Below are positions 1-44,109 of a stretch of 44,109 nt of DNA, piece by piece (position 1 is the first letter of the stretch; each line of letters starts with the position of its first letter). Origin of the DNA: Rhodobiaceae bacterium (lineage in GTDB: Bacteria > Pseudomonadota > Alphaproteobacteria > Rhizobiales > TMED25); NCBI GenBank assembly GCA_002699615.1, contig PAAM01000016.1:1-44109 (forward strand). The letters are read 5' to 3'. The notes under the pieces are model-generated. The model was given only the letters and a program-made list of their open reading frames with translations, searched no databases and was not told the DNA's origin. The translations under genes were made by a program, and so were the position numbers.

Positions 1-1893
1 ACAGGATTTGTTCATACAGCACCAGGACACGGTATTGATGATTTTGAGATATGGATGAAAAATAAAAAAAATCTCGATGAACAAAACATTGATAGCACAA
101 TTCCATATACAGTAAATGAAGATGGAACCTTTGATGAGAGTATCGATGGTTTTGGTGAGGTTTATGTTTTTGACAAAAATGGAAAAAAAGGTAAGGCAAA
201 TGAGCATGTCATTAGTAAATTAGTTGACTCTGGAGCAATTATTTCGCGAAGACGATTTGAGCATCAATACCCCCATTCATGGCGATCAAAAAAACCTGTT
301 ATTTTTCGAAATACTCCACAGTGGTTTATTTCGATGCAGGATAATAAAAAAGACGGCTTGCGGTCAACTGCTTTAAAATCAATCAATGAAACAGTTTTCT
401 ACCCTCCAGCAGGAAAGAATAGGTTACACTCTATGATTGAAACGAGACCAGATTGGGTGCTGTCAAGACAAAGAACATGGGGCGTCCCAATTTCAGTATT
501 CATCAACAAAAAAACCGGAGTTTTCATTCCCAATAAAGAATTTGATAAATCTGAAAAATTAATTGAAAGGATTTATAAAATTTTCTCTGCGGAAGGGGCG
601 AATTCCTGGTTTGAAGAAAACGCAAAAGAGAGATTCCTGGAAGGAATTATCGAAAATCATGATGACTGGGAAAAAGTTGACGATATATTGGATGTCTGGT
701 TTGAGTCGGGAACAACTCACGCCTTTGTACTCGAAAATAATCCCGAGACAACATGGCCAGCTGATATGTATCTTGAAGGAAGTGATCAACACAGAGGGTG
801 GTTCCACTCCTCACTCCTGGAGAGTAGTTTGACGCGGGGCCGCGCACCTTATAAGTCAGTTTTAACTCATGGCTTCACAATGGATAAAGATGGGAGAAAG
901 ATGTCAAAGTCTCTTGGAAATGTCGTGTCACCGCAAGATATTGTAAAAAAGTATGGGGCAGATATTCTAAGGCTGTGGGTGGCATCTACTGACTATAGTG
1001 ACGATCAACGAATTGGCGAAGAAATATTAAAGTCAATTATTGAGTCTTACAGGAAGATTAGAAACACAATAAGGTGGATGTTGGGTGTGTTATCGAATTA
1101 TGATCAGAGTTGTAATTTTGACTACGAGGATCTAAATGAACTAGAGAAATATATGTTGCACGGTCTGACTAGACTTCAAGAGGATGTGCAGGACGCATAT
1201 GAGGCTTATGACTACAGGAGAGTGACAACATTACTCATGAATTATATAAACCTAGAGTTATCCGCCTTCTATTTCGATATACGTAAGGACTCTCTTTACT
1301 GTGATCCACAGTCGAGTGAAAAAAGAAAAGCATCTCTATATATTATCAACATTATATTTAAAACGATTACAAAATTGTATGCACCAATCTTAAGCTTCAC
1401 AATGGATGAAGTATGGAAAAATTACACACTTTCTCTGGATAAATCAATCCATCTCACACGATTTGAGTTGGTAAATGGTGACTGGGGTAATGCGAATATA
1501 AGTGCAAAGTGGAATAATATAAGGGAATTACGGAAGACTGTAACTGCGGCACTTGAAATTAAAAGAAGAGATAAAGAAATTGGATCAAGTCTCGAGGCGG
1601 GCATTCAAATTTATACGAATAATAGAGAAATTATAACTTCAGTGAGTGGTGTTGATCTTGCTGAGATTTGTATCACAAGTAGTTTTGAATTAATTCATAA
1701 AGAACCTGATAGTAGCTGCTTTATCTTGGATGAGCAGCCTGAAATTGGCGTGATTGTTCATATTGCTAGTGGTAAAAAATGTAAGAGGTCTTGGAGAGTC
1801 ACTGAAGATGTTGGAACGGATGCTGAGTATCCCGATTTATCCAAAAGAGATGCTGATGCTGTAAGAGAATTTATTAGCATGAGACAAGACTAG
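1..1893 (+). CDS. ileS: Isoleucyl-tRNA synthetase, C-terminal two-thirds (5' end outside window)
   Basis: Charges tRNA-Ile with isoleucine in the cytoplasm. The frame is open from base 1, where it reads FVHTAPGHG, a class I IleRS editing-domain motif, so the gene starts upstream of the window. The residues RQRTWGVP (about 466-490) and the LEGSDQHRGWFHSS region (about 772-810) follow, then the catalytic KMSKS signature at 898-912, then the helical anticodon-binding domain. The C-terminal tail corresponds to the zinc finger of bacterial IleRS (normally CxxC...CxxC). Only the first cysteine (codon 1780) survives: the second is Ser (1789), and the LCxRC pair reads LSKRD (codons 1840 and 1849). 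The core is intact, so the enzyme should work, with an altered tail. lspA follows after 5 bases, the usual ileS-lspA order. Identity is certain; the effect of the missing cysteines is inference. Confidence 0.97.
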   Translation, partial: TGFVHTAPGHGIDDFEIWMKNKKNLDEQNIDSTIPYTVNEDGTFDESIDGFGEVYVFDKNGKKGKANEHVISKLVDSGAIISRRRFEHQYPHSWRSKKPVIFRNTPQWFISMQDNKKDGLRSTALKSINETVFYPPAGKNRLHSMIETRPDWVLSRQRTWGVPISVFINKKTGVFIPNKEFDKSEKLIERIYKIFSAEGANSWFEENAKERFLEGIIENHDDWEKVDDILDVWFESGTTHAFVLENNPETTWPADMYLEGSDQHRGWFHSSLLESSLTRGRAPYKSVLTHGFTMDKDGRKMSKSLGNVVSPQDIVKKYGADILRLWVASTDYSDDQRIGEEILKSIIESYRKIRNTIRWMLGVLSNYDQSCNFDYEDLNELEKYMLHGLTRLQEDVQDAYEAYDYRRVTTLLMNYINLELSAFYFDIRKDSLYCDPQSSEKRKASLYIINIIFKTITKLYAPILSFTMDEVWKNYTLSLDKSIHLTRFELVNGDWGNANISAKWNNIRELRKTVTAALEIKRRDKEIGSSLEAGIQIYTNNREIITSVSGVDLAEICITSSFELIHKEPDSSCFILDEQPEIGVIVHIASGKKCKRSWRVTEDVGTDAEYPDLSKRDADAVREFISMRQD

Positions 1894-1898
1894 TATAA

Positions 1899-2411
1899 AT
1901 GCATATTAAATTCTTTAGACTTCTGGAAGAATACAAAAAAGAAATCACCTTTTTCGCTGTTTTATTTTTCTTAGATAGGCTCCTAAAGATTTATTTATTA
2001 AATTTCCTTCTGGAAAATCAATTAAATTCAATTAGACTTAATAATTTTTTTGAGGTAGTTCTTGTTTGGAACAAGGGCATAAGTTATGGTCTTTTTCCAC
2101 AAGAGAGTTATATCGGTCAATTAATCATAACTTTGGTTTCGTTTGTTATATGTCTTTGGATAACAAAATTTATAGTAAGCTCCAAAGTAAAATACCGCAA
2201 AATAACGTTAATTTTAATTTTAGCGGGCGCAACATCAAATATATTTGATAGGTTGATTTACGGAGCAGTTGCTGATTTTTTCCACTTTGAAATAGCCAGC
2301 TATAGCTGGTATGTCTTCAATGTTGCGGATATATACATAGTCAGCGGGCTAATAATATTGATATATGCATTTATTTACCCTAACATTAAGAATGAGCCCT
2401 TAAACAAATAG
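1899..2411 (+). CDS. lspA: Lipoprotein signal peptidase (signal peptidase II)
   Basis: Inner-membrane aspartyl protease that cuts the signal peptide of prolipoproteins after lipidation. The 170-residue length is normal. There are four hydrophobic segments, the family motif NKGISYG (58-64), and the two catalytic aspartates in NIFDR (D117) and FNVAD (D144). It lies 5 bases after ileS and 8 bases before a lipoprotein gene, so it is very likely co-transcribed with both. There is no obvious Shine-Dalgarno sequence, and translation may be coupled to ileS. A likely substrate, the bamF-like product, is the next gene. Confidence 0.97.
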   Translation: MHIKFFRLLEEYKKEITFFAVLFFLDRLLKIYLLNFLLENQLNSIRLNNFFEVVLVWNKGISYGLFPQESYIGQLIITLVSFVICLWITKFIVSSKVKYRKITLILILAGATSNIFDRLIYGAVADFFHFEIASYSWYVFNVADIYIVSGLIILIYAFIYPNIKNEPLNK

Positions 2412-2419
2412 AATTTATT

Positions 2420-3217
2420 ATGTTAAATCACAAATTTTATCATTATTTACCATTTTTAATTATTATTTTATTGACTGGTTGCGGACCATCACTGAAAGAG
2501 TTTGTATCAACGTCTTCGACGGGGAACGCATTTCAGGCTGGCCCTCCTGATGAGTTCTTGACTGTTACAAAAAAACCATTGGAAATGCCGCCAGATTTCC
2601 TATTAAGACCGCCATCGGAAGATCAAATTTCATTTATTGATGAGCAAAGAAATTTATCTGAAGAAGTGATTTTTGGCGAGACTGAGATTACGGATATTTC
2701 AGATGGAGAAGTTTTTATTCTCGAAATGGCAAAAGCAAGTAATGCAAATCCAAAAATTAAACAAGAATTATTTAGTGAAGAAGGGGCATATGAAAATGAA
2801 AGTCTTGCTGAGTATGTATTAAGACTTAAAGAGGAAAATAGTCAAATTTTAGATGCAGAAGCTGAGACTCAAAGGTTAGAAAATAATAGCATAGTAAAAG
2901 ACGATATAGATAAGGATGAATTTGATAATAGAACAAAAACAAATTCTATTGTCGTCGAAAGTTTGAGCATGAATCAATTTACACTTCAAAATTTAACAGA
3001 GTCGAGCCAATCAGGAAGCAATGAAAGTATTAATTATGACGTAAGTATAGAAGATATTTTAGAAATAGGCTCAGCAGAAAATAAATCTCCAGAAGAAGAG
3101 CCAGAATCAAATATAACTGAAGAGGGTGAAACCAAGGAGATTCCTCCTGTCGATAGAATGCCAACCGTCTTTAAGGGCTTGCTTGGTGGGCTAAGTAACG
3201 GCTTTGGTTTGTTTTAA
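2420..3217 (+). CDS. DUF3035 / BamF-like outer-membrane assembly lipoprotein
   Basis: Predicted lipoprotein of 265 residues. A hydrophobic signal (about 9-20) ends in the lipobox LTGC, with C21 as the lipidated residue. The stretch after it, GPPDEFLTVTKKPLEMPPDF (42-61) followed by LLRPP, is the hallmark of the alphaproteobacterial DUF3035 family. That family was described in Caulobacter as BamF, an accessory part of the beta-barrel assembly machine. The rest is acidic and low-complexity, ending in a glycine-rich tail (GLLGGLSNGFGLF). Many alphaproteobacteria have M16 peptidase genes right after this gene; here the strand switches and the M16 gene is at 23282. Family assignment is by motif and by position after lspA; the BAM role is by analogy. 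Confidence 0.85.
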   Translation: MLNHKFYHYLPFLIIILLTGCGPSLKEFVSTSSTGNAFQAGPPDEFLTVTKKPLEMPPDFLLRPPSEDQISFIDEQRNLSEEVIFGETEITDISDGEVFILEMAKASNANPKIKQELFSEEGAYENESLAEYVLRLKEENSQILDAEAETQRLENNSIVKDDIDKDEFDNRTKTNSIVVESLSMNQFTLQNLTESSQSGSNESINYDVSIEDILEIGSAENKSPEEEPESNITEEGETKEIPPVDRMPTVFKGLLGGLSNGFGLF

Positions 3218-3220
3218 AAT

Positions 3221-3232
3221 ACGAACGTTCGT
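3221..3232. other. 12-base perfect palindrome in the bamF/rsmD convergent gap
   Basis: ACGAACGTTCGT reads the same on both strands. It stands out as a C/G-rich block in an otherwise AT-rich 71-base gap, the roomiest convergent junction in the window. CGAAC/GTTCG can also fold as a 5-bp stem with a GTTC loop (3222-3235). No T-run follows on either strand, so it is not a standard intrinsic terminator. It could be a weak terminator, a protein site, or chance. Confidence 0.4.
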
Positions 3233-3288
3233 TCGGTAGATATACTATATCATTAGTAAATATTTCTTATTATGACTTTTGGGTAAAT

Positions 3289-3846
3289 TTAGGAAAGTAT
3301 GACGAAAATTACTTGTGTTTTACCGTAAACTTTTTTTTCAATTAATTTATAGTTATTGTTTATTTCAAAATCAGATCTTATGTCATCTTCTATAACAAGA
3401 ACACCATTTGCCTTCAGGAGATCATTTTTTTTGACAAACTCTAGTATATTTTTTGGGTGTTCACTTCCATATGGTGGGTCAGCTAGTATGAGATCAAATT
3501 TATTTTCGACAAAAAAAGGTTTTTTCTTTCTAATATCCCAAATTCTATTCGCAGAGTGATGCGTAAAGCCGCAGCTTTGAAGATTTTTTTTGCAAACCTG
3601 ATGTGAGCCATGGCTTATGTCTAAAAAAAAACAAAACTCAGAACCTCTGGATAATGACTCAATTCCGAGTGAGCCTGATCCTGAAAATAGATCTAATGTA
3701 TAACATCCATTAAAATCAAAATTAATTACTCCATGTCGCAGTATGTTAAATATTGCCATTTTCACCTTATCTGAAGTCGGTCTAATTTCCCTACTCTTGC
3801 TAGAGATTAATTTTTTACCTTTTGCGGATCCTGATATGACACGCAT
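3289..3846 (-). CDS. rsmD: 16S rRNA (guanine966-N2)-methyltransferase
   Basis: SAM-dependent methyltransferase that modifies G966 of 16S rRNA during 30S assembly. The protein is 185 residues, normal for the family. It begins MRVISGSAKGKKL, the typical RsmD N-terminus, has the SAM-binding motif LDLFSGSGSLG (51-61), and the catalytic DPPY (123-126). It starts 5 bases after the end of the pseudouridine synthase gene on the same strand, so the two form an rRNA-modification operon, an arrangement common in alphaproteobacteria. Confidence 0.96.
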   Translation of the reverse strand: MRVISGSAKGKKLISSKSREIRPTSDKVKMAIFNILRHGVINFDFNGCYTLDLFSGSGSLGIESLSRGSEFCFFLDISHGSHQVCKKNLQSCGFTHHSANRIWDIRKKKPFFVENKFDLILADPPYGSEHPKNILEFVKKNDLLKANGVLVIEDDIRSDFEINNNYKLIEKKVYGKTQVIFVILS

Positions 3847-3851
3847 TTTTT

Positions 3852-4604
3852 TTATCCTTTGAAACCTGTTTTCTTAATTTTTATTGTAACTTCTCTTTTT
3901 TTTAGTTCAATAAATTCACCTTTTTTTAATTGTCCAAGGTCAAATGGTCCATACTTAATTCTGATAAGCCTACTTATTTGTATGTTTAAGTATTCAAAGA
4001 TCTTTCTAACTTCACGATTTTTCCCTTCAGCAATTTCGACTGTCAGCCATGTATTGGACTGACTATATGATATGAATTCTACATTAATTATGTTGTATTT
4101 AATCTTATCAATAATCATTTCGCCATTTATTTCATTAATTTTTTCTTTATCAATCTTTCCCCTGATCTTCAGTTTATATTTTCTACTTATTTTATTTTTT
4201 GGATGCTCCATATATCGGGAAAAATCTCCATTATTTGTAAATATGAGAAGGCCTTCAGTATTCAAATCAAGTCTTCCAATTGCAATTAAGTGAGCTATTT
4301 TAGCAGGAAGTAGATCAAATACTTTTTTTCTATTTTGTGGATCCTTAGATGATGTAATATAGCCCTTTGGTTTATTTAAGAGCCATATCTTTGTCATCTC
4401 GAATGGTTTTATAATTTTTCCATTTACTAAGATTTTATCTTTTGGGTTTACAAATGTTGCAGGTGAGTCAATAGTTTTTCCATTTAATTCAACCTTACCT
4501 TCGAAGATAAGTTTTTCTGCGTCCCTTCGTGAGTATGCCCCTGATTTGGAGATAATTTTTGCAATCCTAATATTTTTTACATCTTTAATGATATTATTTG
4601 GCAT
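3852..4604 (-). CDS. rRNA pseudouridine synthase, RsuA/RluB/RluE/RluF family
   Basis: Isomerises a uridine in rRNA to pseudouridine. The 250 residues comprise an N-terminal S4 RNA-binding domain (about 13-60, with SGAYSRRDAEKLI) and the catalytic domain with GRLDLNTEGLL, where D113 is the nucleophile. The ATG at 4604 faces tadA across a 55-base divergent gap. Alphaproteobacteria usually have one such protein next to rsmD, most often labelled RluB. The exact target uridine cannot be told from sequence, so no symbol is given. Family is certain, target is not. Confidence 0.93.
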   Translation of the reverse strand: MPNNIIKDVKNIRIAKIISKSGAYSRRDAEKLIFEGKVELNGKTIDSPATFVNPKDKILVNGKIIKPFEMTKIWLLNKPKGYITSSKDPQNRKKVFDLLPAKIAHLIAIGRLDLNTEGLLIFTNNGDFSRYMEHPKNKISRKYKLKIRGKIDKEKINEINGEMIIDKIKYNIINVEFISYSQSNTWLTVEIAEGKNREVRKIFEYLNIQISRLIRIKYGPFDLGQLKKGEFIELKKREVTIKIKKTGFKG

Positions 4605-4659
4605 ATTACGATTATATGATTAAATGTGTATGTTTTATATCTTTTTATGAGAGGCACTT

Positions 4660-5112
4660 ATGAGGTTTATGGAGCTCGCAATGGAAGAAGCGATTAAAGC
4701 GCAGGGTGCGGGTGAGGTTCCTATCGGTGCATTGGTTGTCCATAAAGATGGGGAGGTCATCTCGAGGGCCTATAATTTAACAAAAACAACTTATGATCCG
4801 TCTGCGCATGCTGAGATTAATGCCTTGAGGATTGCAACCAGTAAGATCGAAAACAATATTTTAAAGGACTATGATTTATACGTTACCCTCGAGCCGTGCC
4901 TAATGTGTACGGTTGCAATCACAAACGCTCGTATTCGTAGATTATACTTTGGTGCTTATGCAAATCAACAAAATGAATTTACCTCGAGCGAATCAGCACG
5001 ATACTTATCATCCCAAGAATGTAACCATCGCCCAGATATATACGGAGGTATTCTAGAGATACAAAACCGGGAGCTGATTAAATCATTCTTTCAATCAAAG
5101 AGAGAGGGTTAA
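4660..5112 (+). CDS. tadA: tRNA-specific adenosine-34 deaminase
   Basis: Deaminates A34 to inosine in tRNA-Arg(ACG), an essential step in decoding. The 150 residues contain the zinc ligands and catalytic Glu of the cytidine deaminase fold: HAE (H50, E52) and EPCLMC (C80, C83). The N-terminus (FMELAMEEAIKAQ, EVPIGALVV) matches TadA. The start is supported by a Shine-Dalgarno-like GAGAGG at 4649-4654, 5 bases upstream. The stop codon shares the TTAA at 5109-5112 with the stop of the convergent purD, so neither gene has room for a terminator. Confidence 0.97.
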   Translation: MRFMELAMEEAIKAQGAGEVPIGALVVHKDGEVISRAYNLTKTTYDPSAHAEINALRIATSKIENNILKDYDLYVTLEPCLMCTVAITNARIRRLYFGAYANQQNEFTSSESARYLSSQECNHRPDIYGGILEIQNRELIKSFFQSKREG

Positions 5113-6380
5113 GTGTTCTTGCCGAGGGCTCTCCAAGCTATATCATTCCTATATACTTTGCCTTTGTATGATATTTTTTCAATCGCTGAATATGCACGCT
5201 CTCTGGCAAGATCTAATGTTTCAGCAACAGACGTAACATTGAGCACTCTGCCACCTGTTGCCACTAAAGTACCATTCATCATTGAAGTACCTGCGTGAAA
5301 CACCTTAACATTTGGATTTGTTTCTGCGTCATTTATACCATATATCTCTGCGTCTTTATTGTATTGATATGGATATCCTTCATTAGCCAAAACAACAGTT
5401 ATTGCTCTTTTTTTTTGCCACTCAAGATTGTAGTTCTTTATATTTCCGTTTACAGTTTCCTGTAATAATTCAGTAAAGTCTGACTTCATTAGCATTAATA
5501 ACGCTTGGGTTTCTGGATCACCGAATCTAACATTATACTCAATTAAGCTTGGTTTATTCTCTTTGACCATCAGACCTGCAAAAAGAACACCTTTATACTC
5601 AACCCCCCTCTTCCTAAGACCGTGCATTGTTGGTTCTAAAATTTCATTCATAATCTTACCCTCAAGTTTTGATGATAAAATCGGTGGAGGGCAATAGGCA
5701 CCCATACCACCCGTATTTGGACCCTCATCTTTATCAAGCAGGCGTTTGTGGTCCTGAGCTCCTATAAGAGGAAGAATTTCTCTTCCATCTGTAATTGCAA
5801 AGTAGCTAAGCTCTTCACCATACAAAAACTCTTCGATTAACACCGATTGACCACTCCCGAATTTCCCATTAAATATATCTTTAAGTGAGAGGTTCGCATC
5901 CTTAAGATTTTCACAGATGGCAACACCTTTTCCTGCAGCTAATCCATCAGCTTTTATGACATAAGGCGCCTCAATTTTGTTTAAATATTCACTTGCATCC
6001 GTTATTTTATTAAACCACCTTGCCTTACCTGTTGGAATATTATTCTCAAATGCAATTTCTTTTGTGAATTTTTTTGACGACTCCAGCTTTGAGGCCTCCT
6101 GACTGGGTGCGAAAACATCAACTCTATGTTCTTTTAGGTAATCTGAAATACCATCGCAAATTGGAACTTCTGGTCCAACAATCACTAATTGAATTTTATT
6201 ACTTTTAGCAAAATTTTTTATACCTTCAAAATCAGATACATCTATCTCTATACACTCACAATATTCCTCTATGCCTGGATTACCAGGAAGTGCATATAAC
6301 TGATTTTGATTTGGACTTTTCGATAAAGCCATCGCGATGGCATGCTCTCTTCCGCCGCTTCCAATAATTAAGATCTTCAT
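5109..6380 (-). CDS. purD: Phosphoribosylamine-glycine ligase (GAR synthetase)
   Basis: ATP-grasp enzyme for the second step of purine synthesis (phosphoribosylamine + glycine + ATP to GAR). The 423 residues are normal length. Landmarks are the N-terminal GSGGREHA (7-14) and LPGNPG, IVGPEVPICDGI, the ATP-grasp core with KADGLAAGKGV, and FGDPETQ near the metal site. It stands alone on its strand, divergent from xseA with an 89-base gap that should hold both promoters, and it overlaps tadA by 4 bases at the 3' end. No purine riboswitch-like structure was noticed upstream. Confidence 0.97.
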   Translation of the reverse strand: MKILIIGSGGREHAIAMALSKSPNQNQLYALPGNPGIEEYCECIEIDVSDFEGIKNFAKSNKIQLVIVGPEVPICDGISDYLKEHRVDVFAPSQEASKLESSKKFTKEIAFENNIPTGKARWFNKITDASEYLNKIEAPYVIKADGLAAGKGVAICENLKDANLSLKDIFNGKFGSGQSVLIEEFLYGEELSYFAITDGREILPLIGAQDHKRLLDKDEGPNTGGMGAYCPPPILSSKLEGKIMNEILEPTMHGLRKRGVEYKGVLFAGLMVKENKPSLIEYNVRFGDPETQALLMLMKSDFTELLQETVNGNIKNYNLEWQKKRAITVVLANEGYPYQYNKDAEIYGINDAETNPNVKVFHAGTSMMNGTLVATGGRVLNVTSVAETLDLARERAYSAIEKISYKGKVYRNDIAWRALGKNT

Positions 6381-6469
6381 TTACCCACAATTTTAATTAC
6401 GTCATGATATGTTTACTAATAATATTAATGAAAAGAATTGTAATGTTAATTGATAAATGATGGTTTTAA

Positions 6470-7828
6470 ATGATTTTTGTTAATCAAAATATTCGTGAAT
6501 ATGGTGTAATTGAGCTATCTCAAGATATTAAGAGGAGCCTCGAAGAAAATTTTGGTTATATAAGACTAAGAGGAGAGATATCTGGGCTTAGTATTAGTAA
6601 GGCTGGGTACGTTTTTTTGTCACTTAAAGAAGAAAATGATCTCATTGAAGCAGTAATTTGGCCGGATAAATATAAAAAATTAGATATAAAACCTCAAGAT
6701 GGCATGGAAGTAATCGCATCTGGAAAAATTACAACATATTCAAAAGGTAGTAATTCAAAATATCAAATACTCATAGAAAATGTTGAGGTCGCTGGTGAGG
6801 GCGCATTATTAGCTCTTTATGAGAAATTGAAGAAAAATTTGAAATCAGAAGGGCTATTTGATATATCCAAAAAAAAATTAATTCCAAAGTATCCAAAAAA
6901 ATTAATGATTTTGACTTCTATCAATGGTGCGGTAATTCGTGATATTTTAAGAATACACTTAGACCGCGGATATCCAATAAACGTTGATATTATGGATGTT
7001 GCAGTTCAAGGCCAAAATTGCGCGAAGGAAATTACAGAGGCAATTATTGGGGCTAATAAGATCACCTCATCGATTAGCCGGCCTGATGTTATACTTATTG
7101 CACGAGGTGGTGGATCGCTTGAAGATCTTTGGGGTTTTAATGATGAGTTTCTTGTCAGAGCTGTATATGCATCTGACATTCCAATTGTGACTGCAATTGG
7201 TCACGAAACAGATACAAGCCTAATTGATCTTGCTTCTGACTATCGGGCTCCTACACCAACCGCAGCAGCTGGAGTGTTATTTCCCGATATCAATGACATT
7301 AATTATAAAATAAATCAGGATATTGAAAAACTCGATAATTTTATGCGAGATAAGTTGGCGACTTTTTCACTAAGATACAGTATTGAAGAGCAAAAGTTAT
7401 TCTCAATTGGGATACAATACCAAAAAGAAAAACTTTTAAATTTTGAGAGAGTAAGCTCTAAAATATCAAAACAAGCCCTCATGAGTAATATCAGTAATAA
7501 AAAATTGAAGCAAAATAATTTGAGTGAGAAAATTTTAAGATTACTTGAGCAAAGACTCTTCAATAGTTCAATCAAGCACGAAAAACTTAATTCAGATTTA
7601 CTATCAAATTTGAATGAAGTAGTTCGAATTAAATCGAATGTATTATCAACAAATAATAGACTTTTGGATAGTCTCAATTATAAAAAAACACTCAATAGGG
7701 GCTATGCAATAATAAAAGATCAAGATGAGTCTATTATAGAGAGCATGAGAGTTGCAAACCAAAATAATATAATAAATATTATGTTTTCGGACGGTGAAAT
7801 AACTGCAAAAAATCAATATAAAAAATGA
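6470..7828 (+). CDS. xseA: Exodeoxyribonuclease VII large subunit
   Basis: Catalytic and DNA-binding subunit of ExoVII, which degrades single-stranded DNA. In order along the 452 residues: an OB-fold (about 12-105, with RLRGEISGLS and VFLSLKEEN), the ExoVII catalytic region with LIARGGGSLEDLWGFNDE, then AIGHETDTSLIDLASDYRAPTPTAAA, then a long charged coiled-coil arm and a short C-terminal segment (LNRGYAII) that is also family-typical. No upstream ATG is in frame. The small subunit gene xseB is not in this window. The DUF2093 gene follows after 10 bases. Confidence 0.96.
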   Translation: MIFVNQNIREYGVIELSQDIKRSLEENFGYIRLRGEISGLSISKAGYVFLSLKEENDLIEAVIWPDKYKKLDIKPQDGMEVIASGKITTYSKGSNSKYQILIENVEVAGEGALLALYEKLKKNLKSEGLFDISKKKLIPKYPKKLMILTSINGAVIRDILRIHLDRGYPINVDIMDVAVQGQNCAKEITEAIIGANKITSSISRPDVILIARGGGSLEDLWGFNDEFLVRAVYASDIPIVTAIGHETDTSLIDLASDYRAPTPTAAAGVLFPDINDINYKINQDIEKLDNFMRDKLATFSLRYSIEEQKLFSIGIQYQKEKLLNFERVSSKISKQALMSNISNKKLKQNNLSEKILRLLEQRLFNSSIKHEKLNSDLLSNLNEVVRIKSNVLSTNNRLLDSLNYKKTLNRGYAIIKDQDESIIESMRVANQNNIINIMFSDGEITAKNQYKK

Positions 7829-7838
7829 TGACTGCACC

Positions 7839-8054
7839 ATGATTGAAAAAAATAAAAATATTAAAAATAGCCAGCAGGCTAAAATAAAATACTCAGATGG
7901 TGAGTTTGATGTATTAAAAGATGGTCAATATGTAATATGTGCAGTCACAGGAAATAAAATAAGTATTAGTGATTTGAAATACTGGTCAGTTGAGAGGCAA
8001 GAGCCATATGAAAGTGCGGAGGCCGCGTTAGCTGGTTATAAAAAAAATACTTAA
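7839..8054 (+). CDS. DUF2093 family small protein
   Basis: A 71-residue protein of unknown function. The core AKIKYSDGEFDVLKDGQYV...CAVTGNKI and the ending LKYWSVERQEPY are diagnostic of DUF2093, a family I know only from alphaproteobacteria. The family is often found near xseA or lpxK, as here. It has a single cysteine, no signal peptide and no membrane segment. It starts 10 bases after xseA and ends one base before the convergent lpxK. Confidence 0.88.
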   Translation: MIEKNKNIKNSQQAKIKYSDGEFDVLKDGQYVICAVTGNKISISDLKYWSVERQEPYESAEAALAGYKKNT

Positions 8055-8055
8055 T

Positions 8056-9051
8056 TTAACCAATGGAAGCTGGTGAAATATTTCTCATCAATTCCTCCGT
8101 GGAATCAATTTCAATAGATATATCTACAATATCAATCATTTCTCGAAGCTGCCCATTGGGATCATTAACTTCATTTAATCTCATATAATCCTTTGATGTT
8201 GTTAATAATCTGAATATTTCATGCCCATTGGCTATTTCGAGTAAATATTTTACATCCTTTGTTTTGTATTGGTAGTGATTTGGATAAGTTAAATTTTGAA
8301 ATGTTTTTATATTTAACTTTTTCAGTGTACTAAAAAATTTTTCGGGCATACCAATCCCAGTGAATGCTATTTTTTTTGAATTATCATTGCTTCTTATAAG
8401 GTATTCTGTTTTTGCTGTGAGGCAGTTCTTTTTGGTATTTCTAATCTTTTTAATTAATTTCTTCTCAATTTTTTCTTCATCGACCAAAATTAAAATATCA
8501 GCAATGTTCAATACAAAGTCCAGTGAACCCAATAAATCACCTGCGGGGAACTGCTTTAGATTTATGGGTCTTATATTTCCATCAATTACCAAAATATTTA
8601 TTTTATTTTTGATTGAGGAATCCCTATATCCATCGTCAGATAAAATGTAATCATAATCCTTGTAGCTATTTGCCGCCACCAAGGCATCCTTCCTTTTTTT
8701 GGATACAAATGTATCACTATTCTGTGACAAGAGTAGGGGTTCATCTCCAACCTCGAGCGAAGTGTGGTTTTTATTTATAATAACTGGATCATTAATAGTA
8801 CCCCTGTAGCCAATTGATATGGCCGAAATTTTTTTATTTCTCTTTAAAAGTAATTTCTGTATTGCAATTACAACTGGTGTCTTGCCGCCGCCTCCAATTA
8901 CTGGGCTGCCAACACATATTACAGGAGCTTTTGAAAGGTATGGTTTTTGGAGTTTGTATCTTTGTTTGGAAATAAAATTATATATGAGTCCTATTGGGGT
9001 TAATATATGCACAAGGAGTGATGTATTATTCCAGAATTTTGGTCGTCTCAC
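8056..9051 (-). CDS. lpxK: Tetraacyldisaccharide 4'-kinase
   Basis: Adds the 4'-phosphate to the lipid A precursor at the inner membrane. The 331 residues have the N-terminal PKFWN...LLVHILTPIGLIY segment and the atypical Walker A of this family, GGGGKTP (53-59), followed by the DDGYRD and PAGDLLG motifs (Asp residues thought to be catalytic). The start is GTG at 9051, which overlaps the waaA stop in a GTGA arrangement (9048-9051), implying translational coupling. The gene belongs to the ubiA-waaA-lpxK minus-strand operon. Confidence 0.96.
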   Translation of the reverse strand: MRRPKFWNNTSLLVHILTPIGLIYNFISKQRYKLQKPYLSKAPVICVGSPVIGGGGKTPVVIAIQKLLLKRNKKISAISIGYRGTINDPVIINKNHTSLEVGDEPLLLSQNSDTFVSKKRKDALVAANSYKDYDYILSDDGYRDSSIKNKINILVIDGNIRPINLKQFPAGDLLGSLDFVLNIADILILVDEEKIEKKLIKKIRNTKKNCLTAKTEYLIRSNDNSKKIAFTGIGMPEKFFSTLKKLNIKTFQNLTYPNHYQYKTKDVKYLLEIANGHEIFRLLTTSKDYMRLNEVNDPNGQLREMIDIVDISIEIDSTEELMRNISPASIG

Positions 9052-10343
9052 CGAATTTCTCCGAGTTCATTTTTCAAGATATTAACTATTTCAGTTTCAA
9101 CAGTTATTTTTTTCTTTTTTATGGTTGTATTTATGTTTTGCAAGATATCTTGTGTTTCATTCGGTTGCAGAATAAAATCCTCAACTTTTTGTATAAGTGA
9201 GTCTGTATTATTAGCTAAAAACGAGCATTTGAGCTTATCTAAAGTATCATATACTTCATTAAAATTTTGAATATTTTTTCCATGCAACACAATACAATTT
9301 TTTTGTATTGCCTCTATTGGATTATGACCGCCAATGTTGTCATAAGAGCCGCCTATTATTGCTACCTCAGATAATTCAAAATAGGTGCCCAGAATTCCCA
9401 CCTCATTAACAATAAAGAAATTGTTATTTGTGTTAACTTCGTGATTTGGTAAATATGACCAACTGTGTGGCTGATCACCCAAAAGGGATATCATCTTGCT
9501 ACATGTCTCGGGGTGCCTTGGTGCAAAAATGCAAACAGTATTGGGATATTTTTCTAAGAGCCGTCTATGTAAATTAAAGAATATCTCAGTCTCATTTTCA
9601 TGCACCGATGCTGCTATATACACAAATTTCTTACTGAATATTTTTTTGAGATATTGATACTCCTTTGTATTCGTTTTTAATGGAGTATTTGCGTATTTTA
9701 TATTCTCAGATAATATTATGTTTGATTGATATAGAAGCCTATATCTCTGATAAGTGTCATTATCCTGACATGAAATCAATTTTGGAATGGAAAATATTTT
9801 ATCTGCCAGTATTCTCAGTTTGAACCACCTCTTAAAGCTTTGATCAGATAATCGCGCATTCAATACATACAGAGGGATGCGCCTCCGATCAAGCTCGAGA
9901 AAGTAATTAGGCCAAATTTCGGACTCCATGAAAATAGATAATTGTGGTGACCAATGATCTATAAATCTTTTGACAAAGATTTTTACATCTAAAGGCAGGA
10001 ATTGATGAATAATTCTCTCATTTGCGTGATCATCTAAAATCTTCGAAGATGATAATGTCGCCGTCGTAAACAAAATACATATATCATTGTTATGTTTCAA
10101 AATAATTTTAGCTACACTCAGTCCTGAATATGACTCACCTATGCTTGCAGCGTGTATCCATATAATTTTTTTATCAAAACCAGGTTTTGGTGAAAAATTT
10201 TGTGCTAGTTTTTGTTTGTAGCTTTTTAGGGTTTCCTTAGATCTAGCCTTGCGTATACTCATATATATGTATCCAAAGATTAAGAATAAATTTGTCAAAA
10301 ATACATATATTATGATCGCCAAATTTTGAAATACATTTTTCAT
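9048..10343 (-). CDS. waaA: 3-deoxy-D-manno-octulosonic acid (Kdo) transferase
   Basis: Transfers Kdo from CMP-Kdo to lipid IV-A, making the inner core of LPS. The 431 residues have one N-terminal membrane anchor (about 8-28), then HAASIGES with the catalytic-type Glu70, the ESEIWPN motif, and a C-terminal GT-B domain with GGSYDNIGGHNPIEA. Length and layout match WaaA/KdtA. It sits 11 bases downstream of ubiA and overlaps lpxK. Together with lpxK it shows that the cell makes Kdo-lipid A, consistent with an LPS-bearing outer membrane. Confidence 0.95.
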   Translation of the reverse strand: MKNVFQNLAIIIYVFLTNLFLIFGYIYMSIRKARSKETLKSYKQKLAQNFSPKPGFDKKIIWIHAASIGESYSGLSVAKIILKHNNDICILFTTATLSSSKILDDHANERIIHQFLPLDVKIFVKRFIDHWSPQLSIFMESEIWPNYFLELDRRRIPLYVLNARLSDQSFKRWFKLRILADKIFSIPKLISCQDNDTYQRYRLLYQSNIILSENIKYANTPLKTNTKEYQYLKKIFSKKFVYIAASVHENETEIFFNLHRRLLEKYPNTVCIFAPRHPETCSKMISLLGDQPHSWSYLPNHEVNTNNNFFIVNEVGILGTYFELSEVAIIGGSYDNIGGHNPIEAIQKNCIVLHGKNIQNFNEVYDTLDKLKCSFLANNTDSLIQKVEDFILQPNETQDILQNINTTIKKKKITVETEIVNILKNELGEIR

Positions 10344-10354
10344 TTTTTAATAGA

Positions 10355-11221
10355 CTAAATGGATAGCAATAATGCGAGCACCACCAGAGAACCTATATAT
10401 TTATTTGCCGAGAAAAAATTTGCGCAAGATTGCACATTTTTTAAATTTAGGTTCATAATTAATACAAGGCTAAGCAATGCTGCGCTCAATAATATTATAA
10501 ATGTTTTGTTACTTGTTTCAATCCATATCATTGCTGTGAGCATCAGCAAGAAACTTAGACTGTAAAAGATGTAAATTGCTATTTTTGGATTGCTTTCAAA
10601 AAGCACAGCTGTGGACTTAACGCCAATTATTTTATCATCAACAATATCTTGGTAACCATAAACAGTGTCATATCCGAGAGTCCAAAAAATAGCGGAAAAA
10701 TATATGAGGAACGTCATGGTACTTAAGCTCTCAGATACTGATGTCCATCCCATAATTACACCCCAGTTGAATGTGATCCCCAAAAAAAGCTGCGGCCAAT
10801 TGGTAACTCTTTTCATGAATGGGTATATGACGATAAGAATTAAAGATGATAGCCCTATGAATATAGTGATAGTGTTAAGAGTAATAAGAATACACAAACT
10901 AAAAAATAATAGAAGAATCAGCAAGAATATTGCTTCGGGAAGTGACATGCTCTCATTTGCGAGCGGTCTATTTTTCGTACGTTCAACTTTTGCATCTATC
11001 TTACGGTCAATTATATCATTAAAAATACAACCCGCAGATCTCATAAGAATTGAACCAAGAAAAAAAAGCACTATGATCTTGATGTCAATCATTTGCTGTG
11101 AGTATATTGAGGATGAGATGATCCCATACAAGCATGGAATAAACAACAATAGCCAGCCAATTGGTCTATTGTTTCTTGTTATTGCGATGTAGCAACTAAT
11201 TTTTTTTTTAATACTTTTCAA
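10355..11221 (-). CDS. ubiA: 4-hydroxybenzoate polyprenyltransferase
   Basis: Integral membrane prenyltransferase that attaches the polyprenyl tail to 4-hydroxybenzoate in ubiquinone synthesis. It has 288 residues and about eight hydrophobic segments. Both prenyl-diphosphate-binding aspartate motifs are present: NDIIDRKID (68-76, with the usual ERTKNRPLA after it) and DTVYGYQDIVDD (185-196). RPIGWLLLFIPC near the N-terminus matches UbiA. The first start in frame is TTG at 11221, giving a shorter N-terminus than most homologues and with no clear Shine-Dalgarno, so the start is uncertain. ctaB at 18587 is the related heme prenyltransferase; the neighbours and motifs here favour UbiA. Confidence 0.92.
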   Translation of the reverse strand: MKSIKKKISCYIAITRNNRPIGWLLLFIPCLYGIISSSIYSQQMIDIKIIVLFFLGSILMRSAGCIFNDIIDRKIDAKVERTKNRPLANESMSLPEAIFLLILLLFFSLCILITLNTITIFIGLSSLILIVIYPFMKRVTNWPQLFLGITFNWGVIMGWTSVSESLSTMTFLIYFSAIFWTLGYDTVYGYQDIVDDKIIGVKSTAVLFESNPKIAIYIFYSLSFLLMLTAMIWIETSNKTFIILLSAALLSLVLIMNLNLKNVQSCANFFSANKYIGSLVVLALLLSI

Positions 11222-11297
11222 AACAATATCTAGTATAATTTTCCAAGATGATTTAGTAAGTTATTTATAACAAAAATTTTGTGATTAAAACAATAAA

Positions 11298-12044
11298 ATG
11301 CAATCAAACCAATCAAGAAACATAAGGTTATACCAAAATTGTAAGCTACAACAAAGCGCGATAATTAAGTTAACTAGTGACGATCACCACTACTTAAAAA
11401 ATGTGATGAGAGTTGTTGTGAACGACCGGTTACAAATATTTAATGGTGTGGACGGTGAATGGAGTTCGATGGTTGTAAATGTGAAAAGAGATTTTGTTGA
11501 AATTGAGGTAATTGAGTGCGTTCAAGGTCAAATTGAATATGAAGAGATACATTGTTATTTCTCACCATTAAATGCTAATCGGCACAACTACATAATTGAA
11601 AAGCTAACTGAGTTAGGCATAACGTCTTTCACACCAGTAATTACTGAGTTTTCAAATATTAGAAAGGTAAATAACGACAAGTTATTGGCTAGAGCAAAAG
11701 AAGCAGCTGAGCAATGTGGTTTAATGAGAATTCCAAAAATTAATAGCGCTATATTAATGGAAGATTTAATAAATGAAGGTTGCGAAGGAGCGCTATTAGT
11801 TTTTTGTGATGAAAGATCGAATCCAATGAATCCCATTGATCAATTGAGCAGGGTAAAAGAATTGAATGTTTCCTTTTTGATTGGACCCGAAGGTGGTTTT
11901 TCTGATAAAGAGAGATACGATATTTTAGAGTTACAGAATGTAATTAGACTGTCTTTAGGATCAAGAATTCTCCGTGCTGATACCGCGGCCATAGTTGTTG
12001 CTTCATTCTTGCAGGCGATAAAGGGAGAGCTTGGAAGTGGGTGA
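11298..12044 (+). CDS. rsmE: 16S rRNA (uracil1498-N3)-methyltransferase
   Basis: SPOUT-family methyltransferase that makes m3U1498 in 16S rRNA. The 248 residues have an N-terminal PUA-like part (HHYLKNVMRVVVNDRLQIF) and the C-terminal knot with LIGPEGGFSDKE and LSLGSRILRADTAA, which bind SAM. Divergent from ubiA across 76 bases. gshA follows; the ubiA/rsmE/gshA neighbourhood is common in alphaproteobacteria. Confidence 0.96.
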   Translation: MQSNQSRNIRLYQNCKLQQSAIIKLTSDDHHYLKNVMRVVVNDRLQIFNGVDGEWSSMVVNVKRDFVEIEVIECVQGQIEYEEIHCYFSPLNANRHNYIIEKLTELGITSFTPVITEFSNIRKVNNDKLLARAKEAAEQCGLMRIPKINSAILMEDLINEGCEGALLVFCDERSNPMNPIDQLSRVKELNVSFLIGPEGGFSDKERYDILELQNVIRLSLGSRILRADTAAIVVASFLQAIKGELGSG

Positions 12045-12089
12045 TGTAAAAATAGTGTCAATAAATTGGTATTAAATATAAAATATAAT

Positions 12090-13454
12090 ATGGATCAAAA
12101 ATCTCAAATTCCATCAGAGTCCGACCTTATCAATTATTTTCATTTGGGTTCAAAGTCACCCAAAGATTATAGGATCGGTACTGAAAACGAAAAATTTCTG
12201 TTTCATAAAGGATCATTGAACCCAATTCAATATTCAAGTGGGCCGGGTATAGTAGATGTTTTTGACATACTCATAGACCAGTTCCATTGGAAACCAGTTT
12301 ATGATGGAGATAGTATTGTAGGTTTATCAGATAGGGAAAATGAGAGAAATATTACTCTAGAACCAGGTGGTCAAATTGAATTATCTGGTTCAAAATGTTC
12401 AAATATACATCAAACGAATGAAGAATTTACTCAGTATCATTCTCAGATTGAATATGTTTGCAATGATCTGAATATTGGAGCTTTAGGCCTCGGATTTTGT
12501 CCAAATTGGAATTTTAATGATATGGGTAAAGTTCCAAAGACGCGATATAAAATAATGCGCGAATATATGCCAAAAGTCGGTAATTTTGGATTAGATATGA
12601 TGCATTGTTCTGCAACAACCCAAGTTAATCTCGATTATTGCGATGAAAGTGATTACTCAAAAAAATTTCGTGTCGCTATGGCACTTCAGCCGTTAATATC
12701 AGTAATGTTCTTTAATAGCCCATTTCTTAATGGTAAGCTAACAGGATTATTATCAAATAGGCTTCGAGTTTGGGCAGACACAGATAACGATAGATGTGGA
12801 TATTTACCTTTTGCTTTCAATGATCAGAGTAAATTTTCAGATTACGCAGAATATGCCCTTGATGTTCCAATGTATTTCATTCACAGGAATCAAAAATATG
12901 TTGTTCCTGACCATATCACCTTCAGGAATTTTTTAAATAATGGTTTTATTAATAATGATGGTAAGCATTTTTCAGCAACAATGAATGACTGGGAGACCCA
13001 TTTATCAACATTATTTCCTCAAGTAAGATTGAAGAAATTTCTAGAAATGAGAGGTGCTGACTCGGGAAATCATAATTCAATTCTCGGGCTAGCCTCCATT
13101 TGGACAGGGCTTATCTATAACGATGACGTGCTTAACGAAGTCTACAAAATCATTTCAAAATGGACACATTCTGATGTGATACATTTGGAAGAAAGTCTAA
13201 ATAAAGATGGTCTGAATGTTAGCTTTAAGGGTCATAGTGTATTTGACTTACTGAAGGAGCTGGTATCTCTATCAAAGTACGGACTATCTAAGAGGAATAT
13301 TCAAAACGAAAATGGTGCAACTGAAGAGATTTATCTAGAACCACTGTCTGAGATTCTTGCAAAAAAAAGAACACCATCAGACGAATTAATTCATGAATTT
13401 AGCAATGATTGGTCAAAAAATATAAAATCTGTATATAATAAGAATTATCTCTAA
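12090..13454 (+). CDS. gshA: Glutamate-cysteine ligase (plant/alphaproteobacterial type)
   Basis: First enzyme of glutathione synthesis, joining glutamate and cysteine with ATP. The product is 454 residues from the ATG at 12090. Hallmarks are YRIGTENEKF near the N-terminus, ERNITLEPGGQIELSG (substrate site), MMHCSATTQVNLDY, and RLKKFLEMRGADSG. These place it in the class shared by plants and alpha/gammaproteobacteria rather than the E. coli GshA class. A TTG 24 bases upstream is also in frame, but homologues begin close to the ATG. No Shine-Dalgarno is visible. gshB is not in the window. The MFS gene starts 13 bases after the stop. Confidence 0.94.
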   Translation: MDQKSQIPSESDLINYFHLGSKSPKDYRIGTENEKFLFHKGSLNPIQYSSGPGIVDVFDILIDQFHWKPVYDGDSIVGLSDRENERNITLEPGGQIELSGSKCSNIHQTNEEFTQYHSQIEYVCNDLNIGALGLGFCPNWNFNDMGKVPKTRYKIMREYMPKVGNFGLDMMHCSATTQVNLDYCDESDYSKKFRVAMALQPLISVMFFNSPFLNGKLTGLLSNRLRVWADTDNDRCGYLPFAFNDQSKFSDYAEYALDVPMYFIHRNQKYVVPDHITFRNFLNNGFINNDGKHFSATMNDWETHLSTLFPQVRLKKFLEMRGADSGNHNSILGLASIWTGLIYNDDVLNEVYKIISKWTHSDVIHLEESLNKDGLNVSFKGHSVFDLLKELVSLSKYGLSKRNIQNENGATEEIYLEPLSEILAKKRTPSDELIHEFSNDWSKNIKSVYNKNYL

Positions 13455-13455
13455 A

Positions 13456-13460
13456 AAGGA
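13456..13460 (+). promoter_or_regulatory. Ribosome binding site of the MFS gene, placing its start at ATT 13468
   Basis: AAGGA lies directly after the gshA stop codon and 7 bases before an ATT codon that is in frame with the transporter. No ATG, GTG or TTG exists in frame between the preceding stop (13423) and ATG 13627. The ATG would delete the first transmembrane helix. Confidence 0.6.
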
Positions 13461-13467
13461 AATTAAC

Positions 13468-14646
13468 ATTAAAACCTACCAACCTTCCATCTGGTCCTTA
13501 GCTGCAGTTACTGGACTCGCGCCTTTAACGTTAAACCTAATTGTTCCATCATTACCAGCGCTTGCTGATCATTTTGGAATAACTTATTCTGGCGCACAAG
13601 TTGCCGTATCGTCTTTCATAATATCAATGGCTATTGGTCAGATTTTTATTGGCCCAATATCGGATGCTTATGGGAGACGATCTATATTAATGCTTGGAAT
13701 TATTATTTTTTTGATTGGAACAACAATTTGCAGTGTTGCAACATCAAGTGAAGTGTTAATAGTTGGGCGTTTTATACAAGCATTTGGAGGCGTTGCAGGG
13801 GTTGTTCTCGGTCGAGCGATTATAAGGGATGTGTATAGTCGTGAAAAAGCTGCAAGCGCTTTGGGTTATGTGACAACTGTTATGGTTATTGCGCCTATGA
13901 TAGCTCCTCCCCTGGGCGGTATATTACAAGACTTATTTGGATGGAGAAGTATCTTTTATCTAATGATGATTGTAGGCATAATCTTGTTTTTAAATATATT
14001 TTATAATCTTCAAGAAACAAAAACTGAAGATCGGATCAAAGGGGATATAAAATCGTTACTTAACAGTTTTGTACAATTAATTAAAATACCCCAATTCATC
14101 CTTTACACAGTTACAATGTCATGCGCCAACTCTATGTTTTTCACTTTTCTAGGAGTTGCCCCACTTCTAGTAATCCAAAAATTAGATTATTCACCAACGC
14201 AATATGGGTTCACATTCATGGTCATATCATTTGCATTCATGGCAGGTAGTTTTACAACCGCAAGGCTTTCGGAGAGGATTGGCTCGCTCAGAATGATTGG
14301 TTATGCTGTATTTGGGACTATAATTGGTTCAGTTCTAATGTTGATTGTGTTCTTAAGTGGGATTGTTAATATCTATATAATTTTTGTAACAATGATGATA
14401 ATCACATATTCGAATGGTATCGTGATGCCTAATATTATTGCTAACATTGTTAGCATTAAACCACAATTAGCAGGAGCAGCGTCGGGGTTATCAGGATTTA
14501 TCCAGTATTCATTAGCTGGAGTTTCCTCGTATGTGGCAGCAGTGCTTGCTGGCATTGGGCTTATCTATATGCCACTACAACTTATCTTACTTGCCTTTCT
14601 TGGAACAATTACCTTTTATCTCGCGGAAGCTATTAAGAATAATTAG
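13468..14646 (+). CDS. MFS drug-resistance-type transporter, Bcr/CflA family; probable ATT start
   Basis: Predicted inner-membrane exporter, about 392 residues with twelve hydrophobic segments. The loop motif GPISDAYGRRS after helix 2 is MFS motif A, and GRFIQAFGGVAGVVLGRAIIRD in helix 4 is typical of the Bcr/CflA drug:H+ antiporters. The first ATG (13627) falls inside helix 2. The frame is open upstream and encodes helix 1 (SLAAVTGLAPLTLNLIVPSL), so the true start lies near 13468, where ATT follows AAGGA at 7 bases. CTG at 13429 is the only other near-canonical choice, but it lacks a Shine-Dalgarno and overlaps gshA. Substrate unknown. It ends 6 bases from the convergent gene at 14653. Confidence 0.88.
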   Translation: MKTYQPSIWSLAAVTGLAPLTLNLIVPSLPALADHFGITYSGAQVAVSSFIISMAIGQIFIGPISDAYGRRSILMLGIIIFLIGTTICSVATSSEVLIVGRFIQAFGGVAGVVLGRAIIRDVYSREKAASALGYVTTVMVIAPMIAPPLGGILQDLFGWRSIFYLMMIVGIILFLNIFYNLQETKTEDRIKGDIKSLLNSFVQLIKIPQFILYTVTMSCANSMFFTFLGVAPLLVIQKLDYSPTQYGFTFMVISFAFMAGSFTTARLSERIGSLRMIGYAVFGTIIGSVLMLIVFLSGIVNIYIIFVTMMIITYSNGIVMPNIIANIVSIKPQLAGAASGLSGFIQYSLAGVSSYVAAVLAGIGLIYMPLQLILLAFLGTITFYLAEAIKNN

Positions 14647-14652
14647 GGTAAA

Positions 14653-15141
14653 TTATTCACTACTATAAATATCCACGACATCACGCTTAATTCTCTCATA
14701 AAGCTGTTCTGTTGGAATGCCGTTTATAATCAGGCTGTTATCTTTTTGGTAGCTCTTTATTGCTTCACTTGTGCTTCTTGTGAAAGAGCCATCATACATT
14801 CCAACAAAATAACCAATGCTAATGAGTGCTATTTGAGTGTTGTAAACAAGCAAGGTCGAGTATTCATCCGACATAATTTCATTATATGAATTCTGGCTTT
14901 CGTTTATACTTTCATTTTCTGCTTCGTTTATACTTGACGCAATTCCCATAATCCCACCGATTATAGCACCAGCTTTTGCTCCGTCATCACCGTCAATAGC
15001 AGAACCAATTCCGCCACCAATACCTGCCCCGCAAAGTAATCCTCCGCCTGGGCCGTCACAAAGACCTTTTGATGAAAGTTGACCTGCTGAAATTAGAATA
15101 ACGAGTGTTAGACAGAACATATATGTAAATATTTTCTTCAT
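14653..15141 (-). CDS. Exported glycine-rich protein with peptidoglycan-binding-like C-terminus
   Basis: 162 residues. The signal peptide (about 1-24) is followed by a glycine-rich stretch (about 31-68, with GAGIGGGIGSAI and GAKAGAIIGGIMG) like the glycine zippers of outer-membrane and envelope proteins. After an Asn/Ser/Glu-rich linker comes IALISIGYFVGMYDGSFTRS then TSEAIKSYQKDNSL, the pattern of a PG_binding_1 domain. A good Shine-Dalgarno (AAAGGTGA, 15153-15146) precedes the ATG. Envelope location is a fair inference; no specific function is known to me. It lies downstream of the IalB-like gene on the same strand, 82 bases apart. Confidence 0.7.
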   Translation of the reverse strand: MKKIFTYMFCLTLVILISAGQLSSKGLCDGPGGGLLCGAGIGGGIGSAIDGDDGAKAGAIIGGIMGIASSINEAENESINESQNSYNEIMSDEYSTLLVYNTQIALISIGYFVGMYDGSFTRSTSEAIKSYQKDNSLIINGIPTEQLYERIKRDVVDIYSSE

Positions 15142-15223
15142 GATTTCACCTTTGTGATTCTTTTATTTTGAACTTTCAAGTTAATTATCTTATAAAAAAA
15201 TGCAAATATCTAGTTATATTTAT

Positions 15224-15805
15224 CTAATTTTCACTCAGCACATCAAACATCTCAACGAAACCCTTCATTTCAACAATAATACCAAGGTTGCCATTCTTTA
15301 TTTCACTGTTAAATCCAATTATAAAATTATCTTCACTTTTAAGCTTTTTCATAAATTTATCTGGGATTACAGCAATGTACTCACAGAAATCTTGATTACA
15401 TTTAGTGTTCAACAGTTGAAACTTTAAATTATATTCATTTGATAATACCATGACTTTCGATTGAACTCCATTGGATGATCCTGATTGAGCCATTGGTTTT
15501 GTTCTGACTCCGAGAATATTTTCATTATTTTCTTTTATTACAAAAATGAGAAAGGTATGTCTATCATCGACAATACTTGCTTCTAAAAATTGCGTTAGAA
15601 GACATCTTTCATTATTGTCAGCCTCACAAATGATTGACCAATTTTCATTTTCCTTGAATAGATAGCCATCAATAAAGCCCTGGTAATAAATGATATTTTT
15701 ATTTAGCTCATAGCCAAAGGTTAATGACATCGAATAAATAATAATTAAAGGAATCAGAAAAACAAACTTAAGTTCTTTGGTTATAAATTTTTTTTTTAAT
15801 GTCAT
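15224..15805 (-). CDS. IalB-like (invasion-associated locus B) exported protein, divergent
   Basis: 193 residues with a hydrophobic N-terminal segment (about 14-31), probably a signal peptide or anchor. Next come WSIICEADNNERCLLTQ and, further on, LLNTKCNQDFCEYIAVIP, and a late KGFVEMFDVL. This spacing (WxxxCxxxxxxxC...C...C then a GF near the end) is the pattern of the IalB family common in alphaproteobacteria, where its biochemical role is unclear. The family's usual Pro-Gly-Val segment is poorly kept, so this is a distant member. Divergent from the cox operon, with which it shares a 209-base gap. Confidence 0.6.
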   Translation of the reverse strand: MTLKKKFITKELKFVFLIPLIIIYSMSLTFGYELNKNIIYYQGFIDGYLFKENENWSIICEADNNERCLLTQFLEASIVDDRHTFLIFVIKENNENILGVRTKPMAQSGSSNGVQSKVMVLSNEYNLKFQLLNTKCNQDFCEYIAVIPDKFMKKLKSEDNFIIGFNSEIKNGNLGIIVEMKGFVEMFDVLSEN

Positions 15806-16014
15806 TTGTCGAATTTTAATCGAAAATATTCATAATTTATGTATAAAAAACAAATTTTTTTAATAGAAAATCAGCTACCAATCGTTTTATCATCAAAACT
15901 TAATTAATAAAAAATATATTAGGATTAATATCTTGATTAGTTGTGTAAAAAATATTATCTATATAGAGAAATTGACCACATAATTATATTGACTTTGGCT
16001 AAGAATATAAATTA
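15806..16014. promoter_or_regulatory. Divergent promoter region of the cox operon and IalB-like gene
   Basis: The longest gene-free stretch of the window (209 bases), extremely AT-rich. It must drive the ctaC operon rightward and probably the IalB-like gene leftward. TTGACC (15972-15977) and TTGATT (15933-15938) resemble -35 boxes, but no convincing -10 box lies at a proper spacing, so no promoter is pinned down. No RNA gene, riboswitch or GANTC site was seen. Confidence 0.5.
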
Positions 16015-18560
<2,546 letters not shown>

Positions 18561-18586
18561 TTTTTTAAACCTCGGTAGGTTTTATC

Positions 18587-19489
18587 ATGGAATATTCATC
18601 AGGTAGCGTGCAAGATTATTACGCGCTCATGAAGCCTAGAGTGATGTCGCTTGTCATATTTACAAGTCTTGTTGGCTTGATATTATCCCCATCAAATATG
18701 CATCCATTTCTGGCAATTATATCAATTTGTTGTATTGCAATCGGAGCTGGAGGTTCTGGCGTTTTAAATATGTGGTATGATGCAGATATTGATAGTGTGA
18801 TGAAACGAACTATAGGAAGACCTATACCCTCAGGTAATATAACAAGGTCTGAAGCGTTAACATATGGCCTGGTAATGTCCTTTGGTTCAGTTTTTGTAAT
18901 GGGAGTTTTAATAAATTGGGCTGCTGCAATATTTCTTGCATTTACGATATTTTTTTATGCTGTGGTATATACAATGTGGCTCAAAAGAAGAACTACACAA
19001 AATATTGTTATAGGCGGAGCAGCAGGAGCATTCCCTCCTGTTATTGGTTGGTTATCAACAAGCGCATCCCTTACCATTGAGCCAGTATTATTATTTTTGA
19101 TAATATTTTTATGGACTCCACCACATTTTTGGGCGTTAGCAATTCTTACTTCTAATGAATATCAAAAGGCAAGTATACCCATGATGCCAAATGTTGCAGG
19201 AAGTGAGTCAACAATCAAACAAATTCTCTTGTATTCAGTAATCATGTCAGCCTCTGCGTTACTTCCATACTATTTGGATATGGTCACAGTAATATACTTA
19301 TTTCCAGTTTTCATATTGAGTGCAGTATTCATTGGATTTTCAGTACAACTTTATAGAGCCAAGATAAAAGAAAAAATTGAGAATTACTCTAAAAGACTTT
19401 TTGTTTACTCAATATTATATTTATTTTTAGTTTTCACTTTTTTTCTTATAGATTACCTATATATAAAATATAAATGGGGGTTAATTTGA
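18587..19489 (+). CDS. ctaB: Protoheme IX farnesyltransferase (heme O synthase)
   Basis: Converts haem B to haem O, the precursor of the haem A used by CtaD. It has 300 residues and about nine hydrophobic helices. N-terminal KPRVMSLVIFTSLVG, the prenyltransferase motif NMWYDADIDSVMKRT with GRPIPSG after it, and WTPPHFWALAI identify COX10/CtaB rather than UbiA. The stop codon overlaps the TTG of the next small gene. Confidence 0.97.
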   Translation: MEYSSGSVQDYYALMKPRVMSLVIFTSLVGLILSPSNMHPFLAIISICCIAIGAGGSGVLNMWYDADIDSVMKRTIGRPIPSGNITRSEALTYGLVMSFGSVFVMGVLINWAAAIFLAFTIFFYAVVYTMWLKRRTTQNIVIGGAAGAFPPVIGWLSTSASLTIEPVLLFLIIFLWTPPHFWALAILTSNEYQKASIPMMPNVAGSESTIKQILLYSVIMSASALLPYYLDMVTVIYLFPVFILSAVFIGFSVQLYRAKIKEKIENYSKRLFVYSILYLFLVFTFFLIDYLYIKYKWGLI

Positions 19490-19647
19490 AAAATAATAAT
19501 GAAGACATAAAATCCATAAGTCCTGGACAAGAGGAATTCTTAAAAAATCGTAAAAAGAAATCAAAGGCAATTGCAATAATTTTATTTCTTTTAGTTTTTA
19601 TTTTTTTCCTGACAACAGTTATAAAAATATCATCAAATATTTCATAA
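19486..19647 (+). CDS. CoxF-like small single-helix protein of the cox operon
   Basis: A 53-codon reading frame between ctaB and ctaG. It starts with TTG at 19486, overlapping the ctaB TGA by three bases, and GGGGG (19476-19480) lies 5 bases upstream as a possible ribosome site. The product has an acidic/polar head, a basic run (NRKKKSK), then one hydrophobic helix (about 28-46) ending TTVIKI. Alphaproteobacterial cox clusters carry a small membrane protein of this size and layout here (CoxF), thought to aid assembly. Position and layout, not sequence identity, support the call; it is easily missed. Confidence 0.72.
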   Translation: MKNNNEDIKSISPGQEEFLKNRKKKSKAIAIILFLLVFIFFLTTVIKISSNIS

Positions 19648-19658
19648 TTTTTTAATAC

Positions 19659-20195
19659 ATGACAGAAAATAGAAAAAATAAAAGAATACTTATGATGTGC
19701 TTTTCCATCATCTTGTTCATGGGCGGAATGTCACTTGCTGCTGTTCCATTGTATGAACTTTTTTGTAAAGTAACGGGGTATAAGGGAACTCCAAATATAA
19801 TAAATGTTGTTTCATCAGAGTCAGGAGAGAGAGACTTTATAATACGCTATGATGTAAACATATCATCTGAATTAGGTTGGGACGTTGCGCCTGATAAAAT
19901 TTCTGAAAAAGTCACGACCGGAGATAATATTTTTACATTTTATAATGCAAAGAATTTATTATCACATACAAATAATGGTATCGCTACTTATAATGTAATA
20001 CCTGCTGAGGCAGCTGCATATATATTAAAGGTAGAGTGCTTCTGCTTTAATGGTCAGGAGCTAAGTTCTGGAGAAGAAATGAAGATGCCATTGACCTATT
20101 ATATTGATCCTGCGATTGATCGTGATGAAGAGTTGAGAAATGTTGATACGATTACAATTTCATATACTTTTTTCAAAAATAAGGATTTATTGTAA
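19659..20195 (+). CDS. ctaG: Cytochrome c oxidase assembly protein CtaG/Cox11 (copper chaperone)
   Basis: Delivers copper to the CuB site of subunit I. The 178 residues have one N-terminal membrane anchor (about 9-28, with AAVPLYELFCKVTGYKGT just after, the family signature) and a periplasmic immunoglobulin-like domain. The copper ligands are C127 and C129 in VECFCF, followed by the conserved Gln-Glu and MPLTYYIDP. It lies 11 bases after the CoxF-like gene. Confidence 0.96.
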   Translation: MTENRKNKRILMMCFSIILFMGGMSLAAVPLYELFCKVTGYKGTPNIINVVSSESGERDFIIRYDVNISSELGWDVAPDKISEKVTTGDNIFTFYNAKNLLSHTNNGIATYNVIPAEAAAYILKVECFCFNGQELSSGEEMKMPLTYYIDPAIDRDEELRNVDTITISYTFFKNKDLL

Positions 20196-20252
20196 AAAAA
20201 TAATGTATATAATAAAAAAAATTGACCCTCAAAAGATGCAGAGTTTTCAATA

Positions 20253-21086
20253 ATGAGTGAATCACATAGTAAAAATCACGACTACCATCTAGTTGATCCA
20301 AGTCCATGGCCAGCTATTGGTGCAATCGCAGCATTTGTAACGGCAATTGGAGCCGTCATCTATTTTCATCAAGGTAGCTATTGGCTGTTAATTATTGGTC
20401 TTATTGCTGTACTTTACACAATGTACGGGTGGTGGCGTGAAATTATAAAAGAAGGAAGTAAGGGCGATCATACCCCAGTTGTACAGTTACATCTCAGATA
20501 TGGCATGATTATGTTTATCGCGTCAGAAGTTATGTTCTTTGTTGCTTGGTTTTGGTCTTATTTCGATGCATCACTTTACGCTGGTGAAGCGCAACAATAT
20601 CTTAGAACTGAGCTTACTGGTGGTCATTGGCCACCTGATGAAATAGCAACATTCGATCCATGGCATTTGCCGTTACTTAATACACTGATATTATTAACGT
20701 CTGGGACAGCTGTCACATGGGCTCACCATTCATTGCTTCATGACGATAGAAGAGGTCTAAGACTTGGCTTACTGATTACAGTCGGGCTTGGTGCAATATT
20801 TACTTGTGTTCAGGCGTATGAATATACTCATGCTGCATTTAATTTTTCAGGCCATATCTATGGGGCAACATTTTTTATGGCAACTGGCTTTCATGGTTTT
20901 CATGTTCTGGTTGGTACAATTTTCTTGATTGTCTGCACACTTCGTGTTGGGGCGGGTCATTTCAAGAAAGATCAGCATTTTGGTTTTGAAGCCGCAGCAT
21001 GGTACTGGCATTTTGTTGATGTTGTGTGGCTATTCTTATTTGCAGCAATCTATGTTTGGGGAGCGGGCGACATAATACCGCATTAA
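20253..21086 (+). CDS. ctaE: Cytochrome c oxidase subunit III
   Basis: Seven-helix core subunit that stabilises the oxidase. 277 residues. HDYHLVDPSPWPAIGA at the start, RYGMIMFIASEVMFFVAWFWSYF, the GGHWPP loop, and the C-terminal WHFVDVVWLFLFAAIYVWG are all signatures of subunit III. It follows ctaG after a 57-base gap. In many alphaproteobacteria a DUF983 gene comes next; here surf1 follows after 85 bases that hold no gene. Confidence 0.97.
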   Translation: MSESHSKNHDYHLVDPSPWPAIGAIAAFVTAIGAVIYFHQGSYWLLIIGLIAVLYTMYGWWREIIKEGSKGDHTPVVQLHLRYGMIMFIASEVMFFVAWFWSYFDASLYAGEAQQYLRTELTGGHWPPDEIATFDPWHLPLLNTLILLTSGTAVTWAHHSLLHDDRRGLRLGLLITVGLGAIFTCVQAYEYTHAAFNFSGHIYGATFFMATGFHGFHVLVGTIFLIVCTLRVGAGHFKKDQHFGFEAAAWYWHFVDVVWLFLFAAIYVWGAGDIIPH

Positions 21087-21171
21087 TTCAAGAGCAGCGT
21101 ATTTAAGTGTATTTGTAAACAACCCATCCCTGATATATTCTCTCCTATATTAGTAACTGAAAAATCATAAG

Positions 21172-21885
21172 ATGATCAATTCGAAAAATATAATAATGAA
21201 TTTCTCTGTACTGTTGGCTCTTGTCATTCTTTTGGCCCTTGGCACGTGGCAAATGGATAGAAAAGGTCAAAAGGCAGCGCTTCTAGAAAAGTTAGAGAGA
21301 GTTAATGAAGATATTATTGAGCTTCAGTCAGTTAATATAAATGAAGACAATCTTGATAGTTGGCTATACCGAAAGTTGCAAATTGACGGTAATTTTATCT
21401 CTGATAAAAACCTTTTCGTGTTCGCTCATTTATCAGAACCGCGCGGTTCCTATGGGGGTGCGGGGTATTGGATAATGACCCCATTTTTGGCTAATAATGG
21501 AAAATTAATAATTATAAACCGTGGCTTCATACCCCAGAATATGTTTGATGACTTTTTCGAAGGAATAAATCAATATGATAAGGAAAAAATAACAGGCTAC
21601 GTAAGAAAGTTTGACGAAAAGAATTTTTTTACACCCACAACAGACTATGATCAGAAAATATTATATCTCTTTGAGAAAACTGATATAAAAAAAATATTTA
21701 ATTTAAATAAAATCGAGCCGTACTTTATAGATCTGATTGATTTAGATCAAAATATACCGCAGTCAAATGAAACACTATTAAAGTTTCCTGATAATCATCT
21801 TTCTTATGCAATAACATGGTATGGTCTTGCAACAGCTCTATTATTTATATATTTTTATTCAAGGAATAGACGTAAAAAAAAATGA
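21172..21885 (+). CDS. SURF1-family oxidase assembly factor
   Basis: Membrane protein that helps insert haem a into subunit I. 237 residues with a helix at each end (about 8-23 and 213-229) and a periplasmic domain between. LALGTWQMDRKGQK is the SURF1 start (usually LGxWQxxR), with WLYRKLQIDGNFI, GGAGYWIMTPF, and the closing NHLSYAITWYGLATALLFIYF. Last clear member of the cox operon; thrC follows after 6 bases. Confidence 0.93.
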   Translation: MINSKNIIMNFSVLLALVILLALGTWQMDRKGQKAALLEKLERVNEDIIELQSVNINEDNLDSWLYRKLQIDGNFISDKNLFVFAHLSEPRGSYGGAGYWIMTPFLANNGKLIIINRGFIPQNMFDDFFEGINQYDKEKITGYVRKFDEKNFFTPTTDYDQKILYLFEKTDIKKIFNLNKIEPYFIDLIDLDQNIPQSNETLLKFPDNHLSYAITWYGLATALLFIYFYSRNRRKKK

Positions 21886-21891
21886 CTTAAA

Positions 21892-23277
21892 ATGTTATAT
21901 TTTAGCACACGAAATACAGAAAAAAAATTTACATTTGAAGAGATAATTCTCAATGGACTCGCGGAAGACGGTGGCTTGTACATTCCCGAAAAAATACCAA
22001 CATTGACAGTTAATGATATAAATAGATTACTGAGTTATGACTATGAAACAATTGCTTATGAAATAATTATAAAATTTACAGGTCAAACCTTTACATCTGA
22101 TGTACTGAAGAAGATGATCCATGACTCCTACAGCTCATTCAGAAGTGATGTTGTCACGCCATTAATAAAAATAGATGACTCATTATCGATATTAGAATTA
22201 TTTCATGGCCCAACTCTCGCTTTCAAAGATTTGGCAATGCAACTATTATCACGAATGATAGAGGAGATTTTATCTCGGAATAAGTCAAAAGCCTCAATAA
22301 TATGCGCAACATCCGGCGATACTGGAGGGGCAGCTGTAACTTCATTCGCAAATAAAAGAAATATCAAACTATTTGTTTTGTACCCAAAAGATAGAATATC
22401 AGAAGTTCAAAGGAGGTTTATGTCAACAGTTCATGCTGATAATGTAAAAGTAATATCAATTGATGGTAATTTTGATGACTGCCAAAATATTGTCAAAACC
22501 TTATTCAATGATAGAGAGTTTTCAAAAAAAGTCAGCTTAACAGCTGTCAATTCAATAAACTGGGCAAGAATAATGATACAAATAATCTATTATTTTAGCG
22601 CTTTATCACAATATATTGGTGAAAAAAAGAATATAAATTTTATTGTTCCAACAGGTAATTTTGGAGATATATTTGCAGGATATATTGCAAAGAAAATGGG
22701 TTTACCAATTCATAAACTGGTTATTGCGACAAATATTAACAATATCCTGGAGAGGTGCCTAAAAACAGGAATTTATGAAGTTTTTGAATCAATACAGACA
22801 AATTCACCATCGATGGATATACAAATATCAAGTAACTTTGAACGCTTACTTTTTGATTTATTAGATATGAATTCAGAAAATGTAGAAAAAAAAATGAGTG
22901 ACTTAAATAAATACGGGAAGTTTGAATTAGGTTTATCGGAGGCAGAGTCGTTTAAGAACTTGTTTGATGCAGGATCACTAAAAGAAGATGAAACCATAAA
23001 CATAATAAAAGACGTATATGAACATACTAATAATATAATTGATCCACATACTGCAATAGGGGTAGGAGTTCATAACAAAAATAGTTACGAAAATTCTATT
23101 GTTTTATCAACCGCGCACGCTGCAAAATTTCCGAATACTGTTGAAAAGGCTATTGGAGTATATCCAGAACTTCCAATAAAAAGCGATGATATATATCAAA
23201 TGCAAGAAAACATTATCAATCTCAAGAGTGACATAGACGAAATAAGTTCATATATAAAAAAAAATTTTAGTGAGTAA
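21892..23277 (+). CDS. thrC: Threonine synthase
   Basis: PLP enzyme that turns O-phosphohomoserine into threonine. 461 residues, the long form found in proteobacteria and fungi. N-terminal MLYFSTRN and EDGGLYIPE are family-typical. The PLP lysine is K112 in GPTLAFKDLA; ATSGDTGGAA and PTGNFGDIFAGYIAKKMG follow, and HTAIGVG lies near the end. The partner kinase thrB is at 26380 on the other strand. thrC is 6 bases after surf1 and 4 bases before the M16 peptidase, a linkage shared by many alphaproteobacteria. Confidence 0.97.
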   Translation: MLYFSTRNTEKKFTFEEIILNGLAEDGGLYIPEKIPTLTVNDINRLLSYDYETIAYEIIIKFTGQTFTSDVLKKMIHDSYSSFRSDVVTPLIKIDDSLSILELFHGPTLAFKDLAMQLLSRMIEEILSRNKSKASIICATSGDTGGAAVTSFANKRNIKLFVLYPKDRISEVQRRFMSTVHADNVKVISIDGNFDDCQNIVKTLFNDREFSKKVSLTAVNSINWARIMIQIIYYFSALSQYIGEKKNINFIVPTGNFGDIFAGYIAKKMGLPIHKLVIATNINNILERCLKTGIYEVFESIQTNSPSMDIQISSNFERLLFDLLDMNSENVEKKMSDLNKYGKFELGLSEAESFKNLFDAGSLKEDETINIIKDVYEHTNNIIDPHTAIGVGVHNKNSYENSIVLSTAHAAKFPNTVEKAIGVYPELPIKSDDIYQMQENIINLKSDIDEISSYIKKNFSE

Positions 23278-23281
23278 TTAA

Positions 23282-24541
23282 ATGACAATAACAGAAAGCA
23301 GAACATACAATAATATTCGAATAATATCTCAGCACATGCCAAACCTCAGTTCAGTTTCCCTTGGAATTTGGGCTGAAGTTGGTTCACGAAATGAGTCAGA
23401 GAAAGAGCAGGGAATATCTCATCTTTTGGAGCATATGGCATTCAAAGGAACAAAGACGAGGACAGCAAGGCAGATTGCAATGGAAATTGAGAATGTTGGC
23501 GGTGATATAAATGCCGCCACAAGCGTTGAAAGAACATCCTATTTTGTGAGGTTGTTAAAGAATGATATTGAAATTGGTATTTCAATTTTATCAGACATAA
23601 TACAAAATTCTATATTTGACCCAATCGAATTGGATAAAGAAAAGAACGTTATTTATCAGGAGCTTGCTTCTTACAGGGACTCACCAGATGATACAGTATT
23701 CGAAAACTTTCAGAGCGCCGCTTATCAGGATCAGGCGATTGGGAGATCCATACTTGGTAACAAGGAAACTCTGACGAATATAAAATCTGATGATTTGATA
23801 ACATATTTAAACAAATTCTATCATTCTAATAACCTAACAATAGTTGCAACTGGTTCAGTTGACCACACTCAGCTACATAATTTTTGTGAAAAATATTTCA
23901 AATTTATTCAAAGTGGTGATACGCCTCAAACTAAAAAAGCACACTACAAACCAAGTCAAATATTAGAAAATAGAGACATAGAGCAGGCTCATATCATTTA
24001 TGCATTTGAAGGTTGTTCTTACCATGATGACAATCTCTATGTAGCTCACCTCTTCTCTAATATTCTTGGAGGTGGAATGTCATCCCGGCTCTTTCAAAAT
24101 ATAAGGGAGAGTCGCGGGCTTGCTTATTCTGTGTTTTCTTTTTCATCAAATTACAAAGATACGGGTATTTTTGGAATTTATTCGGCCACTTCATCAGATA
24201 AAGTGAATGAGTATAGTGAAGCTGTGGCAAATGAAATTTTAAATTGTGAGAAAAATATAACCGATCAAGAAATTATTAAGGCAAAGAAACAATTAAAAGC
24301 GGGATTACTTATGTCATCAGAGAGTCCAATGGAAAGAATGAATCAAATTGCAAGACAAATATCAATATATGGTAGGATTATTGACATAAATGAAACTCTT
24401 GAAAGGATAGATGCCATTAAAAAAGATAACATAATTAATTTCATATCAGACACTTTTAAATCAGAAAAACTTACAATTAGTGCTCTTGGAGCAATCTCAA
24501 AACTCTCGGATCAAGATGTTATAAAAAATTTTTACCACTAA
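23282..24541 (+). CDS. M16 family zinc peptidase (mitochondrial processing peptidase-like)
   Basis: Relative of the mitochondrial processing peptidase beta subunit and PqqL-type peptidases. 419 residues. The inverted zinc motif HxxEH is intact (H47, E50, H51 in HLLEHMAFKG), with the distal Glu in the NVIYQELASYRD region. The C-terminal half has GGGMSSRLFQNIRESRGLAYS, typical of MPP. It has no signal peptide, as is usual for this thrC-linked group, and its substrate is not known. The next gene begins 17 bases after its stop. Confidence 0.92.
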   Translation: MTITESRTYNNIRIISQHMPNLSSVSLGIWAEVGSRNESEKEQGISHLLEHMAFKGTKTRTARQIAMEIENVGGDINAATSVERTSYFVRLLKNDIEIGISILSDIIQNSIFDPIELDKEKNVIYQELASYRDSPDDTVFENFQSAAYQDQAIGRSILGNKETLTNIKSDDLITYLNKFYHSNNLTIVATGSVDHTQLHNFCEKYFKFIQSGDTPQTKKAHYKPSQILENRDIEQAHIIYAFEGCSYHDDNLYVAHLFSNILGGGMSSRLFQNIRESRGLAYSVFSFSSNYKDTGIFGIYSATSSDKVNEYSEAVANEILNCEKNITDQEIIKAKKQLKAGLLMSSESPMERMNQIARQISIYGRIIDINETLERIDAIKKDNIINFISDTFKSEKLTISALGAISKLSDQDVIKNFYH

Positions 24542-24545
24542 TAAC

Positions 24546-24552
24546 GAGGTGA
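24546..24552 (+). promoter_or_regulatory. Strong Shine-Dalgarno GAGGTGA that sets the GNAT start at ATT 24559
   Basis: GAGGTGA is a seven-base match to the anti-Shine-Dalgarno and sits 6 bases before an ATT codon in the acetyltransferase frame. Its last three bases are an in-frame TGA, so translation cannot begin further upstream. No ATG, GTG, TTG or CTG occurs in frame until TTG 24619, 66 bases away. Confidence 0.75.
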
Positions 24553-24558
24553 GTTAAA

Positions 24559-25131
24559 ATTTTTAGAAATAATAAAAATAATATATATTCTCAAGATCTA
24601 ATTCTTAGATATCCCAGATTGGCTGATTATAAGAAATGGAAAAATATTCGGGAGTCAAGTAAAGGCTTTCTTACGCCTTGGGAGCCAACTTGGTATCCGG
24701 GAGAACATAGTTTAAAAAGATACCTCAAGCTTCTAACGATATACTCTCAGAAAAGAAAAAATAATACTCAATATTCTTATTTTATTTTCAATAAAAAAAA
24801 TGAATTACTGGGTGGTATAAACGTTTTTAATATAAAAAAGGGTATATCACAGAGCTGTACAATTGGGTATTGGATAGGTGAGGTGCATGCTAATCAAGGT
24901 TATATGACAAGATCCCTTTTAGCATTACTTTATCACTTATTTAATAATTTATATTTTAACCGAGTTGAAGCCGCGTGTGTGCCGAACAATATTCCATCAA
25001 AGAGCCTCCTCAAGAGACTTGGATTTGACGAAGAAGGCTACGCAAAGGATTATTTAAGAATAAATGGAAGATGGGAAGACCATATTCTCTTTTCATTAAG
25101 GAAAGTAAGTTATCATGGTCAACACAAATAG
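24559..25131 (+). CDS. GNAT N-acetyltransferase, RimJ/RimL-like; probable ATT start
   Basis: Acetyl-CoA transferase of the RimJ type, which acetylates protein N-termini. About 190 residues from the ATT at 24559; starting at TTG 24619 would cut into the first conserved strand. LILRYPRLADYKKWKNIRE and FLTPWEPTW form the RimJ-type N-terminus, IGYWIGEVHANQGYMT is the acetyl-CoA region, and VEAACVPNNIPSKSLLKRLGF (motif B) ends with GFDEEGYAKDYLRINGRWEDH. Position after the M16 peptidase is conserved in many alphaproteobacteria. It overlaps the next gene by 17 bases. The true acetylation target is unknown. Confidence 0.9.
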   Translation: MFRNNKNNIYSQDLILRYPRLADYKKWKNIRESSKGFLTPWEPTWYPGEHSLKRYLKLLTIYSQKRKNNTQYSYFIFNKKNELLGGINVFNIKKGISQSCTIGYWIGEVHANQGYMTRSLLALLYHLFNNLYFNRVEAACVPNNIPSKSLLKRLGFDEEGYAKDYLRINGRWEDHILFSLRKVSYHGQHK

Positions 25132-25954
25132 GAATTATCTAAGTATAATATTCGGATTGTTATTTATTTTATTTTTGATTATTCTTGCCTATTTTAATAA
25201 AAATGCAGCTGTACCCATGAAAACAGATTGGCATATCAATATAAATTCAAAAATGCGAATTGTTATGTCCGAGTTCAAAGACAATACTTTATATATAGGT
25301 TTTGAGATTAGCTTAGATGATGAAACATACACCTATTGGTCAAATCCAGGCGATAGTGGTATTGAGCCAAATATTTCTATAAGCGCAAAGAACATAAAAA
25401 ATCATAAGGTACTTTGGCCCCTTCCTGAGATGATTAAAGATGATTTTGGCACAAATTATGGATATTACGGTAATAATATAATTCCAATCAAAATTTCATT
25501 AGGAAACACAAATGATCCCTTTGATCTTGATTTATACTATAATTTAGGAGTATGTAACAATATCTGCATACCAATTGATGGTAAAATTAAAATTACTATC
25601 CTTGATAGCTATCGTTATTATAGAAAAAAATCCAATACAAGAATTCAAAAAGCATTAGAAATGACTCCTACCTATCGGCCTGACGGCATGGAATTTATTA
25701 GTGCAATTAATCTAATGCAATTAGACAATAACGAAATTATAAATTTAGAATTTTCCGAACCAATTAGAAAAATATACCCCATGATTTCTGATAAATTTTA
25801 CCTTTCAGATATTGAGAATATTAAAGATTCATATAAAAGTTACAATTTCTCATATAGCCCGAAAAAGAGAAATGAAAAAATTAGTAAAAAGAGGTTTTCG
25901 GTAATTATTTTAAATGATAAGGAATTTTTTATTGAGGACTTTACTATTGATTAA
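25115..25954 (+). CDS. Membrane-anchored DsbD alpha-domain-like protein
   Basis: 279 residues. An N-terminal hydrophobic anchor (about 9-28) is followed by a predicted periplasmic domain with TYTYWSNPGDSGIEP, VLWPLPE, and NLGVCNNICIPIDG. These resemble the N-terminal (alpha) domain of the thiol reductase DsbD, which passes electrons to periplasmic partners. The redox pair would be the C-x3-C in VCNNIC. There is no DsbD membrane (beta) or thioredoxin (gamma) domain in the protein or next to it, so any electron donor lies elsewhere. It overlaps the GNAT gene by 17 bases at its start and the convergent rnhA by 11 bases at its end. The ATG at 25115 is the only good start. Confidence 0.75.
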   Translation: MVNTNRNYLSIIFGLLFILFLIILAYFNKNAAVPMKTDWHININSKMRIVMSEFKDNTLYIGFEISLDDETYTYWSNPGDSGIEPNISISAKNIKNHKVLWPLPEMIKDDFGTNYGYYGNNIIPIKISLGNTNDPFDLDLYYNLGVCNNICIPIDGKIKITILDSYRYYRKKSNTRIQKALEMTPTYRPDGMEFISAINLMQLDNNEIINLEFSEPIRKIYPMISDKFYLSDIENIKDSYKSYNFSYSPKKRNEKISKKRFSVIILNDKEFFIEDFTID

Positions 25955-26399
25955 TCTTAGCGTTTATAATAGCTTGAGTTGCTAGTTCATCTGCGATTTC
26001 GTTCCCTTCATTTCCTTCATGACCTTTGACCCAATTCCAATCAATTTTGTGCTTCTTTGCCGCTTTCAGTAACTGAACCCATAAGTCTTTATTCTTAACT
26101 TCTTTATTATTGGCATTTTTCCAATTATTCTTTTCCCAATTTATAATCCATTTTGTGATCCCGTCCTTTAGATATACCGAGTCAGTAAAAAGCATAACGT
26201 TACATGGTCTTTTTAAGGCATTTAATCCCTCAATTGCTGCCATAAGTTCCATCCTATTATTCGTCGTATTTATTTCAGATCCTGAAATCTTTTTTTTGTT
26301 ATTTTCATAAATTAGATAGGCCCCCCAGCCACCATATCCTGGATTACCCGAACAGGCACCGTCTGTATAAATTATAACCTTATTTATCATAAATTCCAT
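25944..26399 (-). CDS. rnhA: Ribonuclease HI
   Basis: Cuts RNA in RNA-DNA hybrids. 151 residues with the full catalytic set: D13 (YTDGACSGNPG), E51 (NNRMEL), D73 (FTDSVY) and D137 (GNEIADELA), plus the WVKGHEGN loop. The ATG at 26399 overlaps thrB by 20 bases; ATG 26390 (MINKV) is an equally good start with a shorter overlap. thrB-rnhA pairing is common in alphaproteobacteria. Confidence 0.97.
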   Translation of the reverse strand: MEFMINKVIIYTDGACSGNPGYGGWGAYLIYENNKKKISGSEINTTNNRMELMAAIEGLNALKRPCNVMLFTDSVYLKDGITKWIINWEKNNWKNANNKEVKNKDLWVQLLKAAKKHKIDWNWVKGHEGNEGNEIADELATQAIINAKINQ

Positions 26400-27351
26400 A
26401 ATCCAGTGGACTCGTTACAGATTGATGAAATTGCAGCTTATTATAATATTCATTTGGATCTTTTGGTATTACAAGAGCATTTTGATCTCTCTTATTCCAA
26501 TCGACCAGGCGGGTAAGTAAGAATCTTAGCGCACTACCGCGACACATAATAGGTAAATACTGTATTTCATATTCAGTTAAGCCTTTCAAGGTTCGATAGC
26601 CTTCTAGTAGATGGGAAGCTTTAGTGATGTTAAAAGAGTAGTCACTTTCAAAACACCAAGCATTTATGCAGATTGCGATATCAAATATATAAAATTCATT
26701 ACATGCAAAATAAAAATCAATTACACCTGTGAGTTTATTATTCTTGAAAAAAATATTATCAGGAAATAGATCACCGTGTATAATTCCATTTGGTAGATTA
26801 TCTGGCCAGTTATCCATAAGAAAATTGTGTTCAATAGATAAATCTCTGTATAATTTGTCCTCTTGCTCAGTCGATACCTCCTTGATCATCTTTAAAAGCT
26901 CAGCCCAATGTTTTAAGGATAATGCATTTTCTCTGTATAGACTTAAATCAGTTGTTTTGAGATGGATGTTTGCGAGCGTTTGGCCAACAAGGAAGCAATG
27001 TTCATTTTTTATTGTCAGAGTTGATTTACCTGGTAAGAAACTAAAAATTGCAGCATATTTGTTATTAAGTTTTTCGGTATAACTCCCATTGTTCATTTTA
27101 ATGGGATTTGGGCAGTCTATATTTTTATGATTCAGCTCTACTAATAGATTAATAAAGAATGGTAAATCCCCATGCGAAACTCTATTCTCATAGAGGGTTA
27201 ATATGAATTTTTTGTTTTTTGTTACCAGTATATAATTAGTATTTTCAACGCCTTGAGAAATCTCAATTATTTCTTCAAGGTCTCGTATTGAGTAGAATTT
27301 TTCAAGAAATTCTTGAGCTTCACTAAAACTTACCTTTGTATACACAGCCAT
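26380..27351 (-). CDS. thrB: Homoserine kinase (type II, aminoglycoside-phosphotransferase fold)
   Basis: Phosphorylates homoserine, giving the substrate of ThrC at 21892. 323 residues from the ATG at 27351, which begins MAVYTKVSFSEAQEFL as in other alphaproteobacterial ThrB proteins; the open frame upstream is only a hydrophobic artefact. The fold is the kinase type, with GVENTNYIL, the catalytic-loop HGDLFPDNIF, and VIDFYFACNEFYIFDIAI. It is unlike the GHMP-type ThrB of enteric bacteria. Overlaps rnhA by 20 bases. Confidence 0.95.
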   Translation of the reverse strand: MAVYTKVSFSEAQEFLEKFYSIRDLEEIIEISQGVENTNYILVTKNKKFILTLYENRVSHGDLPFFINLLVELNHKNIDCPNPIKMNNGSYTEKLNNKYAAIFSFLPGKSTLTIKNEHCFLVGQTLANIHLKTTDLSLYRENALSLKHWAELLKMIKEVSTEQEDKLYRDLSIEHNFLMDNWPDNLPNGIIHGDLFPDNIFFKNNKLTGVIDFYFACNEFYIFDIAICINAWCFESDYSFNITKASHLLEGYRTLKGLTEYEIQYLPIMCRGSALRFLLTRLVDWNKRDQNALVIPKDPNEYYNKLQFHQSVTSPLDYGIYDK

Positions 27352-27437
27352 TAGTTTAATTATTTCTTTATTTATAAATTTATATAGCTTTATCAGCGAT
27401 ATTATGAATAATATAGTTATCAACATAATTGTTCAAA

Positions 27438-27443
27438 TATAAT
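27438..27443 (+). promoter_or_regulatory. Candidate -10 box (TATAAT) of the 27457 lipoprotein gene
   Basis: A consensus TATAAT hexamer lies 13 bases before the ATG at 27457, which would leave a very short 5' leader. No good -35 box is visible at 16-18 bases. In such AT-rich DNA the hexamer may be chance. Confidence 0.3.
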
Positions 27444-27456
27444 CCTTGAATAACAA

Positions 27457-28035
27457 ATGAAAAAACTATTATCATTTTTGCTGATCTTATTATTAACATC
27501 CTGTGAAACTGTATCGGATTTTAGTGTGCCTAATCTTGGTATGCCAGATCTAGCTAAATACAATATCAATCCTTTTTCAAGAAATAACTCTAAAGAATTA
27601 ACCTGCCCTAAGCCGATGATACTTGCAGATGCGATTAGTATAACAGAGTTTGAGGATTTTGGATTTAATGATGAGTCCAATATTATATACAGGGCTCGCA
27701 TTGATAGAATTGATTATGAGTGTAATATTGAACCTAATTATACAATAGGCAACCTATTTATCATTGGAACAGTATCTTTGGGTCAAGAAGCACAGGATAA
27801 TTCCTATTCTTTGCCTGCGTTTGTGGCTGTAATAAATAATAAGAACGAAGTGATTTCACGGAGTTATGTTGATATGAATGTTAGCGTACCCGAAGGAGCA
27901 ACTTTGGCAAGATTTGAATTTATTTTTGAAGACTTTAAGCTGAATTTTGAGCGTTCAAAAAATACTAATGATTATCAAATTTTAGTGGGCTTCAAGCTTA
28001 CAGCCGATCAAGTTCAATTTAACAAGAATTTATAA
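27457..28035 (+). CDS. Predicted lipoprotein, conserved alphaproteobacterial type, unknown function
   Basis: 192 residues. The signal (1-15) ends in the lipobox LTSC with C16 as the lipid-bearing residue. A Pro/Asn-rich spacer leads to CPKPMILADAISITEF, then a beta-rich domain with YRARIDRIDYEC, and the closing YQILVGFKLTADQVQFNKN. That closing motif (GF-LT-xQ-x3-N) recurs in unannotated alphaproteobacterial lipoproteins as I remember them. Divergent from thrB (105-base gap) and ending 8 bases from the convergent atpF. No function can be assigned. Confidence 0.75.
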   Translation: MKKLLSFLLILLLTSCETVSDFSVPNLGMPDLAKYNINPFSRNNSKELTCPKPMILADAISITEFEDFGFNDESNIIYRARIDRIDYECNIEPNYTIGNLFIIGTVSLGQEAQDNSYSLPAFVAVINNKNEVISRSYVDMNVSVPEGATLARFEFIFEDFKLNFERSKNTNDYQILVGFKLTADQVQFNKNL

Positions 28036-28043
28036 AACCAAAA

Positions 28044-28523
28044 TTATTTTCTGATTTGTTTAATACCATCTTGAAGGATTTTATCATATGAGCTTGGCTT
28101 TATATTATTTGACGTAATAGACTTATTTATTGCTTCAAAAATAACCTCGCTAACTTCATCTTTAATGGCACTTAAGGCTTCTACTTCAGCGCGTTTTAAT
28201 TTCTGATCGAGTAACTTCCTCTTTCTTTCAAGGCTTTCCTCTAATTTAATTTTCGCATCTTTTTCATAGTTTTTCGCAATTTTTTTTGCATCATCTATAA
28301 TTGCTTTAGCAGTCTTTTCAGCCTCTTTATTCTTTTTTTGAAACTCTGCTAGAACTGTTTGTGCTTCTTCTCTAAGCTTTTTTGCTTCTTCCAACTCATC
28401 GCTAATTTTCTGCGAACGGTTATCGAGAATTTTTGCAATTTGCCCTGGTACTTTAAAATACACTAAGAGCAGAAGAAACATTATAAACCCAATCGCGACC
28501 CATGTTGCATCTTTTTCTAACAT
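28044..28523 (-). CDS. atpF: ATP synthase F0 subunit b
   Basis: Half of the peripheral stalk that holds F1 to the membrane. 159 residues: one N-terminal membrane helix (about 7-25, WVAIGFIMFLLLLVYFKVP) and a long charged coiled coil with the LDNRSQKISDELEEAKKLREEA pattern seen in b subunits. It pairs with b' (next gene upstream), as in other alphaproteobacteria and plastids. Last gene of the smc-atpIBEF'F run. The F1 genes are not in this window. Confidence 0.94.
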   Translation of the reverse strand: MLEKDATWVAIGFIMFLLLLVYFKVPGQIAKILDNRSQKISDELEEAKKLREEAQTVLAEFQKKNKEAEKTAKAIIDDAKKIAKNYEKDAKIKLEESLERKRKLLDQKLKRAEVEALSAIKDEVSEVIFEAINKSITSNNIKPSSYDKILQDGIKQIRK

Positions 28524-28536
28524 ATTCTACTATCCA

Positions 28537-29040
28537 TTATTTTTTTACTAAGATCTTTATATTATTTGCTAGTGTATCCGTGACTAAGGGATTTTCACCA
28601 AAAACTGTTGATAGAATATCATTAGATACGTCGTGCGCAATTTTTTCCGAGTTTGCAAGTACGGCCCCCTTCTTTTTTTCAAGTTCAATCTCAAATTTAT
28701 TTATCAGGTCGCGGCTTTCATTTTCAAAAACACTGTTCTCTTCTTCAATGAAAATATTTAGCTTATTTCTTGAGTTTGACAAATAGTTTGAGGCGTTCTC
28801 TTGAGCTTCTTTTATTGATTGAAGATAGCCTTGTTCGGTAATTTCAGACTCTTTTTTAAAATTTTCTGCATCCTCAACATCCCTAGCTATTATATCTTCT
28901 CTGGTTTCAATAACATTTGCGATTTTAGGTAAGGCGTATTTGGACATCACCACATATAGTATGATGAAAGATATTACCAACCAGAATATTTGCGAGGCAA
29001 AGTATTCTGTATTTAATTGTGGCATACCCGATTCTGACAT
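28537..29040 (-). CDS. atpG: ATP synthase F0 subunit b'
   Basis: Second, diverged b-type stalk subunit. 167 residues. It begins with GMPQLNTEYFASQIFWLVISF, the b' signature, followed by the membrane helix (to about 42), KYALPKIANVIETREDI, and a coiled coil. Having separate b and b' genes is typical of alphaproteobacteria, cyanobacteria and plastids. 13 bases separate it from atpF. The symbol follows the alphaproteobacterial use of atpG/atpF2 for b'; other databases write atpF'. Confidence 0.93.
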   Translation of the reverse strand: MSESGMPQLNTEYFASQIFWLVISFIILYVVMSKYALPKIANVIETREDIIARDVEDAENFKKESEITEQGYLQSIKEAQENASNYLSNSRNKLNIFIEEENSVFENESRDLINKFEIELEKKKGAVLANSEKIAHDVSNDILSTVFGENPLVTDTLANNIKILVKK

Positions 29041-29069
29041 GCTAATCCTCTCTTAAACCGTGAAGCAAT

Positions 29070-29297
29070 TTATACAACAAAGAGTAGTATTAAAGCTATA
29101 ACAAGTCCAAATAAGCCTGTTGCTTCGGCGAGGGCGAATCCAAGTAAAAGATTCGGGAATTGTCCGGGAGCTGCAGAAGGATTTCTTAGTGCACCTGATA
29201 GGTAGTTTCCAAATATAGTACCGATTCCGATACCCGCTCCTGCAAGCGCAATTGTTGCTAATCCTGCCCCTATTAACTTAGCTGCTTCTGGTTCCAT
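29070..29297 (-). CDS. atpE: ATP synthase F0 subunit c
   Basis: Rotor-ring proteolipid, 75 residues in two helices. The proton-carrying carboxylate is E58 ([11 protein letters not shown]); helix 1 has the packing glycines in AGAGIGIG, and the RNPSA loop faces F1. The ion-site residues fit a proton rather than a Na+ ring. The gene has a strong Shine-Dalgarno (AAGGAG, 29309-29304, 6 bases before ATG), fitting the high copy number of this subunit. Confidence 0.97.
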
Positions 29298-29303
29298 ATT
29301 ATT

Positions 29304-29309
29304 CTCCTT
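29304..29309 (-). promoter_or_regulatory. Strong ribosome binding site of atpE
   Basis: AAGGAG on the minus strand, 6 bases before the atpE ATG. Most genes in this window have weak or no Shine-Dalgarno sequence, so a near-consensus site here agrees with the need to make many c subunits per complex. Confidence 0.7.
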
Positions 29310-29330
29310 TTTTATAAATTGTTGTTATAG

Positions 29331-30095
29331 TTAATGCATATGTATTGCATCATTTAGATAAATACAAGTTAGAATTGCGAAAACGTAAGCTTGCAAAAAC
29401 GCAACTAGTATTTCTAACCCTGTAAATGCTGTAATAAACAGCAACGGCGCAACACCAAGAGGTGCTATTAAAAGGTTTCCTGAAAAAAACATCCCTGCAA
29501 CAAAAAATCCAAAAACTTTCAGCATTGTATGTCCAGCCATCATATTCGCAAATAATCTAACAGACAAACTCACAGGTCTCGTTAAGTAAGAAATTACCTC
29601 AATAACGACTAAGAGGGGTAATAAAGCTTTGGGAACACCGCTCGGTACAAAGAATTTTAAAAAATTTATGCCGTGCATAACAAAACCAATAACTGTGACA
29701 CCAAAGAATATTACAATTGCTAATGCAAAGGTTACAATTATATGACTTGTGACAGTAAATGTATAGGGAATCATACCGAGCATATTACAAAATAGCACAA
29801 ACATAAATAAGCAGAAAATGAATGGGAAATATTTTTGTCCTTCATCACCAACATTATCTCTTACCATTTTTCCCACAAATTCATAAGACAGCTCTGCAAT
29901 AGACTGTAGCCTTGTGGGAACAGTTCCCCTGCCATTGAATGTGAATAATGTAAGGAAAATTATCAGCGCCACACTGAAAACCATGAACAGAGATGAATTT
30001 GTAAATGACAAATTTAAGTCAAATAGTTTGAATTCAACCAACTCAACTATTTCAAACTGATGCATAGGATCTGGAGCGCCAGATTTTTCAGCCAT
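29331..30095 (-). CDS. atpB: ATP synthase F0 subunit a
   Basis: Membrane stator with the two proton half-channels. 254 residues, five to six helices. It starts with the family-typical DPMHQFEIVELVE. The essential arginine is R180 in SLSVRLFANMMAGH, and later GLEILVAFLQAYVFAILTCIYL ends the channel. 33 bases before atpE and 99 bases after atpI. Confidence 0.97.
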   Translation of the reverse strand: MAEKSGAPDPMHQFEIVELVEFKLFDLNLSFTNSSLFMVFSVALIIFLTLFTFNGRGTVPTRLQSIAELSYEFVGKMVRDNVGDEGQKYFPFIFCLFMFVLFCNMLGMIPYTFTVTSHIIVTFALAIVIFFGVTVIGFVMHGINFLKFFVPSGVPKALLPLLVVIEVISYLTRPVSLSVRLFANMMAGHTMLKVFGFFVAGMFFSGNLLIAPLGVAPLLFITAFTGLEILVAFLQAYVFAILTCIYLNDAIHMH

Positions 30096-30194
30096 TATAT
30101 ATCCTTACTTTTGTTATTTATTTTATATATAAATTTTACTGTTTTTGGTAGTTATTTTATCAATTTTAATTAAAAAAAATAACTTAATTGTGAA

Positions 30195-30503
30195 TCAATG
30201 GTTTTTGTCTCTATCCTCGTATAATTGTCTAGACGATCTGATTGCAGTCTTTATTCCAGATACAATACCTAGGATTAGAAATATTAATAAGAAAATTGGC
30301 TTTGTATCCAGCCACTTATCTATATACCATCCTAATACTGCGCCAATGATTGATGAGACGATAAGCTCAATTGATATTCTCATTGCTATGGATATCTGCC
30401 TGCCTCTTTTTTGCTTTTCAGCGCTATCATACTTTAGTTTACGAGATTTAATTTCCTTAATTTTCTTGGAAACCTGATCGAGTTGATCATTATTGTCAAT
30501 CAT
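30195..30503 (-). CDS. atpI: ATP synthase assembly protein AtpI
   Basis: 102 residues: a charged N-terminal arm, then two helices (about 46-63 and 69-86) with IGAVLGWYIDKWLDTKPIFL, the AtpI/F0F1-ATPase-associated pattern. In related bacteria AtpI helps form the c ring or carry Mg2+. Its ATG overlaps the smc stop codon in an ATGA arrangement (30500-30503), so the F0 genes appear translationally coupled to smc. Confidence 0.9.
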   Translation of the reverse strand: MIDNNDQLDQVSKKIKEIKSRKLKYDSAEKQKRGRQISIAMRISIELIVSSIIGAVLGWYIDKWLDTKPIFLLIFLILGIVSGIKTAIRSSRQLYEDRDKNH

Positions 30504-33500
30504 GCAACAATCTCTTCATTGACCATTTTCTCAGCTTGATTCAAGTCTACCGAAAGTATAACACTCTCACCTTTTCTGGCCATTGTAATGCCAAATAGTC
30601 TATCCATTCGTGACATTGTATATGGATGATGTGTTACGATAAGAAACTTTGTATTTGAACTTTTTGATAGGTCATCGAGTGTATCACAAAACTTTTTAAC
30701 ATTGGTATCATCCAAAGGTGCATCAACCTCATCTAAAATACAAATTGGAGATGGATTTTCGAGGAATACTGCTAATATTAAAGCAATTACTGTGAGCGCT
30801 TGCTCACCTCCTGATAATAATGATATTGTTTGTGGTTTTTTCCCCGGGGGCCATGCGATTATGTCGAGACCTGCTTCTAATATGTCATCATTATCGTCTA
30901 ATTTTAGTTCAGCCTTACCACCATCAAATAATTTTTCAAATAATAATTTAAAATTCATATTTACTTTCTCGTATGACTTCTGTAAACGCTCCCTTGCTTC
31001 TTTATCAATCTCTATAATCCCCTTTTGTAGAGTTTCAGTTGCTGAAACAAGGTCATCATTTTCACGGCGAAGTTCTTCGTGCTGTGCTTTCTTTTCATCA
31101 AATTGCTCAGAAGCAGTCAGGTTTACGGCTCCAATTTTCTCTCTTTGCGAATAGGCTTCTGATAATAAACCAATCAATTTTTCCCGATCCATGGAGCTTG
31201 GACCTGAATTAATGACTAAATCTTGAGAGTCCGTGCCCAAATTTATCCTTATTTTATCATTCAGCTCAATTTTCCTGTCTTCAATATTTTCCATTTTAGC
31301 TCTCGATTGGATTAATATTTCAGAGTCTTTCATTAGATCAGACTCCAGTAGCTTTATTTTTTCATTATTCTTCTGATACTCTTGCTCATAGTTGTCTAAC
31401 TTATTTTGTAAATTTTGCTTTGTCCTATTTGCACTTTCAAGTTCGATTTGAATTTCTGTTTGTTTTTCTTTTATTTTTTCTGGCTGACTTTCTAGACCTT
31501 TCAATAACTCCGTGGAGTGATTTAGTCTCTCATCGAGATCTATTAAATGCTTTTCTGTCTGGCTACTTCTTACTTTCCATAAATTTTTATTTTCAAGTAG
31601 GTCTTTTTGGCTTTTTTCGAGGTCTCTTTTTTCTTTGAGAATATTTTGTGTATTTGCTTCTTTTATATCCGCTACCGTTTTCGCATTGTAGAAATCTTGC
31701 TTTACTTTTTCGAGTGTAACTCTTGCCTCATCTACTTCACTTTTATTAACTATCCTTGAGTTTAAAGACTGAATATTCCTTTTATTTATTTTAATATTTT
31801 CCTCTATTGAGGTAATTTTTATCTGGTTTGATATGCTAGAGTTTTTTTCTGTATTTATTTTTTGATCCAATTCTTTAATTTTATTAGATACCAGTTTTTG
31901 CCCTTCAATCAGACTTTTCCAATCTTGTTTTTTCATAGCCGCTTCGGCTGTGTTTTTTTCTATATTTTCATATATATGCTTTGACTCCTTAATTAGATTT
32001 TCAAGTTTTATTTTATTTTCATTTATGCCTTTCCCTATTACACCAATTTTCTTTCTTGCATGAGGTATATTTATTGTTTCATTATCCGAGTCAAATTTCT
32101 GTATAAAGCCATCCCATCTAATCATCTCACCATTGGCATTAATTACCTGTTGCCCCGGCTTGAGTAGTTCTATAATTCTATTTGTCTGATTTATCTCTGT
32201 ATATCCGGTATATTCCAGAAACAAACTAATCTCTTTTGGTCCACTAATTAATTCAGATAGCGGTGTTATTCCTTCCGAAAATTTATCATTAAATTTTTTA
32301 TTAGTGTTGATCCAAAATTTTTTACCTTCACGAAGCGTGGCAATCTCAAGGTCTTTCAGAATTCTTCCTACTTTCTTTTCAAAACCATTCATAATCTTAA
32401 TTTTATTGACTACTGCTTTGGGATTTTCAGTTCTCTGTAAGAACTCATCTAGATCTTTTTTTGACTTTTCGAGTTGTCGGATCTCGAGATCTAGATTTAA
32501 TTTTAATTCCTTATTTTTTTCAAAATCCTGTGATAATTCTAATTTTATTTTTTCACATTGATCCATGTCACTCAGAGCCAAGATGAGTTTTTTCTCAATC
32601 TGCTTCTGTTCGTTTACAATCAACTCTCGATCTTTTTCATAGGATTTATCAATTTTAAGGTGCGACTTGTATTTGAGTGCATTTTCAAGATCAATTTCAA
32701 GTTTCTCAAGATTTTCTTGGCATTCTTCAATTTGATCTCCAACATTTGAACTTTCTGTCTCCATCGTAAGAACATTTGACAGGCAGCTGTTGTATTCTTT
32801 TTCTAGTATCTTGTAGTTATCTGTTGCACTGCTTGATGCATCGATGATGTCGCTCTCAATTTTCCCTATATCATCAATTGTTTTTTGTGCTTCTGTCAAT
32901 TTATCCTCAATGCCTTTTAGCTGAGTATCCTGATCATTTGCGTTTATTTGTTCGCGATTTTTATCATTCAATATTTGCTCTATTTGCTTATTTACATTGA
33001 CAATTTTCTCTGTGGTATATTGTAATTCATTTTTTAAATTTAGTTCATTACTTCTTTTGCTCTGAAGATCTTCAATAAGCATCTCGTATTCTTGTTTGAT
33101 GGGTTTTATTAATCCTGTCAGACTACTATTTTCTGAGTCAATCCTATCAATTTGATTTTTAATATTTTTTACTTTCTCCTGCGTTATTGAGATATTTTCT
33201 TTTAACTCTTTTTCTTTTGTTTCAATCGAATACCAATCTATTTTCAACAATTCTTGCTCATAATCTCTGATTTGAGAAGCAATTACTCTAAATTTTTCAG
33301 CTTGATTTGCTTGCCTTTTGAGGGAAGACATTTCTGATCCTACCACACTAATAATGTCTCCAAGGCGCTCTATATTCGATCTTGTTGCGTTAAGCTTCAA
33401 TATTGCTTCATGTTTCCGATGATGAAGACCACTAATACCCGCCGCCTCTTCCAATACCTTTCTTCTTTCGTTGGGTTTCGCTTCAATAATTTGATTAATT

Positions 33501-33943
33501 TGTCCCTGCTTTACAATTGATATTGAATGTGGGCCTAGAGAATTATCTGCAAAAAATAATTGAACATCTTTTGCTCTCTTTTCCATTGAATTTATGTAGT
33601 ATTTAGAACCAGAATTTCTTTCAATTCTTCGCTTGATCTCATATTCATTGCTATCATTTTGATCTTTTTCAGAATTACTTGCAGTTTCACTCATAATAAC
33701 AGAGACTTCAGCAAAATTCCTTGATGGGCTTGTATCGGTTCCAGAGAAAATGACATCATCCATTTCTGATCCACGAAGATTCTTATATGATGTTTCGCCC
33801 ATAACCCATTGCAGGCTGTCTAGGATATTTGATTTTCCGCAGCCATTCGGACCAACAATTCCCGTTAGCCCACTCTTTATTTCCAACTCTGTTTGTTTCT
33901 CGAAAGACTTAAAGCCATGAATTTTTATTTTTTTTAAATTCAT
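30500..33943 (-). CDS. smc: Chromosome segregation ATPase SMC
   Basis: Condenses and organises the chromosome together with ScpA/ScpB. 1147 residues: N-terminal ATPase half with Walker A GPNGCGKS (31-38), a long coiled coil, a hinge at about 510-615 that is short as in other alphaproteobacterial SMCs (LKPGQQVINANGEMIRWDGF near its end), the return coiled coil, then signature LSGGEQ (about 1043) and Walker B ILDEVDAPLDD (about 1067). A TAGGAGG ribosome site (33962-33956) overlaps the stop of the upstream dsbA-like gene, though the 12-base spacing to ATG is long. scpA and scpB are not here. Confidence 0.97.
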   Translation of the reverse strand: MNLKKIKIHGFKSFEKQTELEIKSGLTGIVGPNGCGKSNILDSLQWVMGETSYKNLRGSEMDDVIFSGTDTSPSRNFAEVSVIMSETASNSEKDQNDSNEYEIKRRIERNSGSKYYINSMEKRAKDVQLFFADNSLGPHSISIVKQGQINQIIEAKPNERRKVLEEAAGISGLHHRKHEAILKLNATRSNIERLGDIISVVGSEMSSLKRQANQAEKFRVIASQIRDYEQELLKIDWYSIETKEKELKENISITQEKVKNIKNQIDRIDSENSSLTGLIKPIKQEYEMLIEDLQSKRSNELNLKNELQYTTEKIVNVNKQIEQILNDKNREQINANDQDTQLKGIEDKLTEAQKTIDDIGKIESDIIDASSSATDNYKILEKEYNSCLSNVLTMETESSNVGDQIEECQENLEKLEIDLENALKYKSHLKIDKSYEKDRELIVNEQKQIEKKLILALSDMDQCEKIKLELSQDFEKNKELKLNLDLEIRQLEKSKKDLDEFLQRTENPKAVVNKIKIMNGFEKKVGRILKDLEIATLREGKKFWINTNKKFNDKFSEGITPLSELISGPKEISLFLEYTGYTEINQTNRIIELLKPGQQVINANGEMIRWDGFIQKFDSDNETINIPHARKKIGVIGKGINENKIKLENLIKESKHIYENIEKNTAEAAMKKQDWKSLIEGQKLVSNKIKELDQKINTEKNSSISNQIKITSIEENIKINKRNIQSLNSRIVNKSEVDEARVTLEKVKQDFYNAKTVADIKEANTQNILKEKRDLEKSQKDLLENKNLWKVRSSQTEKHLIDLDERLNHSTELLKGLESQPEKIKEKQTEIQIELESANRTKQNLQNKLDNYEQEYQKNNEKIKLLESDLMKDSEILIQSRAKMENIEDRKIELNDKIRINLGTDSQDLVINSGPSSMDREKLIGLLSEAYSQREKIGAVNLTASEQFDEKKAQHEELRRENDDLVSATETLQKGIIEIDKEARERLQKSYEKVNMNFKLLFEKLFDGGKAELKLDDNDDILEAGLDIIAWPPGKKPQTISLLSGGEQALTVIALILAVFLENPSPICILDEVDAPLDDTNVKKFCDTLDDLSKSSNTKFLIVTHHPYTMSRMDRLFGITMARKGESVILSVDLNQAEKMVNEEIVA

Positions 33944-33959
33944 TTTGAAATAGAACCTC

Positions 33960-34643
33960 CTAAATAACCTTGTTAGAGTCCAATATTTTTTCTATTTCTG
34001 ATTTGAAATATGAATAAGGTTTATTCCCAGATATCACATTACCATTTATAATAAAAGATGGTGTGGAGTTGATCTGAAACTCTTTTATGGCATTTTCTTT
34101 CTGCAGTATGAGTTGATCTAACAATTCTTGATCATTTAAGCATTGGTCAAAATCTTCACTACTCAAACCCGCTTGCTTTGATAGATTTTTTAACTCTGCG
34201 AGCGCGTTATCAGAATACCATTTATTTCTGTTTTGGAACAATATATCAATAAAAGCGAGGGAGATACTACTATCTACACATCTTGCTAGCATGGAGGTAG
34301 CCATTGAGAGCTTGTCCAATGGAAACTCTCTAAAAATAAACCTTACCTCGCCCTTTTCAATATGATTTTTTTTAAGAGTGGGATAAGTGTTGGTATGGAA
34401 ATCAGCGCAATGCGAACATGTCATTGAGGAGTATTCTATAATTGTTACGGGTGCCTTATCATCACCAATCGATAATTCCTGAAGAGAAGCATCCAAAACC
34501 GATACATTCAATTCATTAGTATTCTTATCATCGATAAATGCTAAATCTATCCCAGTATTCTTATTCGTATTTATTGATAAATAAAATGTACTAAGGCAAA
34601 GGGTTATACCTAAAAAAATAAATATTATTTTATTTGTTTTCAT
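33960..34643 (-). CDS. DsbA-like thiol-disulfide oxidoreductase
   Basis: Periplasmic thioredoxin-fold protein of about 227 residues, starting at ATG 34643 (MKTNKIIFIF) so that a signal peptide or anchor (about 5-24) comes first; a TTG 30 bases upstream is in frame but less likely. The active site is C76-S-H-C79 in EYSSMTCSHCADFH, the cis-Pro lies in NSTPSFIINGNVISG near the end, and REFPLDKLS is also typical of the alphaproteobacterial DsbA/ScsC-like group. It overlaps the DUF721 gene by 14 bases and leads into smc after 16 bases. Confidence 0.88.
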   Translation of the reverse strand: MKTNKIIFIFLGITLCLSTFYLSINTNKNTGIDLAFIDDKNTNELNVSVLDASLQELSIGDDKAPVTIIEYSSMTCSHCADFHTNTYPTLKKNHIEKGEVRFIFREFPLDKLSMATSMLARCVDSSISLAFIDILFQNRNKWYSDNALAELKNLSKQAGLSSEDFDQCLNDQELLDQLILQKENAIKEFQINSTPSFIINGNVISGNKPYSYFKSEIEKILDSNKVI

Positions 34644-35160
34644 TTCTTCTCTGCTCCTTGATATTTTTACCAAGCTTTGTTAATGCATCCTCAAGGGTTT
34701 CACTCTTTTCAGCTTGGGCTACGTATTTGGTTTGGAATATCTGTGATGAATTATAATTATCAGAAATAGGGTCATTACAATTTATCTTATTTTGGCTATG
34801 CTTCTTCTTGATTACTAGATCAGAAATAAAATTATGACCAAAAATTTCATTTACTTTTTCAATTATAGAATTGCGTCTATACTCTATTTCCATTGCACTT
34901 TTTCCTGATACCTCCAGGTGTAATTTTCTATATTTTTTTCTCTCTCCATCCTTAAATCTATATTCAGTTACTATTTTTTTTGGGCTCACTTGGTTTTTAT
35001 ACTCATCATCAAAAACTTGACTCCATAACATTGATAATTCATCAACCTTAACGCCATATTTTTTTGTTAATGGTTTAATTATTGGTTCAATAAACTTACT
35101 TATGTGCAATCTTGAATTATACTTTGTTGCAAGATTATGAATATTATGTTGTTTAGACAT
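34630..35160 (-). CDS. DUF721 / DciA-like protein
   Basis: 176 residues. The first half (IIKPLTKKYGVKVDELSMLWSQVF, then LHLEVSGKSAMEIEYRR, IIEKVNEIFGHNFISDLVIKK) matches DUF721, the family that includes DciA, a loader of the replicative helicase DnaB in bacteria without DnaC. The C-terminal part is polar and of low complexity. The helicase-loading role is a family-level inference. First gene of the minus-strand run toward smc, divergent from mutY across 50 bases. Confidence 0.82.
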   Translation of the reverse strand: MSKQHNIHNLATKYNSRLHISKFIEPIIKPLTKKYGVKVDELSMLWSQVFDDEYKNQVSPKKIVTEYRFKDGERKKYRKLHLEVSGKSAMEIEYRRNSIIEKVNEIFGHNFISDLVIKKKHSQNKINCNDPISDNYNSSQIFQTKYVAQAEKSETLEDALTKLGKNIKEQRRNENK

Positions 35161-35210
35161 TGGGTTACTATTTTTATTTATCTAATATTATATTATTATT
35201 AATTACGAAA

Positions 35211-36260
35211 ATGTACAAACCAAACGACATAACATACCCATTAATTTCATGGTATAAGTCAAATAAGAGGGATCTTCCATGGAGATATGACTTCAACCAT
35301 AAAAACTCTCCTTACAAGATCCTGGTAAGTGAATTCATGCTGCAGCAAACAACAGTTACCACAGTTTTAAATTATTATGACAGATTTATAAGAAGGTGGC
35401 CGAGCATAAGCGACCTCTCAAATGCTACTGAGGATGAGATTTTAGAGATGTGGTCTGGGTTGGGATATTATTCAAGAGGTATAAATTTGTTAAAAACAGC
35501 AAAAATTATTAAAAGGGATTTCTCAAATAAAATACCAAAGACTATTGATGAATTAAAAATTCTCCCGGGCATAGGAGATTATATTTCATCGGCTATTGTA
35601 TCAATTGCATTCAACTTGCCTTCAAAAGCCGTTGATACGAATATCCAGAGAGTGATAACACGATATTTTCAATTAGATTTTACAAATACCGCCAAAAATC
35701 GAAACTGGGTTCAAGATATTGTTGAGCTGTTGACAAGCCATGCCTCGCCAAGAGAGGTAATTCAAGGTTTAATGGATTTAGGATCTGCACTTTGCACTTC
35801 GAAATTACCAAAGTGTGAGCATTGCCCATTAAAATCTGGGTGTACTTCATACAAAAATGGTAAATTTGAGTTTGCATTAGTAAAAAGAAAAAAAATAATT
35901 CCACAAAGATATGGTCATGTTTATTTAGTTGAAAGATCGGATGGAGCATATCTTCTTGACAAAAGACCGGAAAATGGTCCCTTAGCAAAGACCTATCAGT
36001 TTCCAACAACAGAATGGACAGACAAGAAACTAAAATCAGATTATTTTAAAAAAAATAAAAATATGAATATTATTGGTACGTTCAATCACAAGTTTTCACA
36101 TTTTTCTCTCGAATTAAAGGTAATAAGAATCAAGAATCTGCCTGCGGATTTGAGTAATATTATTGTGACAGAAAATGCAATTTGGAGAAAGCCAAATCAG
36201 TTACAAAAACTCGGTCTATCAAGTCTGATGAGGAAGGCATCGAAATATATTGAAGTTTAA
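35211..36260 (+). CDS. mutY: Adenine DNA glycosylase
   Basis: Removes A mispaired with 8-oxoguanine. 349 residues from ATG 35211 (MYKPNDITYPL); the 17 codons open upstream are hydrophobic and not family-like. The catalytic Glu is E41 (SEFMLQQT), the helix-hairpin-helix is LPGIGDY (118-124), and the catalytic Asp is D142 in VDTNIQRV. The [4Fe-4S] ligands are C195, C202, C205 and C211. The C-terminal NUDIX-like 8-oxoG-reading domain has FNHKFSHFSLEL. Convergent with ccrM, 21 bases apart. Confidence 0.96.
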   Translation: MYKPNDITYPLISWYKSNKRDLPWRYDFNHKNSPYKILVSEFMLQQTTVTTVLNYYDRFIRRWPSISDLSNATEDEILEMWSGLGYYSRGINLLKTAKIIKRDFSNKIPKTIDELKILPGIGDYISSAIVSIAFNLPSKAVDTNIQRVITRYFQLDFTNTAKNRNWVQDIVELLTSHASPREVIQGLMDLGSALCTSKLPKCEHCPLKSGCTSYKNGKFEFALVKRKKIIPQRYGHVYLVERSDGAYLLDKRPENGPLAKTYQFPTTEWTDKKLKSDYFKKNKNMNIIGTFNHKFSHFSLELKVIRIKNLPADLSNIIVTENAIWRKPNQLQKLGLSSLMRKASKYIEV

Positions 36261-36281
36261 ATTATTTGGTATTTAGTATTT

Positions 36282-37385
36282 TCACTCAACTGTACTAGAC
36301 TTAATCTGGTCACGAATTCTATCAATTGGATAAAGGCTATTGTTTCTAACAAAGTGCCAATAAGTCCATCCATTGCAGCTCTCAGTACCTTGATAATGAG
36401 CTCCAATTTTATGGATCGAGCCATTAATTTCATTGGCTTGAAGTGTGCCGTCAGCTTGAACAATTGCAAAGTTCTTCTTTTTTGAACAATATAGCTTCTC
36501 ACCAATCCCAATCATTCCCCTCTCAACAAGTGTTCCAAAAGGAATTCTAGCTTGATCCCTTTTCGTCGATTTAATATTTATGCTTGACAGGCTTGGGTTT
36601 TCGATTTCTTTTAATCTTTTCTCTGCAATTCGAACGTATTTTTTATTCATCTCAATACCAATCCATCTTCGCCCTAATTTTTTACAAACCGCTAGGGTTG
36701 TTCCGCTTCCAGAAAATGGATCAAGAACAATTGCATTTGGGTCAGATGAGGATACAATTACTCTATACAATAATGCCTCCGGTTTTTGCGTAGGATGCAA
36801 TTTAGTTCCTTCTTCGTCACGCAGACGCTCCTTACCGCTACATATTGGGATATACCAGTCAGATCTCATTTGTATATCATCGTTTAATCTTTTAATTGCA
36901 TCGTAATTAAATTTATATCTTGATTTTTTATCTTTCGCCGCCCAAATCATTGTTTCATGTGCGTTTGTAAATCGTCTTCCTCGGAAATGAGGCATTGGGT
37001 TGCTTTTTGTCCATATAACATCATTAAGAGTCCAGAACTCCATATTTTGCATAATATAACCAACCCTGAAAATATTATGATAGCTTCCGATTACCCAGAT
37101 TGTACCCGATGGTTTCAGCAGTCTTTTGCATTCTTTTAGCCAACCGTGGGTAAAAGTATCATATGATTTAAAATTATCAAATTTATCCCAATCCTCGCGA
37201 ACAGAGTTAACATCTGAATAATCAGGTCTATAAATATTATCATTTAGTTGAAGATTATAGGGAGGATCTGCGAAAATAAGATCGACTGAATTATCTGGCA
37301 GTTCCCCCATTATTTTCATTGAGTCACCTACGAATATTTTATTCGTTTGATCCGCCGATAATTCCGTAATATTTTTTTTAAGCAT
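36282..37385 (-). CDS. ccrM: CcrM-type DNA adenine methyltransferase (GANTC)
   Basis: Methylates the adenine of GANTC; in Caulobacter and relatives it times cell-cycle transcription. 367 residues of beta-class order: catalytic motif IV DPPY (40-43) comes first and the SAM motif FSGSGTT later. The C-terminal domain with KKNFAIVQADGTLQANEINGS and YQGTESCNGWTYWHF is the extension that distinguishes CcrM from short methylases. No restriction partner is nearby, so it is an orphan cell-cycle enzyme. The 64 bases upstream have no GANTC site but do hold an inverted repeat (37391-37414). CtrA and GcrA are not in the window. Confidence 0.95.
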   Translation of the reverse strand: MLKKNITELSADQTNKIFVGDSMKIMGELPDNSVDLIFADPPYNLQLNDNIYRPDYSDVNSVREDWDKFDNFKSYDTFTHGWLKECKRLLKPSGTIWVIGSYHNIFRVGYIMQNMEFWTLNDVIWTKSNPMPHFRGRRFTNAHETMIWAAKDKKSRYKFNYDAIKRLNDDIQMRSDWYIPICSGKERLRDEEGTKLHPTQKPEALLYRVIVSSSDPNAIVLDPFSGSGTTLAVCKKLGRRWIGIEMNKKYVRIAEKRLKEIENPSLSSINIKSTKRDQARIPFGTLVERGMIGIGEKLYCSKKKNFAIVQADGTLQANEINGSIHKIGAHYQGTESCNGWTYWHFVRNNSLYPIDRIRDQIKSSTVE

Positions 37386-37390
37386 CTATG

Positions 37391-37414
37391 TAGTTCAAAT
37401 TTATGTATGAACTA
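37391..37414. repeat. Inverted repeat TAGTTCA-N10-TGAACTA just upstream of ccrM
   Basis: Two perfect 7-base arms separated by 10 bases, starting 6 bases before the ccrM ATG. It would fold into a hairpin in the ccrM leader next to the ribosome-binding region, or act as an operator. The arms hold an uncommon C/G each in AT-rich DNA. Confidence 0.5.
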
Positions 37415-37449
37415 ATAGTTTGGCACTAAAAAGGTTATTATTTTCTAAA

Positions 37450-38073
37450 TTAATTTTTTTTAATTATATCACTTACTGGACTGAATGTACTTCTGTGTAA
37501 TGTAAGCACACCATTTTTTTGAATCTCATCAATATGATTTTTTGTAGGATATCCTTTGTGCTGATTAAATGTATATTTATTAAATATGTGTGAGAATTGG
37601 TTCATTATTCTGTCCCGTACTACTTTCGCAATGATTGATGCCGCTGCAATTGAAATTGATTTTTGATCACCCTTTATAACCGGCACGTTTATAATCTCAG
37701 AGTTGATCTCAAAATTCCCATCAATTAGAAGTATATCTGGTTTTTTTGCTAATTTTTTGTATGCAATATTCATCGCATATTTTGTTGCGTTTAGAATATT
37801 AATGGTGTCAATACATTCAACATCACCAATTCCAATTCCAACATATGACTTTTTTAAGATTTGGTGATATAGCCTTTCTCTTTTCAACGGTGTAATTTTT
37901 TTTGAGTCATCTATATCGATTGGAAAAAAATCTTTTTTCAAAATTACTGCGGCAGCCACAACGGGTCCAGCAATTGGCCCTCGGCCAACTTCATCAATTC
38001 CAGCAATAAGTTTAAATCCTCGACTCCATAGATCCTTTTCAATAGATAAATCTGGTTTCTTTGTTGAATTCAT
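37450..38073 (-). CDS. rnhB: Ribonuclease HII
   Basis: Removes single ribonucleotides and RNA primers from DNA. 207 residues. IAGIDEVGRGPIAGP has the acidic pair D27/E28; DSKKITPLKRE, DILLIDGNF and IIAKVVRDRIM follow with further ligands, and QHKGYPTKNH is the family's C-terminal motif. With rnhA at 25944 the cell has both RNase H types. It is 6 bases after moaB and 64 bases before ccrM on the same strand. Confidence 0.97.
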   Translation of the reverse strand: MNSTKKPDLSIEKDLWSRGFKLIAGIDEVGRGPIAGPVVAAAVILKKDFFPIDIDDSKKITPLKRERLYHQILKKSYVGIGIGDVECIDTINILNATKYAMNIAYKKLAKKPDILLIDGNFEINSEIINVPVIKGDQKSISIAAASIIAKVVRDRIMNQFSHIFNKYTFNQHKGYPTKNHIDEIQKNGVLTLHRSTFSPVSDIIKKN

Positions 38074-38079
38074 CAGTCG

Positions 38080-38607
38080 TTATTTTTCAGATAGCCTCGG
38101 CATTATCTCAACAAGATTACAAGGCTTATGATTAATATTAAGTTGATGAATGAGAATTTCATTCCATGCATCCTTGCAGGCATTTGGGGAACCGGGCAGA
38201 CAAAATATAAAAACATTATTATAAATTCCTCCAAGTGCCCTTGATTGAATTGTTGATGTCCCGATTTTTGCTGAGCTTATTTGGTGGAATAATGCAGAAA
38301 AGCCACTGATTTCCTTGTCAAGAAGTGGCATAATGGCGTCAGGTGTCACATCTCGCCCTGTTAATCCCGTCCCGCCAGTTGTTATTATTGCGTCAAAGTT
38401 GTTTGTACCTACCCACTCTTTAATTATGTTTTGAATTTCTGTTATTTCGTCAGGGATAATTCGCCTGTCTAACAGAAAATGTTTTGCGTCATTTATCGCC
38501 TGTGATAAAAAGTCGCCTGACTTATCATTTGTTTCATTTCGAGTATCGGATACCGTGATCACGCCTATATTTAGGCTTATAAAAGTATTTTCATTTTTTT
38601 CTGTCAT
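38080..38607 (-). CDS. Molybdenum cofactor biosynthesis protein B-like (MoaB/MogA family)
   Basis: 175 residues of the MoCF-binding fold, which in MogA adenylylates molybdopterin. NIGVITVSDTRNETNDKSGD at the start, ITTGGTGLTGRDVTPDA in the middle and FCLPGSPNACKDAW later are the family motifs. The closest label is MoaB (strictly an uncertain step in bacteria). No other molybdenum-cofactor gene lies in the window, so its use is inferred. Between the UDG-like gene (16 bases) and rnhB (6 bases). Confidence 0.92.
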   Translation of the reverse strand: MTEKNENTFISLNIGVITVSDTRNETNDKSGDFLSQAINDAKHFLLDRRIIPDEITEIQNIIKEWVGTNNFDAIITTGGTGLTGRDVTPDAIMPLLDKEISGFSALFHQISSAKIGTSTIQSRALGGIYNNVFIFCLPGSPNACKDAWNEILIHQLNINHKPCNLVEIMPRLSEK

Positions 38608-38623
38608 TAATTATCACCGATAC

Positions 38624-39328
38624 TTATTTAATTTCGTTTGCAATTATTTTCAAATCCTCCCAAGCCAGCCGTTTGAGAGAAGGCTGCTTTATTAATACTC
38701 TTGGGTGGAATAGGGGAAATATTGGGATATTCATTTTTTTATTATTTAGAGCCTTTCCTCGGGAGTCAATAAAATTAACTTCACTCTCCATGAGTGTGTT
38801 TAATGCCAAGTCTCCAAGAGAAATAATATATTTTGGTTTTAATAATTCTATAATTTTATCAAAAAAAGGTTTGCAATTATTTATCTCATTTAAAGTCGGC
38901 CTTCTATCTCCTGGCGTGCGCCAATAAAATGTATTTATTATCGTGTTTTCTGCAAGGTCAATATTAATTGCCCCAAGCATGTTAACTAACAACTCCTTGC
39001 AATCTTCAGCCATTAAATTATTGGACTGATCCTCTTCCTCGGAATTTGGAAAGTCATTTACTATCAATATTTCAGGATTTAGGCTACCTTGATGTATATG
39101 AGTAAATTTTGAATATGTTTTCAGGTCCGATATGTCACATTGATCAATATATTCAATCAAACCTTGAACTGTTTTTACATCCCCTAGATCATTTTTTTTA
39201 TGAAGACTATCATAATCTATGCCTGATCGCTCCTTTGACGAGTATTTTTTTTGATTATTTTTAAGAACAAAATTAATATTCTCATCGACATACCAATTAA
39301 GCAAAACAATTTTTTCTAAATTATTCAT
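38624..39328 (-). CDS. Divergent uracil-DNA glycosylase superfamily protein
   Basis: 234 residues related to family 4/5 UDGs. What remains: INTFYWRTPGDRRPTLNEIN (the W-R-P-P-G-N-R segment), a Cys followed by KPFF, IISLGDLALNTLM, and FPLFHPRVLIKQPSLKRLAWED (the HPSxLL motif with its His). What is changed: motif A, normally GEAPG near an EED, reads NDFPNSEEED, the next PF(V)G pocket segment is gone, and the Cys in the usual GCxLK is Ser or Asp. There are three cysteines in all. It may be a UDG with altered specificity or an inactive relative; not an ordinary family-4 enzyme. Position beside ETF-QO is normal for a UDG in this group. Confidence 0.72.
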   Translation of the reverse strand: MNNLEKIVLLNWYVDENINFVLKNNQKKYSSKERSGIDYDSLHKKNDLGDVKTVQGLIEYIDQCDISDLKTYSKFTHIHQGSLNPEILIVNDFPNSEEEDQSNNLMAEDCKELLVNMLGAINIDLAENTIINTFYWRTPGDRRPTLNEINNCKPFFDKIIELLKPKYIISLGDLALNTLMESEVNFIDSRGKALNNKKMNIPIFPLFHPRVLIKQPSLKRLAWEDLKIIANEIK

Positions 39329-39368
39329 AGGTCATAGGTTTTGTTAAGATTTTTTTGTTTAATTGTAT

Positions 39369-39424
39369 CTATTAATAGTACAAAAATACAATGATTAATG
39401 TTAATAATAGTAAGTTATTAATAG
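39369..39424. repeat. Paired AT-rich dyads in the UDG/ETF-QO promoter gap
   Basis: CTATTAATAG (39369-39378) is a perfect 10-base palindrome. Its TATTAATAG core recurs at 39416-39424, and TTAATAA-N7-TTATTAA (39401-39421) forms a further dyad, all within the 114-base divergent gap before ETF-QO. They could be operators; base composition makes chance likely too. Confidence 0.35.
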
Positions 39425-39442
39425 AAAGAGTTAACATCAAGA

Positions 39443-41101
39443 ATGCAGGAAGAAAATACAAGAGAGTCTATAGAGGTTGATGTTCTAATTATTGGTGCTG
39501 GACCTGCTGGGCTAGCAACGGCAATAAAACTGAAAACTGAGGCAAATAAAAATAATCAAGAAATAAATATTGTTGTCCTTGAGAAAGGCTCAGAAATTGG
39601 TGCCCACATAGTATCAGGTGCGGTAATAGATCCGATAGGGCTGGATATGCTTCTTCCAAATTGGAAAGAGCTTGATCCTCCGGATATGAGCGAAGTGATT
39701 GACGATAGATTTTATATTTTAGGACCAGCTGGTAGCCTAAGAATACCCAACTTCTTTTTCCCAAGACTGATGTCCAATCATAATTGTTTTGCGACAAGCC
39801 TCTCAAACGTAGTCAAATGGTTAGGAAATATTGCTCAGTCTCTTGGGATTGAGGTTTATCCTGGATTTCCAGCATCTGAAATAATTTACAATGAAGATAG
39901 AGTTGTAGGAGTTACAACTGGTGACTTTGGCATCTCAAAAGAAGGAGAAAAAAAAGACTCCTTCATGCAGGGAATGGAAATTAGAGCTAAACATACAGTA
40001 TTTGCTGAAGGTGCCCGTGGACATCTAACAAAGACAGTTATAGAAAAATTTAAACTCGATAAAGAATCAGATTTTCAAAAATATGGTATTGGACTGAAAG
40101 AGCTATGGGAAGTTCCAGAAGAGAATCATAAACCGGGTTTAGTGCAGCACACTATGGGATGGCCTCTTGATAATAAAACAGGCGGGGGGTCATTTATGTA
40201 TCATTTTGGAAAAAATTTAGTTTCAGTCGGTTTTGTTGTTCACCTAAATTATAAAAACCCATCATTATCTCCATTCGAAGAATTTCAGAGGTATAAAACA
40301 CATCCAATGATAAAAGATATGCTGAGTGGCGGTAAAAGACTCTCATATGGCGCCAGAGTGATAAGCGAGGGCGGATACCAATCTGTTCCAAAATTAACAT
40401 TTCCGGGTGGCTTGCTTGTTGGATGCGCTGCAGGCTTTGTGAATGTTCCAAGAATTAAAGGATCTCACAATGCAATAGTTAGCGGTGTTTTAGCTGCTAA
40501 TGCGTTACTAGAGAGTTTTACCTCAAAAAAAATATCGGAAGAATTAGTAAGCTACCAGGAAATGTATAATAAAAGCACCATTGCGAAAGAATTATCAAAG
40601 GTAAGGAATGTAAAACCATTATGGTCCAAATTTGGCACTTTGGTTGGTATAGCTTTAGGCGGTTTAGATATGTGGTTAAGAGATCTTGGTATTAATATAC
40701 CATTTACAATGTCTCACAAAAAACCAGATCATCTAACATTACAAAGCAAATCTGGATCAAAGAAAATAGAATATCCAAAGCCGGATGGAGTTTATTCATT
40801 CGACAAGTTGTCATCGGTTTATTTATCATCAACTAATCATGAAGAGGATCAACCTGTTCATCTAAATGTTAGTGATATTGGTTTGCAAACCTCAAGTGAA
40901 TATCACGACTATGGAGGACCATCAGTAAATTACTGTCCTGCAGGTGTGTATGAATGGATACTGGAGGATGAAAGTCCTAGATTTCAGATCAATGCTCAAA
41001 ATTGTGTGCACTGTAAAACTTGTGATATTAAAGACCCAAATCAGAATATTAATTGGCAGGTACCCGAGGGAGGTGGTGGACCAAATTACTCCAATATGTA
41101 A
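39443..41101 (+). CDS. Electron transfer flavoprotein-ubiquinone oxidoreductase
   Basis: Passes electrons from reduced ETF (fatty-acid and amino-acid dehydrogenases, dimethylglycine-type oxidations) to ubiquinone at the membrane. 552 residues, usual length. The FAD site is GAGPAG (18-23), the monotopic quinone/FAD region follows, and the C-terminal [4Fe-4S] ligands are C498 (NYCPAGVYEW) and C521, C524, C527 (CVHCKTC), with the ending PEGGGGPNYSNM as in mitochondrial ETFDH. The ETF subunits are not in the window. ispE follows after 18 bases. Confidence 0.97.
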   Translation: MQEENTRESIEVDVLIIGAGPAGLATAIKLKTEANKNNQEINIVVLEKGSEIGAHIVSGAVIDPIGLDMLLPNWKELDPPDMSEVIDDRFYILGPAGSLRIPNFFFPRLMSNHNCFATSLSNVVKWLGNIAQSLGIEVYPGFPASEIIYNEDRVVGVTTGDFGISKEGEKKDSFMQGMEIRAKHTVFAEGARGHLTKTVIEKFKLDKESDFQKYGIGLKELWEVPEENHKPGLVQHTMGWPLDNKTGGGSFMYHFGKNLVSVGFVVHLNYKNPSLSPFEEFQRYKTHPMIKDMLSGGKRLSYGARVISEGGYQSVPKLTFPGGLLVGCAAGFVNVPRIKGSHNAIVSGVLAANALLESFTSKKISEELVSYQEMYNKSTIAKELSKVRNVKPLWSKFGTLVGIALGGLDMWLRDLGINIPFTMSHKKPDHLTLQSKSGSKKIEYPKPDGVYSFDKLSSVYLSSTNHEEDQPVHLNVSDIGLQTSSEYHDYGGPSVNYCPAGVYEWILEDESPRFQINAQNCVHCKTCDIKDPNQNINWQVPEGGGGPNYSNM

Positions 41102-41119
41102 TACTGCCACTAATGAAAC

Positions 41120-41974
41120 ATGTCATCAAAAGTAGTTTTGCGGGCTAACGCTAAAATCAACTTAACCCTCGATATACTTGGAAAACGCTCTGATAATTAT
41201 CATGATATACAGGGTTATGTTGCATTTCTTGACTTATATGATGAGTTAATAATAAATCACTCTGAGAAATTATTGGTTAGCTTTGATAACCCTTTTTATG
41301 AGAATGTTTCCTCAAAATCCAATACTATTATTAAATTATACAACTACCTCAGCAGTTATTTTCCAAATTTGAGTCAATATAAAGTTCATGTGAAGAAAAA
41401 TATCCCAATTTCTGCTGGACTGGGCGGAGGCTCATGCAACGCTGCAGCTTTCATGAGGTATCTTATTAGTGATCTTAGAATAAATATGGATCAAATTAAC
41501 CTGGAATCATTGGCAAGGAATGTGGGCGCAGATGTGCCATGTTGTTTAATAAATGAGTCATCTTACATATCTGGCATCGGTGAAATTATTCAAGAGGTAA
41601 AATTATCTGATGCATACTATTGTCTTCTTGTGAATCCACAAATACCTGTTTCAACATCAAAAATCTATGAAAAGATCAGCATCAAGGGATTAGAGGCATT
41701 ACATAACAAAAAGTTCTTATCGAATCCTTCAATTGGTCACATTATTAATGGTAAGAACGACTTCCAGCAGATAATCATACAAGATTATCCCATAATAGGA
41801 GAGATAATAAACCACTTAACTGAAGCTGAAGGTTGTTTTCTGGCAAGAATGACTGGGAGCGGACCTACATGCTTTGGATTTTTTTTAAAGAAAGAGGATA
41901 TGTCAAAATGTAAAAAAAATTTTGAAGAAATGTATCCAAAATTTTGGATTACGGAAACAAAGTTATTAGACTAG
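41120..41974 (+). CDS. ispE: 4-diphosphocytidyl-2-C-methyl-D-erythritol kinase
   Basis: GHMP kinase of the MEP isoprenoid pathway. 284 residues. ANAKINLTLDILGKRSDNYHD holds the catalytic Lys/Asp region start, PISAGLGGGSCNAAAF is the ATP loop, the Asp in NVGADVPCC follows, and MTGSGPTCFGFF is the GHMP C-terminal motif. Its stop codon overlaps that of the convergent polyprenyl synthase at CTAG (41971-41974). It feeds IPP to that enzyme, so two steps of isoprenoid supply meet tail to tail here. Confidence 0.96.
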   Translation: MSSKVVLRANAKINLTLDILGKRSDNYHDIQGYVAFLDLYDELIINHSEKLLVSFDNPFYENVSSKSNTIIKLYNYLSSYFPNLSQYKVHVKKNIPISAGLGGGSCNAAAFMRYLISDLRINMDQINLESLARNVGADVPCCLINESSYISGIGEIIQEVKLSDAYYCLLVNPQIPVSTSKIYEKISIKGLEALHNKKFLSNPSIGHIINGKNDFQQIIIQDYPIIGEIINHLTEAEGCFLARMTGSGPTCFGFFLKKEDMSKCKKNFEEMYPKFWITETKLLD

Positions 41975-42963
41975 CTATTTCTTGTATAGGAGAAGTGCAC
42001 GGCCTCTATCAAAGCACTTTTCATCTCAGAGTCTTCGAAATTTTTTAGACAGTTCAGTGCTTTCTCGCCGTACTTCTCTGCTTCAGCGAGTGTTTTTTCA
42101 AACCCGTTATTTTTATCGATCAACTCAATAGCAGATTTAAAGTCATTAGCGTTTTTATTTTTTTTACTTATCAACCTTTCCCAAAGTTTTTTCTCTTCTT
42201 TGTTTGATTTTTTATATGAAACAATAATGGGATATGTGACCTTTCCTTCAAAAAAATCATCACCAATTTCTTTTCCAATATTATCGATTGTAGAGGTATA
42301 ATCAAGAGCATCGTCTGATAATTGAAATGCAATACCAAGGTATGATCCAAAATCCCTTAAGATCTCAGCGGTATCTGTACTGGACTCTGAAATTATTGCG
42401 CCTATTTCTGACGCTGCGCTGAATAATTTTGCAGTCTTATAATTTATGATCTGAAAGTACATTTCAGGTGTTATAGTTAAATGATTGGAATAAACTAATT
42501 GCATTACCTCGCCTTCGGCAATAACTGTCGCAGCATTTGAGAGTACCTCCAGTGCTTTTATTGACTGCGCCTCAACCATCATCTTAAATGCTTCGCCAAG
42601 TAAATAATCTCCAACAAGCACACTTGCTTCATTTCCCCAAAGCATTCTTGCTGCGATCTTGCCCCTCCTCATTTCGCTATCATCAACAACATCATCATGA
42701 AGTAATGTTGCGGTGTGCATAAACTCAACACCCGCAGCCAAGGGAATATAATAATTATTTTTACACTCACATAGCTTACTTGAAGCTATGGTTAGCATGG
42801 GCCGTAAGCGTTTGCCTCCAGATGAAATAAGATATTGTGATACTTTTGGAATCATATCTGTATTAGATATTGTTCTCTGTATAATTAGATCATTGACGAG
42901 CTCCATATCTTTTTTTGTAAGAGATATGAGTTCCTCAATTCCATATTTTTTTTGCAGTGCCAT
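41971..42963 (-). CDS. Polyprenyl (octaprenyl/decaprenyl) diphosphate synthase
   Basis: Trans-prenyltransferase that builds the ubiquinone side chain. 330 residues from ATG 42963 (MALQKKYGIEELI). The open frame runs further upstream, but that part is not family-like and overlaps the divergent gene at 43031. SGGKRLRPML, the first Asp-rich motif HDDVVDDSEMRRGK (about 89-102), TAKLFSAASE, and the second motif SDDALDY are present. Small residues upstream of the first motif favour a long product, but the chain length is not certain. It supplies UbiA at 10355. Confidence 0.94.
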   Translation of the reverse strand: MALQKKYGIEELISLTKKDMELVNDLIIQRTISNTDMIPKVSQYLISSGGKRLRPMLTIASSKLCECKNNYYIPLAAGVEFMHTATLLHDDVVDDSEMRRGKIAARMLWGNEASVLVGDYLLGEAFKMMVEAQSIKALEVLSNAATVIAEGEVMQLVYSNHLTITPEMYFQIINYKTAKLFSAASEIGAIISESSTDTAEILRDFGSYLGIAFQLSDDALDYTSTIDNIGKEIGDDFFEGKVTYPIIVSYKKSNKEEKKLWERLISKKNKNANDFKSAIELIDKNNGFEKTLAEAEKYGEKALNCLKNFEDSEMKSALIEAVHFSYTRNS

Positions 42964-43030
42964 AAATCTGTTTTTTTGTTTACATAAGGTATAAATTATT
43001 TTTTGATATAAATAAATAAATTTAGATTGT

Positions 43031-43834
43031 ATGTGTATGTCGAAGATCAAAAAGAGTAGCCTTTCCACAAGTGTGGATAAATTCCTTGATGGAAAAATTA
43101 CAATAGAACAGCTTTTGGATGGCGGTCGGTCCAACACAGATACAATACTTTTATCCGCGGCAGTTCCAGTGGCTCCAGGTTATAAAGTTCTTGATATAGG
43201 CGTTGGTAACGGTACGTCATCGATTGCTTTGGGATCAAATTTTAAGGATATAACAATCATTGGAATTGATAATGATCCAATAAACATAAAGCTCGCAACG
43301 AAGAATGTAATACTCAACAAGCTAGAAGGTAATATCATTATAAGGCGTGCCGATATTCTAAAAAAAAATCTATCATTCAGCATCGGTAATCAAAAAAATC
43401 TAAAATTTGATTCGATATACATGAACCCTCCATATTTTGATAAAGACACTATTAATCAATCAAAATCTCATTATCAAAGCATAGCAAAATATCATGATGG
43501 ATCTAATCTTGATCATTGGATAAATAATTCCCTCAAGTTATTAAAATTTAGGGGTACTATTACTATAATTAATAAAATTGAAAATCTAAACCGTATTATT
43601 TGTCTCCTATCTGGTCTTGGTAGTATTACTATATTGCCATTAATTTCAAATATGAGTGGTGAAGTACAACGTTTTATTCTGAGTTTTAGAAAAGGATCTA
43701 ATGCAAAAACAAGAGTCCTGAGCCAGGTTGTATTACATCAGGAAAGTGGGGCATTCAGCAACAGGGTTGAAGATACGTTGAGAGGCAGGGCACGTATTGA
43801 TCTCACCAAATCTGATTATTTTTATCAAATCTAG
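43031..43834 (+). CDS. TrmN6-like tRNA1(Val) (adenine37-N6)-methyltransferase family protein
   Basis: SAM-dependent methyltransferase of the YfiC/TrmN6 group. 267 residues. Near the N-terminus FLDGKITIEQLLDGGRSNTDTILLSAAV resembles the group's F-x-Q-x-G-x-R-x-T/D start; SAM motif I is VLDIGVGNGTSS (53-64) and the N6-methylation motif NPPY is at 132-135 (MNPPYFD). ATG 43037 is a possible alternative start. Placed between the polyprenyl synthase and glyQ as in other alphaproteobacteria. The tRNA target is inferred from family. Confidence 0.88.
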   Translation: MCMSKIKKSSLSTSVDKFLDGKITIEQLLDGGRSNTDTILLSAAVPVAPGYKVLDIGVGNGTSSIALGSNFKDITIIGIDNDPINIKLATKNVILNKLEGNIIIRRADILKKNLSFSIGNQKNLKFDSIYMNPPYFDKDTINQSKSHYQSIAKYHDGSNLDHWINNSLKLLKFRGTITIINKIENLNRIICLLSGLGSITILPLISNMSGEVQRFILSFRKGSNAKTRVLSQVVLHQESGAFSNRVEDTLRGRARIDLTKSDYFYQI

Positions 43835-43918
43835 TAAAGTACAAAAAAAAATTGTATGGTAATTGCAAATCTTTTTATATAGATATAGACGAACTTATAA
43901 CGAATTATTGACGGAAAA

Positions 43919-44109
43919 ATGCCTAAAAATATGCAAAGCGCAAGAGATCCAAAGAATTCATTTCAAGATCTTATCTTGATGCTTCAAGATTATTGGTCGA
44001 GCAATGGCTGTGTGATATTACAGCCTTATGATATGGAGGTCGGGGCCGGAACCTTCCACCCTGGTACAATACTAAGAGCGCTTGGTGGAGACCAATGGAA
44101 CGCTGCATA
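43919..44109 (+). CDS. glyQ: Glycyl-tRNA synthetase alpha subunit, N-terminal part (3' end outside window)
   Basis: Catalytic subunit of the bacterial heterotetrameric GlyRS. The 63 codons present contain [40 protein letters not shown] and [10 protein letters not shown], an almost invariant GlyQ N-terminus. The start may be ATG 43919 or 43931. The preceding 84 bases are AT-rich and probably hold its promoter. glyS is expected just downstream. Confidence 0.96.

Follow-up and report, generated by a model that had tools for sequence, protein, structure and literature searches.

A probable AUU start of a RimJ-like acetyltransferase gene and other conserved near-cognate starts in an OCS116-type lineage

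The acetyltransferase gene and its start codon

The window, i.e., the whole stretch of 44,109 nucleotides analyzed here, corresponds to the beginning of contig C12 of the draft genome G000, which has a size of 1.45 Mb (1,453 kb), a completeness of 90%, and a contamination of 6%. The genome is AT-rich, with a G+C content of 35% in the sampled contig. Scattered N letters in G000:C12 (e.g., 44816-46909 and 119641-120231) resemble a mixed-strain consensus; the two ATT codons described below are free of N. One of these codons is the putative start of an acetyltransferase gene with the following features.

24546..24552, + strand: Shine-Dalgarno sequence GAGGTGA, a seven-base match
24550..24552, + strand: in-frame TGA formed by the last three bases of GAGGTGA, the upstream limit of the acetyltransferase frame
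24559..24561, + strand: putative ATT start codon of the acetyltransferase, kept in 7/7 clade-A genomes
24559..25131, + strand: gene of a RimJ-like GNAT acetyltransferase of 190 amino acids
24619..24621, + strand: TTG, the earliest conventional start in frame, located within the conserved domain

The encoded protein matches Pfam PF13302 (Acetyltransf_3) with 71.1 bits, above the gathering cut-off of 25.4. With the RimJ equivalog (NCBIfam PRK10809), it reaches 101.5 bits, below the cut-off of 190, and the enzyme is therefore termed RimJ-like and not RimJ. The ATT is located 17 bases past the end of the upstream M16 peptidase gene, and the 3' end of the gene is overlapped by a gene with a DsbD_N domain.

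An earlier note on this DNA, made from the sequence alone, had proposed initiation at ATT 24559, six bases behind the seven-base Shine-Dalgarno match with its in-frame TGA, and had named TTG 24619 as the first conventional in-frame start. All of these positions were confirmed, with bases 24553-24558 lying between GAGGTGA and the ATT. The further claim that a start at TTG would remove the conserved segment LILRYPRLADY holds for the domain, which would be truncated, but not for the entire segment: the TTG lies inside it, so a protein starting there keeps LADY and loses SQDLILRYPR. In the frame opening at 24553, Acetyltransf_3 is matched from residue 16 onward, seven residues before the TTG, and the alignment with the best PDB relative, 6c32, runs from LRYPRL, five residues before it.

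Of 689 sampled internal ATH codons, 3 have a Shine-Dalgarno match of at least seven bases at a workable spacing, as does 1 of the 138 reliable standard starts in the relative G001, which makes the GAGGTGA site exceptional. Matches of at least five bases occur at 49/689 internal ATH codons versus 22/138 reliable standard starts of G001, and the motif alone is thus weak evidence in this lineage. The comparative evidence for ATT 24559 is stronger than that from the Shine-Dalgarno sequence.

The relatives covered comprise 12 genomes of genus g1 and 2 of the sister genus g2 (14 family genomes). Within g1, clade A (G000, G001, G002, G005, G006, G008, and G010) shows ATT at the aligned place in all seven members. 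The same codon stands in six separate assemblies of close relatives, so a single-base error is unlikely. Six of the seven genomes have no conventional start in the interval from the upstream stop to the conserved protein, the exception being G001 with an ATG at codon 5, and in G002 an in-frame TAG immediately precedes the ATT. The Shine-Dalgarno match has seven bases in this genome and four to five in the six other clade-A genomes. In the remaining five members of g1, a TTG placed one or two codons before this position appears to be the start, and in g2, an ATG some codons before it seems to have this role; the N termini of the TTG and ATG forms are of similar length.

An in-frame upstream ATG that runs into a stop two codons before the ATT is present in G008, G006, G010, and G001 and is missing in this genome. 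When the window positions 24530-24560 are aligned, the stop of the M16 peptidase gene in these four genomes is seen to overlap this ATG (TAATG), which opens a frame of three codons.

The codons between ATT and TTG show a pN/pS of 0.29. Split further, the values are 0.47 for codons 2 to 10 and 0.16 for codons 11 to 20, compared to 0.13 for the body of the gene. By this measure, the stretch from ATT to TTG evolves as protein, with a weaker constraint at codons 2 to 10. Taken together, the sequence comparisons make it very probable that the acetyltransferase starts at ATT 24559.

Further near-cognate starts in the window and in the family

The second case in the window, already listed as such in the earlier note and borne out here, is a transporter gene of the major facilitator superfamily (MFS).

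13456..13460, + strand: Shine-Dalgarno sequence AAGGA of the MFS gene, seven bases before the ATT
13468..13470, + strand: putative ATT start codon of the MFS gene
13468..14646, + strand: gene of a Bcr/CflA-family MFS transporter of 392 amino acids (TIGR00710)

The ATT is found at the aligned place in all 12 members of g1. A start at ATG 13627 would cost the transporter 53 residues, which show a pN/pS of 0.07. An extra ATG is present four codons upstream of the ATT in G011, G007, and G004, and an in-frame ATG five codons upstream in G001. In g2, an ATG occupies the aligned column or a place close to it. Aligned ATG codons in relatives, which the earlier note had held to speak against its reading, thus occur only outside the genus and for the MFS gene, the ATG of the g2 acetyltransferase being further upstream. 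Another MFS-like gene (G000:C6:20239-21501, - strand, and G011:C5:343108-344358) has no conventional start before its conserved N terminus and offers ATT and ATA candidates; it was left out of the counts as an unclear case.

AUU is rarely called by annotation. As the earlier note had foreseen, gene finders limited to ATG, GTG, and TTG would miss or truncate such genes: three-codon annotation would clip 53 residues from the MFS transporter and 20 from the acetyltransferase, with about 1% of the judgeable genes affected.

The search for further ATT, ATC, or ATA starts that the note had called for was carried out on sampled stretches and turned up more cases. The gene for cobalamin adenosyltransferase (Pfam PF01923) has a match in 11 of the 14 family genomes and was not found in this draft genome. 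Its start column contains ATC, ATT, or ATA in every one of the 11: ATC in nine (G001, G003, G005, G007, G008, G010, G011, G012, and G013), ATT in G002, where a TTG five codons upstream is also present, and ATA in G009. In G011 and G007, a TGA is located two codons before the ATC. A total of 135 genomes of the class gave a match; in the 30 best-scoring ones, this column shows ATG in 25, GTG in 2, TTG in 2, and ATA in 1. This single ATA, in G150, has an in-frame ATG four codons upstream, which makes it needless as a start, and it was rejected.

A NAD-epimerase-like gene (Pfam PF01370) is found in all 14 family genomes, with the copy of G008 cut by the contig end, and its start was compared within the family. 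The 11 g1 genomes with a complete 5' end all show a near-cognate codon (six ATA, four ATT, and one ATC). A stop codon immediately precedes the start codon in G009 and G003, and in G005 a conventional codon lies 39 codons upstream. In both g2 genomes, the conserved core is reached from the upstream stop without any ATG, GTG, or TTG. Strong Shine-Dalgarno sequences are limited to this genome; in the others, the matches of the genes with near-cognate starts have three to six bases.

In the g1 adenosyltransferase and epimerase-like genes, the third base varies among C, T, and A, and ATG is unseen. This pattern hints at selection for weakness, although there are few independent changes. Two of the genes occur twice with near-equal scores in G003, namely, the MFS gene (C5:53130-54290 and C6:31755-32915) and the adenosyltransferase gene (C1:772-1353 and C2:6263-6844). 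These twin copies look like duplicated contigs or a strain mixture; the stated contamination is 6%.

Frequency in sampled genomes and control lineages

The start scan covered 345 kb of the 1,453 kb of this genome and 229 to 400 kb each of G010, G001, and G011 (g1) and G012 (g2). A gene was flagged if its similarity to a relative began far ahead of the first ATG, GTG, or TTG, and flagged genes were then read by hand; the comparison of cases with controls is partly a matter of hand judgement on both sides. A second scan, based on alignment columns with G001 as the reference, flagged 51 of 217 groups, was too noisy, and was left out of the counts. The gene infC was excluded from the counts as well; it escapes the scan filter because its comparators are too alike.

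The flagged fractions of evaluable genes were 7/261 in this genome, 4/185 in G010, 11/292 in G001, 13/268 in G011, and 7/202 in G012. After hand reading and with infC set aside, three genes were kept in this genome (MFS, GNAT, and epimerase-like), one in G010 (GNAT), two in G001 (epimerase-like and adenosyltransferase), three in G011 (epimerase-like, adenosyltransferase, and ispH), and three in G012 (adenosyltransferase, ispE, and an esterase gene). The ispH, ispE, and esterase cases are found in one genome each, with an ATG of the relatives at the column (ispH and ispE) or nearby (esterase), and could be indels or local changes. Dropped flags include broken SMC (g11_77) and LpxK (g11_677) pieces in G011, genes in which the upstream match was due to chance and an ATG followed a few codons later, and short or antisense frames. 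Unclear flags (own_1438, g01_1006/g11_189, g12_227, g12_294, and g12_445) were left uncounted. The SMC and LpxK homologues of G011 (G011:C5:79039-81654 and 104505-105383) are without their N-terminal parts in one frame and, as judged from sequence, may be broken genes or assembly indels.

For the sampled part of this genome, with infC aside, the rate is 3/261, or 1.1% (95% interval, 0.2 to 3.3%). As controls, two lineages from elsewhere in the class, close in base composition (34 to 36% and 31 to 32% G+C), were put through the same scan, resulting in 6/175 and 5/174 flags for the pair G109/G233 and 4/162 and 2/152 for the pair G090/G252. These 17 flags contain two infC genes and one doubtful case. 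In the other 14, either a conventional start is present within or next to the aligned part, or the frame is short and unclear and shows no near-cognate codon at the column. The doubtful case is an apparent ATA start of a G090 gene (G090:C1, ∼553 to 554 kb, - strand) that is called aroA-like after a motif. Its relative G252 has an ATG, and an out-of-frame ATG lies just upstream beside an A run in G090; the case is probably an indel and is counted here as doubtful.

The controls thus contribute no clear and one doubtful case in 663 genes, compared to 8 to 11 cases in 1,023. For four pooled genomes (this genome, G001, G011, and G012), 11/1,023 versus 0/663 or 1/663 corresponds to a Fisher P value of 0.005 or 0.035. 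Counting genes seen in at least two genomes (8/1,023), the values are 0.026 or 0.098, and with G010 added (12/1,208), they are 0.011 or 0.041. Since orthologues are counted repeatedly, the pooled P values serve only as guides. This genome against one genome per control pair (3/261 versus 1/337) results in a P value of 0.32. The excess of near-cognate starts over the control lineages is suggestive, with P values of 0.005 to 0.10 by the cases counted. The idea of ATT initiation as a habit of the lineage is hence upheld as far as recurrence and conservation are concerned; the habit is modest (3 of 261 genes), and its excess over controls is only suggestive.

Initiation machinery, explanations, and known systems

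A change in the initiator tRNA or in IF3 had been put forward as a possible cause. The initiator tRNA shows the CAT anticodon in 14/14 loci scanned, and the 77-base gene of this genome has the same sequence in G029 and G024, which belong to two other families of the order; together, these findings rule out an altered initiator tRNA. Loss of IF3 is ruled out by its presence in all 14 family genomes. For a change in IF3, the evidence is divided. Compared to the E. coli protein, IF3 of g1 has Met at Arg129 (9/9 sequences read), but g2 keeps the Arg (2/2) and has near-cognate starts all the same, so the Met129 exchange is not needed and is not the sole cause. Lys is found at E. coli position 116 in 11/11 and at position 112 in 10/11 family sequences read, and IF3 is otherwise mostly conserved. 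The infC gene of this genome itself starts with ATA (G000:C5:19889-20443, - strand), and in an uncounted reading, many infC loci of the order show ATA, ATC, or ATT where the start is expected. A changed anti-Shine-Dalgarno sequence was also considered; the 16S rRNA gene was found in 1 of 25 genomes, as a partial copy, and a typed pattern of the 16S 3' end had no match in 14 genomes. As 16S was also missing in 10/10 genomes of the order outside the family, rRNA is taken to be absent from or masked in the genome collection.

According to PMC10158994, IF3 accepts only Watson-Crick pairs at the first two codon bases and excludes weaker pairs at the third. As reported in PMC13009471, AUU and AUA starts in Staphylococcus aureus reach ∼10% of AUG-level expression, and ccpN attains up to 30% in rich medium. 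In Streptomyces, the GTC start of sigR subjects the gene to repression by IF3 (PMC5472188). From such published weak-start behavior, the starts of the present set are read as weak and probably IF3 gated.

The positions of the starts, their conservation, the mostly missing nearby conventional start, and the unchanged initiator tRNA follow from sequence comparison. They fit best with a reading that is considered likely, namely, that a small set of genes including the acetyltransferase has conserved weak AUU, AUC, or AUA starts that are probably gated by IF3 as in infC. In the OCS116-type lineage, this set would consist of infC and the genes for the cobalamin adenosyltransferase, the NAD-epimerase-like protein, the Bcr/CflA-type MFS transporter, and the GNAT acetyltransferase, and perhaps also of ispH, ispE, and the esterase gene of single genomes. 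Translation of the acetyltransferase would begin at AUU 24559, where the initiator tRNA would pair at two of three bases and the strong Shine-Dalgarno sequence would assist the ribosome. The near-cognate starts of the set would have been kept over evolution, with the weak codon limiting translation and exposing it to rejection by IF3. A fall in IF3 would then raise the expression of these genes. Both the gating by IF3 and the low translation are probable by analogy with what has been published for infC and sigR. A more far-reaching version appears doubtful: here, the set (∼1% of the genome; 0.2 to 3.3% by the sample) would respond to IF3 through starts that selection keeps weak, and with infC as the sensor, the adenosylation of the B12 cofactor, an efflux-type pump, and an acetyltransferase would be linked to the capacity for translation initiation.

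Alternatively, start-codon proofreading could be relaxed throughout the lineage, e.g., by an altered IF3, and ATT, ATC, and ATA could have drifted in near-neutrally and regulate nothing. Such starts occur in several unrelated genes, the third base shifts among C, T, and A in two of them, the Met129 of g1 and the Lys residues of the family would suit an altered IF3, and the genome is AT-rich, all of which is consistent with such drift. However, g2 has these starts with Arg129 in place, about 99% of the evaluable genes are unaffected, and some of the sites should have regained ATG, whereas ATC is kept in 9 of 11 adenosyltransferases across two genera. On balance, relaxed proofreading is regarded as improbable. 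Improbable to a similar degree is translational coupling, in which the ATT works only because ribosomes that finish the upstream gene resume initiation at the closest weak codon. The GNAT, MFS, and adenosyltransferase starts are indeed located 11 to 21 bases past an upstream stop in the genomes examined, but a stop within the preceding 30 bases is also found for 69/138 ordinary starts, and in 3/3 genomes examined, the 3 kb upstream of the epimerase-like gene contain no listed gene on the same strand. It is very unlikely that the acetyltransferase start is conventional, be it TTG 24619, an accepted start codon, the upstream ATG of the four clade-A genomes used via stop readthrough or a frameshift, or a standard codon hidden by a sequencing error as the indel-like control case might suggest, because the codons ahead of the TTG are under selection at the protein level and reach into the domain, the same ATT recurs in separate assemblies, and the upstream ATG is lacking here and the TAG of G002 directly abuts the ATT.

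The preferred reading of conserved weak starts open to IF3 means that conserved starts other than ATG, GTG, and TTG occur beyond infC and that sequence comparison suffices to detect them. It likewise provides a small gene set on which control by IF3 is directly testable. Literature searches on AUU/AUC/AUA starts in bacteria, OCS116, noncanonical starts of Deinococcus deserti, and start-codon proteogenomics returned no title or abstract on the starts of this lineage among the matches listed. Near-cognate starts as such are already known, and the present genes are new examples of them, perhaps unusually many in one lineage.

Among the closest known systems is infC with its autoregulated near-cognate start, which shares with the present genes an AUH start at a conserved position and is itself represented here by ATA. 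In contrast to infC, the genes of the window are outside the translation-initiation machinery, and their regulation is proposed by analogy. E. coli pcnB, a metabolic-type gene, is reportedly limited by an AUU start; it is a single gene in one lineage and resembles the present genes in having AUU on a gene of metabolic type. The S. aureus genes cvfC1 (AUU), ccpN (AUA), and citZ (AUA) likewise show conserved AUU or AUA starts with strong Shine-Dalgarno sequences, according to PMC13009471. They are other genes, proved there by ribosome profiling and reporters as opposed to comparison alone here, and the strength of the Shine-Dalgarno sequence is not conserved in this lineage. The Streptomyces sigR gene has GTC instead of ATH, and the repression by IF3, tested in sigR (PMC5472188), would extend to the present genes by inference. 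The sigR gene shares with them a nonstandard, genus-conserved, and misannotated start and provides a worked case of IF3 gating (PMC5472188).
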